This document shows positions 1 through 64,000 of a stretch of 64,000 nucleotides of DNA, piece by piece. Each line of letters starts with the position of its first letter. Position 1 is the stretch's first letter. A model generated the notes under the pieces. The model was given only the letters and a program-made list of their open reading frames with translations, did no database searches and was not told where the DNA came from. Source of the stretch: Spirochaetes bacterium GWE1_32_154 (GTDB lineage: Bacteria > Spirochaetota > GWE2-31-10); contig MIAY01000001.1 in the NCBI GenBank assembly GCA_001829315.1, forward strand, positions 510,927-574,926, written 5' to 3'. Both the position numbers and the translations under genes were made by a program.

Positions 1-829
1 TATTTCAGCGTATGATAAATCATTTTTTGAACAAACCAATTTAACTAATCTGGTTATGGTGGTGCAATTAAATGGAGTGCAGTCCAGAAGGATTTTTTTA
101 TCAACCGATTTTGATATTCATTATCTTTTTTTTAATGTAAATCCATATTTTCTAATGCAGCTTGATATTTCAAATATTGATGTACCCAATTTTAAAAATA
201 CTGATTATATTTTTAATACATTTACAATTGGTTTATTAAATAAAATAAGAATCTGGACCCCATTGTATTTTTATTTTGATGTTTCCGGGGTCTTTGGTGT
301 TATGCAGGATATTGCGAATGTTAAAACGGTTCCTATATCGGCATTCGGTCTAAATACAGAGTTACGTTATACTTTTACACCTCGAAGTAATACCGCTTTT
401 TCAATTTGTTATGCAACCGGTTCGGGTACGCCACTTGAAGAGAATAAAATTGACAGTTTAAGAACAAGTACTGAAAAAAACCAGAATTATGTTTATTACG
501 GGAAATTTAATGGCGGTTATGTTTTAGATCCGGTATTGTATAATATTCATTCTATTGGTTTGAAATTTATTTCAAATATAAATAGTTTTTTGTCAGGCTA
601 CATTTATGGGTTTCAAACTTTTAAAATGTATTCCGAGTCTCCGGTAAGTGATTCTAAAGCAGATATAAATGATTATATAGTAGGAACTGAAATAGATGCC
701 GGTCTTAGTTTTAAATTTACAGAGGGTGTTAATCTAAGTATAGATGCAGGGGTTTTTATTCCAGAGACGGCTTATACTGATAAAACGCCACGATTAAAGG
801 CGGGAATAGCACTTAATGTCGCTTTGTAA
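1..829 (+). CDS. Outer-membrane beta-barrel protein, 5' end outside window
   Basis: The reading frame is open from base 2, so this is the C-terminal 275 or so residues of a longer gene whose start lies outside the window. The protein is rich in alternating aromatic and polar strands and ends in a strand finishing GIALNVAL, as expected for an outer-membrane barrel. Loosely it resembles alginate-export-type porins (transport of small solutes or sugars), but I cannot name a substrate. It is followed by about 115 bases without a gene before mltG. I am confident of the barrel character and unsure of the family. Confidence 0.6.
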   Translation, partial: ISAYDKSFFEQTNLTNLVMVVQLNGVQSRRIFLSTDFDIHYLFFNVNPYFLMQLDISNIDVPNFKNTDYIFNTFTIGLLNKIRIWTPLYFYFDVSGVFGVMQDIANVKTVPISAFGLNTELRYTFTPRSNTAFSICYATGSGTPLEENKIDSLRTSTEKNQNYVYYGKFNGGYVLDPVLYNIHSIGLKFISNINSFLSGYIYGFQTFKMYSESPVSDSKADINDYIVGTEIDAGLSFKFTEGVNLSIDAGVFIPETAYTDKTPRLKAGIALNVAL

Positions 830-943
830 TCGATTTTCACATAAACTATATTCAATGATAGTAAAAAAAGTTGCAATTTTCTTGATTTTATCTTTTATTC
901 AAGTATAGTAACAGCTAAGTCTCAAATCTATGGAGTAATAATC

Positions 944-1957
944 TTGAGAGTATTATTTAAATTTTTCGTTTTACTAACAGTTATTTTTTTTGCCGGTTCG
1001 ACAACATTATTTTTGTTTCTAAATACATCCCCTGCGAATATGCCTTTTAATGATTATGAATTTCATATTAAAGACGGAATGAGTGCATCAAAACTGGCAG
1101 ATAATTTACAATCAGAACATCTGATTCGATCAGCTTTGTTTTTTAAAATATTAATTCGTATTTCTCAATTAGATAAAAATCTTAAAGCGGGTTACATTCT
1201 CGTTTCAAATGGTATGAAAACAACTGATATTATGAAAAAGATTTTATATGCAGATTTTATTACTATTTCATTAACAATTCCTGAAGGATATTCGTTAAAA
1301 GAAATAAATAATGTACTGATAACAAAAAATCTTGTAACGAAAGATGAGATTGATGGGTTTTTAAATAGATCAGATTATACAAGCCTCATCGGGTTGAAAG
1401 ATTTTCCTTCTGCTGAAGGATTTTTATTTCCTGAAACATACACCTTTCATAAAGGGGTAAAAACTGAGAAAATTTATTCAACAATGGTTAAATTATTTTT
1501 TGTAAAGTTAAATGAAGCTTCAAATTCAATTAAATCTATGAAGCCGGATGAGATGTATAAAAAGCTGATAATTGCATCTATTATAGAAAAAGAAGTTAGA
1601 AATCGTGAAGAGGCATCTCTTGTTGCAGGTATTTTTTATAACAGGTTAGATCTTAGAATGAAACTGCAAAGTTGTGCTACTGTTCAATATATTCTTGATA
1701 AACCTAAAGAACGATTATTATTTGATGATTTGCTAATTCCAAGTCCTTACAATACTTACCTGAATGAAGGAGTCCCTCCCGGACCGATTTCAAGTCCCGG
1801 TTTAAATTCATTAAAAGCAGCATTTAATCCTGAGAAAACAGATTATCTTTACTTCGTAGTAAAAGATCCAGTAAAGGGAAGTCACCATTTTTCTGTTGAA
1901 TATGATGAGCATTTACGAGCTCAGGAACGATATAAATCAATACAAGGATTTGAATAA
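944..1957 (+). CDS. mltG: Endolytic murein transglycosylase MltG (YceG-like)
   Basis: MltG cleaves nascent peptidoglycan strands in the periplasm next to the inner membrane. The product (337 aa) has one N-terminal membrane anchor (about residues 5-25), then a LysM-like segment and the YceG catalytic domain. The motif IIASIIEKEVRN holds the catalytic glutamate, and the C-terminal half carries the family pattern SPYNTYLNEGVPPGPISSPG. The start is TTG at 944, preceded by GGAG at 932-935; no better ATG exists. Its stop overlaps the next start (TAATG), so it is translationally coupled to the U32 gene. Length is normal for the family. Confidence 0.93.
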   Translation: MRVLFKFFVLLTVIFFAGSTTLFLFLNTSPANMPFNDYEFHIKDGMSASKLADNLQSEHLIRSALFFKILIRISQLDKNLKAGYILVSNGMKTTDIMKKILYADFITISLTIPEGYSLKEINNVLITKNLVTKDEIDGFLNRSDYTSLIGLKDFPSAEGFLFPETYTFHKGVKTEKIYSTMVKLFFVKLNEASNSIKSMKPDEMYKKLIIASIIEKEVRNREEASLVAGIFYNRLDLRMKLQSCATVQYILDKPKERLLFDDLLIPSPYNTYLNEGVPPGPISSPGLNSLKAAFNPEKTDYLYFVVKDPVKGSHHFSVEYDEHLRAQERYKSIQGFE

Positions 1958-3228
1958 TGAATAAAAAACCCGAGCTTCTTGCTCCTGCGGGAAATTTTGA
2001 AAAACTTAAAGTTGCATTTCATTATGGAGCAGATGCTGTTTATGCCGGACTCGATAAACTTTCACTTCGGGCGAATGCTGATAATTTTTCAAGAGAAGAC
2101 TTAAAAGCTGCTGTTGTATATACTCATTCAATAGGAAAAAGAATTTATATCGCTTTGAATATTTATTTTACTCCCGATCAATCAGAACAGATTATCGATG
2201 CAGTTAAATTTATACATGAAATACAGCCTGACGGTCTTATATTGTCCGATTTAGGTACTTTGGGGCTTGCACAACAATTTGCTCCAAATACCCCCATTCA
2301 TATTAGTACACAAGCAAATAGTATGAACCAGTATGCAGTTTCATTATACAAAAGTTTAGGAAGTAAGCGAATCGTTTTGGCAAGAGAATTATCGATTGAA
2401 CATATAAAAGAAATACGCAATTCAGTGCCGGATATACAACTTGAGGCATTTGTTCATGGTGCAATGTGTATCGCATATTCCGGCAGGTGTCTTTTATCAT
2501 CGTACATGACAACAAATGCTTTGGGCGGAAGAGATGGCATTAATGATGATGTCCGATCAGCCAATAAAGGTGATTGTTCACATTCTTGTCGCTGGGAGTT
2601 TGTATTAAAAGAGAAGTCGAGAGCTAATGAAAATTTTGAAATAACTGAAGATGATGCGGGAACGTATATTTTATCATCTAAAGATATTTGTATGATTGAA
2701 CACCTCGAAGACCTGATTAATGCTGGTGTTGATTCATTTAAAATTGAAGGAAGAATGAAATCAATTCTATATATTTCAAGCATTGTACGTGCATACAGAT
2801 TTGTTCTTGACAGACTGTTTGCTAATCAGCAACCTTGTGTAACTGATGAAATCCTTAAAGAATTGAATGTTGTTTCACATCGTGAATTTTCAACCGGTTT
2901 TTTTTATACGAATCCTCAATCAACTGCAAATGTAACCGCATCGATTAAATATGAACGGAATGTCAGGTTAGCTGCGATGGTTATTAAAGCCGGGAAAGCG
3001 TCAGAAATAAAGTTATATAATAAATTGTCAAATAGTGACACAATTGATCTTATTGGTAATAATATGAAAACTGTAAAAGTGCTCAGGATAGTAATGCGCA
3101 ATTCATTTAATGAAATTGTAACATCCGTTAATCATACTGAATTAATAACTATCGAATTATATGATGCAACAGATAATTTAATTATTCCTGAAAAATATGA
3201 TATATTACGAATCGAGTCCGGTTTTTAA
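1957..3228 (+). CDS. U32 family 'peptidase' (YegQ/TrhP-like)
   Basis: The 423-aa product carries the U32 signature near residue 165 (EAFVHGAMCIAYSGRC) followed by further cysteines in GDCSHSCRW, which in this family bind an iron-sulfur cluster. The TIM-barrel start (PELLAPAGNFEKLKVA, YGADAVYAG) and FKIEGRMKS in the middle are typical of the YegQ/TrhP branch, which acts in prephenate-dependent hydroxylation of tRNA uridine-34 rather than proteolysis. That role is known for the branch and is inferred here. A chorismate mutase, the enzyme that makes prephenate, lies next door on the other strand and overlaps its last 24 bases, which fits. Start overlaps the mltG stop. Confidence 0.85.
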   Translation: MNKKPELLAPAGNFEKLKVAFHYGADAVYAGLDKLSLRANADNFSREDLKAAVVYTHSIGKRIYIALNIYFTPDQSEQIIDAVKFIHEIQPDGLILSDLGTLGLAQQFAPNTPIHISTQANSMNQYAVSLYKSLGSKRIVLARELSIEHIKEIRNSVPDIQLEAFVHGAMCIAYSGRCLLSSYMTTNALGGRDGINDDVRSANKGDCSHSCRWEFVLKEKSRANENFEITEDDAGTYILSSKDICMIEHLEDLINAGVDSFKIEGRMKSILYISSIVRAYRFVLDRLFANQQPCVTDEILKELNVVSHREFSTGFFYTNPQSTANVTASIKYERNVRLAAMVIKAGKASEIKLYNKLSNSDTIDLIGNNMKTVKVLRIVMRNSFNEIVTSVNHTELITIELYDATDNLIIPEKYDILRIESGF

Positions 3229-3855
3229 ACTCAATAAGTAGTTTAGTTCAACCTCTTTTGTTAGTGGGATTATAAATTCAAAGTATAATTTTTTAAAGAA
3301 ATTTTTGTAATTAATGTTTTGATAGTTATTTAACATATTTGCATATATTTCAGCTTTTTTTCCAACTCTTTCTATGACTGCGTCTTCTGTTTTTAAATCG
3401 GTTAATAATGTCATGATTCCATTTGAATTATTTTTGTCAATTAAGCTTTGGTATCTTTCTGTATCGGATTGAAATTTTGAAATGGCAACAAAAAGGCCTG
3501 AATGAATTCGTTTTGATAGTAAATTAAGTATATTAACATCCTTTAAATAATCAGTTGTTAATGAATGGTTCGTTATATAACAAATTTGAGGTGCTATACT
3601 TGTAATGTAATAATTAAAAATTTCATCGTTGATAATTGACTTTTTATTTGGAAGGTCTATGAAAAAAGGAATGTTTTCAGGAGTATTGAAATAATCAAAA
3701 ATTTGAGCATTTTGTTCGTACGTCGTACAAAAAATTTTTAAATTAGTTGCAAAATTTTCAATCGGATAATTATGTCTGCCTCTTTCAATTATTGAAAAGA
3801 TTATTGTATCTTCTAATTCGATTAATAACTTTCGAATAGTATCTAAATTGTACAT
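3205..3855 (-). CDS. aroQ: Chorismate mutase, eukaryotic (yeast/plant) AroQ type
   Basis: Converts chorismate to prephenate for phenylalanine and tyrosine synthesis. The protein is all-helical and follows the yeast/plant enzyme along its whole length: NLDTIRKLLIELEDTIIF and IERGRHNY at the start, TPENIPFF, then NLLSKRIHSGLFVAISKFQ with the active-site Arg and Lys, and IIPLTKEVELNYLL at the end with the catalytic Glu. At about 216 aa it is shorter than the yeast protein (256 aa), mainly in the allosteric linker. I chose the ATG at 3855, where homology begins; ATGs at 3870 and 3906 are in frame and no start has a clear ribosome site. Most bacteria use the short AroH or AroQ-alpha types. Confidence 0.88.
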   Translation of the reverse strand: MYNLDTIRKLLIELEDTIIFSIIERGRHNYPIENFATNLKIFCTTYEQNAQIFDYFNTPENIPFFIDLPNKKSIINDEIFNYYITSIAPQICYITNHSLTTDYLKDVNILNLLSKRIHSGLFVAISKFQSDTERYQSLIDKNNSNGIMTLLTDLKTEDAVIERVGKKAEIYANMLNNYQNINYKNFFKKLYFEFIIPLTKEVELNYLLSLKTGLDS

Positions 3856-3921
3856 TTTCAAACCAGCCATGTTATAAAATAAGTATAGAAAAAATAGTTT
3901 ATTCATTTTTCTAAATAAAAT

Positions 3922-3949
3922 TTGACATATCTCAATTATGTTTTATAAT
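3922..3949 (+). promoter_or_regulatory. Sigma-70-type promoter of the 4000 lipoprotein gene
   Basis: Perfect TTGACA at 3922-3927, a 16-base spacer and perfect TATAAT at 3944-3949, about 50 bases before the ATG at 4000. The arrangement is seen directly; activity is inferred. Confidence 0.8.
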
Positions 3950-3999
3950 ATAAATTATAGAGTGTGTAAACTATAACTTAAAATTAAAATGGTGATAAA

Positions 4000-4611
4000 A
4001 TGAAAGTGAAATTTTTAATTTTTTTTTCTATCTTATTCGTACTGATTTCTTGTAAAACGGGGGAGGTGAAAAAAACTGAGACAGCCGATAAGGTTAGTGA
4101 AACACCGGCTAAAAATAATGTAAATGATGTAAAAATTGAGCAGACTGAAGCTACTACTGATCCTGTTGTGAATGATAAAGAAAAGAGTGTCGTTACAATT
4201 GATGATCGTTTCAATTTTGTTATTGATGAAAATCTGTCAAAAAATGATTTAGACACAAAGATAAAGAAACTTTTTGAGGCTATTGAAGAAAAGATTGCTA
4301 CAGGAGACTTTGAAGGTTGGTATAATGCTCTTAGTTATAAAAATAAAAAATATTTGAGTGATAGAACAATACTACTAAATATGTCAAAAGAATCCGATTA
4401 TTTATATTCGAGGCAAATAACATTACAATCACCTAAAGATTATTTTTTACATATTGTAATGCCTTCAAGAAAAGGTTATACATTAAAATATGTCAATTAT
4501 GATTATATTGATAAAAATCATATTAAGGTTAATTGTGTACTTGACGATACGGTAAAATTTGGTTATGATTTTATAAATGAAGAAGGTTATTGGAAAGTTG
4601 ATAGAAAATAA
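4000..4611 (+). CDS. Putative lipoprotein, Glu/Thr/Lys-rich N-terminus
   Basis: The 203-aa product begins with a lipoprotein signal peptide with lipobox LISC (Cys19). A disordered, charged linker follows (GEVKKTETADKVSETPAKN) to about residue 70, then a folded domain that may be a small alpha/beta (NTF2- or Cif-like) module, ending in GYWKVDRK. The ending resembles secreted domains that finish in 'W+V', but I do not recognise the family. GGTGAT at 3991-3996 is the ribosome site. It has its own strong promoter and is followed 41 bases later by the HEAT-repeat protein, so the two may share a transcript. Confidence 0.6.
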   Translation: MKVKFLIFFSILFVLISCKTGEVKKTETADKVSETPAKNNVNDVKIEQTEATTDPVVNDKEKSVVTIDDRFNFVIDENLSKNDLDTKIKKLFEAIEEKIATGDFEGWYNALSYKNKKYLSDRTILLNMSKESDYLYSRQITLQSPKDYFLHIVMPSRKGYTLKYVNYDYIDKNHIKVNCVLDDTVKFGYDFINEEGYWKVDRK

Positions 4612-4652
4612 TTTATGATTTAAAAAATTTTTATAAAGAAGGATGTTAATAT

Positions 4653-5321
4653 ATGAAAAAGACGGCATTATTTTTTGGTTTAATATTACTAGCAATTTCA
4701 GTTTCTTATGCTCAAACACCGGAAGAGGAATTACTAAAAAAGAAAGAATTAAAACTTAGAAATTATCTTTATGAGTCTAAAGCAGGTGATAGAAATGCAA
4801 AGGTTAGAGTTTTAGAACAAATTCTTAACGAATATGACAAAGCTGGGTATTCTGATAAAGACAGGAGATTAGTAGAAATAGTTGATTATTTAGCAAGTGA
4901 AGGTTCTTCAAGAAAGGAATTCGAAAATAATTTATTAATAAATGATTTTCCGGAAGTAAGAAGGATGGCGATAAAAGTAAGTGCTAAAATCAAAGGTGAT
5001 AATTCAAGACGTATTTTATTAAATGCTCTTATGGATGATCAAAATCCTACTGTTAAAGCAGAGATTTGCCTTGCATTAGCATCTATTGGTGATAATCAAA
5101 ATGGTGATGTTTTAAGGTCACTGGGCTATATGTATAGAACAACATATAAACCGGATCCAAACCTTGTTTTTGCATTGATTGAAGCAATAAAAAATATTGC
5201 TAAAGGAAATACAGCAAATTATTCAGATGCTATTTATATTCTTTCCGAAATTCAGCATGGTGATTATAATAGAGCAATTAGAACAGCTGCTTATGATGCA
5301 GTTCAGGCATTAAGTCAATAG
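4653..5321 (+). CDS. Secreted HEAT-repeat protein
   Basis: The 222-aa product has a signal peptide ending near ISVSYA-Q and then helical HEAT-like repeats: NDFPEVRRMAIKVSAKI, DDQNPTVKAEICLALASIG and later copies. Such solenoids bind other proteins; the partner is unknown. AAGGATG is the ribosome site at 4640-4646. It is the last gene before a strong bidirectional terminator at 5365. Export and the fold are well supported; function is not. Confidence 0.7.
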   Translation: MKKTALFFGLILLAISVSYAQTPEEELLKKKELKLRNYLYESKAGDRNAKVRVLEQILNEYDKAGYSDKDRRLVEIVDYLASEGSSRKEFENNLLINDFPEVRRMAIKVSAKIKGDNSRRILLNALMDDQNPTVKAEICLALASIGDNQNGDVLRSLGYMYRTTYKPDPNLVFALIEAIKNIAKGNTANYSDAIYILSEIQHGDYNRAIRTAAYDAVQALSQ

Positions 5322-5364
5322 AAGTTGTGTTGTTTAATAATAAAGTATTTTATAGTGATTAAAT

Positions 5365-5397
5365 AAAAAAAGACCAGAAAATCTCTGGTCTTTTTTT
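5365..5397. terminator. Bidirectional intrinsic terminator
   Basis: AGACCAGA (5371-5378) pairs with TCTGGTCT (5384-5391) around a 5-base loop, extended by A-run / T-run pairing on both sides, so it works in both directions. It separates the HEAT-repeat gene (plus) from rpmE (minus). Confidence 0.85.
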
Positions 5398-5442
5398 ATT
5401 TAGAGGCAATTTTTAATCATTTCAATCAAATAGTAAGAAGAA

Positions 5443-5646
5443 TTAGTTCTTAATATTATATCTTGTTTTGAATTTCTCAATTCTTCCAGCAGTATCTACT
5501 AAATTCTGTTTTCCAGTAAAAAATGGATGACAGTTTGAGCATATTTCTACATGAATATCCTTGTTTTTTGATTTTGTCTGAAATGAATGTCCGCACACAC
5601 ACTTTACAGTAGATTCTACATAATTAGGATGAATTCCATCTTTCAT
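5443..5646 (-). CDS. rpmE: 50S ribosomal protein L31
   Basis: The 67-aa product is the zinc-binding (C+) form of L31: cysteines in CVCG and CSNC correspond to the four ligands, and CHPFFTGKQ is the family signature. GGAG lies 7 bases before the ATG. It lies just downstream of rho on the same strand, an arrangement I recall from Treponema. Being the C+ form, it also stores zinc; no C- paralogue is in the window. Confidence 0.96.
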
Positions 5647-5712
5647 TTTGAACTCCTTTAATTTACATGTTAAAATAATATATTATAAAAAAAATTTCAA
5701 GAATTTATTATT

Positions 5713-5741
5713 AATTTATTGATTCATTGAATCAATAAATT
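5713..5741. repeat. Perfect 14-bp palindrome over the end of rho
   Basis: AATTTATTGATTCA (5713-5726) and its exact reverse complement (5728-5741) flank a single base. The hairpin covers the last codons and stop of rho. It has no T-run, so it is not a standard terminator; it could act as a 3' RNA stabiliser. Confidence 0.6.
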
Positions 5742-7344
5742 CTTCATTATCTTTTGTTTTCTTCATTTTTTCAATTAAAAATTCTACAAGAGCAATATCA
5801 TCCATATTAAAAAGAACTTTTCGTAAAATCCAAAGTTTTGTAAGTTCTTTTTCACTTAATAATAACTCTTCTTTTCTAGTACCTGATTTTTTTATATTTA
5901 AAGCCGGGAATACCCGTTTTTCAGCTAATCTTCTATCAAGGTGTAATTCCATATTACCGGTACCTTTAAATTCTTCAAATATAACTTCATCCATTTTTGA
6001 TCCGGTTTCAACAAGACCTGTTGCAATAATTGTAAGACTGCCCCCTTCTTCAATATTTCTTGCTGCACCAAAAAATCTTTTTGGTTTATGTAATGCATTT
6101 GAATCTACACCACCTGATAGAATTTTACCTGAAGTTGGAACAACCTGATTGTAAGCACGTGCTAATCTGGTTATTGAGTCAAGTAATATAACAACATCTT
6201 TTTTGTGCTCTACAAGTCTTTTTGCTTTCTCTAAAACCATCTCGGCAACCTGGACATGTCGGGAAGAAGGTTCATCAAAAGTTGAACTCACAACTTCGCC
6301 TTTTACGCTTCGTTGCATTTCTGTTACTTCTTCGGGTCTTTCATCAATTAATAAAATGATTAAATAAACCTCAGGATGGTTTGTGCTTATCGCATTTGCT
6401 ATAGTTTGTAGAATTGTTGTTTTACCGGCTCGTGGAGGAGATACGATAACGGCTCTTTGACCTTTTCCTATTGGTGCAAATAAATCTATCATTCGTGTTG
6501 TCAGACTTCTTGTTTCAGGTGTCCCAGATAAATTAAATTTTACTTGTGGATGTAAAGGTGTAAGGTTATCAAATAATATTCGATTTTGAGCTGCATCAGG
6601 TGTTTCTCCATTAACATGCTCAACACGTAATAATGCAAAGTATTTTTCACCTTCTTTTGGTGGTCGAATTTGACCACTAACAGTATCACCGGTTTTAAGC
6701 GAGAATAATCTAATCTGACTCGGTGAAATATATATGTCATCCGGACCGGATAAGTAATTGTAATTAACGCTTCTTAAAAAACCATAGCCTTCAGGTAGAA
6801 TTTCTAAAACACCTGAAGCAAAAATAACGCCGTCTCTCTCAACATGAGTTTTTAATATGCAAAAAATAATATCCTGTTTTTTCATTGAACTGAGATTTTC
6901 AAGGTTAAGTTTCATATCCTCAGCTTTGTCTTTTATTCTTTGGATATTCATGTTTGTTAAATCATTAATATTTAATCGGGGGGCATTGGGATCGTTTAAA
7001 ACTTTATCGTACTTATCACCGGATTCATTGTTTGTGAATTCCTTATTGCTATTTGTATAATTTGAGTTTCTTGGGTTATTCCGGCGTTGAGTATTGTTAT
7101 GATTGTTATTATTATTTGTATTTTGCGTAGTTTGATATTTTGCATTTCTTTTTGCTGGAGTGTTGGTTTCTACAACAACAACTTTTCGTTTTCTTGGTGT
7201 ATGTGGTGTCTGCTCTATTTGTTTTTCAGTTGAACTAGACTCTTCTTTCTTGTCAGGCTGAACAATTTCAACATGTTGAATTTCCTGATTTTCAATATTC
7301 ATATCAAATATACTTTTTTCTTGTGTTTCATCATTAATTTCCAT
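5716..7344 (-). CDS. rho: Transcription termination factor Rho with disordered Asn-rich insert
   Basis: Hexameric RNA helicase that ends transcription. The C-terminal two thirds show the RNA-binding fold ([18 protein letters not shown]), Walker A (SPPRAGKTT), Walker B ([16 protein letters not shown]) and [15 protein letters not shown]. The first 140 or so residues are low-complexity: Lys/Thr-rich, then an asparagine tract ([19 protein letters not shown]), before a Rho-N helix region. I start at the ATG at 7344 (GGGAG 7 bases upstream), giving 542 aa; the frame stays open to 7410. Long disordered inserts occur in Rho of several phyla. A palindrome overlaps its stop codon. Confidence 0.96.
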
Positions 7345-7596
7345 TTCAATCTCCCATAAAGTGTAAATAACACTATTTAAATAAACATATTTAAATAAAA
7401 CTAAACGCATAGTAATGATTTATTAATAATAAAATCCACAAAATATAAGACTAAATTAATAAATTCCATTTTCAAATGTATCGTATTTTGAATTAAAAGT
7501 GTAACAAAACGTAATAATTATCAGCTGAATTTTTTGGCGTAATTATACTTGAACAGTTTTAGCTCGTATGTAAATACAAGGAGTTCTAAATGTGGT

Positions 7597-7642
7597 TATA
7601 TATTTGTTAATCAATACAATTTTATTGATTAACAAATATATA
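7597..7642. repeat. Perfect 20-bp AT-rich inverted repeat
   Basis: Two exact 20-base arms (7597-7616 and 7623-7642) around a 6-base loop, between the end of the bactofilin gene and rho. The transcript folds into a long hairpin in either direction. There is no T-run, so simple intrinsic termination is unlikely. The rest of the interval 7345-7678 holds the rho leader and nothing else I recognise. Confidence 0.7.
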
Positions 7643-7678
7643 TCATAAAAAATGAAGTATATATTGCCTTGCAAACAA

Positions 7679-8029
7679 TTATTTGACAATTTCACATTTT
7701 CCGTTGAAAATAACTCCATCGGATATTTTTATTTTTTTTGCTTTAACGTTTCCGTATACTCTTCCGGTTGGAAGCATTTCAATTTTATTTGTAGCAATAA
7801 TATCACCGTTAACAATACCACTTACAACTACAAAATCAGCTGAAACATCGCCTGAAATATTTGCACCTTCGCCCACAATAAGTAAACCATCAGCTTTAAT
7901 TGAACCTTTAAAAACACCAATTAATTTAAGAGAATCTTTAAAAGACATTCTTCCGATTAATGTAGTATCCTTTCCAAGAATTGTTTTTATTCTTTTGTTA
8001 TTATAGTAATTTTCTAGAACCTGTTTCAT
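7679..8029 (-). CDS. Bactofilin cytoskeletal protein
   Basis: The 116-aa product is a short right-handed beta-helix protein of the bactofilin family: GRMSFKDSLKLIGVFKGSIKADG begins the repeats, followed by GEGANISGDVSADFVVVSG and GRVYGNVKAKKIKISDG. Bactofilins polymerise without nucleotide and shape the cell or place envelope enzymes. AGGGGAAC directly precedes the ATG. No M23 peptidase neighbour, a common partner, is present; its neighbours are a response regulator (upstream) and rho (downstream). It is followed by the long 7597-7642 hairpin. Confidence 0.88.
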   Translation of the reverse strand: MKQVLENYYNNKRIKTILGKDTTLIGRMSFKDSLKLIGVFKGSIKADGLLIVGEGANISGDVSADFVVVSGIVNGDIIATNKIEMLPTGRVYGNVKAKKIKISDGVIFNGKCEIVK

Positions 8030-8057
8030 GTTCCCCTACTAATTATATTAGTTACAG

Positions 8058-8786
8058 CTATTTTTCATAGCTTTCTTTCATTTGAATAATATGTTTATTA
8101 ATCTTTTTTTCTAATTCGTCAATAGAAAGCTCTTCTGCTTTCATTGAAGATCGTTTTGATTCTAAATCAAGAATTTCTTCTTCTAATGAACAAACCATTG
8201 CATCTACTTCATTGTAAAAATCCTTATACTTATTAGCAAAACCTTGAACATTATTTGATTTTCCTGAAATAATATCATCTATGTCATGTTTTACATCTTT
8301 CATTGGTTTTTTTACATGTCTTACAAATGCAATTAAATTAGTATTCATTGCTTCTAAAATAGCTAATCTTCGTTCTCTTTTAATTATTTGATTAGATAAT
8401 TCTTTATGTTTTATAATGTTTCTAATTCGAGCTAATACTTCTGTAAAATTAAATGGTTTTGTAATATAATCATCAATTCCCATTTCCAGTCCCAGAATTT
8501 TGTCTTCTAAATCATTTTTTGCAGAAAACATTACTATTGGCGTGTTACTAAATTCTGCAAATTCTTTGTCTTTTTTTAATATTTGAGTAAACTCAAATCC
8601 ATTCATTCTTGGCATCATATTATCAAGAAGGATGATATCAGGGTTTGATTTTTTAACAACTTCAAGAGCTTCCAAGCCATCTGATGCCCTATAAACCTGG
8701 TAGCCAAGTTTACTTAGCGTTAAATCTAAGAAATCAATTGTTAGTTTATCGTCATCAACAACAAGTATCTTCCTGTCAGTTTTCAT
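8058..8786 (-). CDS. Response regulator with helical histidine-kinase-like tail
   Basis: The first 125 residues form a complete receiver domain (VVDDD acidic pocket, phospho-acceptor Asp55 in LLDNMMP, KPFNFTEV with the conserved Lys). The tail of about 115 residues is predicted coiled coil. It contains LIAFVRHVKKPMKDV, which resembles the dimerisation helix and H-box of a histidine kinase, yet no ATPase domain follows. It may be a dimerising or phosphotransfer module, or a decayed hybrid. No DNA-binding domain is seen, so output is probably through protein contacts. It sits between the HU gene and bactofilin, 28 bases from the latter. Confidence 0.75.
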   Translation of the reverse strand: MKTDRKILVVDDDKLTIDFLDLTLSKLGYQVYRASDGLEALEVVKKSNPDIILLDNMMPRMNGFEFTQILKKDKEFAEFSNTPIVMFSAKNDLEDKILGLEMGIDDYITKPFNFTEVLARIRNIIKHKELSNQIIKRERRLAILEAMNTNLIAFVRHVKKPMKDVKHDIDDIISGKSNNVQGFANKYKDFYNEVDAMVCSLEEEILDLESKRSSMKAEELSIDELEKKINKHIIQMKESYEK

Positions 8787-8797
8787 ATTATTACCAC

Positions 8798-9118
8798 TTA
8801 TTTATTATCAATATTTAATTTTCTAACTAATTCTTTTAAGTCTTTACCCGGTTTAAAAACCGGAACTGCATGTCTTGTTACAATTATAGACTCTTTTGTT
8901 CGCGGGTTAATAGCTTTTTTTGGTTCTCTTATTTTCGTTTCAAATGTTCCAAAGCCACGTAATTCAATGTGTTCACCTTTAGATACATTGTCTTTAACAA
9001 CATCAAAAAATGAATCCAGAATGAGCATAATATTTTTTTGAGTAAATTCAGATTTGTCTTTTAATTTATCTCTGAGAATTTTTTGTTGAATTAATGAAAT
9101 AACCTCAACTTTTGTCAT
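8798..9118 (-). CDS. HU/IHF-family nucleoid protein
   Basis: DNA-bending dimer. The 106-aa product has the whole fold, including RGFGTFETKIREPKKAINPRT (the DNA-contacting arm with the intercalating Pro region) and VPVFKPGKDLK at the end. I start at ATG 9118 (MTKVEVIS), with AGG 5 bases upstream; the frame is open to 9151 but those residues lack homology. A promoter and a leader hairpin lie upstream at 9149-9220. An N-terminal helix longer than usual suggests a spirochaete-type HU. Confidence 0.9.
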   Translation of the reverse strand: MTKVEVISLIQQKILRDKLKDKSEFTQKNIMLILDSFFDVVKDNVSKGEHIELRGFGTFETKIREPKKAINPRTKESIIVTRHAVPVFKPGKDLKELVRKLNIDNK

Positions 9119-9148
9119 AATAACCTGTTTAAATAATTTGATTTTAAA

Positions 9149-9183
9149 CATGATCTGAAATATTTAATAATTTTCAGATCATG
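9149..9183 (-). repeat. 12-bp perfect hairpin in the HU leader
   Basis: CATGATCTGAAA (9149-9160) and its exact complement (9172-9183) with an 11-base loop. From the predicted promoter (next entry) the HU transcript would start only a few bases before the hairpin, so it caps the 5' end of the message. It could also end rpsT transcripts, though the following T-run is weak. Confidence 0.55.
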
Positions 9184-9192
9184 TGCTGTTAT

Positions 9193-9220
9193 ATTATAAT
9201 AAAAAGAACATAATTATCAA
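9193..9220 (-). promoter_or_regulatory. Promoter of the HU gene
   Basis: Read on the minus strand: TTGATA (9220-9215), 16-base spacer, TATAAT (9198-9193). Confidence 0.65.
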
Positions 9221-9229
9221 GCATTATTT

Positions 9230-9511
9230 TTATTTTACTAACATTTCGTTAAAAGCAATTTTAACTTTTTTAGTAGCTCTTGATTTTAATCGAGCACCTT
9301 TATTTCTTTGAAAAATTCCTCGTTTAACACTTTTATCAACTTCGCTCATAAAAGTACTAAGTCTAGCGTATGAATCTTCTTTATCTTTAGATATAATTGC
9401 CTGCTCTAATCTTAACTTTGCAGTATGAACCTTTGATTTAATAATTCTGTTTCTTAATCGTGCAACATCTGTTTGTCTTTCTCTTTTTAGTACTGACTTA
9501 TGGATAGCCAT
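9230..9511 (-). CDS. rpsT: 30S ribosomal protein S20
   Basis: Binds 16S rRNA early in 30S assembly. The 93-aa basic helical product shows the family features: KSVLKRERQTDVARLRNRIIKS at the start and KRGIFQRNKGARLKSRATKKV near the end. AAGGAG lies 7 bases before the ATG. A possible promoter lies upstream on the minus strand (TTGACA complement at 9601-9606, then a poor -10). It is transcribed toward the HU gene, which has its own promoter. Confidence 0.95.
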   Translation of the reverse strand: MAIHKSVLKRERQTDVARLRNRIIKSKVHTAKLRLEQAIISKDKEDSYARLSTFMSEVDKSVKRGIFQRNKGARLKSRATKKVKIAFNEMLVK

Positions 9512-9630
9512 TTTTTCTCCTTGATTATTTCAAAATATATTGTTATTTATTAAAATACATAAATATAAGTATATGAATACTTATCAATTTTTTAATTTAT
9601 TGTCAAGTTTACTATGGAATTATTTAAAAC

Positions 9631-11406
9631 ATGAACGAACTAACAGAGATTCTAAAACAAATTCCAAAACGTCCAGGTATCTATATGTATCAAGATACTG
9701 ATAACATAGTTATTTATGTTGGTAAAGCAAAAAATTTGTTTAATAGAGTGAATTCATATTTCAAAGGAAAGAAAGACCCAAAAACAGAGGCGTTAGTCAA
9801 AAAGATTTATAATATAGACTTTTTTATTACTAATAGTGAAATGGAAGCGCTTATCTTAGAAAATAATTTAATTAAACAATATTCACCCAAATATAATATC
9901 GCATTAAAAGATTCAAAGTCATACCCGTATATTAAAGTAACCAAAGAAAATCTTCCTCGAATTTATAAAACGAGAGAAATTGTTAATTCAACCGGTATTT
10001 TTTTTGGACCATTTGTAAATAGCCTGCAAGTCGATTCGATTGTTTCAATATTAAATACAGTACTTAAACTTAGAAAATGCCGTAAGAAGTTTAATAAACC
10101 ATACAATAATACTGTTTGTCTTAATTATCACATTGGTTTATGCTCAGGTCCATGCAACTCAATAATAAGTGAAGAAGAATATTTATTGAATATTAAATCT
10201 GCTACTGAATATTTAAAAGGCAATATTGCTCCATTAGTAAAAGTTTTAACGGAAATCATGCAAAAATACTCGGATGAATTACTCTTTGAACAAGCCGGAA
10301 TTGTGAGGGATCAAATCAAACAAATTCAATCAATTAAAGAAGATCAATTAATGGAGTCCTCAAATAATGAAAATTCTGATTTTGTTGGTTTTATTATTGA
10401 AGATGATATAGCTGTTTTTTCTATTATTATAGTAAGAAATGGAAAAGTGATCGATAAAAAGAGTTTTTTATTCAACACTATATTAAGTGTCGATACTTTA
10501 GAAACAGATTTCATATCATCATATTATTTAAATACTGAATTTTTACCTGATAAAGTTTTTTGTATAAAACCTATTGATAACTGTGAAATCATCGCAGAAG
10601 TAATTAAAAATAAATTTAATAAAAAAGTAATTTTTCAGACACCGTATTTACAAAAAGATAAACGATTACTTAAATTATCAATTGATAATGCTGGTATTTT
10701 CTATGAAGAGAAAAAGCTTCAATTAGATAAAATTCATCATTTAAGAGAATTAAAACAAATTTTATCATTAAAAACAATTCCGCGTTATATTGAGTGTTTG
10801 GATGTTGCAACTCTTGATGGAAAATTTAATACCGGTGCAATATCAGTTTTTATCGATGGAGAACCCGATACACGGCTGTATCGTCAGTACAATGTAAAAG
10901 GGGAAGGTCATCCGGATGATTATTCTATGATTAAAGAAGTAATTGCACGAAGGTTTCAAAAAATAAAGGTTAAAAAAGAAAAGTTGCCCGATCTTTTAAT
11001 TATTGATGGTGGAAAAGGTCAATTATCATCTGCAACTGAAATATTAGATCTGCTGGAAATAGATATACCGGTTATCGGGCTTGCAAAAAAAAACGAAGAA
11101 ATTTATACACGAATTTCTAAAAATCCAATAAAATTACCAGAACGATCATATTCATTAAAGATATTACAGGCAATTCGTGATGAATCACACCGGTTTAGTA
11201 ACACAAGATTACGTGCCCGTTATGAGAATTCTACGTTAACAACCGAATTATTAAAAATTGAAGGGGTTGGAAAGAAAAGAGCTTTGTTGTTATTAAAAAG
11301 ATTTAAGTCAATTAATGCAATCAAAAATCTCACAGAGACTGAAATTGCTAGTACTGAACATGTTGGACCGGACCTTGCAAAAAGGATTTATGAGTATTTC
11401 CATTAA
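9631..11406 (+). CDS. uvrC: Excinuclease ABC subunit C
   Basis: Nucleotide-excision-repair nuclease that cuts on both sides of the lesion after UvrAB loading. The 591-aa product has the N-terminal GIY-YIG domain (RPGIYMYQ, VIYVGKAKNL), the cysteine-bearing segment CLNYHIGLCSGPCN, a UVR motif near residue 215 and the RNase-H-like C-terminal nuclease (IIDGGKGQLSSA). It ends with tandem helix-hairpin-helix motifs (LLKIEGVGKKRALLLLKRF). Length is normal. No strong ribosome site precedes the ATG. The last 59 bases overlap the end of holA on the other strand. Confidence 0.96.
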   Translation: MNELTEILKQIPKRPGIYMYQDTDNIVIYVGKAKNLFNRVNSYFKGKKDPKTEALVKKIYNIDFFITNSEMEALILENNLIKQYSPKYNIALKDSKSYPYIKVTKENLPRIYKTREIVNSTGIFFGPFVNSLQVDSIVSILNTVLKLRKCRKKFNKPYNNTVCLNYHIGLCSGPCNSIISEEEYLLNIKSATEYLKGNIAPLVKVLTEIMQKYSDELLFEQAGIVRDQIKQIQSIKEDQLMESSNNENSDFVGFIIEDDIAVFSIIIVRNGKVIDKKSFLFNTILSVDTLETDFISSYYLNTEFLPDKVFCIKPIDNCEIIAEVIKNKFNKKVIFQTPYLQKDKRLLKLSIDNAGIFYEEKKLQLDKIHHLRELKQILSLKTIPRYIECLDVATLDGKFNTGAISVFIDGEPDTRLYRQYNVKGEGHPDDYSMIKEVIARRFQKIKVKKEKLPDLLIIDGGKGQLSSATEILDLLEIDIPVIGLAKKNEEIYTRISKNPIKLPERSYSLKILQAIRDESHRFSNTRLRARYENSTLTTELLKIEGVGKKRALLLLKRFKSINAIKNLTETEIASTEHVGPDLAKRIYEYFH

Positions 11407-12568
11407 TGTAATCAATAATCAATTGTTGAAGTTTTACTAATTTTAAATCTGACGGCATAGCTCTTACATAGTATTCTGCTTCTGTCATCATTCGTAATCC
11501 GTGTACTGCATGTTCAAATGAAAAATTACCAAAAACCAAAGATATTTCATCCTGTTGCTTTTTTTTCATAATATACATTTCTTTATAAATATCAAAAGGC
11601 TGACTTTTCATATTTTCATACAAATCAAGAATTCTGACTAATCTTCGTTGTGACCAGATTAGTCCGGGAAGAATAGCTTCTTTTTCTTCACTATAAAGTT
11701 TATTTAAAATTGTAATTGCTTTATTTAAATCTTTTTTTAGCATTGTGTTAAAAAGAGAAAATGGGGTCTCTGTTTTTGAGTGATACATATGTTCTTCTAT
11801 AAAATCTTTTGTTACTATTGGTTTATGTCCCTTTTTAGCAATAAAATCTTTAAATGATATAGAAATATTAAAAATTTCACGTTCAAGACTGTTTTTATTA
11901 TTTTCAATCGTATCTAAAAGAAACGAAACTGCTTTATCTTCTATGTTTAATTGTTGTTTTTTAAATTCAGATCTAATCCATTCACCTTTTTTATTATCAT
12001 ACATTTCAAAAAACATAACTGATTGTGATGCTGAAAATAAGCGTGATATCGTTTCCGGTATCGGATCATTAGATTCATTTATAAGGATAAGGCAAACACC
12101 TTCGCCATATATACAAAACTTTTTGTTGGCAAATAATTCGGCTATTTTAGGTTTATCAGCCTCTTTAATTTTTTTCCTGAAATACCGGTCATCTTTTAAT
12201 TCATAGAAATCAAATATCTTTTTTTCATTGGCAAAAAAATTGTTAAACATTTGTGCTTCAATTGATTCAGGAATTAAAAGTGAATTTAATAAAGTTATTA
12301 TACGGGTATTTGCCTGTTCTATATTTTTCAGTATAATTAATTTATTTGTAGAAAATAATGCTTTTGTTTCAATCGTTTCCATAAAGTCTGCACTTGAGAA
12401 TTCATTATCACAATAATAGGTATGTATCACAGGTGGTTCATCAGTAAATAGATTTTTCTTTATCAGTTCAATAATAGTGAGTTTATCAGCAAGTTCGGGG
12501 CCTGCAAAAAGATAAGATGGTGATATGTCTGATTTTTGTATTTTGTGTTTTAATTCCTGAAAATCCAT
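11348..12568 (-). CDS. holA: DNA polymerase III, delta subunit
   Basis: Clamp-loader subunit that opens the beta sliding clamp. The 406-aa product shows the HolA layout: SYLFAGPELADKLTIIELIK at the start (a degenerate P-loop, normal for delta), NKLIILKNIEQA, and the helical C-terminal region with LPGLIWSQRRLVRILDLYE and LVKLQQLIIDYI. It is longer than typical (about 340 aa) because of an insert near residues 100-150. Its start overlaps the stop of the NtrC-like gene (TAATG), so the two are coupled, and its end overlaps uvrC. Confidence 0.85.
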   Translation of the reverse strand: MDFQELKHKIQKSDISPSYLFAGPELADKLTIIELIKKNLFTDEPPVIHTYYCDNEFSSADFMETIETKALFSTNKLIILKNIEQANTRIITLLNSLLIPESIEAQMFNNFFANEKKIFDFYELKDDRYFRKKIKEADKPKIAELFANKKFCIYGEGVCLILINESNDPIPETISRLFSASQSVMFFEMYDNKKGEWIRSEFKKQQLNIEDKAVSFLLDTIENNKNSLEREIFNISISFKDFIAKKGHKPIVTKDFIEEHMYHSKTETPFSLFNTMLKKDLNKAITILNKLYSEEKEAILPGLIWSQRRLVRILDLYENMKSQPFDIYKEMYIMKKKQQDEISLVFGNFSFEHAVHGLRMMTEAEYYVRAMPSDLKLVKLQQLIIDYINGNTHKSFLQGPVQHVQY

Positions 12569-13935
12569 TATTTTTTACCTTCCGTTATTATACCAAGTTT
12601 TGTAATTTTCGCACTAAGGTTACTTGGAAATACCCCGAGAACTCGTGCTGTTTGTGTCAGGTTGTAATTATTTTCACTTAGTTTACTTATGATAAATTCC
12701 CGTTCAAATTGTTCCCGGGCATCATTGAGGCCGAAATCCCTGAAGCGTGATATGATGTCATAAACAGGATCATTTGATGTAAAGTCCTTGTCTATGTACG
12801 TATTTACCTGCTCAATTCCGACCGTATCTTCTGATACCATAACGAGTAGTCTTTCTATAATATTACGTAATTGCCTGATGTTTCCCGGCCAGTTATAATC
12901 ACAGAGATAATGTATTGCTTCTTTAGTGAATAATTTTGGTTTTATTGAATTTGATTCGGCTAACTTTGTATTAAAATAGTTGATAAGTAAAGGAATGTCT
13001 TCCTTTCTTTCTTTTAATGATGGAACAACAATTGGTATTACATTTAACCGGTAATAAAGATCTTCCCGAAAATTCCCTTTATTTATTTCTTCTTTAATGT
13101 CTTTGTTCGTTGCAGAAATAATTCGTACATCAAGTGATATTTCTTCGCTACCGCCTATTCTGGTTATTTTCATTTCCTGCAAAACCCGTAGAAGTTTTGC
13201 CTGTAGTGATAATGGCATATCTGCAACTTCATCAAGAAAAAAAGTGCCTTTATTTGCCAATTCAAGTTTTCCCGGCCGATCATTAACAGCACTAGTGAAA
13301 GAGCCTTTAACATGTCCGAATAATTCAGATTCTATAAGATTTTCAGGAATCGCAGCGCAATTTACACTGATAAACGGTTTGTTTTTTCTTAACGAATTAC
13401 TGTGAATTTCTCTGGCAACCAGTTCTTTTCCTGTTCCATTTTCACCTAAGATTAATACTCTTGTATCAGTTTTTGCAGATGTTTCAATTAATTTTTTAAT
13501 TTCTTTAATTTTTAACGATTCCCCAATCATTGTGTCAATTGTTGAAAGAGGTGTTGAATATATGAGTGGGGTAACAGTTTTTGACATTTCAATATTTTTA
13601 ATAACAGACATGATTCGTTCAATACTAAGTGGTTTCTCCAGGAAATCAAACGCACCCATTTTTGTAACTCTAACTGCCTGATCTATTTTGGCGTGACCTG
13701 AAATCATTACAACTTCAACATGAGGGTATGTTTCTTTAATTGTTGCAAGAACATCAATTCCACCTGTTTTGGGCATCCATACGTCGAGAAAACAAATGTC
13801 AACCTTTTCGCGGTCAAGGATTTTAATTCCTGTATCACCATTTTCCGCTGTAAAAACAGTATGATTATCATCAGTTAATATGTCTGATAAAACTTCACGA
13901 ATTCCTTCTTCATCATCTATTATTAAAATATTCAT
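12568..13935 (-). CDS. NtrC-family sigma-54 activator with variant GSFTSA loop
   Basis: Three domains in order: receiver (phospho-acceptor Asp51 in FLDVWMP), AAA+ ATPase (Walker A GENGTGKE, Walker B GTFFLDEVADMP, arginine-finger region) and a Fis-type helix-turn-helix (NLTQTARVLGVFPSNLS). It would use ATP to open sigma-54 promoters. The sigma-54-contact loop reads GSFTSA instead of GAFTGA. GGAGGG precedes the ATG. The partner sensor is directly upstream and rpoN lies in the same region; together they resemble an NtrXY pair. Targets are unknown; I saw no certain -24/-12 promoter in the window. Confidence 0.9.
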   Translation of the reverse strand: MNILIIDDEEGIREVLSDILTDDNHTVFTAENGDTGIKILDREKVDICFLDVWMPKTGGIDVLATIKETYPHVEVVMISGHAKIDQAVRVTKMGAFDFLEKPLSIERIMSVIKNIEMSKTVTPLIYSTPLSTIDTMIGESLKIKEIKKLIETSAKTDTRVLILGENGTGKELVAREIHSNSLRKNKPFISVNCAAIPENLIESELFGHVKGSFTSAVNDRPGKLELANKGTFFLDEVADMPLSLQAKLLRVLQEMKITRIGGSEEISLDVRIISATNKDIKEEINKGNFREDLYYRLNVIPIVVPSLKERKEDIPLLINYFNTKLAESNSIKPKLFTKEAIHYLCDYNWPGNIRQLRNIIERLLVMVSEDTVGIEQVNTYIDKDFTSNDPVYDIISRFRDFGLNDAREQFEREFIISKLSENNYNLTQTARVLGVFPSNLSAKITKLGIITEGKK

Positions 13936-13975
13936 AACAATCCCTCCTGAAGGGTTTTAAGTAATAATTGGATAG

Positions 13976-15634
13976 TTAAGAGTGGTTTTGCGGTAGCAAT
14001 ATTGATAGTAATATTCCCGATAAATCACTTGAAATATAAAATGTTCCATTATGGTCGTCAATAATTTTTCGAATTGCTATGATAATATATTTATAGGATG
14101 AAAATCTATTGTCATAATAATTAGAATTTGATTTATCATATGATAATTCACAATTTGAATTTTTTATTGATACAAGTAAAAATTTCCCGTCATCGTCATA
14201 ATCAGATAATTCTATCTCAACAGAATCACTTGTTGGCATTTCTTTCATACAAATTTCGAATAAATTTGAAAATACAAACTCAAGTGAGAATGCGTCACGT
14301 AAGATAGTGTCGTTATTGCTTTTTTTTGTAAATATGATATCTGTACTGATGTTTGTTGTTTTAAATTTTTCAATGCTTTTGTGTAAAGGATCAAGAATTG
14401 AACCGGAAAACATATTTAATGATGGTAATTCAGAAAAATCAGAAAAATCAGAAATTTTTTGTTCGATAGTATCTATTTGCGTTAGAATTACTTGAATTGA
14501 ACGCTTAAGAACTTTTTCAAAATCATCTTTTCCATATTTTAACAGAAGTCGTTCAGAAGACAATCTGATTGGTGTTAAAGGGTTTTTTAATTCATGAGAA
14601 ATTCGTTTAGCAACTTCTTCCCAAACTTGTTTTCTAATTTTAAAAGCATCGTTTTTTCTAATTTGTTTTATTTCTTTGATGAATTCATTAAAAGAATGAA
14701 TACTCGCATACATATCTTTTAATTCAGGAAATATTTTTAATTCTATGATGTTGTCAATAGTTGCGTTTTTTATAGCATTATTAAAAATAGTAACAGATTT
14801 GTTGAAATCTTTTGTAATATAATAAATTGAAATAACGGCAAATAAATAAAGAACGGTTAGTGTTATCATGTAAAAAAAAATAGAAAAAACGGTATCCGGA
14901 TCATTAAGATTTTGTTTTGTTTTTTTCATATAACCAACGGGTTGAAAACCAATGCTTAAGTAATATGTTTCAGTAAATAAAGGGTCTTTTGCGCGATATT
15001 CTAAATCAACTACAACATCGCCTTCAGGTTTTGTATCAATTCTAACGCCTGTAGAGTCAATAATAATGATTTGAGATTCTTCAAAAATTTTATCGTAAAA
15101 TTGATTGTTTTTTTTAACTTCCTGATATTTTCTTAATAGGACACGTCCACTTCTGTCAGTGATTTCAGAATATCTAACTCCACTTATGGAGTTTATATAA
15201 TCCATTAAATCAGATACGTTCCATATTCCGGAATTACCTCCAAGTTTTAATGTTTCTCCGAGTATTTCAGATATTTCCCGATACCCGAGAATTGCAACTT
15301 TTTCAGAGTTATCAACTTTTGTAAGTCTGAAATATATATCCCCAATAACAATTATGGATAAAAAAAATACTATACTTGTAATACTGAGCAATTTGATTCT
15401 AAGATAACCTGTTACCTGGCGTTCAACTAAATCGGTTATACTCTTTATCAAAACCATGAATAGAATAATTGATGGAATAACCGTTATTAAGAATAGCATA
15501 AACCATTTTGTTGCTTCATTCTCTGATAACAATAAAGACCGTACTATTAATATTGAGACAAGATAATAAAAAGTCAAAGCGATAAATGAAAGGGTAATTG
15601 TAAATATATCTGATATTTTCTTTCGAACAATCAT
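13976..15634 (-). CDS. NtrY-like membrane sensor with degenerate ATPase domain
   Basis: The 552-aa product has several N-terminal membrane helices (within residues 10-95), an extracytoplasmic sensing region, another helix near 260-280, and a HAMP-like linker. A textbook H-box follows (ISHELKNPLTPIRLSSERLL). The ATP-binding domain is eroded: the N-box reads NLFEICMKEM with no second Asn, no DxGxG G1 box follows, and the usual glycine-rich G2 segment is SSYKYIIIA. Flanking order is still recognisable (KIIDDHNGTFYI). It therefore probably cannot autophosphorylate; it may act as a phosphatase, scaffold or heterodimer partner for the NtrC-like regulator 40 bases downstream. Confidence 0.85.
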   Translation of the reverse strand: MIVRKKISDIFTITLSFIALTFYYLVSILIVRSLLLSENEATKWFMLFLITVIPSIILFMVLIKSITDLVERQVTGYLRIKLLSITSIVFFLSIIVIGDIYFRLTKVDNSEKVAILGYREISEILGETLKLGGNSGIWNVSDLMDYINSISGVRYSEITDRSGRVLLRKYQEVKKNNQFYDKIFEESQIIIIDSTGVRIDTKPEGDVVVDLEYRAKDPLFTETYYLSIGFQPVGYMKKTKQNLNDPDTVFSIFFYMITLTVLYLFAVISIYYITKDFNKSVTIFNNAIKNATIDNIIELKIFPELKDMYASIHSFNEFIKEIKQIRKNDAFKIRKQVWEEVAKRISHELKNPLTPIRLSSERLLLKYGKDDFEKVLKRSIQVILTQIDTIEQKISDFSDFSELPSLNMFSGSILDPLHKSIEKFKTTNISTDIIFTKKSNNDTILRDAFSLEFVFSNLFEICMKEMPTSDSVEIELSDYDDDGKFLLVSIKNSNCELSYDKSNSNYYDNRFSSYKYIIIAIRKIIDDHNGTFYISSDLSGILLSILLPQNHS

Positions 15635-15655
15635 GTCAATAAAACCTCGTATAAA

Positions 15656-15919
15656 TTATTCGGGAAGTTCTTCATTAAAAATGTCAAGTATTGCTTTCAT
15701 TGCAGATTCTTCGTCGACTCCTTCGATAAGTACGATGAGGTCTGTTTTGTAACTTGCACCGAGAGTCATCATGCCGATAACTGATTTTCCGTCAACTTCA
15801 ACTGATTCTTTTTGAATTATGATTTTAGAATTAAATTTATTTGCTGTTTTTACAAGAATACTCGCCGGTCTTGCATGAAGTCCTGCTCGCCAATTTACTG
15901 TTACTGTTTCTTTTTTCAT
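15656..15919 (-). CDS. ptsH: Phosphocarrier protein HPr
   Basis: The 87-aa product has the PEP-phosphorylated His15 (RAGLHARPA) and the regulatory Ser46 (GKSVIGMM), the target of HPr kinase. HprK is encoded just upstream on the same strand. No EI or EII gene is in the window, so as in many spirochaetes and proteobacteria this HPr may serve regulation rather than sugar uptake. A copy of the dispersed palindromic repeat separates it from hprK. Confidence 0.95.
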   Translation of the reverse strand: MKKETVTVNWRAGLHARPASILVKTANKFNSKIIIQKESVEVDGKSVIGMMTLGASYKTDLIVLIEGVDEESAMKAILDIFNEELPE

Positions 15920-15946
15920 ATATCTCTCAAAAATATTAAATTAAAT

Positions 15947-16080
15947 CTTCTTGCATTTAGTGGAAGCAAGATAATCGCATTAGTGTCTGGTCGCTGATTA
16001 CAGCTGCTCGACCATGCAGCCAGGTGAAATTTTTGCAAAAAATCGAGATGAAAGGAGTATTTTTGCAAAAAGCTCTATTA
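15947..16080. repeat. Dispersed palindromic repeat, copy A (diverged)
   Basis: Left part has CTTCTTGC...GGAAGCAAG and AGATAATCGCAT, the reverse of the central part of copy C. The right part is a hairpin with TTTTTGCAAAAAATCGAGAT and GGAGTATTTTTGCAAAAAGCT. It lies between hprK and ptsH, both read on the minus strand, and fills most of the 236-base gap 15920-16155; nothing else is seen there. Confidence 0.75.
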
Positions 16081-16155
16081 TATTTTAATTCTTAACTTAA
16101 TTTTTGTCGTGTATTAAAAGTATACTTAAGATAACCTTTTTATATTTAGCATATT

Positions 16156-17133
16156 TTAACTATCATTTGAATTAAAATATGAATTTTTTAAATCTTGTGT
16201 TTCATAATAGTCAATGAGCATTTTATTAAAGTGTTTAGCAGAATTTACACCAAGATTCTTCAATCGCTGATTCATTGCAGCTGTTTCTATGATAATCGGT
16301 ATATTTCTGCCCGGCATAACAGGAATAACTTGTGCCGGAATTTTTACATTAAGTAACTCCTGAGACCGCTCTTCAATGCCGATTCTTTCATATTCTTTAG
16401 CAGGGTCCCATTTTTCAAGTTCTATGATTAGCTGGACTCTTTTTTTATTTCTTACTGCACCAATCCCGAATAATCTTTTTACATTAATTATACCTATTCC
16501 TCTGATTTCCATGTGATGTGCAACCACATTGCTTGATTCCCCGATAAGGTATTTTCCTTGAATCGACTTCATTGTAATTGTATCATCAGCAACTAAACGG
16601 TGACCTCTTTGTATAAGTTCTAATGCTGTTTCCGATTTTCCGATACCGCTTTTCCCCATTAAAAGTACACCGATACCAAACACTTCTATTAGAACTCCAT
16701 GAATTGTTGAGCGAAGAGCGAAATAATCACTAAGGATATGAAACAGTATTGCTATTATATCAGCAGTAGATAAAAGTGATACAAGAATTGGAATATTGTT
16801 TGTATTTGCAATATCAATGAATTTTTTAGGTGGCATTTCACCGTTTGTAAAAATACAGCAAGGAATTTTATAAGTAAGAAAATTTTCTACATTTGTGAAA
16901 TTTTCATGATTTTCAAATTTCTTAATAAAATCAGATTCCCCTCTGCCAAAAATTTGTATGCAGTTAAAGGAGAAAATATCGAAAAAACCACCAAGAGCAA
17001 GACCAGGTCTGTTAATGTTTCGAGATTGAATTGGTCGGTCTAAGCCGTTTTTTCCCGCAACACATTTTATTAAAAGATTATTTCTTTTAGCATCAATTTG
17101 CAGAAGGTTAAGTGTTTTTAATGTGTTATCCAT
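16156..17133 (-). CDS. hprK: HPr kinase/phosphorylase
   Basis: Phosphorylates and dephosphorylates Ser46 of HPr. The product (325 aa from the chosen start) has an N-terminal domain, then the P-loop LLMGKSGIGKSETALELI, the family signature near IRGIGIINVKRLFGIGAV, and the C-terminal RNIPIIIETAAMN segment. I start at ATG 17133, with AAGGA 4 bases upstream; the frame continues open to 17199 without homology and would run through a hairpin. That hairpin (17142-17196) separates it from hpf. Confidence 0.94.
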   Translation of the reverse strand: MDNTLKTLNLLQIDAKRNNLLIKCVAGKNGLDRPIQSRNINRPGLALGGFFDIFSFNCIQIFGRGESDFIKKFENHENFTNVENFLTYKIPCCIFTNGEMPPKKFIDIANTNNIPILVSLLSTADIIAILFHILSDYFALRSTIHGVLIEVFGIGVLLMGKSGIGKSETALELIQRGHRLVADDTITMKSIQGKYLIGESSNVVAHHMEIRGIGIINVKRLFGIGAVRNKKRVQLIIELEKWDPAKEYERIGIEERSQELLNVKIPAQVIPVMPGRNIPIIIETAAMNQRLKNLGVNSAKHFNKMLIDYYETQDLKNSYFNSNDS

Positions 17134-17141
17134 AAAATCCT

Positions 17142-17196
17142 TAAAAATCAGGAAGTTTTTTACAATCATAACATTGTTGTAAAAAAACTTCCTGAT
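17142..17196 (-). terminator. Intrinsic terminator / attenuator before hprK
   Basis: Arms 17147-17165 and 17177-17196 pair over 19 bases with one bulge, followed on the minus strand by TTTTTAA directly before the hprK ribosome site. It should end most hpf transcripts or attenuate hprK. Confidence 0.7.
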
Positions 17197-17211
17197 CATA
17201 TTAAATTAAAA

Positions 17212-17952
17212 TTAAGCCATTACAACCCATTTACCGTTGTTTTCTTTGAAAAGAAATGAAATTTTATTATCTGAGTTAATAAATAAATCAAAATGATAAT
17301 CCTGATCTAATATTTTTTTCTGTGCAGATAAAAGATTGTGTTTTTCGAGAGATATTGCCCTCACTTTATTACCGATTTCGGCCTTTCCATCTTTTAATGC
17401 AACAGAATATTCAAAATATTCATTGTCATTTTCTTTTTTGAAAAGATAAATAACGTCATCCTCAAGTTTTCTTAAAAAAGTTGGAGTTAAGTTATTTACA
17501 ATTGTAAAACCATGAAAGCTTTTGTTGGAATCTTTCATTTGAAGGTATGCATCTTCAAATTCTGTCGGCTTGCTGTCAATGGCTATTTCATGAGTAGGTT
17601 CAGGTTGATCTTCATCGTGGTGATTAAAGAATTCAACAAGGTCCTCATGAGTTGCTTTTGAATGATCTTTAATTTTAGATTTCTCTCTATTGATTTTAAC
17701 GTCAATTTTATGAAGTACCTTATCAATAGCAGTGTACATTTCAGTATCAGAAACTGAAAACTGATAGTTACCAAATTTGTGAGTAATAATTGTAGAGTTT
17801 ACTACAAAATTAAGTTTTTCCTTGTCCAGGTGAAAGTCAATTTCTTTGATGTGAGACTTGAAATAGTTTATTTTCTCAAGTTTCTTCTCAATATGCCCCC
17901 TCATTCTTTCTGATACAGTAAAATTTTTTGATCCTTGAATAATAAGGTTCAT
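17212..17952 (-). CDS. hpf: Ribosome hibernation promoting factor (long form, extended tail)
   Basis: Binds the 30S subunit and pairs idle ribosomes. Residues 1-105 are the HPF/RaiA domain (MNLIIQGSKNFTVSERM, TDTEMYTAIDKVLHKID-like strand-helix). After an acidic linker come two stretches resembling the dimerising tail domain: one starting near PTEFEDAYLQM and a second near DQDYHFDLFINSDNKISF ending NNGKWVVMA. The usual long HPF has only one. I start at ATG 17952 because GGAGGATACT precedes it. It lies between rpoN and hprK, the usual place for HPF genes next to rpoN. Confidence 0.88.
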   Translation of the reverse strand: MNLIIQGSKNFTVSERMRGHIEKKLEKINYFKSHIKEIDFHLDKEKLNFVVNSTIITHKFGNYQFSVSDTEMYTAIDKVLHKIDVKINREKSKIKDHSKATHEDLVEFFNHHDEDQPEPTHEIAIDSKPTEFEDAYLQMKDSNKSFHGFTIVNNLTPTFLRKLEDDVIYLFKKENDNEYFEYSVALKDGKAEIGNKVRAISLEKHNLLSAQKKILDQDYHFDLFINSDNKISFLFKENNGKWVVMA

Positions 17953-18027
17953 AGTATCCTCCATTTTAATTGTTTCCATTTATCGTATAAATAATTATAT
18001 ACTATTTATTACTTTTTTGCCTATAAA

Positions 18028-19428
18028 TCAAATATTTCTTTTGCTTGAAGGTAAAATATTTAATATATTTCTATATTTTGCAACTGTTCTTCGTGCAAGA
18101 TTAATTCCCCGGTTTTTTAATGCATCTGCTATTTTCTGATCAGACAGTTTTTTCTCGCCACTTGCTTCAATTATTTCTTTAATAATTTCACGTACACTCT
18201 CTGATGACATGCTGTCTTCATCTTCTTTGTTAATTGAATTGGTGAAGAAATATCGAATAGGATGAATCCCCCATTCTGTTTGCAAATATTTAGATGCTGC
18301 TAACCGCGATATTGTTGATTCTGCAAGCCCGATTTCTTCACCGATAGTTTTCATAGTCAAGGGGACGAGAAATTTTGGTCCTTTATTAAAAAAAGCAAGT
18401 TGATATTTTGTTATTGACATTACCAGACTTTTTAAACTTGAATTTCTATGTTCTATGATATTTATAAATTTCCGGGCGTCACTTATTTTTTCTGTAGTAT
18501 ATTTAATCTGTTTATCGATCATTTTCTTTTCTTTGGCTTCTGCAGCGATTTTTTCAAGATATCTGCTAACCGTTAGTGTAGGTATAATTTCATCATTAAT
18601 TTCTACGACAACTTCACCTTCTCGTCGATACACAAACGCATCCGGTACAATATAGTCATTTGAACTATTATCAAATGCACGGCCAGGGTACGGCTCAAAT
18701 TTTGATAAGAATTCAAGAGCAATTTTTACTTCTTCAATTGTGATTTTTAAGTTTTTCGCTATTAATGAATCTTTTCTTTCAAGCATAAGGTCAAAATAAT
18801 CTTTAATGATCATATAGCCGTTTGGATTGATATTTTCTTCCTGCAAAGATTCAATTTGATAAATCAGTGCATCCCGAATATCTTTTGTTGCCACTCCGGG
18901 AGGGTCAAATGTCTGTATCGTTTCAAGAACATCTTCAGCAATTTCTTTATCTTTTTCATCGGGGAATAAAATATCAAGGTTTTCTTTAAAAAAACCATTA
19001 GTATCAATATAAGTAATTAATGTAATACCGATTGCTTTTTGTTTTTCATCTATATCTAAAAGATTAAGTTGCCATTGAAGCCAGTCATGCAGACTTTCTT
19101 TTGTCGAAATTGCACCCTCAAGAAATGCTCTGTTACTGTCATTGTCGCCATCGCTATAATTCGTTTTAGAACTTCTTGATAGCGTGCTGTCACTATAAAA
19201 TCTATCTCTTTCGTCAAAAACTTCTTCCACACTTTCACTCTGTTTTTTTGGTTCCTGTGATGTTTTTTTTTCTTTCATCTCAAGAGCCGGATTTTCTAAA
19301 AGTTCTTTATCAACTTTCTCTTTCAAATCCATTACATTAAGTTGAATAATTTCAAGAGACTGAAGCATCTCATTTGAAAGTGATAACTTTTGAGTTAATT
19401 GCATGTTGAGATTCTGTGAAACTTTCAT
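18028..19428 (-). CDS. rpoN: RNA polymerase sigma-54 factor
   Basis: Directs RNA polymerase to -24/-12 promoters. Region I is glutamine-rich (NLNMQLTQKLSLSNEMLQSL), followed by an acidic Region II with a serine-rich tract, the core-binding part (TFDPPGVATKDIRDALIYQ), and the C-terminal DNA-binding part with the RpoN box ARRTVAKYRNILNI. I place the start at ATG 19428 (AAGGTGA upstream); GTG 19437 and ATG 19434 are possible. The only visible promoter draws its -35 from a dispersed repeat copy. Activator and sensor lie further along the same strand. Confidence 0.95.
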   Translation of the reverse strand: MKVSQNLNMQLTQKLSLSNEMLQSLEIIQLNVMDLKEKVDKELLENPALEMKEKKTSQEPKKQSESVEEVFDERDRFYSDSTLSRSSKTNYSDGDNDSNRAFLEGAISTKESLHDWLQWQLNLLDIDEKQKAIGITLITYIDTNGFFKENLDILFPDEKDKEIAEDVLETIQTFDPPGVATKDIRDALIYQIESLQEENINPNGYMIIKDYFDLMLERKDSLIAKNLKITIEEVKIALEFLSKFEPYPGRAFDNSSNDYIVPDAFVYRREGEVVVEINDEIIPTLTVSRYLEKIAAEAKEKKMIDKQIKYTTEKISDARKFINIIEHRNSSLKSLVMSITKYQLAFFNKGPKFLVPLTMKTIGEEIGLAESTISRLAASKYLQTEWGIHPIRYFFTNSINKEDEDSMSSESVREIIKEIIEASGEKKLSDQKIADALKNRGINLARRTVAKYRNILNILPSSKRNI

Positions 19429-19446
19429 ATTCATCACCTTAATATA

Positions 19447-19475
19447 ATTATAACAGAGGCTATTGCAAAAATCAA
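19447..19475 (-). promoter_or_regulatory. rpoN promoter, -35 inside a repeat copy
   Basis: On the minus strand TTGATT (19475-19470), 17-base spacer, perfect TATAAT (19452-19447). The -35 and spacer fall inside repeat copy B. Confidence 0.65.
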
Positions 19476-19522
19476 GAGTACATTATTTTTCGTTCTTTAT
19501 TAACTTTTGCAATAAGCTCGAC
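19453..19522. repeat. Dispersed palindromic repeat, copy B
   Basis: GAGGCTATTGCAAAAATCAAGA on the left and CTTTTGCAATAAGCTC on the right. The inner part is diverged. It lies in the divergent space between rpoN and the HD-GYP gene. Confidence 0.75.
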
Positions 19523-19571
19523 AGAATAAATTATTTTATAAAAATAATTGCAAGAAATTCTTAAATAACTT

Positions 19572-19695
19572 CAGAGGCTCTTGCAAAAATCAAGATTACT
19601 TGATTTTGCTTCCGCTATATGCGATTATCTCGCATGAGTGGTAGCTTCTTGCAAAAATTCGAGATAAAAAGGGTATTTTTGCAAGAAGCCCTTCT
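19572..19695. repeat. Dispersed palindromic repeat, copy C (two-hairpin form)
   Basis: Begins GAGGCTCTTGCAAAAATCAAG, then ACTTGATTTTGCTTCCGC, a small palindrome ATGCGATTATCTCGCAT, and a second hairpin GTAGCTTCTTGCAAAAATTC ... ATTTTTGCAAGAAGC. The same composite occurs inverted as copy E. Copies B and C fill the 300-base gap between rpoN and the HD-GYP gene. Confidence 0.85.
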
Positions 19696-19729
19696 CATTT
19701 TGATTTATTTTTACTATACTCTAATTTAT

Positions 19730-20734
19730 ATGGAAAAGAAAGATTTTATAAATGATTTTATTAGCAAGCAGAATATTAAATTAGATTCGGAATTAAATCC
19801 AATTATGATTTTTGACGAAAGAAAAAAAATTGTATTAATAAATAATAAATTCAGGTCAACCTTTAAAGAAAATTATAAATCCTGTAAACCGGATTATTTT
19901 TTTATTAAAGAAAAAGAAGAATACAGGTATTTTTCAGACTTTGATATTTCTGACCTGCTTACCGGCCGGGGTAATATTTTTATATATCGAACAGAAAAAG
20001 AAACTGATCTGGCATTTGATATTCTTACGTTACATCTTGGCACATGGAACAATAATGATTATTATATCTCGCTTTTTTTTAATGTTTCGAATTTTAGAGA
20101 ACGGCTTATTGACGAGACAATGCATGCTCTTGTGAAAGCAAGTCAGATGAAAGACAATGATACTGGTGAACATATTTATCGTTTGAATGAATATTCCCAG
20201 TTGATTTCACAATATATTTTTGATAATCATAGTATTGATTTTCCTGAAATTGATGATTATTTTATTGAAAGAATCGGGAAAGTTGCGGCGATGCATGATA
20301 TCGGGAAAATTGGAATACCTGATTATATTTTAACAAAACCTGATAAATTATCTGATGAAGAGTTTGCTGTTATGAAAGAACATACAATAAACGGTGCTTT
20401 TATTTTATCTGAATTAGCCGGGAAAATGGCACGGGATATTGCGTTGTTTCACCATGAAAAATGGAATGGAACGGGGTATCCTTATGGTTTAAAAGAAATT
20501 CAAATACCATTATCGGCACGAATAGTAGCTCTGGCTGATGTTTATGATGCACTGAGAATGAAGAGATGTTATAAACCATCTTTTTCTCAGGAGAAAACAA
20601 TTTCGATAATTACTGAAAATAAAGGGGTTCATTTTGACCCTGATCTTACAGAAATATTCCTTAAAGTAAGTGAGCAATTTAATGATATATTTCAAAATCT
20701 TAATGATGAGAGTGAAGTTGAAACTATTGATTAA
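19730..20734 (+). CDS. HD-GYP domain phosphodiesterase
   Basis: The N-terminal 140 residues are a sensory region of unknown type (possibly PAS-like). The C-terminal 190 residues are an HD-GYP domain that hydrolyses cyclic di-GMP: TGEHIYRL, AAMHDIGKIGIPDYIL, then HHEKWNGTGYPYGL (metal ligands and the GYP motif intact) and LADVYDAL. I choose ATG 19730, since upstream in-frame sequence lies inside repeat copy C. There is no ribosome site, and a TATACT box at 19715-19720 ends only 9 bases before it, so the message may be leaderless. panB follows after 14 bases. Confidence 0.88.
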   Translation: MEKKDFINDFISKQNIKLDSELNPIMIFDERKKIVLINNKFRSTFKENYKSCKPDYFFIKEKEEYRYFSDFDISDLLTGRGNIFIYRTEKETDLAFDILTLHLGTWNNNDYYISLFFNVSNFRERLIDETMHALVKASQMKDNDTGEHIYRLNEYSQLISQYIFDNHSIDFPEIDDYFIERIGKVAAMHDIGKIGIPDYILTKPDKLSDEEFAVMKEHTINGAFILSELAGKMARDIALFHHEKWNGTGYPYGLKEIQIPLSARIVALADVYDALRMKRCYKPSFSQEKTISIITENKGVHFDPDLTEIFLKVSEQFNDIFQNLNDESEVETID

Positions 20735-20748
20735 GAAAGGAGTTTTAT

Positions 20749-21588
20749 GTGAAAACGATACATACTTTTTATGATAAAAAACAGAAAAAAGAAAAAATTT
20801 CTATGGTAACCTGTTATGACTATTCAACAGCACGATTGCTGTCTACGACTGATTTAGATGCTGTCCTGGTTGGTGATTCACTTGGTATGGTTTTTCAAGG
20901 TAATAATGATACACTTTCTGTAACGGTTGATGATATGATTTATCATACAAAGGCAGTACGGAAAGGTCTTCCTGATGGGTTTATTGTGACTGATATGCCA
21001 TTTTTATCATATCATGTTTCACCGGAGGATGCCGTTAGAAATGGTGGAAGAATTATTAAGGAGTCGGGTGCTTCAGCTCTAAAATTAGAAGGCGGAAAGG
21101 AAATTATACAATCGGTTAAAGCATTAATCGCTGCTAAAATACCGGTTATGGGGCATTTGGGTTTAACTCCGCAATCTTTTAATATGTTTGGAGGGTTTAA
21201 AGTCCAGGGTAAAAACCTTGCTGCTGCAAGAATGATAATTGAAGATGCATTAGCTCTTCAGGAAGCCGGTGTTTTTTCTATAACTATAGAATGTGTTCCT
21301 GTAAAACTTGCAGAAATTATTACTCAATTGTCAGATATTGCAATAATCGGTATCGGTTGCGGTAATTGTACTGATGGCCAGGTTTTAGTCATTAATGATG
21401 CGTTAGGTACATGTATTGATATGAAACCAAAATTTGTTAAACAGTTTTTAAATTCAGGGGTAGAATCGATTAAAGCGATTGAAACGTATATTTCTGAAGT
21501 GAAAACAAGCACATTTCCTGATTCTTCACATACATTTTCTATAGATGAAGATATTATAATCCAATTAAAAAAAGAGTTTAAACTATGA
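20749..21588 (+). CDS. panB: 3-methyl-2-oxobutanoate hydroxymethyltransferase
   Basis: First step of pantothenate (coenzyme A) synthesis: makes ketopantoate from 2-oxoisovalerate and methylene-tetrahydrofolate. The 279-aa product has MVTCYDYSTARLL, the metal-binding VGDSLGMVFQG, and GHLGLTPQSFNMFGGFKVQG, all diagnostic. GTG start at 20749 with AAAGGAG 6 bases upstream. It overlaps panC by 4 bases (ATGA). Confidence 0.97.
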   Translation: MKTIHTFYDKKQKKEKISMVTCYDYSTARLLSTTDLDAVLVGDSLGMVFQGNNDTLSVTVDDMIYHTKAVRKGLPDGFIVTDMPFLSYHVSPEDAVRNGGRIIKESGASALKLEGGKEIIQSVKALIAAKIPVMGHLGLTPQSFNMFGGFKVQGKNLAAARMIIEDALALQEAGVFSITIECVPVKLAEIITQLSDIAIIGIGCGNCTDGQVLVINDALGTCIDMKPKFVKQFLNSGVESIKAIETYISEVKTSTFPDSSHTFSIDEDIIIQLKKEFKL

Positions 21589-22439
21589 CAGTAATCCATA
21601 AAATAAAAGAGTTGCGTGAATTTTTAAATTTATACATTCGTGATGATAAATCAATCGGTTTTGTTCCCACAATGGGGGCATTACACAGCGGACATTGTGA
21701 TTTAATAAAAAGATCATCAGCTGAAAATGATATCACCGTTGTCTCAATATTTGTAAATCCGATTCAATTTGGAAAGAATGAGGACTTTGATACCTATCCC
21801 AGAACACTGGCGGAAGATTGTAAAATAGCAGCAAAATCGGGTGCGAATATAGTTTTTGCACCTGCTGAAAATGATATGTTTAAAGGTGGTATTGTATCGT
21901 ATGTTGATGTTGAAAACCTTCAGTCAAATCTGTGCGGTTTAAAAAGACCCGGGCATTTTAGAGGTGTTTGCACAATCGTTGCTAAATTCTTTAATATTGT
22001 AAAACCAAATAAAGCCTATTTCGGTAAAAAAGACATTCAACAATTAACTATTATTCAAAAAATGACAGATGATTTAAACTTTGATGTGCAAATTATTCCA
22101 TGTGATATTGTACGGGAACAAGACGGACTTGCTATGAGTTCACGAAATCGCTATTTATCAGATTCTGAAAGAGCCCATAGCCTGGTTCTTTCTACAATGT
22201 TAAAGCGTGCCGTAGAACAAATCGATGGCGGGCAAATATCTTCACAAAAAGTTATTAATATGATAAAAGACGGTTTTAATGCAATAGAGTCATTAAAAAT
22301 TGATTATGTCAGTATCGTCAATAAACAAATGGAAGATGTAGATACCATTTCAAATGGCGATATTATTGCATTAGCAGTTTTTATCGGTAAAACAAGACTT
22401 ATTGATAATCATATAATCGGAGAGCCTGTATGTTTTTAA
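21585..22439 (+). CDS. panC: Pantothenate synthetase
   Basis: Joins pantoate and beta-alanine with ATP. The 284-aa product has the nucleotide-binding motif [15 protein letters not shown], the family segment [17 protein letters not shown], and [16 protein letters not shown] and AMSSRNRYL in the second half. It starts inside the end of panB (ATGA) and its end overlaps the start of panD by 10 bases, giving a tightly coupled panBCD operon. Confidence 0.97.
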
Positions 22440-22786
22440 ATATTATGAAATCAAAAATTCATAGAGCAACAATTACTCAAGCCGAACTTCATTATGTCGG
22501 CAGCATAACTATAGATGAAGATTTAATGGATAGAGCCGGCCTTATTGAAAACGAGAAAGTTCAGGTTGTTAATATAAATAACGGGAATCGATTAGAAACT
22601 TATGTCATAAAAGGCATTCGCGGATCAGGTTCAATTTGTTTAAACGGACCCGCAGCAAGACAGGGGTTACCCGGTGACACGATTGTTATCATTTCCTATG
22701 CATGGATGACAGCAGATGAGGCGAAACAATTTGTGCCGTCGGTTGTTCACGTTGACGATGAAAACCGCTGTGTTGATGATGAATAA
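22430..22786 (+). CDS. panD: Aspartate 1-decarboxylase
   Basis: Makes beta-alanine for pantothenate. A pyruvoyl enzyme: the precursor is cut between Gly24 and Ser25 (HYVGSITID), and the position is exactly that of E. coli PanD when the first ATG (22430) is used. GGAG lies 8 bases upstream, inside pan[21 protein letters not shown] is the conserved core. The last 40 bases overlap the end of the GH36 gene on the other strand. Confidence 0.96.
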
Positions 22787-24774
22787 ATCGCAATTTTACA
22801 TCCAAATATCTCTATAACCGGACAAAGGGTTTCATTAACGACTATACTTTTATCAAATTGATCCGGCAGAAGAATATAGACTGCACTTTTATTTCGTGAC
22901 TGAGCATTCATTGTAAGAGTAATTTTTTCACCGGTCATTTTCAGTTCTGATACATCTGAACCGGGGAATAAATGCCCTGTAGAACCTGCGATTGAAACAG
23001 ACGGTTTTTTATTTAATTTTAATCCGCAGAGTGATGAGTGTTTATTAAGTGTTATACATTGCTGATGATTTATAAATCCTTTGGTTGTGTAGTAAACACC
23101 ATTTTCAAATGATATTTTTTTTGATTTTCCGGATAAATTGATATACGCTGTATATTCACTTTCTTTTATTTTAAATTGTACGGTATATAAAGAAGAATCG
23201 TTTGTAATCGATATAATTTCTTTATTTGTAAATGGAAACATTGAATTGTATAAGACTTTGGTCTCATGATTATATTTTGAAATATTATCAGATGTAAACA
23301 GAAGACTGCCCGTTATATTATTGACAAGAAAAACAGTATGTTTTTCATCAGGTGACATTGTAATCGTATCAGACCGGAGAAAAAAAACATCAGGGTCATT
23401 TAAAAAAGCTTTGTGATTTAAGTGAGACCGGCTTAATGCGTCATGGAGTGCGTTTAATGTTGAAACCCTTTCGCGATGAGCAAAGTTTTCATGAAATTGA
23501 TTAACCCATTCAAGACCGGCGTCACATCCGATTCTGCAATATTCAAATCTGCCTGCTGCCGGTAGAAGAGGGACACCGCAACCGAGTATTTTGGCACTTC
23601 CTGCAATCTCTTTTAGAAAATCAACCGCTTCGCACATAACCTGGCCGCGTGATTTACCTCTTTGCGGAATTAAACAAACTGCATAGAGAAAATCGAGTTT
23701 AAGGATTTTATATCCCCAGTCCTCGGTGATTGTTTTAAAAACCCCGGTTAAATAAGAACGGACATCTTCATTATACATATCAAGAACATAAAAACCGGAC
23801 CAGTTTGAGCCGGCAGAGACGATTTCACCGTTAGTATCCCGTAAGAGCCATTCATTATGATTATTGAATATATCTGACTTGGTTTCACATACAAATGGTG
23901 CTAACCAGATGCCAGGTGTGTAACCGGCTTCTTTGATTTTGGATGCACAGTATTTCATACCGGACGGGAAAGTAGATTTAGTTGAAAGCCAGTCGCCTAC
24001 TGCCGTCTGGTAGCCGTCATCTATTTGAAAACAGTCGATTGCTATTTTTTCATTTTGAAAATGAGACAGGTTGTCGAGAATAATTGTCTGGCTGATATTT
24101 TCGTAATAATTATACCAGCTTGTCCATCCTGTGCATACTTTTTCAGTTGAGTCTGTTAACCCGATCATAGTAAAGTATTCGTTAAAAACCTTTTGTTTTT
24201 CGCCATGTATAATTGCAATATCAGCAAGCTGATAATTATTATGAACAGTAACCCCTTCAACATCTTTGGCGATTTCAAGAACACCTTTTTCATCTGAATA
24301 TTTAAAAATGGTATACCCTGAAAATTCATTCAAAGACCCGAAAAGAGTTATCGTTTTGTCGTCATGCAGTATGTAACAATATGAGAAACCATGAAGATCG
24401 CCTTTTTTATGTGAATAATCAACAAAATTGTAGTCACCATATTGCGTTAATTTATGTTTTTTCAGCATGAAATAAAGAGGTTTGAAATATTTACGCATTG
24501 AATCACTGGTAGAGAATTCGCGAGTGTCTGTCCAGGATTGATACCCGTTCATGAAAAACTTTTCAGTTTTTTTCAGTTGCAACTTAAACATTAATGAAAA
24601 TTTCTGAATATCTGTCGGCGTGTTGAAAATTATATCTGATTGTATAGTGGTGTCTGTAATGGTCACATTGAGAAGTGTATCCGTTTCATTTTTTTGTAAT
24701 GTAATTTTTTTCAGATCGTTATTTTCAATATATTCAAAATCTGCTTGAATGAAAGAATTTACAAATTTTTGCAT
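22747..24774 (-). CDS. GH36-family alpha-galactosidase
   Basis: Glycoside hydrolase that releases alpha-galactose. The 675-aa product shows the family core: [36 protein letters not shown], the nucleophile Asp in LKLDFLYA, and the acid/base Asp in [10 protein letters not shown]. There is no signal peptide, so it acts in the cytoplasm. I start at ATG 24774, with GAGGAG upstream; the frame opens at 24795. No sugar transporter is adjacent. The 3' end overlaps panD by 40 bases. Confidence 0.88.
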
Positions 24775-24830
24775 GACATCTCCTCGTGATTTCATGTTAT
24801 CTGTTTTAAAAAGAAATCCATTTTCTTATG

Positions 24831-24874
24831 AGGTAGTTGCAAAAATTAAGAGTACTTAATTTTTGCAACTACCT
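24831..24874. repeat. Dispersed palindromic repeat, copy D (perfect hairpin)
   Basis: A perfect palindrome of two 20-base arms (AGGTAGTTGCAAAAATTAAG and complement) around AGTA. The outer bases differ from other copies on both arms together, i.e. compensatory change keeps the pairing. Confidence 0.85.
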
Positions 24875-24958
24875 GTATTATATAAGAATTAATAAAATTA
24901 ATGAATAAGAAAATAAAATTAGTTTATATGACGTTATTTATGATGTATATTATAAATT

Positions 24959-25189
24959 ATATGGAAAGTAGTTTATTATGAAACAAAAAATGGCGATTCG
25001 GAAATTCATGATTTTATTATTAATCAAAAAGTTGCGGATAAGTCAAAAATTTTAGCATGGATTTCTACACTTGAAGAGCAAGGGTCGACTTTGCCACGAC
25101 CTTATGCAGATATATTAAAAATGGTAACTATTGAGCTTCTTGCAAAAATACTCCTTTTATCTCGAATTTTTGCAAGAAGCTACCTCTAA
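24959..25189 (+). pseudogene. HigB/Gp49-type toxin remnant, cut by a repeat
   Basis: Translating from 24962 gives WKVVYYETKNGDSEIHDF, then KSKILAWISTLEEQG and LPRPYADILK, which is the N-terminal two thirds of a phage Gp49/HigB-like RelE-fold toxin. No ATG begins it: the codon before Trp is ATA where ATG would be expected. After LK (about 25126) homology stops, and from about 25133 the frame reads through repeat copy E to a stop at 25187. No antitoxin gene is next to it. The family call rests on motif memory; the broken state is clear. Confidence 0.75.
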
Positions 25190-25251
25190 TGCGATTATAT
25201 CGCATATGGCGGAAGCAAAATCAAGTACTCTTGATTTTTGCAAGAGCCTCA
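25133..25251. repeat. Dispersed palindromic repeat, copy E (two-hairpin form, inverted)
   Basis: Inverted relative to copy C: GAGCTTCTTGCAAAAATACT ... GAATTTTTGCAAGAAGCT, then ATGCGATTATATCGCAT, then GGAAGCAAAATCAAGTACTC and TTGATTTTTGCAAGAGCCTC. It abuts the truncated HigB-like gene. Confidence 0.85.
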
Positions 25252-25272
25252 ACAAGTAAATACTATCTTAAT

Positions 25273-25301
25273 TTGACAGAAATTATTTAAAAATCTATGT
25301 A
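25273..25301 (+). promoter_or_regulatory. umuC promoter
   Basis: TTGACA at 25273-25278, 17-base spacer, TATGTA at 25296-25301. The -10 overlaps the first in-frame ATG (25297), so that ATG cannot be the start; transcription would begin at about 25308. Confidence 0.6.
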
Positions 25302-25308
25302 TATTAAC

Positions 25309-26583
25309 ATGGGAAAGATATACGCTTTAGTTGATTGTAACTCATTTTATGCATCATGCGAGAAAGTATTTAGACCGGATTTAAAAAATAAACCGGTTGT
25401 CGTTTTATCAAATAATGACGGCTGTATTGTTGCCATGTCAGCAGAAGCAAAAAAACTTGGAATAAAAAGAGGAAAGCCCATTTTCCAAATTAAAGAAATA
25501 ATTGAAAAAAATAATGTAGAAGTATTTTCAAGTAATTACACTTTATACGCTGATTTATCAAACAGGGTAATGTCAACATTAAGAGAGTTTACTCCCAATC
25601 TTGAGATATATTCAATTGATGAAGCGTTTCTTGATCTGTCTGGATTTTCTCATCTTGATATAAATGAGTATTGTAAAAACATTAAAAGAACAGTCGAAAA
25701 AACAACAGGTATTCCGGTTTCTATAGGTATTGCGGAAACAAAAACATTATCTAAAATCGCCAATGAAATAGCTAAAAAATTTAAAGGGTATAACGGTGTT
25801 TTTAATATAATTGGCAATTCTAACAGGGATAAAATTTTTAATTACTTTAATGTTTCCGATGTATGGGGCATTGGAGGGCAATTATCTAAAAAACTATGGG
25901 GTTTCGAAATAAATACAATAGCAGATCTTATAAAAAAAGATGATGCTTGGATTCAAAAGCAAATGAGTATTAAAGGAGTTTCAACTGTTAGAGAATTAAG
26001 GGGCGTTGATTGTATAGAGCTTGATGAGAAAATAAAAGACAAAAAAAACATTCTTTCAACAAGAAGTTTTGGTACACCTGTGGAAGATTTTATATCTATG
26101 AGTGAGGCAGTTGCATATCATTGTACTATTGCAGGTTCAAAAATCCGTAAACAAAATTCTGTTTGTTCTCATATTATGGTTTTTATAACAACAAATTATT
26201 TTAAAGAAGATGAACCTCAATACTCAAATTCAATAACTATTCCTCTTAAAAATCAATCTGCATATCTTCCCGATTTGATTGAAGCGGCAGATTGTGGATT
26301 AAAAAATATATATAAATCAGGGTATAAATATAAAAAAACGGGTGTAATGCTTATAGGAATTGTCCCGGATTCTTCGATACAGTTAGAACTTTTTTCTGAT
26401 AATAAAAAGATAGAAAATAATAAAAACCTTATGAAAATAATTGACCAAATAAATATCAAACACGGTAAAGAATCGCTTCATAGTGCTGCTTTTTTTTGTC
26501 ATAAATCATGGGGAATGAAGCGAGATCATCTCTCACCGGAATACACGACCCGTTGGGCGGATTTACCGAGAGTTAAGGATTAA
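25309..26583 (+). CDS. umuC: Y-family DNA polymerase V catalytic subunit
   Basis: Error-prone translesion polymerase. Catalytic acids are present in YALVDCNSFYASCE and SIDEAFLDLSG; NNDGCIVAMS is the fingers motif; the little-finger domain follows and a DUF4113-type tail (KSWGMKRDHLSPEYTTRW) closes the protein, as in UmuC. Using ATG 25309 the product is 424 aa. No ribosome site precedes it and the promoter leaves almost no leader, so it may be leaderless. Unlike the usual umuDC operon, umuD is encoded separately on the other strand, converging with this gene. Confidence 0.93.
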   Translation: MGKIYALVDCNSFYASCEKVFRPDLKNKPVVVLSNNDGCIVAMSAEAKKLGIKRGKPIFQIKEIIEKNNVEVFSSNYTLYADLSNRVMSTLREFTPNLEIYSIDEAFLDLSGFSHLDINEYCKNIKRTVEKTTGIPVSIGIAETKTLSKIANEIAKKFKGYNGVFNIIGNSNRDKIFNYFNVSDVWGIGGQLSKKLWGFEINTIADLIKKDDAWIQKQMSIKGVSTVRELRGVDCIELDEKIKDKKNILSTRSFGTPVEDFISMSEAVAYHCTIAGSKIRKQNSVCSHIMVFITTNYFKEDEPQYSNSITIPLKNQSAYLPDLIEAADCGLKNIYKSGYKYKKTGVMLIGIVPDSSIQLELFSDNKKIENNKNLMKIIDQINIKHGKESLHSAAFFCHKSWGMKRDHLSPEYTTRWADLPRVKD

Positions 26584-27292
26584 ATTCTGGAAGTTCTTCA
26601 TAATCAAATTGTCTGATTATTTCGGGGCTGTCGAGGTCAATTCCTTTTTTTGTAATATCTTTTGATATTGTATAAGCTGTCATGTCGTTCTCATCGTATG
26701 GTCTTAATAATTCTTTATTTCCCAACAACATCCATTCTTTTTCATTTTCACAATTTAATATCACAGGCATCCGCTTTTTTGTATTATGTATTTGTTCCAT
26801 TATTTTATTTGCTTCTGTCGTAATAAGCGAGAATGTTTTTATTTCCTCTCCGGTTTCCGGGTCTGTCCATAAATCCCATATTCCGGCAAATGAAAAAGTT
26901 CTTTTGCTTTTTAGTGTTATGTAATAGGGGTATTTTTTGCCGTTGTATTCTCTCCATTCAAAGAAACCATCAGCAGGGATAAGACAACGGCGTTTTTTAA
27001 AAGATTCTTTAAATGATGGTTTTTCCAGAAGTGTTTCAGCTCGTGCGTTCAATGTCATTAGTTTTAATTCTTCGGCTTTTGTTTTGTTTGGTGTCCATGC
27101 AGGGATTAAACCCCATTGTAGTAGTGTGAGTATTTCTTCGTTTTCTTGTCTTATAACCACCGGATGAAGTGGGTTTGTGAATGCATTTATGTAATAATGC
27201 GGTTTTAGTAACGCTTCTGATATGAGATTGATTTGGTTGTAATGCTTTTCCGCATAATCTATAAAATTTGTCAGGGTCATGCTAAAACACAT
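26573..27292 (-). CDS. yedK: SRAP-domain abasic-site shield protein (YedK/HMCES-like)
   Basis: Forms a covalent link with abasic sites in single-stranded DNA through Cys2. The 239-aa product keeps Cys2 (MCFSM), the Asn/Arg/Glu motif TLNARAETLLEKPSF, CLIPADGFFEW, and the catalytic His in IHNTKKRMPVIL. The start overlaps the stop of umuD (TAATG), so the two form an operon; AAGGAAG lies upstream. It overlaps the end of umuC by 11 bases. Confidence 0.92.
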   Translation of the reverse strand: MCFSMTLTNFIDYAEKHYNQINLISEALLKPHYYINAFTNPLHPVVIRQENEEILTLLQWGLIPAWTPNKTKAEELKLMTLNARAETLLEKPSFKESFKKRRCLIPADGFFEWREYNGKKYPYYITLKSKRTFSFAGIWDLWTDPETGEEIKTFSLITTEANKIMEQIHNTKKRMPVILNCENEKEWMLLGNKELLRPYDENDMTAYTISKDITKKGIDLDSPEIIRQFDYEELPEFNP

Positions 27293-27747
27293 TAATTATA
27301 CTTCCTTTTTTTGTTTTTAATTGGGCGTATTAGAGCAGTAACAACTCCCCATATTTGAAGCTCCATTCCTTGTTTTAATTCTATGTTTTCAAATTCCTCA
27401 TTTTCAGCTTGTAAATAAACTTTATCTTTCGTCTTCCTGAATGTTTTCACGGTGAAATCATTATCAATAGAAGCGATAACAATATCACCATCAACGGCAT
27501 TTTCAAGTCTATCAACAACAAGAAGATCATCGCTTATGATATGTGCGTCAACCATAGACGTTCCCTCCACCCAAAAAAAATATGTTGCAGATGGGTGTGT
27601 TATCAGGAACTCATTGAGGTCAAGAGATTTATCAACATAATCCTCAGCAGGTGATGGGAAGCCGGCTTTTATCGGTGTTATGAGGAGCGGTATAACTTGT
27701 TTTGTTTTAAGGTCAGGTTTAAATATCTGTTTTACTCGCAGGGTCAT
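27292..27747 (-). CDS. umuD: UmuD-type S24 autoprotease
   Basis: SOS mutagenesis accessory that self-cleaves to UmuD' and activates UmuC. From ATG 27747 (151 aa) the cleavage site is Ala28-Gly29 (KAGFPSPAEDY), with catalytic Ser64 (EGTSMVDAHI) and Lys101 (FTVKTF); the Ser-Lys spacing of 37 equals E. coli UmuD. The rest is also UmuD-like (LNEFLITHPSATYF). There is no helix-turn-helix, so it is not LexA. The frame opens at TTG 27783 without a ribosome site. The KAP gene lies 82 bases upstream on the same strand. Confidence 0.93.
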   Translation of the reverse strand: MTLRVKQIFKPDLKTKQVIPLLITPIKAGFPSPAEDYVDKSLDLNEFLITHPSATYFFWVEGTSMVDAHIISDDLLVVDRLENAVDGDIVIASIDNDFTVKTFRKTKDKVYLQAENEEFENIELKQGMELQIWGVVTALIRPIKNKKRKYN

Positions 27748-27828
27748 TTTTTTTGGGTTCCTTGTTTTGGGTGAATATATCAAATATTAAATATAAAACC
27801 AACAATATTATAGGATGTTTTTCTCCAT

Positions 27829-30651
27829 TTACTTCTTCATTAAAGAGTTATATGCATCAACCGGGTTTGGTATTTCAAGTGCTTTGATCGGTTTAAGATT
27901 TGTGAGATATTTTTCTATTGCTTCTCTTAATTTTGATACATAAACAATATTTTCATTTTTTTCAAAAATATCTTTAAAAGTGGTTATTTCATTTAAATAG
28001 TTGTCTAGTCGAACATAACGGAGTTCAAGATCCTTTGTTAATTCAATATATTTAGTATAAATAGATTCAATAAAAGTATTGGTTATTTGCTCATACATAA
28101 TGATGTGTGTAATATTATCGATCATTGCATAATATAATTCATTATTTTTAAAGTTTTCTTTAATACGAAATAGATTTATATTTTCTAAAATGATTTCAAT
28201 AGTCTTACAGTAATCATCATTTTTTAAATTAAAGAAGTTCAAAACAGATGCAGAAAGTTCAAAGAAGATCGTTTTGATGTTATCTTCTTTAAAGGTACTA
28301 TCAGATATATGGAGTTTGTTGAAAAGGTTAAAAAAGCTCATATCTTTTTCAGTAGGTTGCCTTGAATCAATAATTTTTTTTAGTTTCAGAATTATTATTA
28401 AAATAATAACACTCTCTTTATAGTCTTCACTAATACAATCCTTTAACTTTTTAAGAACAGATTCCTTTAAAGTAGCCACAATACTATTTAAAGCGGTATC
28501 ATAAATTTCTTTGGTTAAAACATCTTCTTTAAAAGAAAGAAATTTAATTAACTCTTTTAAAAGCTCAATGTTATTAAAATCACAAACACCAAATAAATAA
28601 ATGTATGAATCTATATGTTTATCAGAAACTTTGTCAATAAACTTAAAAATAATTTTAAATAGATCAAAGTAAATATTTTTTTCAGAAGCCCTATTATGTT
28701 GTATTATTTTTACATACTTATTCAGAGTAGCATGGAATTCAAAATGAGATATTGTTTTAGGCATTCTCTCAATTTTATTTTTAAGAAAATCGTATGTTGA
28801 AATATTTTTATTTAAATGTGTTTCTACATCAGCTTGATGTATTTCATATTGACTAAAAGAGTTATTATAATAAAAAAGCCCGGCAGGATAATGCAATAGT
28901 ATTGTTTTAGCTGATATATTCGTATCCGTGTGTGAATCGACTGATAGGTCAAAACCAAGCCGCTTAGACAAAATGATAAATCTTTCTTTTTGACTTCCGA
29001 AAAATCGTTCTTTCGCTTCAAGTAATAACTTTTTTATACTTTTCTGATATTCTTCATTGTCATATTTACCAAAAAGGGAATAAAATGAGTTGGATGAAAA
29101 TTCTATATACCCGATAGTAGATAATATTTGATAATAAATAGAGCTATCAATATTCTTTAGTAATGATAGATAAAAAATATCTTTAATATCAATCATATTT
29201 TTTAGTAAACAGTTATTGTTTGCTAATAATTTTATCTTATTAAAAAAATCAACAACTGAAAGTTTGTATTCTCTGTACGAGTAGAATATATTGTAAATTT
29301 CATCTTCTTTAAACAACTCATCAATTGAAGAAAGAATATAATCAATATCTTCTTTTTTATCATTATCTGTAATTATATCTTCTAATTCTTTTTTGTAGTT
29401 ATTTTTAAAGTCATCTCTTATGAAATGAACTAAATTATCTTGATTAGTAATGTCAGGTATATCAACGACAAAGTTAAATATTTTATAAGTAAAACCATTA
29501 ACATCATTCGTTTTAAAATTATAATAATTGGTTGTTGTCTGTTTATTTTCTTTTATATCAATAGTATTTTCAATGTTAATTTCAGAAGGCAAAGTGTTCG
29601 CATTTATAATAGAATTTATTCGATCAATATCTAACACAGAGATCGTTACACATTGTTTGAAATCAAGAAGAAGTTTAATTGTTTTTAGAATTGAAAATAT
29701 TTCAGATTTATTATTTATTCTATCAACATCATCAAAGATAAAAATTATTTTTTTCTTCTTGACACTTTCCAGTGCAATTTGAATGTATTCAGAGATATTT
29801 TTTTTATTACATTCAGTGTCTTTAATGTTATCGATAAAAATATCTAAAAACCCATCTAAGAAAGTTGAAGAACTTTTTTTTAATATATGTTTAAAATACA
29901 TAAAATATTGTTTTGGTATTTTAAAAAAATATTTTTCGATGAAATCTTGCAATAATGATTCAACTTCTATTAAAAGATTGTCTATTTTATCAAATTTCCA
30001 AACATTAACGTATATGATCTCATATTTTTCTTTTATCTTTTCATTCAATGTTTCTATTATTGATGTCTTCCCTATTCCCCATATCCCATTTAACGCTATT
30101 GATATATGCTTTTTTTCATTATCAGTATCATTTAGTATATTAAAAAGGGATAAGACATATTTATAGTTTTGTTCTGTTTCATTAATTATTACAGGATTAT
30201 CAAGTTTTGAAGGTGGTTTTTCATTGACTTTCTTTGTTCCTTTTACTTTTTTAATATGTATTTCGTAATGGTTACTGACAAAATAAATTAGAAGTAAAAA
30301 ATATAGAAAAACCCGTTCAATTGTAAAATAATCAATGCATCTATTTTCGATATATATTTTAAAAAAAACAAAAAAAATCCATATATTCATAAACAAAATA
30401 AAGGTAAAAAAAATAAGAGTAATGTTAAAATTTGAAAGTTTAGAAGAATTCATAATCTTTTTTTTATTGATTTTATGAAAAAAATGACAAGAAGAAAAAA
30501 CAAAAAAAATTATCAAACAAAGGAATATAAATTTATTTAATCTACTTACTTTGATAAATGCGACAAAAGGACTTATCATCAAATATTCGAAAAGAGGTAA
30601 TTTATTTAAAAAGTCTAAAGTGTCAATCATTTTAAAAAATATAGGCATCAT
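27829..30651 (-). CDS. Membrane KAP-family P-loop NTPase
   Basis: A 940-aa product. The first 150 residues contain about four membrane helices; the KAP ATPase domain then shows Walker A (NGIWGIGKTSI), YVNVWKFD and Walker B (KKIIFIFDDVDRI), with a long helical C-terminus. KAP NTPases include phage-exclusion proteins and membrane signalling ATPases; the substrate is unknown. The gene is more AT-rich than its neighbours, suggesting transfer. Several ATGs cluster at 30648-30657; AAGGA favours 30651. It is upstream of umuD on the same strand but seems an independent gene. Confidence 0.8.
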   Translation of the reverse strand: MMPIFFKMIDTLDFLNKLPLFEYLMISPFVAFIKVSRLNKFIFLCLIIFFVFSSCHFFHKINKKKIMNSSKLSNFNITLIFFTFILFMNIWIFFVFFKIYIENRCIDYFTIERVFLYFLLLIYFVSNHYEIHIKKVKGTKKVNEKPPSKLDNPVIINETEQNYKYVLSLFNILNDTDNEKKHISIALNGIWGIGKTSIIETLNEKIKEKYEIIYVNVWKFDKIDNLLIEVESLLQDFIEKYFFKIPKQYFMYFKHILKKSSSTFLDGFLDIFIDNIKDTECNKKNISEYIQIALESVKKKKIIFIFDDVDRINNKSEIFSILKTIKLLLDFKQCVTISVLDIDRINSIINANTLPSEINIENTIDIKENKQTTTNYYNFKTNDVNGFTYKIFNFVVDIPDITNQDNLVHFIRDDFKNNYKKELEDIITDNDKKEDIDYILSSIDELFKEDEIYNIFYSYREYKLSVVDFFNKIKLLANNNCLLKNMIDIKDIFYLSLLKNIDSSIYYQILSTIGYIEFSSNSFYSLFGKYDNEEYQKSIKKLLLEAKERFFGSQKERFIILSKRLGFDLSVDSHTDTNISAKTILLHYPAGLFYYNNSFSQYEIHQADVETHLNKNISTYDFLKNKIERMPKTISHFEFHATLNKYVKIIQHNRASEKNIYFDLFKIIFKFIDKVSDKHIDSYIYLFGVCDFNNIELLKELIKFLSFKEDVLTKEIYDTALNSIVATLKESVLKKLKDCISEDYKESVIILIIILKLKKIIDSRQPTEKDMSFFNLFNKLHISDSTFKEDNIKTIFFELSASVLNFFNLKNDDYCKTIEIILENINLFRIKENFKNNELYYAMIDNITHIIMYEQITNTFIESIYTKYIELTKDLELRYVRLDNYLNEITTFKDIFEKNENIVYVSKLREAIEKYLTNLKPIKALEIPNPVDAYNSLMKK

Positions 30652-30730
30652 TGGCATTCCTTAAATTTCATTTTTTAACATCTTTTTCCCAACCTTTCCA
30701 TTATCCTCAAACTTTCACCTTTAAAAACCG

Positions 30731-30894
30731 ATTTAACACCGACTCAGGCTTTTTGTCACATAAATTGCTGAAATGGTTTTTATAGATTCTTGTTTCGGGT
30801 TAAACTGGAATTTGTGCAGTTAATCACGTAGAACTTGGCTGAAAAATGCAATTTATGCGCCATTTACGCCTCACTGATTAATCGAGCGTTATAC
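30731..30894. repeat. Long imperfect inverted repeat, attC-like
   Basis: ATTTAAC (30731) and GTTATAC (30888-30894) bound a 164-bp region whose arms pair imperfectly: ACTCAGGC with GCCTCACT, and an exact pair CATAAATTGC (30759-30768) / GCAATTTATG (30848-30857). The layout recalls an integron attC site, but the right core does not match GTTRRRY. It fills most of the 307-base gap between the KAP and radical SAM genes. Confidence 0.35.
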
Positions 30895-30967
30895 TTTTAC
30901 AATAATAATGTGTTTGCTATAAAATTGCAAGTATACTAAAAAAAAAAATTATGATACATAGAATAGT

Positions 30968-33136
30968 ATGAATTCAAATACCGTTTCAACACTATTATTA
31001 ACACCACCATTCGTTCAGTTGTCATCACCATATTCTGCAACACCATTTTTAAAAGGTTATTTGCAGACCAAAGGTATTTTTTCAAATCAGATTGACCTTA
31101 GTATTCTCACATTTCTTCGTATTTTTTCAAAAGACGGATTTGAGCGGATGTTTGAGTCAGTTGAACATTCAATAGAAGAAAAAAGTGATTATCAGAAAGA
31201 TTTTCTGTTGAAAAAAGAGTTGTATTGCTCCACAATTGATAGCGTGATTGCATTTCTACAGGGTAAATACCCTCAATTAGCACGTAAAATAGCAACAAGA
31301 ACTTATTTACCGGAAGATAAACGGTTTGATATAGTGAAAAAACCGGGTTTAAAACATACAAATACTATTGAATACAGTTTGCATTGTGCCTCATTGTATA
31401 TTGATGATGTTGTTGATTTTCTAAAAGATACCATTTTACCTGATTTTAATTTATCATCATACAAAAGCAATGCAGCATCATCCGGTATTGAGTTTAGCAG
31501 TTTAGAAAAACAGCTTTCTGAAAATAACGTTCTGACAGAAACACTGATTTCAATTCTTGATGATATTGATTTCAGTTCTTATACTGTGTGCGGTATTACC
31601 GTTCCATTTCCAGGTAATCTTTTTTGTGCGCTAAAAATGTGTGAATATATTAAACGAAAATACAGTCATATCAAAATCGTAATCGGTGGCGGATATGTTA
31701 ATACCGATCTTCGATATCTAAAAGATACCGGGATATTTCAATATGTTGATTTTATAACACTTGATGATGGTGAAGAGCCGATCGAAAGAATAATACGGTA
31801 TGTCTCAGGTGAAATTCAAAAAGAATCATTAGTGAGAACTTTTTTTGTTGCTGACGAAAAACTTCATTATACTGATAATTCTGAACAATCGGTAAAATAT
31901 TGTGCCTCACCTGATTATTCAGGTCTTGATCTGACAAACTACATAACGCTTAGAGAATCTGTTAATGCAATGCATTCTTTATGGTCTGAAAAAAATTATC
32001 TTAAAATGAGAATGGCTCATGGCTGTTACCATCACGGATGCAGTTTTTGCGATACAAGTCTTGATTATATTGCTCATTTTCATCCTGATAAAGCAGGGGA
32101 AATTATTGCTCAAATGGAAAAAATTATTTCTGAAACGGGAATACGAGCTTTTCATTTTGTCGATGAAGCAATGCCCCCCGCGTTATTACGCGAGTTTTGT
32201 ACAATTATTATAAGGAAGAAACTTGATGTTACATGGTGGGGAAATATTCGATTTGATAAAAAATTTTCTTCCGGATTATGTCAGCTAATGTCAAAAGCAG
32301 GTTGTATTGCAGTAAGTGGCGGCATTGAATCGGCGAACAATACAATTCTGAAACGAATGAATAAAAATGCAACTGTAGAAAATTATGCGTATGTTTGTTA
32401 TAATTTCTCTCAAACTAAAATCCTGGTTCACGGCTATCTCATTTATGGTTTTCCCGGTGAAACAATTAATGATTGCATAGAGTCACTTGAAATAGTAAGG
32501 CAATTTTTTTCTCTCGGGATATTAAATTCAGCTTTTTATCACCGTTTTTCATTGACAATTCATAGTCCTGTGTATAAAAATCCTGATGATTTCGGTATAA
32601 CGATACCACAATTGGCGTTATCATCTTTTAGTAATAATGATGTTCAATATCATGAAAAGAAACAATCCCATATCGATCAGTGTGGTGAAGGATTAAATAA
32701 GGCAATATATAATTTTAATTATTTGAATGCACTTGATTTACCTCTTGAAGAATGGTTTCCCGGAATTAAGTTTAAACATACAATTGAGCCTGATTTTGTT
32801 AAAAAGTGTATAAAAAAATCAGCCGGGGAAAAAATGACTGCTATTCCCGTATGGACAGGAAACGGTTTGTCATTACAAAAAGTCACGGGTGATGAGTCTT
32901 TTCTCACGTTTTCAGGAACCGGTGATGCTTTGTCATATCAATTACCCATTGATTTAGCAACTTCTTTTTTTAACATGCTCGTTTCGGTTGATATTGCACA
33001 AGTGGATATAAATACAGGTTTAACACTTAATGATTGGTTGACGGCTCTTCCTGATGGTTTTTTTACCTCACCGGATGATTTATTCAGAAATGAATTATGG
33101 CATGACTTACGAAAATGCGGACTGATTTTACTTTAA
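30968..33136 (+). CDS. B12-binding-domain radical SAM protein, unknown substrate
   Basis: A 722-aa enzyme. Residues up to about 300 form a cobalamin-binding-like fold (TLLLTPPFVQLSSPYSATP; IVIGGGYVNTD). The radical SAM core starts with HGCYHHGCSFCDT, a CX4CX2C cluster motif in place of the usual CX3CX2C. HFVDEAMPP, WWGNIRFD, SGGIESANN and GYLIYGFPGE follow the radical SAM barrel strands. The last 150 residues form a further domain. No precursor peptide or lipid-synthesis partner is adjacent, so the substrate cannot be named. The ATG lacks a clear ribosome site. Confidence 0.82.
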   Translation: MNSNTVSTLLLTPPFVQLSSPYSATPFLKGYLQTKGIFSNQIDLSILTFLRIFSKDGFERMFESVEHSIEEKSDYQKDFLLKKELYCSTIDSVIAFLQGKYPQLARKIATRTYLPEDKRFDIVKKPGLKHTNTIEYSLHCASLYIDDVVDFLKDTILPDFNLSSYKSNAASSGIEFSSLEKQLSENNVLTETLISILDDIDFSSYTVCGITVPFPGNLFCALKMCEYIKRKYSHIKIVIGGGYVNTDLRYLKDTGIFQYVDFITLDDGEEPIERIIRYVSGEIQKESLVRTFFVADEKLHYTDNSEQSVKYCASPDYSGLDLTNYITLRESVNAMHSLWSEKNYLKMRMAHGCYHHGCSFCDTSLDYIAHFHPDKAGEIIAQMEKIISETGIRAFHFVDEAMPPALLREFCTIIIRKKLDVTWWGNIRFDKKFSSGLCQLMSKAGCIAVSGGIESANNTILKRMNKNATVENYAYVCYNFSQTKILVHGYLIYGFPGETINDCIESLEIVRQFFSLGILNSAFYHRFSLTIHSPVYKNPDDFGITIPQLALSSFSNNDVQYHEKKQSHIDQCGEGLNKAIYNFNYLNALDLPLEEWFPGIKFKHTIEPDFVKKCIKKSAGEKMTAIPVWTGNGLSLQKVTGDESFLTFSGTGDALSYQLPIDLATSFFNMLVSVDIAQVDINTGLTLNDWLTALPDGFFTSPDDLFRNELWHDLRKCGLILL

Positions 33137-33225
33137 TGATTTTTGTTCCGAGAATAATAATCTAATTTAAAAGGCTGAATGTTTTTTTATACTAATTATG
33201 CTATTATTAAATGGAGGTGGTTTGT

Positions 33226-34431
33226 ATGAAATGGTTTCTTTCTATTTCTTTAATATCTGTAATTCTTTTAAGTTGTTCATTAAAGGAAGTAATAGATTTA
33301 GCTGCAAATAAAGACCAGCTTAAACCACCCAAGTGGGATATGAAATTTGATGTTCCGCTAATAGAGAAAACAGAAAATCTTAATAAATATTTTACTGTAC
33401 CTAATGTAGTTGGTGCTTCAATTAGTATGCCACCTGTTACAATGTTTATGTATCTTCCCGGGAGTACGGCACTCAATAATTTACCGGTTATTCCCGGGTT
33501 ATTAGATAGTCAGGATATTGAACCTACTGCAATTTCACAACCGATTTTAATTGATCTTAATGAGGATGGAACGAATGATGTTACCGTTGAATCATTAAGT
33601 TCATCAACGGGGTTTGTTTCTATTACAATATCTATGACCAAAGATGGTGTTAAAGCACCAATGCTTCCCGGAGATATTTCTCTGACCTCTATTGAAATAG
33701 AGGCTGTTAATTATGTATTTGCACAACCGGAGAAAGCTACAGCAGATGGTAAACTTGTATTTAAAACAAAGAATTTTCTTTCAGACAGTTTGACTCCAAT
33801 CAGACCTGATAATACTGGAGATGTAAATCAGATTGATGTAAGTATAAGGCCTGATTTTATAAAGTTTAACACATTAAATAAAACTTCCTTATTAGACGGG
33901 AAAGATCTGAGTAATCCATTGGTTCTTGCAACTACTCTTTTGGCAATAAATGATAGTGGTACTGTCGGACAATATGGTTTTGATTTTGATGTCGTTTTCA
34001 GTTTTGGTACTGACTTCAAAATTGAAGGTGTAGTAAATGAAGAGACCTCATTATTTAAAATTGAGAATCAGACTGTGCCATTAACAGAAAGTCAGAATTT
34101 TATAAGTACATTTATTATTAAGCTTCAGACCGAAAATCGTTTACCAATAGAAATATCAATACAAAATAGTTCGTTCTCAAATTCCGGCTTTACAATTCCA
34201 ATCGTTGAAATATTTGAAGACGATACGACAAGTGATATCATTTCAGTCCCTCTTGGTTATAAATCGACAAAACTTACTACCACTGATTCAATATTTAATA
34301 AAGGTTCTCTGGGGTTAAATCTTGATCTTGTTATACCCCAAGGTGCTCAACTGCAAATAACTGATAATATGTATATACAATTTATTATGGGTTTATCAGC
34401 GGAAGGTCAGATAGATTTACAATATTATTAA
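33226..34431 (+). CDS. Putative lipoprotein, beta-rich
   Basis: The 401-aa product has a lipoprotein signal (KWFLSISLISVILLSC) and then a long beta-rich extracytoplasmic region with many Thr/Ser/Asn residues. The frame opens at 33211 but GGAGGTGG lies between that ATG and the ATG at 33226, which is therefore the start. The next gene, a barrel protein, follows 13 bases later, so the two likely work together at the outer membrane. I do not recognise the family. Confidence 0.65.
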   Translation: MKWFLSISLISVILLSCSLKEVIDLAANKDQLKPPKWDMKFDVPLIEKTENLNKYFTVPNVVGASISMPPVTMFMYLPGSTALNNLPVIPGLLDSQDIEPTAISQPILIDLNEDGTNDVTVESLSSSTGFVSITISMTKDGVKAPMLPGDISLTSIEIEAVNYVFAQPEKATADGKLVFKTKNFLSDSLTPIRPDNTGDVNQIDVSIRPDFIKFNTLNKTSLLDGKDLSNPLVLATTLLAINDSGTVGQYGFDFDVVFSFGTDFKIEGVVNEETSLFKIENQTVPLTESQNFISTFIIKLQTENRLPIEISIQNSSFSNSGFTIPIVEIFEDDTTSDIISVPLGYKSTKLTTTDSIFNKGSLGLNLDLVIPQGAQLQITDNMYIQFIMGLSAEGQIDLQYY

Positions 34432-34444
34432 ACACGGAGAAATA

Positions 34445-35902
34445 ATGAGGAATATTGTATTATTTTTTATATGTATAGTACTTTTTTTTCAAATACGTAC
34501 AATAGAGGCTATTGATTATACAACAACGGCTGAGTCGGTAAGTTGGAATGGGGCGTACACTTCTGTCGCTGACGGATTTGAAGCGATGTTATATAATCCT
34601 GCTGGTATTTATATGAGTACGAGACGGTTTGGTATTAATCTTCTGGGGTCAGGCGGGTTTCGAGTCTACAATAATACATTCTCAACAGATGATATTATTG
34701 AAGCATTAATTATTTCTGAAGGCAGTGACCCGGATATAACAAATCTTATAAATAAAAAACTTTTTCTAATGCCCCAATTTGGTATGGATATGGGGATGAG
34801 TTTTAGAAGTGTTCTTCTTATGACGTTTATGCGGTTTAATAATTTTTCACTCGGGGTTTCTTTAATAAATAAATTTGATGGTAATATAGTTCTTAGTAAA
34901 TCTATATTTGAAACGGTATTACAAAATCTTAGTTTAGCTCAGCCGTTAGAGGCAGGTGTAAAGAGTTCTTCTTTATTTTATTCCGATTTGGCAGTTTCTC
35001 TTTCTACCCGGGTCGGGTTTTTAGAAAAACTTATTCCCGTTGAAGCAATTTATGCCGGAATAACCAGCCATGTGTATATCCCTTTATTTTATTATTTTTT
35101 TGATACATCTTTAATGTTTCAAACCGGTGAACCCGACCCGGAAACCGGATTATATAGTTATCGTGCAAATGTTAAAGGAAAAATGACAGTATCCGGTAAT
35201 TACGGTGTCATGGAGCTTTTTAAATTGGTTATGGCGGGTGATTTTATACCATCAGAGGTTCCTGAATTTATTAAGGTTATGGTAGGTTCTGATGGGACTG
35301 CAGGGTGGGGGATTGGATTTGATGTAGGAACTATTGTTAAGGTAAATAGTTTTTTTAAAGTTGGTTTATCGGTAACTGATATTGGATTTTTTGTATTTCC
35401 GGAATCATCAACAGCTAATTTAGATTTCAATGTTTCTATAAGTCCTACAAGAATTCAGGAATTTGCTAATGACTTTGCATCTGATTTACAAACTGCAATT
35501 GGAACGAAAATACAAAAAGTGCCAACAGCTACGTTTTTTATACCTGATACGGCTGTAAGAACCGGTGTTGCATTTACTCCGTTACGGAATAAAAATATGG
35601 ATTTACTCCTTGCTCTTGATATTTCAGTATCTAATTTTAATAAGTTATTGACCAATGAATATGTGACATTTAATTTTTCATCAGGGCTTGAATTTCGATT
35701 AAAAAAGGGGTTGTTTGAATTCCCGATTAGAACAGCATTTAACTATAATTCTCAGGCAAACGTTCCTTCAATTTCACTTGGGTCGGGAATACATATCGGT
35801 CCGATTAAATTGGTATTTGGAATAAAAGGTTTAGAGATTTTAATATCAGATTGGGGTGCTAAAGAATTTTCAATGGGGTTTGATTTTGATTTCGAATTCT
35901 AA
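34445..35902 (+). CDS. Outer-membrane barrel protein, FadL/DUF5723-like
   Basis: The 485-aa product has a signal peptide ending near RTIEAID. The mature start, SVSWNGAYTSVADGFEAMLYNPAG, has the 'NPAG' signature of FadL/OmpP1-like and DUF5723-type barrels. Aromatic strands continue to the end (FSMGFDFDFEF). CGGAG lies before the ATG. It is cotranscribed with the lipoprotein upstream; the QueG-like gene starts inside its 3' end. Transport of a hydrophobic compound is possible by family analogy only. Confidence 0.7.
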   Translation: MRNIVLFFICIVLFFQIRTIEAIDYTTTAESVSWNGAYTSVADGFEAMLYNPAGIYMSTRRFGINLLGSGGFRVYNNTFSTDDIIEALIISEGSDPDITNLINKKLFLMPQFGMDMGMSFRSVLLMTFMRFNNFSLGVSLINKFDGNIVLSKSIFETVLQNLSLAQPLEAGVKSSSLFYSDLAVSLSTRVGFLEKLIPVEAIYAGITSHVYIPLFYYFFDTSLMFQTGEPDPETGLYSYRANVKGKMTVSGNYGVMELFKLVMAGDFIPSEVPEFIKVMVGSDGTAGWGIGFDVGTIVKVNSFFKVGLSVTDIGFFVFPESSTANLDFNVSISPTRIQEFANDFASDLQTAIGTKIQKVPTATFFIPDTAVRTGVAFTPLRNKNMDLLLALDISVSNFNKLLTNEYVTFNFSSGLEFRLKKGLFEFPIRTAFNYNSQANVPSISLGSGIHIGPIKLVFGIKGLEILISDWGAKEFSMGFDFDFEF

Positions 35903-36866
35903 TATTATTGAAAAAGCAAAAGAGCTTGGTTTAGAAAAAATCGCTTTTCTACATACAACAGAATTAACAAATGATTTTAAAGTAATAATTTCAGCATCCT
36001 TATCGTATAATTATAATTGGAATAATGAGTCTGAGTCAGCATTTGGATATATTGCCCGCTATACGACAGCAAATTTTTATAAATTGCTGCGAATAAAGTT
36101 GAAAGCACTTGGTGATTTTATATATCAACAAACAGAAATGACTATGAAAAAGAATGAATTATATCACATTTCAATCAATTCAAATCTCAATGACAAGCAA
36201 ATAGCACTTCAATCGGGACTCGGGAATATTTTGAACAATTCATTAATTTCAGTGAATCATAAAGGTTGTAAATTTGTACTAGGCAATTTATTAATTAATG
36301 AAGATGTTGATATGTGTGATAGTGTGATTCATCAGGTTAATGAATGTGGCTCCTGTCATCTTTGCATTGATTCATGCCCGACCGGAGCATTAAAAGAAAA
36401 TAGATTGTTTGACAAATCAATTTGTTTGCAGCATCTTTCATCACAAATTGGTGATGAATTTGATTCAAAGCTGGATTATATCATACCACATTGGAATGAA
36501 CGTTTTTTCGGGTGCACCAGATGTGTTGATGTGTGTCCGTTAAATAATAAAAATCAACAAATAGAGTGTATAGCTCATGAATTACCGGGATATATCGGGA
36601 CGGTTTTCACCGCTGATGATTGTCTTAAAACTATAAAAAAAGGTGAATTCAAAAAGAAATTCACCGGTAATCAGCTTGGTGCAAACTGGATACCGGAAGT
36701 GGCATTAATACGAAATTACATACTGATGAATTTCAAAAATAATAAATCAATCTGTATGGAAATGTATAATTCTATAGACAAAAGCGATCTTGATACGGCT
36801 GAAAAAAAATATTTAAAGAAAATTATACTTTTATTGAAAAATTATGATGATATTTCAATAAAATAG
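35886..36866 (+). CDS. QueG-like iron-sulfur reductase, divergent active site
   Basis: Resembles epoxyqueuosine reductase: an N-terminal cobalamin-binding part (IARYTTANFYKLLRIKLKAL), two 4Fe-4S motifs (CGSCHLCIDSCPTGAL and CTRCVDVCP) and a helical C-terminus. The segment that in QueG reads VDSGPILER, with the proton-donor Asp, is INSNLNDKQ here, and the following GWTGKHSLL is ILNNSLI. So it may be a paralogue with another reaction or a failing QueG. The start is uncertain: TTG 35886 (GGGG upstream) or GTG 35856; both overlap the barrel gene. Confidence 0.65.
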   Translation: MISNSNIIEKAKELGLEKIAFLHTTELTNDFKVIISASLSYNYNWNNESESAFGYIARYTTANFYKLLRIKLKALGDFIYQQTEMTMKKNELYHISINSNLNDKQIALQSGLGNILNNSLISVNHKGCKFVLGNLLINEDVDMCDSVIHQVNECGSCHLCIDSCPTGALKENRLFDKSICLQHLSSQIGDEFDSKLDYIIPHWNERFFGCTRCVDVCPLNNKNQQIECIAHELPGYIGTVFTADDCLKTIKKGEFKKKFTGNQLGANWIPEVALIRNYILMNFKNNKSICMEMYNSIDKSDLDTAEKKYLKKIILLLKNYDDISIK

Positions 36867-36892
36867 TATTTAATATATAAAGAGGGGAAATA

Positions 36893-37561
36893 ATGAAAAA
36901 AATAATACCAACAATATTGTGCCTTATATTTTTTACCGGATGTTTTGGTGACAGGCTTCAACCCATTAGAGCTTTAGGCAGGTCTGAAAATATTGATAAG
37001 AAAACAGAAGCATCTATTCTCTACCAGGAAGCAATTAAAACAATGATGGAAGCGTATAATTCATCATTTGGAATTAATAAAGATATCGGTACCCGATTAA
37101 TGAATACCGGCGGATTTGAAAAGGCGATTGAACATTTTAAGATTGCTGCTTCTATTAAAAATAATGATAGAATAGTGTATCATAATATGGGGATTTGCTA
37201 TATTAATCTCTATAAGATTAACAAAAATGATGAATATTTATCACTTGCCAGATATAATTATGAAATAGCACTTAATTTAGCACCGGATACAAAGGGTTTA
37301 CTTTATGATTATGCACAGTTATTAATATTTGGATATGAAGATTATACAAAAGCAATTGAAGTCTTAAACCATTATGTCTATAAACTCGGTACATTAGATA
37401 AAGACGGTTATTTTCTATTAGGCAGATCGTATTATGCGGTTGGAGAGTTCGATAAGGCATATTCAGTTTTCTCTGATATTTATCAATTTGAAAAAAAATT
37501 AAGTGATGATGAGAAAGTAAAATTAACAGAATTTCTTGCTGCTTCATCAAAGAAGGAATAA
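36893..37561 (+). CDS. TPR-repeat lipoprotein
   Basis: A 222-aa product with lipobox FTGC, followed by tetratricopeptide-type repeats (GGFEKAIEHFKIAASI, YHNMGICYINLYK, DGYFLLGRSYYAVGEFDKAY). GAGGGG lies before the ATG. Likely a periplasm-facing scaffold, e.g. for outer-membrane assembly, as many TPR lipoproteins are. It precedes dprA without a gap (stop at 37559-37561, dprA starts 37563). Confidence 0.75.
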   Translation: MKKIIPTILCLIFFTGCFGDRLQPIRALGRSENIDKKTEASILYQEAIKTMMEAYNSSFGINKDIGTRLMNTGGFEKAIEHFKIAASIKNNDRIVYHNMGICYINLYKINKNDEYLSLARYNYEIALNLAPDTKGLLYDYAQLLIFGYEDYTKAIEVLNHYVYKLGTLDKDGYFLLGRSYYAVGEFDKAYSVFSDIYQFEKKLSDDEKVKLTEFLAASSKKE

Positions 37562-37562
37562 T

Positions 37563-38462
37563 ATGAATTCTCATAGTTTATATGATATTGCTTTTAGTCT
37601 TGAAGAGAATATACATACAACTGATCGAGTCGCAATGATTTCTCAATTTGGTAATGCTGAGAATTTATATGCGAATAGTAATTTTCTTTATTCAGTAGTA
37701 AGTGGTAGAAAAATTAATGTGAAACCAAAAACTATTGAAAAAGCAAAACAATTACATGAATTCATTGTGAAAAGTAATATTAATACTGTTTTATATTCTG
37801 AACCTGAATACCCTGCATTGCTTCATGATATTCCTGATCCGCCATTTTTACTCTATTTAAGAGGAAATGTTTCGTTATTTCAAACAAAGAAAATCTCAGT
37901 TGTCGGTACTAGAAATGCTGATAGCAGGGCAATGAGTTTAACAAAGTCATTAACTGTTGAATTAGTGAAATCAAATTATACAATCACATCGGGTCTTGCT
38001 AAAGGCATTGACATAATGGCTCATACAACAACAATGAGTTGCAAAGGTAATACAATTGGTGTGTTAGGTTCAGGGATTGATATTACATATCCGGCTGCAG
38101 CAAAAACAGTAGTACGTAAAATGCTTGATAGTGACAATTTGATTATTTCCGAATACCCTCCGTCAGTTTTACCATATAAACATCATTTCCCGATACGAAA
38201 TAGAATAATTGCAGGACTTTCTGATATAACAATTGTGATTCAATGTCCTGAAAGGTCGGGAAGCAGTATTACTGCAAGTTTAGCGGGTGATTATGGAAGA
38301 GAATTGTTTGTTTATAACCCCGGTGAGAATTACACAACAAACTATGAAGGTAACGTTAGAATCTTAAATACTATTCCTGTAGAAAATGGATTTAGTTCAC
38401 TTGAATATCTGATTGAAACTATTAATGCAAGGGCAACCTCAGACGCTGAAGTTGCCCGATAA
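37563..38462 (+). CDS. dprA: DNA processing protein DprA
   Basis: Loads RecA on incoming single-stranded DNA during transformation. The 299-aa product has the Rossmann-like core: ISVVGTRNADSRAMSL, TITSGLAKGIDIMAH, GVLGSGIDITYP, SEYPPSVLPYKHHFPIRNRIIAGLSD. I use ATG 37563 with AAGGA upstream; the frame opens at 37536 inside the TPR gene. It converges with ndk, and a GGGCAAC/GTTGCCC hairpin (38431-38457) sits at its end. The C-terminal winged helix found in some DprA is absent. Confidence 0.93.
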   Translation: MNSHSLYDIAFSLEENIHTTDRVAMISQFGNAENLYANSNFLYSVVSGRKINVKPKTIEKAKQLHEFIVKSNINTVLYSEPEYPALLHDIPDPPFLLYLRGNVSLFQTKKISVVGTRNADSRAMSLTKSLTVELVKSNYTITSGLAKGIDIMAHTTTMSCKGNTIGVLGSGIDITYPAAAKTVVRKMLDSDNLIISEYPPSVLPYKHHFPIRNRIIAGLSDITIVIQCPERSGSSITASLAGDYGRELFVYNPGENYTTNYEGNVRILNTIPVENGFSSLEYLIETINARATSDAEVAR

Positions 38463-38476
38463 TCTTTTGATATTCC

Positions 38477-38923
38477 TTAGATCCAGTGATAAATATCTTT
38501 CTCATACATAACAATTTCATCAGGTGAGAAAAAGTTTGCAATTTCTCTTTCTGCGCTTTCCTTAGAGTCGGAAGTGTGTACAATGTTGCTTGATGTATGG
38601 ATTACATAGTCACCTCGAATTGTTCCGGGTGCAGCATCTTCAACTTTTGTAGCTCCTGATAATTTTCTTGCTAATCGTATTGCCTCTTCTGATTCAACAA
38701 CCATAGCAACAACGGGTGATGATGTGATAAAATCAACAAGCTCTTTGAAGAAAGGCTTCGCTCGATGTTCAGCATAATGATATTCTGCTTTTTCGTTGCT
38801 TATCAATAGCATTTTTAGTGCAACAAATTTTAAACCTTTTTTTTCAAATCGTGTAATAATTTCTCCGGTGATACCTCTTTGCAAACAGTCGGGTTTAAGT
38901 AATATCAGGCTTCTTTCTTCCAT
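38477..38923 (-). CDS. ndk: Nucleoside diphosphate kinase
   Basis: Balances NTP and dNTP pools by phosphate transfer through a histidine. The 148-aa product begins RSLILLKPDCLQRGITGEII and carries the active-site His in NIVHTSDSKESAEREI (usually NxxHGSDS, here Thr replaces Gly). Length is normal. It lies directly after the small DUF2934-like gene on the minus strand. Confidence 0.95.
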   Translation of the reverse strand: MEERSLILLKPDCLQRGITGEIITRFEKKGLKFVALKMLLISNEKAEYHYAEHRAKPFFKELVDFITSSPVVAMVVESEEAIRLARKLSGATKVEDAAPGTIRGDYVIHTSSNIVHTSDSKESAEREIANFFSPDEIVMYEKDIYHWI

Positions 38924-38931
38924 TTGACCTC

Positions 38932-39153
38932 TTATTTTATTCCGTGTTTTTCTTTTATTTCCTTTTCAGCTTGACTCCAATCATCAATATCGCTTCCACT
39001 AAGGCCACTTGCTTGTCTTGCCAGAAAAATCTCATATGATTTTTTTTCAATTTCTCCAAATAAATCGGATAAGTTTTTTACTTTTGAAGTTTTAGTTGTC
39101 TTTTTAATTTCTGTTTCTATTACTGATTCTGTTCCCGTTGCCTTTTTAGCCAT
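38932..39153 (-). CDS. Small DUF2934-like protein
   Basis: A 73-aa product with a basic, Thr/Lys-rich start, then IEKKSYEIFLARQASG and DIDDWSQAEKEI, which match the DUF2934 pattern of a helical motif ending in 'DW-QAE'. Function unknown. I start at ATG 39153 because GAGGAG lies 7 bases before it (frame opens at 39189). It lies 9 bases before ndk. Confidence 0.65.
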   Translation of the reverse strand: MAKKATGTESVIETEIKKTTKTSKVKNLSDLFGEIEKKSYEIFLARQASGLSGSDIDDWSQAEKEIKEKHGIK

Positions 39154-39205
39154 ATTGTAACTCCTCATATGCATTATATTATAATTCAATTATAAAAATT
39201 TTAAC

Positions 39206-39238
39206 AAAATAATAGTGATTTTGCAATACTATTATTTT
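39206..39238 (-). terminator. AT-only hairpin at the end of cheB
   Basis: AAAATAATAGT (39206-39216) pairs with ACTATTATTTT (39228-39238); on the minus strand it is followed by TTAAAATTTTT. Weak stem; possible terminator. Confidence 0.45.
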
Positions 39239-40293
39239 ATTAATTCAATTAATTTCTGAGGCATTTTATCTAATGAAACAATTTCGGTTTGTGCATTTAA
39301 ATCTATTGCTGCTTTTGGCATTCCCCATACAATTGAGGTCTCTTCATCTTGTGCAATAGTGTAGGCTCCTGACTGTTTTAGTTTTAATAAACCATTTGCA
39401 CCATCTTTACCCATTCCGGTTAATAATGATGCGGCACAGTTTTTTCCTGCGTTTTCAGCTAATGAATTAAATAAAACATCAACAGAAGGTCTTTGAAAAT
39501 GGACTCTATCATCTAAAGTGTGTTTAATAAACAGATTACCACCCCTTCTTTCCACGGCCATATGAAAACCACCCATGGCAATGTAGGCTGTTCCGGTAGC
39601 AATAATTTCACCATGTTCAGATTCTTTTACTTTCATTTTTGATAATTCATTGAGCCGGCCTGCGAATTGGTTTGTAAAGCCCGGTGGCATGTGCTGTACA
39701 ATAAGTATCGGTGGCATATTTGCAGGCAATCTTTCGAAGATATATTCTAATGCTATAGTTCCGCCTGTTGAACTGCCAATAGCAAGTAAAAAATCAGTTG
39801 TTTTAAAAGAACTTAAATATGTATTAGTTATTGGAGCTGATTTTGTTAAATTATTAAGATGTTTTTGAATCAAATCGCGTCTTGCTATATATGTGTCTTT
39901 GATTTTATACGCCATTTCAATTTTATAGGCAATTTCATCGGTAACATCCTGCACCGATATGCTGGAGCCCGGTTTATTTACTATATCAAATGCGCCCATC
40001 TCAAGGGCTTTAATTGATGCGGATTTGTCCTGAGTCGTAATTGAACTGACAATAATGACAGGTATTGGGTAGTAATTCATTAATTTTGATAAAAAAGTTA
40101 ATCCATCCATTCGTGGCATTTCTATATCAAGTGTGATAACATCAGGTTTTAATTGTATAATCATATTTCTTGCAACAAAAGGATCGGGTGCTGTTCCGAC
40201 AATTTCAATGTTTGGTTTTTCTGAGAGTTTTTCGCTTAGTACATTACGGACAATAGCTGAATCATCAACAATAAGAACTTTAATTTTATTCAT
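39232..40293 (-). CDS. cheB: Chemotaxis protein-glutamate methylesterase CheB
   Basis: Removes methyl groups from chemoreceptors when phosphorylated. The receiver has Asp56 (VITLDIEMPRMDG); the esterase domain has the catalytic Ser in IGSSTGG, His in QHMPPGFTNQFAGRL and Asp in LTGMGKDGANG. The 353-aa length is normal. No other chemotaxis gene is near; it is the last gene of the exbB-exbD-tonB run, 11 bases after tonB. Confidence 0.95.
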   Translation of the reverse strand: MNKIKVLIVDDSAIVRNVLSEKLSEKPNIEIVGTAPDPFVARNMIIQLKPDVITLDIEMPRMDGLTFLSKLMNYYPIPVIIVSSITTQDKSASIKALEMGAFDIVNKPGSSISVQDVTDEIAYKIEMAYKIKDTYIARRDLIQKHLNNLTKSAPITNTYLSSFKTTDFLLAIGSSTGGTIALEYIFERLPANMPPILIVQHMPPGFTNQFAGRLNELSKMKVKESEHGEIIATGTAYIAMGGFHMAVERRGGNLFIKHTLDDRVHFQRPSVDVLFNSLAENAGKNCAASLLTGMGKDGANGLLKLKQSGAYTIAQDEETSIVWGMPKAAIDLNAQTEIVSLDKMPQKLIELIK

Positions 40294-40304
40294 TATGTTA
40301 CCTT

Positions 40305-41165
40305 TTAATAGCCGATTTCTATTGAAATAGTTCCATTTGCATTTCCGGAATTACTTTTTTCAAAGGTCCAGCGTGAGAATTGATTTCTAATTATTTCATC
40401 CCAACGGGCATTTCCGGAACTTTTTAATATTTGAGAGGAGCTGATTATTCCTTCGGGTAAAACAGTAAAACTTATTTGAACAGTGAATTTTAAACCTGCA
40501 TTTTTTATATCATCAGGTATTACGATCGGAGACGAATTTTTTAATGATCGATTTCCTCCATTTCCCCATTGTATTCCTTTCCCCTTGCCTTCTGAGGCGT
40601 TGGGTGTATTGCCGGTATCATTTTCTTTACTACCAGTATCTGTATTAGCAATACCTTCAAGTAATGAATCAAGATCTCCTATATCGGGAATTGATGATTC
40701 TGATGTTTTCTTGTTTGCGTTATTAAAGAAATCACTCTCTTCCTGTTTGTTTTTTTCTGTTTCTTCATCTATTTTTTTCTGGATAATGTCGACTATTTTA
40801 TCATTTTGGTTATTTTTCACGTCACGAATTACCGGTATTTCTTTTGTTGGTTTTTCCTTGATTTCCTTTTGAGTCTTTTTTTCTTGATTTTTACCGGGTG
40901 TGGCCGGTATCGTTTTGCTTTTAGATTTTCTGGTTTTTGCAGATGCTTTTGGTTTTGTGCTTATAGCTCCCGATTGTTCGCCCACTTTCTCAGGTTCTGA
41001 TAATCTGATTTTCATGACGACAATTTTTTCCGGTACCGGTTTTTTGTGATTAAATATAGCAATAAGTAAAAAAAATGAAATATGACCAAATAGAGAGACT
41101 AAAAATGCAATTATTGTTCTTCTTCGATTCTGTTTTTCCTCTTTTGAAATTGTTTTATCAGCCAT
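40305..41165 (-). CDS. TonB-like energy transducer
   Basis: The 286-aa product has one N-terminal membrane helix (residues 18-40), a long Lys/Glu-rich spacer (KTRKSKSK, EKKTQKEIKEKPTKEIP) and a TonB/TolA-type C-terminal domain (FTVQISFTVLPEGIISS, WDEIIRNQFSRWTF). It spans the periplasm and passes proton-motive force from ExbBD to outer-membrane receptors. The spacer is charged instead of proline-rich, so it may be TolA-like. Follows exbD by 18 bases. Confidence 0.82.
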   Translation of the reverse strand: MADKTISKEEKQNRRRTIIAFLVSLFGHISFFLLIAIFNHKKPVPEKIVVMKIRLSEPEKVGEQSGAISTKPKASAKTRKSKSKTIPATPGKNQEKKTQKEIKEKPTKEIPVIRDVKNNQNDKIVDIIQKKIDEETEKNKQEESDFFNNANKKTSESSIPDIGDLDSLLEGIANTDTGSKENDTGNTPNASEGKGKGIQWGNGGNRSLKNSSPIVIPDDIKNAGLKFTVQISFTVLPEGIISSSQILKSSGNARWDEIIRNQFSRWTFEKSNSGNANGTISIEIGY

Positions 41166-41183
41166 ATAGCATCCTTGTATACA

Positions 41184-41597
41184 TTAATACTTTTTATCAA
41201 TAGCAAGATCTAACGAGTCATATCCGTTTGATTTTAAAATATCCATAATATCAATGAGTAAATTATATTCCATTTTTTTGTCACCGAATAGTATCACAGA
41301 TTTTCTTTCACCGGAATCAGATGCCGGTGTTGAAGCTAAAATAGTTGAAACATCGGAAAATGTAACTTTTTTATTTCCAATAATGATATTATCACGATCA
41401 ATAATAGTTATTTTTAATGGTGTTTCAGGTATGGTTGAAATATTTTCAGCTTTAGGGATAATGAGTTCCATGCCTGTTGTCGTTTTAAATGTTGTAGCAA
41501 CCATAAAGAAAATAACAAGTTGAAAAACTATATCAATCATTGGAGCCATATCAACGACAGCTTTAGCTCGTAATCGTTTGTTAAATTTTATTGCCAT
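41184..41597 (-). CDS. exbD: ExbD/TolR-family protein
   Basis: A 137-aa single-pass membrane protein. The channel Asp lies in MAPMIDIVFQLVIFFMV near residue 22, then a periplasmic domain (ELIIPKAE...) of normal size. With ExbB it forms the proton channel that powers TonB. The start overlaps exbB by 17 bases. Confidence 0.92.
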   Translation of the reverse strand: MAIKFNKRLRAKAVVDMAPMIDIVFQLVIFFMVATTFKTTTGMELIIPKAENISTIPETPLKITIIDRDNIIIGNKKVTFSDVSTILASTPASDSGERKSVILFGDKKMEYNLLIDIMDILKSNGYDSLDLAIDKKY

Positions 41598-42228
41598 CGC
41601 GTCCTCCGGTTTTTCTTTTGAGAAGAAGTTGGACTAATTCATTTGCTTTAATTTCTAATTGTAATATCATATTATTTACTTTATTTGTTAAATGATTATA
41701 AAATATAGTAGCAGGAATTGCTACTATTAATCCGAATGCAGTTGTTAATAATGCTTTTGATATTCCTTGAGCAAGTTGTTCCATATTTCCGAGCCCTGCA
41801 CCGGTACCTATCACACCAAATGCTTCCATATTTCCTGTAACTGTTCCCAGTAAACCAAGTAAGGGGGCTATACTAGCTATAGTACCTAGAGTTGTCAGAA
41901 ATTTCTCAAGTTTCGGTATTTCTAAACTAGCTGCGTCTTTAATATATTCCTGAATTTGACTGTCACTAAATTCTCTATGATTAATCCCTGCTTTCATTAA
42001 ATTGGTTACAGGTGTTGGCATATTTTCACAAATTGCAAGAGCTTCATCATATCGCCCATGATTAATTGCATTGACGATTCGTTCAACGATTTTTTCATCA
42101 TTTTTACTTATTTTCTTATAATAAAAAAATCTTTCAATAATTATAGATAACGCAACAATTGAACAGATAAATATTACACTCATAATAATAATGCCACCAT
42201 CAAGAAATAATTTAAATAAAAGATTCAT
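41581..42228 (-). CDS. exbB: ExbB/TolQ-family proton channel protein
   Basis: A 215-aa protein with three membrane helices (about 10-30, 110-130, 150-175) and the family core LLGLLGTVTGNMEAF and TTAFGLIVAIPATIFYNHL. First gene of exbB-exbD-tonB-cheB. GGAGGATACGTT precedes the ATG. The poly-Asp gene upstream ends in a terminator, so this operon probably has its own promoter near 42235-42260. Confidence 0.93.
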   Translation of the reverse strand: MNLLFKLFLDGGIIIMSVIFICSIVALSIIIERFFYYKKISKNDEKIVERIVNAINHGRYDEALAICENMPTPVTNLMKAGINHREFSDSQIQEYIKDAASLEIPKLEKFLTTLGTIASIAPLLGLLGTVTGNMEAFGVIGTGAGLGNMEQLAQGISKALLTTAFGLIVAIPATIFYNHLTNKVNNMILQLEIKANELVQLLLKRKTGGRDGNKI

Positions 42229-42260
42229 AACGTATCCTCCGTTTTTTTCTATACTATATC

Positions 42261-42290
42261 AAAAAAAAGGCTGCCTTTTAAGACAGCCTT
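42261..42290 (-). terminator. Intrinsic terminator of the poly-Asp gene
   Basis: AAGGCTG (42267-42273) pairs with CAGCCTT (42284-42290); on the minus strand the stem is followed by a run of eight T. Confidence 0.85.
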
Positions 42291-42298
42291 ATTTATTA

Positions 42299-42664
42299 TT
42301 ATTCTTCTTCATCAAAATCATCAATTTCATCATCATCATCGTCGTCAAAATCATCATCATCGAAATCATCATCGTCATCGAAATCGTCATCAAAATCATC
42401 TTCATCATCATCAAAATCATCGTCGAAATCGTCGTCATCAAAATCATCATCGTCGAAATCGTCGTCATCAAAATCGTCGTCATCAAAATCATCATCGTCG
42501 AAATCGTCGTCATCAAAATCATCATCTTCTAAATCATCATCATCTTCCAAGTCATCATCATCTTCAAAATCGTCACTAACATCTTCCTCTTCTTCATCAT
42601 CATCATAAGATGCTAATAATCCGCCTTGAATTATCTCGATATCTGTTTCATTATAATAAACCAT
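42299..42664 (-). CDS. Poly-aspartate (FDDDD-repeat) acidic protein
   Basis: A 121-aa product: a normal start (MVYYNETDIEIIQGGLLASY) then about 95 residues made almost only of Asp with periodic Phe and Leu (DDDFDDDDFDDDD pattern), ending DDFDEEE. The DNA is a run of imperfect 15-base units (GAC/GAT codons with TTC/TTT). GGGAGGA lies 6 bases before ATG 42664, a full promoter is upstream and a terminator follows, so it is a real gene. The plus-strand frame over it is its shadow. Function unknown; metal or cation binding is plausible. Confidence 0.8.
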   Translation of the reverse strand: MVYYNETDIEIIQGGLLASYDDDEEEEDVSDDFEDDDDLEDDDDLEDDDFDDDDFDDDDFDDDDFDDDDFDDDDFDDDDFDDDFDDDEDDFDDDFDDDDDFDDDDFDDDDDDEIDDFDEEE

Positions 42665-42702
42665 AAACAATCCTCCCTACTATATTAACTAATCATAAAA
42701 TG

Positions 42703-42731
42703 AGTTTAGTACAAAACAATTCTCATGTCAA
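42703..42731 (-). promoter_or_regulatory. Promoter of the poly-Asp gene
   Basis: On the minus strand TTGACA (42731-42726), 17-base spacer, TAAACT (42708-42703), about 40 bases before the start. Confidence 0.65.
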
Positions 42732-42786
42732 GCACTTTGAAATATTCAACAAACAATGGAAAAAACAAAATCTTTTACAATATTTG

Positions 42787-43449
42787 TTAAATATTATCAA
42801 TATTAATTTGATCAATATCTAATAAAAATGAAACAATATTTTTATCAATATTTAAAAGTGGAATATTGTAATCTTCAGATAAAACCTGAGGAAGAGGCCA
42901 GCATTCATTCTGCATTGCACTCCATATTACAATAAATTTTACACCTGTACTAATGAAATCTAATAATTTAAAAGAGGACTTTCTATCAGTAATAGATTTA
43001 AGTATATTAATAAAAGAGTCAATATTACCATGATACATTAATTTTTCATTTACCTTTTGATTACCTGTTAATAATTTAGTAATTTTATTTCTGATATCTT
43101 TTTTTCTAAAGAAATGATTATAATTTTTATTTGGTATTAGATTGGTAAAATCAGGTTCAATAAAAACTGTTCCTTCTATTTTATCATTGTATTGTTTTAT
43201 TATTAAGCCGGCAATTTGAGAAAAGATACTAAATGAAATTAAAATTACTTTACCACTTGTTGTATTGATAATAGTTAGTATTTTATTTAATAATTCATTA
43301 TAATTCTCAAAATCATTTAAATCAATATAATGATATACTGAAACTTTTTGTTTAAAAGAAAGTTTCTCAACAAAATCTTTTTGGAATTTACTGCTAAAAG
43401 GGTAAAACGGAAAAACTATGACAGCGCATTGATTTGTATTAATGTCCAT
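42787..43449 (-). CDS. Alpha/beta-hydrolase-like protein, eroded active site
   Basis: The 220-aa product has the alternating strand-helix pattern of alpha/beta hydrolases. The place of the nucleophile elbow reads LISFSIFSQIAG (no GxSxG) and no clear catalytic His follows VIWSAMQNECWP. It may be an inactive or altered thioesterase-like partner of the upstream acyl-ligase. It is the last gene of the acp-KS-CLF-ligase run; its start and the ligase stop share base 43449. Confidence 0.5.
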   Translation of the reverse strand: MDINTNQCAVIVFPFYPFSSKFQKDFVEKLSFKQKVSVYHYIDLNDFENYNELLNKILTIINTTSGKVILISFSIFSQIAGLIIKQYNDKIEGTVFIEPDFTNLIPNKNYNHFFRKKDIRNKITKLLTGNQKVNEKLMYHGNIDSFINILKSITDRKSSFKLLDFISTGVKFIVIWSAMQNECWPLPQVLSEDYNIPLLNIDKNIVSFLLDIDQINIDNI

Positions 43450-44810
43450 TATAATCCTTTGATTAATTCGTCAATTTTTTGCTTGTTGATTTTACCCATT
43501 TCATTTCGTGGAATTGAATTGAAAATTATATATCGCGGTACTGCATAACCGGGTAGAAATGCCCTTAAGTCTTCAATTAGTTTTCGAGGATCTTCAAAAA
43601 CATTTCCCTCAGATATAATATAGATCTTATCATCTTTTAGTCCTGCGAAAACCTGATCTTCAAGTATGTTGATAGAATAGGTGTTTTTAATATAATCGCG
43701 AAATCTTGATAATACAAAACCAAGATCAACTCGTTTTCCATGTATTTTTACAAATTTTGTATTTCTACCAAGTAAAACAAAATTGTTATCAGTATTAAAA
43801 TTGACAACATCACCTGTATTGAAGCCCATTTCTTTGTCATAATCAACAGATATAGCTGGTGAATCAATTATAAGTTCAACCTCATTGTTAAGTGAATGTC
43901 CATGAATTTTTACATAACTAAAAAGCTGCCATTGAATAGTTTCGGCTGAAACTCTATAAGCAATTCCTCCTGTTTCTGTTGAGCCATATACTTCAGTGAT
44001 TGAAACAGATTTATTGTAGAAGCTGTCAGAAATATCTAATGGTAATGGTGCTGATGAACTGAATAATTTTTTAGCCTTTTTAAAAAAATGCTGTAAATGT
44101 AACTCTTCAAGCATTTTATAATATGATGGAATTGAAACGAAAAAATCAACTTTTTTTTCTTTAACATATTCTGCTACTGATTCAGGTGTAAAATGATAGG
44201 TTAAATCAATAACTGAAGACGAATACAGTGGTAACATTAGGCCAAATAAAAAGCCGTATATGTGATACAGTGGTGGTGTAATATAGAAAAGGTCTTTTTT
44301 TAATGGTTTAAATAATCTATAAAGTTCCATAACTTCTGTTATTATATTACTTGCGTTTTTACCGATTAGTTTTGATTTACCGGTTGAACCTGAAGTATAC
44401 AACAATATATCGTATCTATTTTCAAAGTTTCTCAAGTTGTTTTTGTTGAAATTATCACCGGTTATTATTTCAAATTTGTTATTAATCATTAAAGCTTCAG
44501 GATGCTTTTTATTATCAGTAATATAAATTATTTCAGATTCAAAAAAAACATCGGGTTTTATTTCAATTGGTATAAGAATAACTGATGCATCAAGTTTTTT
44601 TAAAGTTAATAAAAGGATAATAAAAAGAAGTCTATCCTGAATATCTATATATACTCTTTTTAATGAAAAATCGGGTATAATTAACTGTAAGGTTGATTCA
44701 AGTTCATCAATAATGGGATCTATATCTTTTTTTTTTAATGAAATAGAATCCTGGAGTAATTCAAAACTTTGTGGATCTGCTCTATCATAAATACTATACA
44801 ATCGATTCAT
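43449..44810 (-). CDS. AMP-dependent acyl ligase (ANL family)
   Basis: The 453-aa product activates a carboxylic acid as an acyl-adenylate. It has the P-loop LLYTSGSTGKSKLIGKNA, the adenylate motif VYGSTETGGIAYR, FNTGDVVNF and LLGRNTKFVKIHG, and the C-terminal lysine motif (MGKINKQKI). It is short for an acyl-CoA synthetase (500 or more), lacking part of the N-terminus, as in ligases of aryl-polyene-like clusters. Likely loads an acyl or aryl starter onto the ACP encoded two genes upstream. Confidence 0.8.
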   Translation of the reverse strand: MNRLYSIYDRADPQSFELLQDSISLKKKDIDPIIDELESTLQLIIPDFSLKRVYIDIQDRLLFIILLLTLKKLDASVILIPIEIKPDVFFESEIIYITDNKKHPEALMINNKFEIITGDNFNKNNLRNFENRYDILLYTSGSTGKSKLIGKNASNIITEVMELYRLFKPLKKDLFYITPPLYHIYGFLFGLMLPLYSSSVIDLTYHFTPESVAEYVKEKKVDFFVSIPSYYKMLEELHLQHFFKKAKKLFSSSAPLPLDISDSFYNKSVSITEVYGSTETGGIAYRVSAETIQWQLFSYVKIHGHSLNNEVELIIDSPAISVDYDKEMGFNTGDVVNFNTDNNFVLLGRNTKFVKIHGKRVDLGFVLSRFRDYIKNTYSINILEDQVFAGLKDDKIYIISEGNVFEDPRKLIEDLRAFLPGYAVPRYIIFNSIPRNEMGKINKQKIDELIKGL

Positions 44811-45703
44811 TACAACCTCACATTAAATAATGAGTATTTTCGTTTTGAATATTCAACGACAGCAGTTTCTCCTTTACATTGTAATGAAAAGGGAAATGCC
44901 AGTCTGGCAATAATAGCTGTTGGTTGATCGCCTGTAATAGGGTAGTCAGTCAAAATTATTTTACCCGGTAAGTTACTTGTAAAAAAATCAAATTCATGTC
45001 CCGGTACAATAATCGTATTATAATGGAGTAATTCACCGATTAAATCTTTTTTATTTTCATAAGTTGAGTGTAAGTAGTAACCTTTATCAGATGGAGTTAC
45101 TTTATATGATACAAAAAAAGGAGGAAGTTTAAAATCAACGGTTTTATCAAGGTTGTAAAAACTGGAATATTCATCTCCTGCTGCGACAATGAGTGATTCT
45201 TGTAACAGGTTTTTATAATTAATAAATTCGATAAAGGAATATCCGGTTTCTAAGCCGTCTGAAATTGTTGTACAATAGTTATGAATTTTATTTATTATTG
45301 TGAAATAACCAAGTGGTGTGTTATGAACAGAGTTGTGAAAAAGCGTAGGACTAACAAGCTTACTTTCATTTATCATTATATCATTTATGATCTTGTCGGT
45401 TGTCTCAATTTCTGCAAAAGCTGTAAATAGATGTATTTCATCATCTTCAGAAAGGTTTAAAGCACCACCACCTTGCAATGCCTGATATATACCAAGCGAC
45501 AGTTGACTCATTCTGGTTTTAAGTCTTGAGTCTATCCCGTCCATTATGCCGGAGATTTCATTGATAACAGGGTAGTCTTTAGAAAAGTGAGGTTTAAAGA
45601 ATATGTCATTATTGTATAAATTAATTAAATCGCTCTCATTTTTTATATTTGAACCAAAATATCTGATATCAGAAATAAATGATCTTTTTGTATTATTCGA
45701 CAT
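44810..45703 (-). CDS. Ketosynthase-like chain-length-factor protein
   Basis: The 297-aa product resembles the N-terminal ketosynthase-like family seen in aryl-polyene gene clusters: RMSQLSLGIYQAL, LVSPTLFHNSVHNTPLGYFTI (in true enzymes the SVHNA-like turn), ISDGLETGYSF and VAAGDEYSSFY. It has no Cys-His-His triad, so it is likely non-catalytic and pairs with the true ketosynthase to set product length. Located between the ketosynthase and the ligase. Confidence 0.7.
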   Translation of the reverse strand: MSNNTKRSFISDIRYFGSNIKNESDLINLYNNDIFFKPHFSKDYPVINEISGIMDGIDSRLKTRMSQLSLGIYQALQGGGALNLSEDDEIHLFTAFAEIETTDKIINDIMINESKLVSPTLFHNSVHNTPLGYFTIINKIHNYCTTISDGLETGYSFIEFINYKNLLQESLIVAAGDEYSSFYNLDKTVDFKLPPFFVSYKVTPSDKGYYLHSTYENKKDLIGELLHYNTIIVPGHEFDFFTSNLPGKIILTDYPITGDQPTAIIARLAFPFSLQCKGETAVVEYSKRKYSLFNVRL

Positions 45704-45749
45704 ATAGTACTCTTATAAATTAATTTTATGGAACTTACACTGTTTTAAT

Positions 45750-46883
45750 TTAAAACTGGTAATTATTCTTTATTACGATACTAACATTATTTCCGCCAAA
45801 TCCGAAAGAATTTTTTAGAAAATATTTAACTTTTAAATCACATGTTTTCTCAGGAATCATAGGATCCATTGCATCAGTAAAATCGATTCTCTGATAAATT
45901 TTTTCAGTTTCCATCATATCAATACATATTGCAATTTCATCAATTGTGGATGCTCCAAGTGTATGGCCAATGTATGATTTTAATGATGAAACCGGTACTG
46001 ATTTAAAAATCTCTTTCAGTGTCATGATTTCAACCTGATCATTCATAACAGTTCCTGTACCATGTGCACTTACGTATGATATATCGCTTTCTTTTATTCC
46101 AGCTTGTGATAACGCATTGAAAATACATTTTTTCTGGCTTTTACCTTCAGGATCCGGCGAAGAAATATGGTGACCATCAGATGTTGATGATGCGCCAACT
46201 ACTTCAAAATCACTTTTGTTTCGTGCTGTGTTTTCTAATAAGAGGATGCCGGCACCTTCACCAAGAGTAAGGCCATCCCTATGGGTTGTTAAAGGTTTAG
46301 ATTGCGTTGGGCAAACTAATTGTAATGAGTCAAAACCGATCATTGTCGTATGAGAAAGTACATCGATACCAAAAACAATCGCTCTCTCTATTATCCCGGC
46401 TTGAATTAATTTGTATGCTTGTAATATTGCATGACCTGATGAAGAACATGCCGTTGAAAAAGTCATCGCTTTTTCGAATTTGTTGTGATATTTTTTATTT
46501 ATATCGGAAGTTAGTTTGTTAAAAAAGTGATTGTTAAAAAGCTGATAATCAGATTTTCCATTTTTTAATGCTGAATACTCAAGTTCTGTGCCATCAATAC
46601 CACCTGTTGAGGTAGATAAAAAGAGAGGAACTTCTTTGTATTCATTAATTAAATCTATTATTTTATCAAATAAGCAATATGCAATTGCTGTACTTCTTGA
46701 AACAGAACCGTATTCTTCAAAGTCGTTTGGAATGGTATAAAATGGTTTTAAAAAAGAATTACCGCTGCCAGGTAATTTAGGCAACGGGTTTCTTCTATTT
46801 AGAGAATCAATAATTTCGTTTTTTTCGATGCCAAGGGAAGTTGCACTACCATAGCCCGTAATAAATACTCTATTATTTTTCAT
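45750..46883 (-). CDS. Beta-ketoacyl-ACP synthase (FabF-like)
   Basis: Extends an acyl chain on ACP by decarboxylative condensation. The triad is intact: Cys146 (TFSTACSSSGH), His274 (SAHGTGTVMNDQVE) and His307 (LKSYIGHTLGAS). At 377 aa it is shorter than FabF (about 410) and closer to ketosynthases of specialised type II systems. The start overlaps the end of the ACP gene by 11 bases, showing coupling. No FabG or FabZ is in the cluster, so reduction must use others. Confidence 0.88.
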   Translation of the reverse strand: MKNNRVFITGYGSATSLGIEKNEIIDSLNRRNPLPKLPGSGNSFLKPFYTIPNDFEEYGSVSRSTAIAYCLFDKIIDLINEYKEVPLFLSTSTGGIDGTELEYSALKNGKSDYQLFNNHFFNKLTSDINKKYHNKFEKAMTFSTACSSSGHAILQAYKLIQAGIIERAIVFGIDVLSHTTMIGFDSLQLVCPTQSKPLTTHRDGLTLGEGAGILLLENTARNKSDFEVVGASSTSDGHHISSPDPEGKSQKKCIFNALSQAGIKESDISYVSAHGTGTVMNDQVEIMTLKEIFKSVPVSSLKSYIGHTLGASTIDEIAICIDMMETEKIYQRIDFTDAMDPMIPEKTCDLKVKYFLKNSFGFGGNNVSIVIKNNYQF

Positions 46884-47124
46884 TCGTACTCAAAAAATCA
46901 TGGAATATCTTGAATGTATCAAGTTTGTTTTGGTTTAAGTCTTTATCTTTTATTTTAATACCAAATTTCTTTTCAACTTCGACAATAAGCTCTAAAACAT
47001 CTATTGAGTCAAAAAATAAACCATCTTCACCTATAAGTTGTGTGTCATCATTAATTGTTTCAATTCCATCTGTGCTTTTTGTAACATTTAAAATTACCTG
47101 TTTCAATTCATCTTTGTTTATCAA
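46873..47124 (-). CDS. Acyl carrier protein, specialised
   Basis: An 83-aa acidic product with the phosphopantetheine Ser40 in GLFFDSIDVLELIVEVEKKFGI. The usual housekeeping motif is DSLD; here it is DSID preceded by FF, as in carriers of polyene-type clusters. GGAG lies 7 bases before the ATG. It is coupled to the ketosynthase and follows secG by 27 bases. Confidence 0.88.
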   Translation of the reverse strand: MINKDELKQVILNVTKSTDGIETINDDTQLIGEDGLFFDSIDVLELIVEVEKKFGIKIKDKDLNQNKLDTFKIFHDFLSTNEK

Positions 47125-47151
47125 TGGTATCTCCTTTTCTGTTATCCCGAA

Positions 47152-47709
47152 TTATTGTGTGATAATTGTTGGTTCTGCTTCCAATGTGAATTGAACGCTA
47201 TTTAATAATTCAACAACTCTAGTTGTTTTTTCAGTTCCGAGTTTTGTTAAGTTATAATGAATTCCATTTTTGTTCAGTTCGTAATAAGTAAGAAATTCTG
47301 TTTTAATTGCTTCCTCTTCTATTTTTGCAAGAACAAGATTGTTAATGTCTGATACTAATATTGTAGTTGGAGCACTTTTTATTGCTTTTACTATTTTCAC
47401 CGTATCAGTTGTTGCTTCTTCTTTACCATATTTGTCAACGAGTAATTCATATTCAGAAATTGTTGATCTTTTTGTTGATTCAGCAGATAAAGACCCGATT
47501 ACAACACTTAATACAAAGAAAATAACGACTAAGACAGTTGTTATTTTTGTAAGCAAAGAACCTGAACTTGCACCAAAAAATGATTGAGACGAACCGCCAA
47601 TCATTCCGATACCACCACCACTTTTATCTTCCTGTAATAAAACAATCATTATTAAAAGAAAAGATACGAAAATCATAACGCCTGTTAAAATATTAATAGC
47701 TACTACCAT
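47152..47709 (-). CDS. secG: SecG translocase subunit with long C-terminal extension
   Basis: Residues 1-75 are SecG: helix 1, then MIVLLQEDKSGGGIG and GGSSQSFFGASSGSLLTKITTVLVV, then helix 2. A further 110 residues with no SecG homology follow (mixed alpha/beta, TISEYELLVDKYGKEE... to the end). Typical SecG is 75-130 aa. It is encoded 19 bases after tpiA, a common arrangement. Confidence 0.88.
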   Translation of the reverse strand: MVVAINILTGVMIFVSFLLIMIVLLQEDKSGGGIGMIGGSSQSFFGASSGSLLTKITTVLVVIFFVLSVVIGSLSAESTKRSTISEYELLVDKYGKEEATTDTVKIVKAIKSAPTTILVSDINNLVLAKIEEEAIKTEFLTYYELNKNGIHYNLTKLGTEKTTRVVELLNSVQFTLEAEPTIITQ

Positions 47710-47728
47710 TATTTTGTTTCCTTAAATA

Positions 47729-48490
47729 TTATACTTTATTAAATTTTGCAATTCTTGTAAAAGCATCAAGTTTTAGTGAAGCTCCACCAACTAATGCTCC
47801 ATCAATATTTTTTTGTGACATAAGTCCGTCAACACTTGTGTCAGTTACAGAGCCACCATATTGGATTGTAACATTATTTGCTATTGTCTGACCATAAAGA
47901 TCTGAGAGAACTTTTCTGCAATTAGCTTGAGTTTCTTCGGCTATTTCAGGTGTTGCTACCTTTCCTGTACCAATTGCCCAAACCGGTTCGTACGCAATAA
48001 CAACATTTGCCATATCATTTGCAGAAACGTCTTTAAGACCTTCTACAAGTTGTCTTCTGTTAACTTCGTCAGTTTTACCTGCTTCCCGTTCTTCAAGTAA
48101 TTCACCAATACATAAAACCGGTTTCAAACCTTTAGCTAAAGCATATTTAACTTTTTTGTTAATGAGTTGATCGGTTTCTTTGTAAATATGTCTTCTTTCT
48201 GAATGTCCAAGAAGAACATACTCAACACCAATATCAAGAAGCATATCAGCACTGATTTCACCGGTGAAAGCACCTTTTTCATTTTCATTCATGTTTTGAG
48301 CACCAAGTTTAATAATAGAACCTTTTATTGCTTCTTTTACTGCCGGTAGGCACACAAAACTCGGGCATATCATAACTTCAACATCTTTATCTAAATCTTT
48401 TATTGACTTAACCAAATCTTCTGCAAATTTCTTAGCTTCTGACGGAACCAGATTCATTTTCCAGTTACCAGCCATTAAATATTTTCTCAT
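47729..48490 (-). CDS. tpiA: Triosephosphate isomerase
   Basis: Interconverts dihydroxyacetone phosphate and glyceraldehyde-3-phosphate. From ATG 48490 (253 aa) it shows the catalytic Lys in GNWKMN, His in LLGHSERR and Glu in AYEPVWAIGTGK. GGAG lies before the start; the frame opens at 48550 but would cross the promoter. Confidence 0.97.
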   Translation of the reverse strand: MRKYLMAGNWKMNLVPSEAKKFAEDLVKSIKDLDKDVEVMICPSFVCLPAVKEAIKGSIIKLGAQNMNENEKGAFTGEISADMLLDIGVEYVLLGHSERRHIYKETDQLINKKVKYALAKGLKPVLCIGELLEEREAGKTDEVNRRQLVEGLKDVSANDMANVVIAYEPVWAIGTGKVATPEIAEETQANCRKVLSDLYGQTIANNVTIQYGGSVTDTSVDGLMSQKNIDGALVGGASLKLDAFTRIAKFNKV

Positions 48491-48521
48491 ATTTTTTCTC
48501 CAAATACAAAATTTCTGCCCG

Positions 48522-48550
48522 ATTATACATTTATGATTTTTAATTGTCAA
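48522..48550 (-). promoter_or_regulatory. tpiA promoter
   Basis: On the minus strand perfect TTGACA (48550-48545), 17-base spacer, perfect TATAAT (48527-48522). This probably drives tpiA-secG and the acyl cluster behind it. Confidence 0.8.
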
Positions 48551-48590
48551 ACCGTTTTTTTAGTTATATGTAAATTTAGTCAATATCAAT

Positions 48591-48644
48591 AGAGCCTCTT
48601 GCAAAAATACTCTTTTTTATTTCGAATTTTTGCAAGGGCCTCAC
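48591..48644. repeat. Dispersed palindromic repeat, copy F
   Basis: AGAGCCTCTTGCAAAAATAC ... TTCGAATTTTTGCAAGGGCCTC, a single hairpin in the divergent space between tpiA and the zinc protease. Confidence 0.8.
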
Positions 48645-48725
48645 TAGATATTTTTTAAGTGTATGTTGACGTTTGCATATATATTGAGTACACTAATTGT
48701 ATCTTCTCATTCTTCGGAGTACATA

Positions 48726-49421
48726 ATGTTTTTTGATCCAATGTATATAATCTTAATGATACCTGTTGCAATTTTTTCTTTTTATGCCCAGGCAAAGGTT
48801 AAATCAAATTTTAATAAATTTTCAAAAATACCAAACAGATCAAATTTAACCGGCCGGGAAGTTGCTGAGTTAATTCTGAAACGAAATGGTGTTACCACTG
48901 TTGCTGTTAAAAAAACCGGCGGTTGGTTGTCCGATCATTATTCATCTGCTGAAAAAGTTTTGCGATTATCAGAAGGTGTTTATAATTCAAATTCAATTGC
49001 AGCTATCGGGATTGCAGCTCATGAAGCGGGGCATGCAATTCAACATCATACAGGTTTTTCTATAATGCAGTTATGGCTGTCGTTTGCAAAACCTGCTTCT
49101 ATTGCTAGTAATATGTCAATCTGGCTTATTATGATTGGTTCAATGATAAATTTTATGGGGCTTGCAATCTTTGGTTTTTTTCTATTTTTGTTTGTTGTTA
49201 TTTTTCAAATAATAACATTACCGGTTGAGTTTGATGCTTCAAACCGTGCTAAAAAGTTATTGACTGATTATAATATAATAAGTGCCAGTGATAAAAAAGG
49301 TGTTAATTCTGTTCTTGACAGTGCCGCATTAACATACATTGCTGCTGCTACGGCATCCGTTGTTCAATTATTATATTGGGCAATACGATTAGGTTTGCTC
49401 GGCGGAAGAAGAAATGATTAA
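48726..49421 (+). CDS. Membrane zinc metallopeptidase (YugP-like, PF04298-type)
   Basis: The 231-aa product has an N-terminal membrane helix, then AAHEAGHAIQHHTG, the HExxH-type zinc site (HEAGH), further membrane helices (about 125-175) and a VEFDASNRAKKLL segment with the third ligand region. The family's substrate is unknown. I choose ATG 48726, since GGAG precedes it by 6 bases; the frame opens at 48663. Its end overlaps the LacI gene by 4 bases. Confidence 0.88.
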   Translation: MFFDPMYIILMIPVAIFSFYAQAKVKSNFNKFSKIPNRSNLTGREVAELILKRNGVTTVAVKKTGGWLSDHYSSAEKVLRLSEGVYNSNSIAAIGIAAHEAGHAIQHHTGFSIMQLWLSFAKPASIASNMSIWLIMIGSMINFMGLAIFGFFLFLFVVIFQIITLPVEFDASNRAKKLLTDYNIISASDKKGVNSVLDSAALTYIAAATASVVQLLYWAIRLGLLGGRRND

Positions 49422-50383
49422 GTTCGTCTTTTTACGATATTCGGGAGAATTACTTCCTGAACAGGTGTTTTACTGTCAGTTGTAATTAATCGTACAAGTT
49501 CGGCTGCACCTTTTTTCCCTATTTCATAAGCCGGCTGGTGAATTGTTGTCAGTCCTAATAATTCAGACATTACCATATCATCAAAACCGACAATCGGTAT
49601 GTCTTTTTGAATCTCTTTTAATGCTGTTAAGCCTAAATATGCCAATGTGTCGCAGAAAAAGAATATACCATCTACATTGTTTTCTGATACAATTTTCTTT
49701 GTTATTGTATATGCATCATCATTGTGTAAATTAACAAATTTTTCAATACAATCAGTAATTCCGGATTCTGATAAATAATTTTTAAACCCGGCAAGTCTTT
49801 CGTCTTGAATTGTATGCTTTTCATCGTGACCTATGTATGCAATATGCTGTGCCTTTTTATCTATCAAATGTTTAGCAGCGAGTTCTCCACCATATTTGTT
49901 ATCAATATAAATTGAAGATGAGCCTTCTACGCAGGTATCAACAAAGACAAATTTTGTGTTTGTCAAATTCATCATTTCAATAACCCGTTTTGGAATTGCA
50001 ACTCCAATGATGATAATACCGGCAAATCGTTCGTTAACAAGATATTCATAAAAATCGCTTTGATTTCGTGCAAGATTAAATATTGAAATATTATATTTAT
50101 CGATTACTAATCTGTCATTTATACCTTTTATTACTTCAAACCAGAAATTATGGTTGATATCAGGTATTATTATTCCAACGGTTGTGTGAGTGTAATTACC
50201 TCTTTTTCTATTACGCATTTCTGTAGTGCCAATATAATTTTTATCATGTATGATTTTCAGGATACGATCTTTAACCCGGGGGTCAATATTTTCATTACCT
50301 GACAAAACTTTTCTGACTACATCAATACTCACTCCGGCAATCTTTGCTATATTTTCTAAATTATTTTCTGAAGAATCATTCAT
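49418..50383 (-). CDS. LacI-family transcriptional regulator
   Basis: The 321-aa product has an N-terminal helix-turn-helix (NLENIAKIAGVSIDVVRKVLSGNENID; the usual 'VS-TVSRVL' reads VSIDVVRKVL) and a periplasmic-binding-like effector domain (HTTVGIIIPDINHNFWFEVIKG, DGIFFFCDTLAYLGLTALKE, VGFDDM, TTIHQPAYEIG). The effector is likely a sugar. No sugar operon is adjacent; the GH36 enzyme is 25 kb away. Start 50383 or 50389. Confidence 0.88.
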   Translation of the reverse strand: MNDSSENNLENIAKIAGVSIDVVRKVLSGNENIDPRVKDRILKIIHDKNYIGTTEMRNRKRGNYTHTTVGIIIPDINHNFWFEVIKGINDRLVIDKYNISIFNLARNQSDFYEYLVNERFAGIIIIGVAIPKRVIEMMNLTNTKFVFVDTCVEGSSSIYIDNKYGGELAAKHLIDKKAQHIAYIGHDEKHTIQDERLAGFKNYLSESGITDCIEKFVNLHNDDAYTITKKIVSENNVDGIFFFCDTLAYLGLTALKEIQKDIPIVGFDDMVMSELLGLTTIHQPAYEIGKKGAAELVRLITTDSKTPVQEVILPNIVKRRT

Positions 50384-50518
50384 AAACATTATCCCGATTT
50401 TTTTTTGTGTAACAAACTTTTTCTTTTTAATTGTATCAATTTTAATCCAACTAATCAAATTGTTTTTTTTATATGGGATAAATCAATTTTTCTGTTACAG
50501 AAATTTTACCTATTGATT

Positions 50519-50568
50519 AACATACAAAAATATCCTGTAAATTTTTAATTTTTGTATGTAGAGCCTCT
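50519..50568. repeat. Dispersed palindromic repeat, copy G (relic)
   Basis: ACATACAAAAAT (50520-50531) pairs with ATTTTTGTATGT (50549-50560), followed by AGAGCCTC, the outer end of other copies. Strongly diverged. Confidence 0.5.
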
Positions 50569-50599
50569 GTATCATTAGTATTAAATTTTCAATGATTAT

Positions 50600-50628
50600 T
50601 TGACAAATTGCATTTAACCATCTATTAT
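50600..50628 (+). promoter_or_regulatory. Promoter of the ABC-F gene
   Basis: TTGACA (50600-50605), 17-base spacer, TATTAT (50623-50628), about 30 bases before the start. Confidence 0.75.
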
Positions 50629-50658
50629 CCCGTTACATTATGTTATTTGGAGCAATGA

Positions 50659-52539
50659 ATGAATATTATATCTATAAATAAACTTGAGAAACATGGCAGA
50701 GAAGAACCTCTGTTTTCAGATATTACTTTTGGCCTGGAATTCGGCGAGAAAGTTGCATTAATTGGTAAAAACGGATGCGGTAAAAGTACATTGTTAAAAA
50801 TTATAGCCGGTGTTGTGCCGTCTGATGGTGGAACGGTTAGTATAAATAATGATGCAAGTATATCGTATCTTGCACAGGATCCGGCATTTAACCCGAATGA
50901 TACGATAAGGGAATTCGTTTTCAAACGCGGGAATTATAAAGCGCGATTAATTAATGACTATGAAAAAGCATGTGAGGAATTAGCACATTCAAAAGATACC
51001 ACGATAGAAAAAAGATTTAATGATTTACTTCATCAGATGGATAATGAAAATGCCTGGAATTATGAGCAGGAAATAAAATCAATCTTAAGTGTTCTGGGGA
51101 TTGAGGATTTAAGTCAGATGATGAAAGGTCTGTCAGGCGGTATGTTAAAAAAAGTTGAATTGGCACAAGTTCTGATAGAGGATAATGACTTACTTCTTCT
51201 GGATGAACCGACAAATCATCTTGATATTTCAACCATTAAATGGCTTGAGGATTATCTGGTGAAGTCAAATAAAACGGTGTTTATGGTTACACATGATCGA
51301 TATTTTCTTGATACTATCTGTACGACAATTTATGAAATAGAAAATGGTAAAATTAAAATGTATAAAGGTAATTTTACATATTATTTAGAAAAAAAAGAAG
51401 CTGAGTCTGCTTCATTAGTTCGTAATGAAGAAAAAATTGAGTCAATTCTTCGGACTGAAATGGAATGGTTACGTCGGGGGCCAAAAGCAAGGGGAACGAA
51501 AGCTAAGGCTCGAAAAGATTCAATATATAAATTAATTAATCGTGATAAACTTGCTGAAGATAAAGAGTTTGCATTTGAAATATCCGGTAAAAGATTAGGA
51601 AGTAAAATCCTTGAAATTGAAAAAATTAATAAAAGCTATGGCGACAAAAGTGTCATTAAAAACTTTTCGTATTTGTTTAAGAAAGGTGAACGAATCGGTT
51701 TGTTTGGAGAAAACGGTGCAGGGAAAACAACGTTGCTTGATTTGTTTACAGGAAATAAAAAACCTGATAGCGGAAAAATAAGCCGTGGTGATAATACCCT
51801 TTTTGGATATTATAAACAAAACCCTGATATTACTAATGAAGAAATCACTGTTTTACAGTATATAAAAGAAAGTGCAGAAATAATAAAATTACCCGATGGT
51901 ACAGAACTTACGGCGACTAAATTATTAGAACGATTCGGGTTTGATGGTAAAATTCAGCATTCAAGCCTTCAGAATTTATCCGGTGGAGAAAAGAAAAGAG
52001 TGTATCTTGTTAAACTCTTAATTAGTAATCCAAATTTTTTAATACTTGATGAGCCGACAAACGATCTTGATATTTATACATTATCAGTTCTGGAAGATTT
52101 CTTAATGAAATTTGGCGGATGTCTTGTTATTGTGTCGCATGACCGGTATTTTATGGATAAAATAGCAGAAACTTTATTGATAATTGATAACGGTGGTGAA
52201 GTATCAGGTTTTACCGGTTCCTGTTCAGAATATATTGAATTAAAAGCAGAGCTTGAAGAAGAAGCACGATTGCAGGCGAATAAGAAAACCACTTCATCGA
52301 AAGAAGTACCTCAACCGGCTGTTAAAGAAAAAAGAAAACTATCCTTTAAAGAAACAAAAGAGTTAGAAACTATTGAATCGGAAATTGAAACTCTTGAAAA
52401 TGAAAAAACTGAGTTGGAAATTAAAATGTCATCCGGTGAATCAGATCATACAAAACTTCGGGATTGGTCGATACAATTTGATGAGTTGGGAAAAAAACTC
52501 CAGAATAAATATACAAGATGGGAAGAATTGTTATCGTAA
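50659..52539 (+). CDS. ABC-F ATPase, Uup-type
   Basis: A 626-aa soluble protein with two ATPase halves: GKNGCGKSTLLKI, LSGGMLKKVELAQVL, LLLLDEPTNHLD, then GENGAGKTTLLDL, LSGGEKKRVYLVKLL, LILDEPTNDLD. The linker carries the EWLRRGPKARGTKAKAR pattern typical of Uup, and a coiled-coil tail (ELETIESEIETLENEKTELE). It acts on ribosomes or branched DNA; no membrane part. GGAG precedes ATG 50659. Confidence 0.92.
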   Translation: MNIISINKLEKHGREEPLFSDITFGLEFGEKVALIGKNGCGKSTLLKIIAGVVPSDGGTVSINNDASISYLAQDPAFNPNDTIREFVFKRGNYKARLINDYEKACEELAHSKDTTIEKRFNDLLHQMDNENAWNYEQEIKSILSVLGIEDLSQMMKGLSGGMLKKVELAQVLIEDNDLLLLDEPTNHLDISTIKWLEDYLVKSNKTVFMVTHDRYFLDTICTTIYEIENGKIKMYKGNFTYYLEKKEAESASLVRNEEKIESILRTEMEWLRRGPKARGTKAKARKDSIYKLINRDKLAEDKEFAFEISGKRLGSKILEIEKINKSYGDKSVIKNFSYLFKKGERIGLFGENGAGKTTLLDLFTGNKKPDSGKISRGDNTLFGYYKQNPDITNEEITVLQYIKESAEIIKLPDGTELTATKLLERFGFDGKIQHSSLQNLSGGEKKRVYLVKLLISNPNFLILDEPTNDLDIYTLSVLEDFLMKFGGCLVIVSHDRYFMDKIAETLLIIDNGGEVSGFTGSCSEYIELKAELEEEARLQANKKTTSSKEVPQPAVKEKRKLSFKETKELETIESEIETLENEKTELEIKMSSGESDHTKLRDWSIQFDELGKKLQNKYTRWEELLS

Positions 52540-52617
52540 TAAAAAAAGACTTGAATTATTGAATGTAATATATTAGGATATGCGAATGTTATTTGATGTT
52601 TTGATTCGGGAGAAATA

Positions 52618-52752
52618 ATGAAAAAAATTCAATACGGGATTTTATTTATTTCAATTGTTTTTATTATTACCGGAGTTGTTTTTGGCGACCTCTATAATGG
52701 GATATTTATCAAAGCTATCAATATTTGTCTGGAATGTATAGGAATCGGATGA
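52618..52752 (+). CDS. 44-aa membrane microprotein with C-terminal CLEC motif (CD1871A-like)
   Basis: A 44-residue product: a single membrane helix (GILFISIVFIITGVVFG) and the ending INICLECIGIG. This matches the small CXXC family known from Clostridioides (CD1871A), whose role is undefined. GGGAG lies 7 bases before the ATG. Its stop overlaps the start of the polyferredoxin gene (ATGA), so the two are coupled. Too short for most ORF callers. Confidence 0.8.
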   Translation: MKKIQYGILFISIVFIITGVVFGDLYNGIFIKAINICLECIGIG

Positions 52753-53615
52753 AAAAAATAAGACATGCTGTTCAATTAATATTTGCAATTCTTTTAAATA
52801 GTGATTTTTTCAATGTAATTAAAATACTAATATCCGGGAAAGCGCGGGTTAGTGCAACAGTCATGAAAAACATATGTGTTCCCGGGTTAAATTGTTATTC
52901 ATGTCCTTCAGCATTAGGTGCATGTCCGATTGGAGCACTTCAGTTTTATTTGAATGATGTAAGTTTAAAAATCCAGTTGAAAGAAAAGCTTAATTTTGCA
53001 GGATTATATATTCTTGGTTTTTTTGGGTTTACCGGAATTCTCGGAGGCAGATTGTTTTGCGGATGGGTTTGCCCGTTTGGTGCGTTGCAGGAGCTGATTA
53101 ATCGAATAACAAAGAAAAATGTTACGTTACCAAATTTACTTGAAAAAGGACGGTTTGTTATTCTTGCTGTTTTTGTTTTTATTTTACCTTTGTTCCTTTA
53201 TAATATATCGCTATTATCCCCCTGGTTTTGTAAATTGATTTGTCCCTCGGGAACCTTGCTTGCCGGAATTCCATTGTTATTGATTGATAAAGATCTTAGA
53301 AGTTCAGCCTCGTATATAACGTTATTAAAATTTACAATTCTATTGTTCATTATCATTTCATTATTGTTTTCAAACCGGTTTTTTTGTAAAACAATGTGCC
53401 CGCTTGGTGCTATCTGGGGAATATTTAATCGTATTAGTATTTTCAATATTAACTACGATAAAAATATTTGTATTTCATGTGGTAAATGTTCCAATAAATG
53501 TCCTATGAATCTTGATGTTATAAAAGAGTATAGATCATCAAAATGTATCCGTTGTTTAGAATGTAATTCAGCATGTCCGACAAGCAGTTTAACTTTTGGA
53601 AAATATAAAAATTAA
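52749..53615 (+). CDS. Membrane polyferredoxin (4Fe-4S, NosR/YccM-like)
   Basis: The 288-aa product has about four to five membrane helices alternating with cysteine motifs: CVPGLNCYSCPSALGACPIG, CGWVCPFGALQ, CKLICPSGT, CKTMCPLGA, then two 4Fe-4S sites CISCGKCSNKCP and CIRCLECNSACP. It moves electrons across or along the inner membrane. I start at ATG 52749, within the stop of the CXXC gene. A TlpA-like lipoprotein follows after 10 bases. Confidence 0.88.
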   Translation: MKKIRHAVQLIFAILLNSDFFNVIKILISGKARVSATVMKNICVPGLNCYSCPSALGACPIGALQFYLNDVSLKIQLKEKLNFAGLYILGFFGFTGILGGRLFCGWVCPFGALQELINRITKKNVTLPNLLEKGRFVILAVFVFILPLFLYNISLLSPWFCKLICPSGTLLAGIPLLLIDKDLRSSASYITLLKFTILLFIIISLLFSNRFFCKTMCPLGAIWGIFNRISIFNINYDKNICISCGKCSNKCPMNLDVIKEYRSSKCIRCLECNSACPTSSLTFGKYKN

Positions 53616-53625
53616 GGAGTTTTCA

Positions 53626-54426
53626 ATGAAACACGGTATCGCAGTAATTTTTTTTGTATTATTTGTTTTTTCATGTAAATCTAAAAATGAGAGTCATATT
53701 GTAACGATAAATTCGATGGCAGATAGAACTTTTGAAGCTGTTTTATCTGAATATCAATATGATGTTGCTGTTATTAATTATTTTGCAACATATTGCAGCC
53801 CGTGTAAAAAAGAATTACCGTTGATGGAAAAATTAAACTCAGAATTCAAAGACAAACGGGTTGTTTTTCTAAGTTTTACAACAGAAACAGAAGCTATGGA
53901 ACCGTCAATTCGCGGGATGATGAAACTCCTCGGGGTTACATATCCGGTTTATTATAACGCACCTTCAGTTTTTTTTAATGACCCTATTTCTGTTTTACCG
54001 GTTACCTATATACTTAATGGAAATAATGAAATAGTTGAGCGACTTGTCGGTTTGTTTCAAGCTGATACATTAAAAGAAATTATTAATACAAATCGTAAAA
54101 ATACATCTGCGGAAGTTTCTTATGAAAAAAAAGCAGATAATATGTATTATTCAGTTCAGGCTGTCCGGGATAATAATTTGGTTTTACTGTCATTTCATGC
54201 AAAGAAACCTTATAAATTAGGTGGTGAAGAATATCCGCCGATGGAAATAACTATAAATGGCAAAGAATCGCAGAAATTTCAATTGGAATATTCTAAAGAC
54301 GGATATTCACTCAGATTACAAAATCTAAGTGATGTAAAAGAGCTTTCAGGCCATATAAAAGCTTTTGCTTGTACCGAATCAAATTGTTTTATTATTGATG
54401 AAAATTTTACAGTTTCTATACAATAA
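53626..54426 (+). CDS. TlpA/ResA-like thioredoxin lipoprotein
   Basis: The 266-aa product has a lipoprotein signal (FVLFVFSC), a thioredoxin fold with active-site ATYCSPCKKELP (CSPC) and cis-Pro region near ISVLPVTYILN, and a 100-residue C-terminal beta domain (YYSVQAVRDNN ... ESNCFIIDENF) with a lone Cys. AAGGAG precedes ATG 53626. It likely receives electrons from the polyferredoxin, or passes them, to reduce extracytoplasmic disulfides. Confidence 0.85.
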   Translation: MKHGIAVIFFVLFVFSCKSKNESHIVTINSMADRTFEAVLSEYQYDVAVINYFATYCSPCKKELPLMEKLNSEFKDKRVVFLSFTTETEAMEPSIRGMMKLLGVTYPVYYNAPSVFFNDPISVLPVTYILNGNNEIVERLVGLFQADTLKEIINTNRKNTSAEVSYEKKADNMYYSVQAVRDNNLVLLSFHAKKPYKLGGEEYPPMEITINGKESQKFQLEYSKDGYSLRLQNLSDVKELSGHIKAFACTESNCFIIDENFTVSIQ

Positions 54427-54548
54427 ATTGTATATGATTTTGGTCGTTACAAATAGTTTCTTGTATAAATTTACAAAATGAAGTACCTTTAATACCATAG
54501 AATGAAGAGATGCTGAAGTTAATCGGTAATGAGAATAAGGGGTCTGAA

Positions 54549-56348
54549 ATGGATAATTTTGTATCAAAGAGAATTCTTGTTGTGGATGATGAGGAAGAAT
54601 TACGTGATAATATTGGTAAACTTTTGTCAATTATGGGGTTTGTTGTTGATAAGGCGGAAGATGGTGAAAAGGCCTTTAATTTAATATGTTCAAATGATTA
54701 CGATTTAATAATTAGTGATGTGAAAATGCCAGTGATGGATGGCAATGAATTATTGGAAAAAGTAAGACTTCATCCGGATAAGAAATTTGCACAGTTTATT
54801 TTTTTAACAAGTAATATTGAGTTGACTGATATTAGAAGTGGAATGCTTCTTGGTGCTGATGATTATGTAACAAAACCGTTTGATAATAAGGTATTAATTC
54901 AGACCGTGAAGAAAAGACTTGAACGATCAGGTTCACTTAATGAATATTATAAAAATAAGTTTGAGAGTGTATTAAAGGGTCTTGAAGATAGAGCTTATTA
55001 TCAACAATCGACCAGGTTACCCAATAATATTGCTTTTAATGATAAAGTAAATGGTTATATTAAGTCAAATATACATTTCGGTTTTTTTTATATATGTATT
55101 GATGGTGTTGAGGAAATAACATCATTTTTATCATTGGCAAGTTATAATAATTTAATCAATACGATTGCAAAAGAATTAACTAATGTACTCTCTCCTGATG
55201 AAGAAGTGTATTATCTTGATGATATTGCTTTTGGGATAATTTTTAAGTCTGATCAGCTTATCAGCGGTTCTGAATTGTTAAATTCACGCATTGATTTTTA
55301 CAAAAGTGCAATTAGACAGCCGGTGAAATCCGGTGATATTGAGTTTTTATTTGATTCAAGTGCCGGTATTTTTGTTGCACATGAATTTCCTGATTATCTT
55401 AATGCTGAAGAAATTCTTCGTGATGCAAGAATTGCATTGTTGTTTTCAAGAAAAGCCAGTGGCGGTGTTTATACCGTTTACTCTGATTTCATTCGAAGAA
55501 AATTTAGTGAATTATCTATGGATTTTATTAAAAAACATAAAAGTGTTCAAAAAAAGCAGGAATCGTTTGAGGATTCTTTACATGATAATTTTGAAACAAA
55601 GATTTTCTTTTTATATCCGCAGTCGATAATTCAATCTCAATTAATTCAGAAAATAACCTATAATGAGTATTCAGCGTATGTTGTAAATGATCATACAATT
55701 GTTGAGGCCTTATTAAAAAGATATAGTAATTCAATATTATTTGTTAATATTGATGCAATTTTAAAGCCGGAACAATGGGAAGAGTATATTGCCGATCTAA
55801 AAAATAATTCTGAGCTTGAAGGTGTGAGAATCGGAGTTTTAACACATCGTATTGATGATGCAAATGCAGAGCGGTACCTTATGCAAATTATGATCGACTG
55901 TGGTTTTATTCAACTTAAGACAGGGTTCGACGAGAGTTTTCGTGTTATTTTGAAGGTATTGGAAGCAAATGAAGCAAAAGGAAAACGTAAATATATCAGA
56001 CTTAAGGTTGAGTCAAAAGTGAATACCTTTGCTGAGTTTAAAATTAATGAACGGTATTTTAAAGCTGTTATTCATGATATCAGTTCTGTTGCAATGACGG
56101 TTTCGTTTGAAGATCAGAATATTTCTTTAGAACAATCCGAGATTGATTATATTATGCTTCATCTTTCGGGTGTTTCTATTCATCTGAAAGGTAAACTTAT
56201 CGGTTCGCGAATTATTGATCCTAAAATACTCTATGTAATTTCATTTGTGACAAATAATGAAGAACGGGATAAAGTGAAAAATTACATTTATAGAAAAAAA
56301 CAGGAATATCTCGATAATGAAATCCGGGAAATTAAAAAAAATATGTAA
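54549..56348 (+). CDS. Response regulator with degenerate GGDEF and PilZ-like tail
   Basis: A 599-aa product. Residues 1-125 are a receiver (Asp57 in LIISDVKMP, KPFDNKVL). The middle (about 155-310) is a GGDEF-like fold starting STRLPNNIAF, but the catalytic motif is YLDDIAFG, so it is not an active cyclase. The end (about 480-599) looks like PilZ: GKRKYIRLKVES provides RxxxR, and the second motif is DISSVAMTV instead of DxSxxG. It may still bind cyclic di-GMP weakly. AAGGGG precedes ATG 54549. Confidence 0.72.
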   Translation: MDNFVSKRILVVDDEEELRDNIGKLLSIMGFVVDKAEDGEKAFNLICSNDYDLIISDVKMPVMDGNELLEKVRLHPDKKFAQFIFLTSNIELTDIRSGMLLGADDYVTKPFDNKVLIQTVKKRLERSGSLNEYYKNKFESVLKGLEDRAYYQQSTRLPNNIAFNDKVNGYIKSNIHFGFFYICIDGVEEITSFLSLASYNNLINTIAKELTNVLSPDEEVYYLDDIAFGIIFKSDQLISGSELLNSRIDFYKSAIRQPVKSGDIEFLFDSSAGIFVAHEFPDYLNAEEILRDARIALLFSRKASGGVYTVYSDFIRRKFSELSMDFIKKHKSVQKKQESFEDSLHDNFETKIFFLYPQSIIQSQLIQKITYNEYSAYVVNDHTIVEALLKRYSNSILFVNIDAILKPEQWEEYIADLKNNSELEGVRIGVLTHRIDDANAERYLMQIMIDCGFIQLKTGFDESFRVILKVLEANEAKGKRKYIRLKVESKVNTFAEFKINERYFKAVIHDISSVAMTVSFEDQNISLEQSEIDYIMLHLSGVSIHLKGKLIGSRIIDPKILYVISFVTNNEERDKVKNYIYRKKQEYLDNEIREIKKNM

Positions 56349-56369
56349 AATCTAACCGGACGGATTAAT

Positions 56370-56422
56370 GAAGTTCTTGTAAAAACTCGAGATGAATAAG
56401 GGGTTTTTACAAGAAGCTCTAA
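56370..56422. repeat. Dispersed palindromic repeat, copy H
   Basis: GAAGTTCTTGTAAAAACTCGAG ... GGGGTTTTTACAAGAAGCTC. The G-C pair of TTGCAA is changed to TTGTAA / TTACAA on both arms, a compensatory change. Lies between convergent genes and touches the truA stop. Confidence 0.8.
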
Positions 56423-57171
56423 TAAAAGACTTTTTTAAAAATTAAACCTTTTGCTTTCGCTGTTTTACCTGCCTTTTTTCTATTTTTTGCCATTATAATT
56501 TTCTGAATATCCTCAGGCGGGCGTTTTTTCTTTATCAGTTCTAAAATAGTTCCTACGATTATTCGAATCATATTATAAAGGAATGAGTTGCCAAGTATTT
56601 TAATAATAAAAACACCATTTTCCTCTTCAACCCGAATTGATTTTATTTCCCTTATTTTACTTTTATTCTGATCGGTTGCACAACAAAAAGAGGTGAAATC
56701 ATGAATACCTACAAATTGATCTGTATACGATTGGAGTTTTTCTACGGATAAACTATCTAACGGGCAGTTGATTGCAAACCGTGTTGTGAGTGCGGAAATG
56801 GAATGTCCTTTAACAATTTGATACCAGTATTCTCTGGCAATGGCTGATTTTCTTGCATTGAATGTTGTATCTACTTTTTCAACGGTTAAAACGCGTATGT
56901 CTTCCGGTAATTCTTTATTAAAACAACCAATCCAGTTGCTTTCGGTCATAGAAACCCGTGTTGTCAAAAAATTAATTACCTGTCCTTGAGCATGAACTCC
57001 GCTATCTGTCCGTCCTGCACAAATAATTGATGTTTCAAAGCCATGAACTTTTGTTAATACATCACATATAACCGTTTCGATACCCAAGCCGTTTTTTTGA
57101 GCCTGAAATCCATTATAGTTTGTGCCGTCATAGGAAACAATTGCTTTAATATTCTCTTTTTGTATATTCAT
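56419..57171 (-). CDS. truA: tRNA pseudouridine synthase A
   Basis: Makes pseudouridine at tRNA positions 38-40. The 250-aa product has IVSYDGTNYNGFQAQ, the catalytic Asp in CAGRTDSGVHAQGQV, and SFLYNMIRIIVGTILE. The ATG is at 57171; the ribosome site is weak. It is the last gene of the minus-strand run starting with the large TPR protein. Confidence 0.95.
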   Translation of the reverse strand: MNIQKENIKAIVSYDGTNYNGFQAQKNGLGIETVICDVLTKVHGFETSIICAGRTDSGVHAQGQVINFLTTRVSMTESNWIGCFNKELPEDIRVLTVEKVDTTFNARKSAIAREYWYQIVKGHSISALTTRFAINCPLDSLSVEKLQSYTDQFVGIHDFTSFCCATDQNKSKIREIKSIRVEEENGVFIIKILGNSFLYNMIRIIVGTILELIKKKRPPEDIQKIIMAKNRKKAGKTAKAKGLIFKKVFY

Positions 57172-57183
57172 TTTGCCTTATAT

Positions 57184-57432
57184 CTAATTTTCATCTGTTT
57201 TATTTTCATTAAATTTTTGATCTATTTTTCGGTGTTTTCTCTCTTTTTTTATCTTTTCTTTTTCAATTCTTCGTTGAATATTTCTAAGGATTTTCATTTC
57301 TTTAACTTTATCTACTTTGTATTTAAAAACATTTCCGTTTTTAAGTTTAATATAAAGATGTAATTTCTCAAGGTCTTCATTGTGTGTCAGTACAAGACTT
57401 AAAATTTGTCTTAATTCATCATCCATTGACAT
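57184..57432 (-). CDS. Small charged hypothetical protein
   Basis: An 82-aa product: a short folded start (DDELRQILSLVLTHNEDLEKLHLYIKL) then a very basic/acidic helix (RRIEKEKIKKERKHRKIDQK). AGGAG precedes the ATG. It sits between plsC and truA with near-zero gaps, so it is likely cotranscribed. No family recognised. Confidence 0.6.
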   Translation of the reverse strand: MSMDDELRQILSLVLTHNEDLEKLHLYIKLKNGNVFKYKVDKVKEMKILRNIQRRIEKEKIKKERKHRKIDQKFNENKTDEN

Positions 57433-57441
57433 TGCGGTCTC

Positions 57442-58098
57442 CTAGCTCCAAAATTTATTAGTTTTAATATCTTCAATTAAATATTTAATATTTTCTTTTA
57501 CCGTATCAGTAATTTCCCGTGCAGTTACATGAGGTTTAAAAGATAAGGGGTCGCCAATATTGGTATAATACTTTCCGGACATTACCGCAAGTGTTCTGAA
57601 TGTTGTCTCGCCAATTTTTATGTTTTTATCAATTTCCTTTACATATCTGATTGGTGATACAACTCCAATTGGTATGATCGGACAAGGGTGGGTTAAATAA
57701 ATTTTTGCCATACCATGATAAAATTCGCGAAATGATACCTGATCATTGAGGTCGCCTTCGGGGAAAATGTAAATCGATTCGCCTTTTTTCAGATATTCAA
57801 CAGCTTCAGATATTACAAATTTTCTTCTTTCCGGTAAGGCGTTTATCTGCTCTCCGGCTTTAAGAATATGTCTGAAAACCGGGACGCTAAAACCGGGCCC
57901 GATAACCATGTGAACCGGTTCATCCATAACGGTTATCATAAAAAACGGATCAGTTGATGAAAAATGGTTAGAGCAAAATATTTTTGGTCCATCCGGTATG
58001 TTTTCAACTCCCCACACACGAAATTCAAGAAAAATATTAAGATATACTTTGATCCCTTTTTTTATGAAATTATATATTCGTTTTTTTAACCAATGCAT
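57442..58098 (-). CDS. plsC: 1-acyl-glycerol-3-phosphate acyltransferase-like
   Basis: The 218-aa product belongs to the PlsC family: N-terminal amphipathic/membrane region, HX4D catalytic motif in FCSNHFSSTDPFF, and FPEGD (usually FPEGT) as the phosphate-binding block. It would add the second acyl chain during phospholipid synthesis at the inner membrane. It could also be a lipid A- or ornithine-lipid-type acyltransferase. It follows the barrel gene by 28 bases. Confidence 0.82.
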   Translation of the reverse strand: MHWLKKRIYNFIKKGIKVYLNIFLEFRVWGVENIPDGPKIFCSNHFSSTDPFFMITVMDEPVHMVIGPGFSVPVFRHILKAGEQINALPERRKFVISEAVEYLKKGESIYIFPEGDLNDQVSFREFYHGMAKIYLTHPCPIIPIGVVSPIRYVKEIDKNIKIGETTFRTLAVMSGKYYTNIGDPLSFKPHVTAREITDTVKENIKYLIEDIKTNKFWS

Positions 58099-58126
58099 TG
58101 TTTCTCCAAATTAGTTAAAGGGTTTT

Positions 58127-59743
58127 CTAAAAACCTGCTTTAATGTAAACAGTGAATTCAAAACCCGGTTCATCATAATATTTCTTAATCTGATGTCTTT
58201 GAAAATACAAAATATTTCTAAAATCTGCTCCGATACCAAATCGTTCCTGGTAATTCCAATCAATTCCGGCATTTAACAAGTAGATACTTCCTAAATCAAT
58301 CGCATTATAATCAACTCTTCTGAAACCGCCTTCAAACTCGGTGTAAAATGTAATACCGGCTTTAGGAATACCAAGTTCAATTCGGCCGTTAATCACATCA
58401 CCACTTGTAAAAGGTTGTAACTGTAGAAATTCATGATCCCATTTTATGGTAAATTTCACAAACTGTCTATATGAAAAATTAATACCCGAAGTGATCAGCA
58501 AACTGAAATAATCAGCATTGGTGACTGTATAAATTTTTTCATTTTCTGAAAGTATATTCCATACTAATCCCCGGTACATATATGAAAATCTTAATTCAGA
58601 AAATCCAGTGAAATAACCGGCAAAAGAAGATTTAATTCCTGTTTTCCCATACCAGTCATACCCCGGTATGATATCTAACGGGTAAACGGCATAATCATTC
58701 TGTATAAGCCAGTCTTTATTAGGTTTATCAATTATAGTTGATCCGCCTTCAATAAAACATGAAAAGAATTCACGAAAATTATAACCGGCTTTCACGAGCG
58801 GTAGAATATACCAGTAAAATTCCTCATTTTTCCAATATCCTTGAAAATCAAAATCTATATTAAGAGTCCATGAGTCTTTAAGTATTCCCGAGTATCCGAT
58901 GCCCGTTTTAAATAAATTACCAAAGACTTCATGATAGTTGCTGCTAAATCCATTCGAAAGGGTGTTCAGAAAATTAAATTCATACCCTGTATTGAGATTT
59001 AAGTAATTGTCGTTGTTAATAACAAGTGAGTAGACAATATTGGTATTTAGAAGATAGTCAAAGTCATTTCTAAAATCGATAATTGTTGCCTGACCATCAG
59101 CAAGATTATTAAATAAAAATGAATTCTGAATGATTAATGAAAGATCATTTTTACTGTTAAATTTAATAAAAGGATTTATATCGAGAGTTAGTATTTTTTT
59201 ATCAAGTGTATTGTAAATGCTTTTATTCTGAAGTGAATAATTACTTCCTGCGTAACCAACTGTAGTATTCAGTGTAAAAAGATTACGATTGTACGTTATA
59301 TCCGCATTGAGTTTATCGGATGAATAAAAAACTTTTCGATTTAACTCTTCAAACCAGTAATTATCCCTTGCAATTCTTGAGTAATTTATTGAAATAACCG
59401 GATTGAAGTTTTTAATAAATACTGAAAAGTCAGCAAGTAAATTATTATTTAAACCGTAACCAAATTTAATAAGTGCGTCAACCGGCTTCATTTTTTGCGG
59501 ATTATCAATTCTTTCCGGTAATGTTTTTTCAAGGTCGACTTTAATAAGATCTGTTATTTCCGGTTTTAGTATAGATTCCCGGTTTGTTTCAAACTCAATG
59601 TGTGAAATTGTGGAAAATTCTGTTTCAAGGCCTTTTCTGTCTTCGATGTTTATATCAACTTGAGGTAGTTTTATTTCAGGTTCATTTGAGAAAATTGAGA
59701 ATGTAATACAATTAAGTAGCAAGATTAAATATATTTTATTCAT
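58127..59743 (-). CDS. Outer-membrane beta-barrel protein, unknown
   Basis: The 538-aa product has a signal peptide (KIYLILLLNCITFSIFS), a short acidic plug-like region, then many aromatic beta strands ending FEFTVYIKAGF. It starts within the stop of the TPR gene (ATGA), so the two are translationally coupled and probably work as a pair. I use ATG 59743, with GAGGAG upstream. No specific family recognised. Confidence 0.7.
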   Translation of the reverse strand: MNKIYLILLLNCITFSIFSNEPEIKLPQVDINIEDRKGLETEFSTISHIEFETNRESILKPEITDLIKVDLEKTLPERIDNPQKMKPVDALIKFGYGLNNNLLADFSVFIKNFNPVISINYSRIARDNYWFEELNRKVFYSSDKLNADITYNRNLFTLNTTVGYAGSNYSLQNKSIYNTLDKKILTLDINPFIKFNSKNDLSLIIQNSFLFNNLADGQATIIDFRNDFDYLLNTNIVYSLVINNDNYLNLNTGYEFNFLNTLSNGFSSNYHEVFGNLFKTGIGYSGILKDSWTLNIDFDFQGYWKNEEFYWYILPLVKAGYNFREFFSCFIEGGSTIIDKPNKDWLIQNDYAVYPLDIIPGYDWYGKTGIKSSFAGYFTGFSELRFSYMYRGLVWNILSENEKIYTVTNADYFSLLITSGINFSYRQFVKFTIKWDHEFLQLQPFTSGDVINGRIELGIPKAGITFYTEFEGGFRRVDYNAIDLGSIYLLNAGIDWNYQERFGIGADFRNILYFQRHQIKKYYDEPGFEFTVYIKAGF

Positions 59744-62664
59744 TTTAAACTCCTCATTAACGCTTCTGCATTTGGTTTCCATCTATTTTCCGGATACTTT
59801 TCATTTAATGTTTTTAATAATTTTAAAGCTTGTTCTTTTGAGTTTAATGTATAATAACAATATGCAGTTTTGTATAATGCTTCTGCGTTGGTTTCATTGT
59901 CTCCTGCAAATTTTGAAATCGAGTTTGCATAAATCACAAGAGATTCTTTATAGTTTTCTTTTTTAAATTCAATATCTCCCAGGAAGTTATTTGCTAATGC
60001 TCCGGCGATCCCTTTGTCTTTTTCTCTGATTTCTGAAAAAAGTTTTATTGATTTTTCAATATCTCCTTTATTATATTGAAATACAGCTAATTTGTATTGG
60101 GCATTTATATCACCTGTGTCGCTTAATGTTTGTAATGATGCTTCTTCTATAGAAACGCCGGTTGACATTTTATTTAATACGAGTAATCTTGTTTTATAGT
60201 TTTCATCATCTTTGAATGCAGCGAGAAATTTGGTAATTATTGCTATTTCTTTTTTATATTGTTTGGTTTCATTGTAAATATTTATAAGGTTTTTTAATGC
60301 AATTTCATTGAATGTTGAGTTAGTAAATTGTTCAGTGATAAATAGAAAGTATTTCTCAGATGTATCAAAATCTTTAATCTTAAAACTACTCAGTCCTGCC
60401 CAATAATATATCATGTCATATTGGATCGCATCAGGAATGGTGTTTATAAAATGTAAGCTTGCTGATAAAACTTCTGAATATCTTTCGGCTGAAAGGAAGT
60501 TTTCTATTTGTAATATTAATATGCTTGGATAAAGCGGGTTTTTTTGATAATTATCGCTAAAGACATTTATATAGCGATTAGCTTCAATGTCTTTGTTATC
60601 ATTATAAGCATATTTAATTAATTCATATAATGCGTCGGGACGGTATTCACTATCAATGAATTGTGTGTATATCCGATTAAAAATATCCAAAGCCTCTTTA
60701 TTTTTATTGATATTCTGAAAAGATTTACCTGCATTTAAAAGTGATTTTACTGCTAAATTGCCTGATTTGTAGAATTCGTAAATTGTAATGAATTGTTCTG
60801 CAGCATCGTTGTAATTACCTGCTGAGTAATAAGACCAGGCTTCCATAAATTGTGAATCTGTTTTTAATTCCTGATTTTTGATTAATAACGATGCTGTTTT
60901 AAAATGAATGGCAGCATTCTTATAATCTGAAATTTTATAATACATCCATGCAATGTAGTAAAAAGAATTTTCTATTAACTTTCTATCATAATCGGGAACT
61001 GATTTATCATCGCGTAAAGAAATAATTTTGTTTAATAATGAAATGCCTTTTTTATATTCTTTAATTTGCATATAGCACAGGCCTATTAAGTAGTCTGTTT
61101 TGAGTGATATTGATAACTGCGTTGAAAAGGAAAGTTCTTTTAAATAGGTAGGCATAATTTCACTTATTGTAATGACTTCGCTAAAATTCCTGTTGTTAAA
61201 ATGGAGTGACATCATGTTATAGATAATTTCTGCTCTTTCTTTTTTCGGACTAATCGTAAGTTGCTCTCGTAATGTTTTAAGGGCCTGATCAGTTTGAGAA
61301 AGTGCAATATAATTTTTAATTCTTAATGAATTTGCAATTGAGTAATTTTTGCTTTGAATAGTAATGTATTCAATTTTTTTGTTTGATTCGGAATGTTTTT
61401 TGTTAATAGAAAGGTTGGTAGCGATAATAATGTCAAATCTTTCTTTTTTTGAAGAACTAAGCATTGTAGATTCATATTTTTTGATTAAATTTTCAAGTGC
61501 TTTTATTTCGTTATTTTCTATGTATAATTCACAAATCATTAAAATTGCTTCTTCAAAATTCGGATATGAATTTGTAACTATATTATTTAATAATTCAATT
61601 GCTTCTGAAGTTCGTTTGAGATTTATAAGAGATTCAGCATAATAAAGAATTGTTTTACTTTTTAGAGAAATTAAACGGTTTTCTTCATCGGATGAAATAG
61701 TTTCGTTTATCTTTCTATCGATATTTTTTATGACTGAACTAAAAGCCTCTGATGATTTTGAAAAGTTTTTCTCAGAAAATAAAGCTATTCCGGAGTTTAG
61801 TTGGGCATCAATGTTGTATACTGAATCAGGATATTCAATATTTAATCTTTTTATGTACTCTGCTGAAACGAGAGCGTTTCCGGCTCGAAATTCAATTTCT
61901 GATAATCGCAAAAGTGCAATATCTGATGATAAACTGCCCGGTGAGAAATTATCAATGTTTTTTAATAAAGTATATGCTTTTTTATCTTCATTGGTGTTTA
62001 TGTAAAGTTCAGCAAGGTATAACCAAAGACGATCTTTTAAAGGGTATTTACTTGGATTTTCCTCTATTCGTGTTGCCCATTTTGATAAGAATGAAATACC
62101 ATTTTCCAGGTCATTTAGTTTTATGAGTATATAGCTATATAAAACCGATGCTTCTTCAAACTTTTCGCTTTTTTCGTTCGTTACAATTATTCCTAATGTT
62201 TGCAATGCTTCTTTGTATTTACTTTGTTCGTATTGGCAATTTGCAACAGCAAGATGTGCCCTGTCTAATAAATCCGAGCCGGGCATTGAATAAATAAATC
62301 GTAAAAATAATTCCTCGGCGTTTTTCCATTCCTTTTCATTTTGATTAATAAGTCCGAGCCAGAAATACGCCTGAATTCCAAATTCTGATGTTTTGTATCT
62401 TGAAATTAATTCATCAAGATTGATTTTTGACTGAGAAAAATTATTTTCAAAATAATAACTTAGGCTAAGATAGTATAATGCTTTTGGTTTATTTATATCA
62501 TTACCTGATAATAATAAATATTTTTTCAAATTGGTAACGGCAAAATTATACTGACCTTTTCTAAAATCTTCCATACCGGAGTCAAGAATTCCCATCCATT
62601 TTGTTGATGAAAAAGATGAAATCGATATGCAAATAATTATTATTACAAAAAATATTTTTTTCAT
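59740..62664 (-). CDS. Large secreted TPR protein
   Basis: A 974-aa product with a signal peptide (KKIFFVIIIICISISSFSS) and about twenty tetratricopeptide-type repeats (for example YYLSLSYYFENNFSQSKI, AYFWLGLINQNEKEW, YKTAYCYYTLNSKEQALK). Resembles the periplasmic TPR proteins of spirochaetes and the YbgF-type scaffolds. It likely organises outer-membrane assembly together with the coupled barrel protein. Confidence 0.78.
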   Translation of the reverse strand: MKKIFFVIIIICISISSFSSTKWMGILDSGMEDFRKGQYNFAVTNLKKYLLLSGNDINKPKALYYLSLSYYFENNFSQSKINLDELISRYKTSEFGIQAYFWLGLINQNEKEWKNAEELFLRFIYSMPGSDLLDRAHLAVANCQYEQSKYKEALQTLGIIVTNEKSEKFEEASVLYSYILIKLNDLENGISFLSKWATRIEENPSKYPLKDRLWLYLAELYINTNEDKKAYTLLKNIDNFSPGSLSSDIALLRLSEIEFRAGNALVSAEYIKRLNIEYPDSVYNIDAQLNSGIALFSEKNFSKSSEAFSSVIKNIDRKINETISSDEENRLISLKSKTILYYAESLINLKRTSEAIELLNNIVTNSYPNFEEAILMICELYIENNEIKALENLIKKYESTMLSSSKKERFDIIIATNLSINKKHSESNKKIEYITIQSKNYSIANSLRIKNYIALSQTDQALKTLREQLTISPKKERAEIIYNMMSLHFNNRNFSEVITISEIMPTYLKELSFSTQLSISLKTDYLIGLCYMQIKEYKKGISLLNKIISLRDDKSVPDYDRKLIENSFYYIAWMYYKISDYKNAAIHFKTASLLIKNQELKTDSQFMEAWSYYSAGNYNDAAEQFITIYEFYKSGNLAVKSLLNAGKSFQNINKNKEALDIFNRIYTQFIDSEYRPDALYELIKYAYNDNKDIEANRYINVFSDNYQKNPLYPSILILQIENFLSAERYSEVLSASLHFINTIPDAIQYDMIYYWAGLSSFKIKDFDTSEKYFLFITEQFTNSTFNEIALKNLINIYNETKQYKKEIAIITKFLAAFKDDENYKTRLLVLNKMSTGVSIEEASLQTLSDTGDINAQYKLAVFQYNKGDIEKSIKLFSEIREKDKGIAGALANNFLGDIEFKKENYKESLVIYANSISKFAGDNETNAEALYKTAYCYYTLNSKEQALKLLKTLNEKYPENRWKPNAEALMRSLK

Positions 62665-62760
62665 TAGATTTTCCTTTCTTAATTAAGATAGTGTGAAAAT
62701 AATACAAATAAAATAGATTTTTATCACTAAATTTACATTATTTTTTAAAAAAACAAGAAA

Positions 62761-62808
62761 AGTACACTAAATCTACCCCTAAATACCCGAAAGTGTACTG
62801 TTTTTTTT
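62761..62808. terminator. Intrinsic terminator
   Basis: AGTACACT (62761-62768) pairs with AGTGTACT (62792-62799), followed by G and eight T on the plus strand and flanked by an A-run on the other side, so it can work in both directions. The large loop (23 bases) is C-rich. Confidence 0.6.
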
Positions 62809-62817
62809 CTAAGAAAT

Positions 62818-62846
62818 ATGACATAACTACTGTATCATAATATTAT
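62818..62846 (+). promoter_or_regulatory. Candidate promoter of a small RNA
   Basis: ATGACA (62818-62823), 17-base spacer, TATTAT (62841-62846), start near 62853. Confidence 0.45.
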
Positions 62847-62852
62847 CCCAAA

Positions 62853-62948
62853 TATGGAAGTCAGGAAGGATTATGTTATTGTGATGGTTTCACCCGTAAT
62901 AAACCATCATAATCAATTATCTGTTAATTCCTGACTTCCGCTTTTTTT
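62853..62948 (+). ncRNA. Candidate structured small RNA, about 95 nt
   Basis: Nested perfect stems: outer GGAAGTCAGGAA (62856-62867) with TTCCTGACTTCC (62928-62939); inside it GATTATG (62869-62875) with CATAATC (62908-62914); and inside that GATGGTTT (62883-62890) with AAACCATC (62901-62908). A T-run follows at 62942-62948. It lies in the 317-base gap between the TPR gene and mtnN. It may instead be a large terminator; a promoter-like sequence precedes it. Confidence 0.5.
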
Positions 62949-62981
62949 AGTGCTTTTTTTTAGTTATAGAAAAAAATGTAT

Positions 62982-63674
62982 TTAAAGAGTTTTGATAGAT
63001 TCACATAGATTCAATAAAATTGTATTAAATAAAACAGCCGATTGTTTAACATTTTCCTGCCAGTTTCCTGCTGCCTCATGATTTGCATTGTCAGTAATAA
63101 AGCGAACAGCAATCATATCTTTATTTGTTTCAGATGCAATAATTTTGGCTATCGCAGCACTTTCCATATCAACAAGCTGAGCTTTAAAAAGCGTTCTTTT
63201 TTTTTCGGTTGTAGCAGAATCGCAAATAAACGTATCTCCTGAAATGGTTCTTCCGAATGTGTAATTAAGTTCGCTTTTTTTGATAGAATTTTCTATAAAA
63301 ATTGTTGTTTCTTCTGAACAACGGGAAATAACAGGAGATTTCATACCGCAAAAAGGAGTGACTCCTTCTTCAAATCCTAAACCGGCTACATTCATATCGT
63401 GTTCAACAAATTCATTTACAATATAAATAGAACCAATTGTTTCGTTGCCAAGTCCACCTGAAGTTCCCATTGAAAGTATTATATCAGAATTATTCAGTAT
63501 TTTTGATAACCCGTAAACAGCGTATGCTTTTCCGATACCGCAAATATATAATGAAATTGGAAAGGCGTTGCTTGTGTAAATATTATTTTCATCTTTAATC
63601 CATTTATAACGGTGATCGGCTATTATTTTTGATGCTTCATCCTTTACTGCTATAATTAATCCTATTCTTTTCAT
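62982..63674 (-). CDS. mtnN: 5'-methylthioadenosine/S-adenosylhomocysteine nucleosidase
   Basis: Cleaves the glycosidic bond of MTA and SAH in methionine salvage and autoinducer-2 synthesis. The 230-aa product has IGLIIAVKDEASKI (the catalytic-Glu region at the start), MGTSGGLG, VDMESAAIAKI, and the catalytic Asp in RFITDNANHEA. Similarity is to the MtnN/purine nucleoside phosphorylase fold with normal length; futalosine nucleosidase is a less likely alternative. Confidence 0.85.
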   Translation of the reverse strand: MKRIGLIIAVKDEASKIIADHRYKWIKDENNIYTSNAFPISLYICGIGKAYAVYGLSKILNNSDIILSMGTSGGLGNETIGSIYIVNEFVEHDMNVAGLGFEEGVTPFCGMKSPVISRCSEETTIFIENSIKKSELNYTFGRTISGDTFICDSATTEKKRTLFKAQLVDMESAAIAKIIASETNKDMIAVRFITDNANHEAAGNWQENVKQSAVLFNTILLNLCESIKTL

Positions 63675-63793
63675 AATTGATTTCCTGAAATCTTCTTTAA
63701 ATAATTATTTATAGCATAATATATCAATTTAAATAATAAATTTTAAAAAAATATAATTATAGTTCTATATTAAAATTATGAGATAAATGTTAC

Positions 63794-63822
63794 TTGACAT
63801 TTGATGTATTTTAAATTAATAT
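63794..63822 (+). promoter_or_regulatory. rny promoter
   Basis: TTGACA (63794-63799), 17-base spacer, TAATAT (63817-63822), 28 bases before the start. Confidence 0.7.
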
Positions 63823-63849
63823 ATCAAATAAATTAGAATGGAGGACAAG

Positions 63850-64000
63850 ATGTTATATGGTATCGTTAGTCTTGTGTCCATCCTTCTTGGTGGTCTTACC
63901 GGTTTTATTATTAGAATAGTAATTGCGAAAATCAATCTAAACTCGGCAGAAAACAGGGCAAAGATAATCTTAAGGGAATCTAAATTAGAAGCAGAGTCTA
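63850..64000 (+). CDS. rny: Ribonuclease Y, 3' end outside window
   Basis: The first 50 residues (MLYGIVSLVSILLGGLTGF, then KINLNSAENRAKIILRESK) show the N-terminal membrane helix and the start of the coiled coil of RNase Y, the membrane-bound endonuclease that starts mRNA decay. GGAGG precedes the ATG at 63850. The KH and HD domains lie outside the window. Confidence 0.75.
   Translation, partial: MLYGIVSLVSILLGGLTGFIIRIVIAKINLNSAENRAKIILRESKLEAES

Follow-up and report, generated by a model that had tools for sequence, protein, structure and literature searches.

Five intact genes on the minus strand of the window (the 64,000-nucleotide stretch of spirochaete DNA analysed here), spanning positions 47124-42787 directly 3' of tpiA-secG, are best explained as the priming and elongation core of an aryl polyene (APE)-type type II polyketide pathway, a core that sits apart from the pathway's tailoring and export genes and has a fixed place in the tpiA-secG operon. 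We give this reading a probability of roughly two in three. The operon is a variant of the known APE kind and not a new system. Its parts indicate that it should function as APE systems do, and its product is probably an unusual polyene-like lipid.

The five genes encode, from 5' to 3', an 83-residue ACP (46873-47124; PF00550), a 377-residue ketosynthase (KS; 45750-46883; PF00109/PF02801), a 297-residue partner resembling a chain length factor (CLF; 44810-45703), a short, 453-residue AMP-forming acyl:ACP ligase (43449-44810; PF00501) and a 220-residue protein (42787-43449) of predicted alpha/beta-hydrolase fold. The ACP starts at a TTG codon with AGGAG a few bases upstream. As the sequence-only reading of this DNA had described, the genes are tightly coupled: ACP and KS overlap by 11 bases, 46 bases separate KS from CLF, and the CLF/ligase and ligase/fifth-gene junctions overlap by 1 base each. 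They are preceded on the same strand by secG (47152-47709; PF03840) and tpiA (47729-48490; start set at the methionine of MRKYLMAGNWK). A sigma-70-like site (TTGACA-17-TATAAT, 12/12 consensus) lies upstream of tpiA at 48522-48550 (minus strand), and a hairpin of 10 pairs (5 G-C) followed by a T tract at 42290-42267 is the strongest terminator-like site of the minus strand. From these two consensus matches, a single transcript covering tpiA-secG and the five genes is plausible. The hairpin follows a minus-strand ORF (42299-42670) that lies between the operon and exbB and encodes an Asp-rich, low-complexity product with DDDDFDDDDF repeats; similar-sized ORFs occupy the same place in loci L018 and L019.

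The surrounding DNA was read in nine Spirochaetota MAG genomes of the order, the source genome included. The CLF was found in all nine (8/8 besides the source genome), and the gene order tpiA-secG-ACP-KS-CLF-ligase-fifth gene recurred wherever contigs were long enough, with one exception (G007), in which the set is split and secG-ACP-KS faces a fifth gene-ligase-CLF block with other genes between. One genome (G006) carries the set on two contigs; in two others (G004 and G008) the contig stops within or just past the ligase gene. secG is adjacent in all relatives whose contig reaches it, and tpiA, 52-76% identical, lies upstream of secG in 8 loci. Identity to the relatives is 39-58% for KS, CLF and ligase, 45-78% for the ACP and 19-34% for the fifth protein. 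Since the arrangement recurs despite such divergence of KS, CLF and ligase, it is not due to chance, and G007 aside the five genes hold together as a unit wherever contigs allow. With the 44810-45703 product also above the PF13723 cut-off, neither of the two conditions that the sequence-only reading set for its own refutation came about. A search of 345 Spirochaetota genomes found the operon's CLF type restricted to the nine, with a weak, short APE-type CLF match in a further 17. Matches in public records include the Spirochaetes MAGs GWB1_27_13, ADurb.Bin133 and RGIG8597; no relative was found among the viral contigs searched. The operon core was most likely inherited vertically.

HMMs built from the proteins of the order were run against the APE proteins of E. 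coli CFT073 (L031). The ACP HMM scored 39.4 bits with ApeE vs 22.2 bits with ApeF, the KS HMM scored 224 bits with ApeO vs 140 bits with ApeR, and the CLF and ligase HMMs matched ApeC at 2.6e-7 and ApeH at 8e-30, respectively. ACP, KS, CLF and ligase thus each have one specific APE counterpart, preferred over that counterpart's paralogue. The earlier proposal of an APE-type or related type II system is borne out. The fifth-gene HMM had no match among the E. coli CFT073 APE proteins. The ACP carries an invariant DSID motif, and its best NCBIfam model is PRK09184, with a score under the cut-off of that model. The best-fitting NCBIfam model of the KS is PRK09185 (270 bits, under the cut-off of 407). 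The KS is a true ketosynthase, as had been claimed: its Cys-His-His triad is intact, and all 12 sequences compared share Cys146, His274, Lys302 and His307. Its best PDB match is 6qsp_A (ApeO). A KS tree was limited to FAS, ApeR and ApeO types and the KSs of the order. A split with 99/97 support put the order's KSs on the ApeO side, opposite FAS and ApeR types, as a separate deep branch that was not nested within the proteobacterial ApeO clade.

The similarity of the CLF to ApeC is weak. The protein matches PF13723 at 29.9 bits (curated cut-off 25), and its best PDB match by sequence is 6qsp_B (ApeC); 6QSP is the ApeO:ApeC complex (PMC8358021). In an alignment with ApeC, inspected by eye, Ile stands where the catalytic Cys is expected (TTISDG vs TACSSSG), consistent with the triad-less partner proposed earlier. 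The CLF model (pLDDT 86) had only chain length factors among its top ten Foldseek matches, and chain length factors, ApeC included, ranked before any ketosynthase. An hhalign comparison of the CLF with its partner KS gave no match, so the CLF assignment depends on PF13723, 6qsp_B and the fold. Outside the phylum, most CLF relatives belong to APE clusters that also hold KR, glycosyl/acyltransferase and exporter (MMPL) genes. All operon CLFs keep an Arg beside a conserved Met-Ser (RMS), possibly the site at which Arg30/31 of ApeC is thought to contact the ACP. In second KS-CLF pairs of three genomes (L026, L027 and L028 in G004, G008 and G001), the CLF has lost this Arg. These pairs were rejected as a source of missing steps; they come without ACP or ligase, in unrelated neighbourhoods.

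The AMP-ligase named in the sequence-only reading has intact adenylation motifs. It would adenylate a carboxylic-acid starter, perhaps an aryl one, and then load it onto the ACP; a KS-CLF heterodimer would extend the starter iteratively with malonyl units, and every round would also involve a KR and a dehydratase encoded elsewhere, so that conjugated double bonds remain. All nine genomes encode a MIO-family (aromatic-lyase-family) enzyme whose nearest relative is tyrosine aminomutase (source copy at G000:C17:108260-109831, L148); it could supply cinnamate or coumarate as starter. It is not adjacent to the operon, and the same subfamily, 63-67% identical, also occurs in one Spirochaetota genus lacking the CLF, which weakens the idea that the lyase is tied to the operon. 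The same enzymes might instead start from a fatty acid; the product, a core component of the membrane, would then be a specialised lipid (long-chain, hydroxylated or polyene) that lacks an aryl head. Housekeeping linkage and order-wide presence, unlike the accessory APE clusters, would fit such a role, as would the absence of a dedicated aryl source from the operon and the ligase's NCBIfam matches, which are generic acyl-CoA ligases. We nevertheless consider a fatty-acid starter improbable, given that the counterparts of ligase and ACP are ApeH and ApeE, the aryl-loading pair, rather than ApeF, and that the aromatic-lyase-family enzyme is present throughout the order.

The fifth gene had been called hydrolase-like. 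This was right as to fold: the model (pLDDT 83, pTM 0.86) is an alpha/beta-hydrolase, and of 585 Foldseek matches at E<=1e-3 those listed are proteins of this fold, including BioH with ACP, methylketone synthase I and a PKS thioesterase. It did not extend to a conserved catalytic triad. The nucleophile elbow position is Ser74 in the window copy and Gly in 6/6 relatives. Nor is there conservation at the acid and His positions, which were located by inspection of sequence and predicted secondary structure. Other residues are invariant (W176, M179, W184-P-L-x-Q-x-L and Y194). A Pfam search returned no family match; this and the missing triad led us to reject a biotin-type (BioG/BioH) assignment. 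A true thioesterase that releases the product would agree with the fold, with those Foldseek neighbours and with Ser74, but the Gly in every relative and the varying acid and His positions make it quite unlikely. The same substitutions, together with the invariant residues, lead us to read the protein as a putative accessory without hydrolytic activity. Very tentatively, it may act in the proposed APE-type core while bound to ACP or KS, in product release or membrane hand-off.

No dehydratase, KR, acyltransferase or exporter was found in the operon, in line with the sequence-only reading, nor were the ApeD/J/L/M/N membrane-attachment/export genes. The further suggestion that the missing steps are supplied from elsewhere was supported, with a correction as to the dehydratase: a candidate KR, ApeR-like KSs and a HadAB-like pair were located, but FabA/FabZ and ApeI were not. 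FabA/FabZ was not found in the source genome and is absent from 8/9 genomes of the order; ApeI (PF22818) was found in 0/9 genomes by a search whose positive controls score only below the cut-off, and ApeP (PF22817) in 0/9 by a search run without a positive control. FabZ or ApeI is therefore unlikely as the borrowed dehydratase, and the candidates are two hotdog proteins (PF13452 and PF01575; HadAB-like) at a FAS locus (L121) that has its own KS and KR. PF02801 has seven matches in the source genome. Contig C26 (L123) carries an ApeR-like KS, an ApeQ-like KR and a FAD oxidoreductase, 48%, 47% and 30% identical, respectively, to counterparts in a planctomycete APE-like cluster (L062); the trio is retained in G002 and G003, and G006 has a close FAD protein. 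A lone KS (L124), 45% identical to ApeR, occurs in five genomes. The C26 trio and the HadAB-like dehydratases could fill the missing steps, and the source genome also encodes a PPTase as a candidate partner. ApeO-ApeC is reported to produce full-length polyene unaided, with ApeR raising throughput (PMC8358021), so a split arrangement is workable.

That the operon is instead an alternative initiation module of ordinary fatty-acid synthesis would suit its conservation across the order within a housekeeping operon, but we judge this very unlikely. A FabH-type KS III is present in 9/9 genomes, which makes fatty-acid synthesis independent of the operon and rules the operon out as a FabH substitute, and the FAS locus has its own KS, KR and HadAB. 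To our knowledge, fatty-acid initiation does not involve a CLF partner.

Between two congeneric genomes, dN/dS was 0.007-0.080 across the five genes (0.057 for the fifth protein), compared with 0.049 for secG and 0.028 for tpiA, all rough values because synonymous sites are near saturation. These ratios indicate that all five genes, the fifth included, are under purifying selection. That the operon is what decay has left of a once complete APE cluster, as might be read from the absent tailoring and export genes and the triad lost in the fifth protein, is scarcely credible given ORFs that are intact across the order, invariant catalytic residues and dN/dS values similar to that of secG.

Compared with the APE clusters of E. 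coli CFT073 and Xenorhabdus doucetiae type, the operon shares the ApeE-like ACP, ApeO-like KS, ApeC-like CLF and ApeH-like ligase. The ligase is nearly the length of ApeH (453 vs 452 residues), whereas the CLF is longer than ApeC (297 vs 240 residues). Those APE clusters have 18 genes, the operon 5; its vicinity lacks their ApeI/ApeP, ApeQ, ApeD/J, LolA-like protein, RND exporter and second ACP, while the pseudo-hydrolase and the tpiA-secG setting are found here, unlike in APE clusters. The operon is not classed as a full APE member because dedicated dehydratases and, within the operon, a KR and export genes were sought and not found. The planctomycete cluster (JAJDCR010000148) has the same ACP-KS-CLF order and holds the closest ligase found (197 bits). 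Unlike the operon, it forms one uninterrupted cluster that includes glycosyltransferase-like and MMPL genes, and relatives of its ApeR-like KS, KR and FAD oxidoreductase are dispersed in the source genome. Its CLF is full-length (373 residues), and no pseudo-hydrolase was found in it. Of three APE-type loci read in other Spirochaetota, two (L133 and L135; family f11) place a CLF beside an ACP and a ligase, as here, but their CLFs are of ~234 residues, the gene order differs and, in the stretch examined, they do not lie behind tpiA-secG. The ishigamide KS-CLF (Iga11-Iga12) and AntD-AntE share the KS-CLF logic, and their CLFs are top Foldseek matches of the CLF model; they belong to other product families and are far more distant in sequence than 6QSP. 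Among the titles and abstracts returned by a literature search, none dealt with such a spirochaete cluster, and Spirochaetes go unmentioned in a type II PKS catalogue (PMC10132072).

The familiar form of an APE pathway is a self-contained accessory cluster. Here, an APE-type core is universal in the order, where it is linked to tpiA-secG and depleted of tailoring genes. This suggests that the basic biology of these uncultured spirochaetes includes a polyene-type lipid. We put forward only tentatively the further possibility that in this order an APE-type synthase became a constitutive pathway for an envelope lipid, passed on vertically, with a minimal core for priming and elongation inside a housekeeping operon, a HadAB-type dehydratase replacing ApeI/ApeP, a dead alpha/beta-hydrolase as new accessory and a previously undescribed product. 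Four enzymes and one protein of predicted alpha/beta-hydrolase fold make a compact set for reconstitution, and the conserved pseudo-hydrolase is a candidate player in type II polyketide synthesis. Cluster-mining rules that use local gene content may overlook the operon.

Two further loci of the source genome carry PKS genes. On contig C43 (G000:C43, L122:8739-12221), an ACP-KS pair adjoins a chalcone/stilbene-type (type III) PKS, methyltransferases and a FAD monooxygenase; this cluster resembles the alkylresorcinol/quinone type, and a similar locus is present in G004 (L189). On contig C29 (G000:C29, L125:1024-11700), a 3558-residue PKS with an acyl-AMP-ligase-like N-terminal start adjoins a PPTase.
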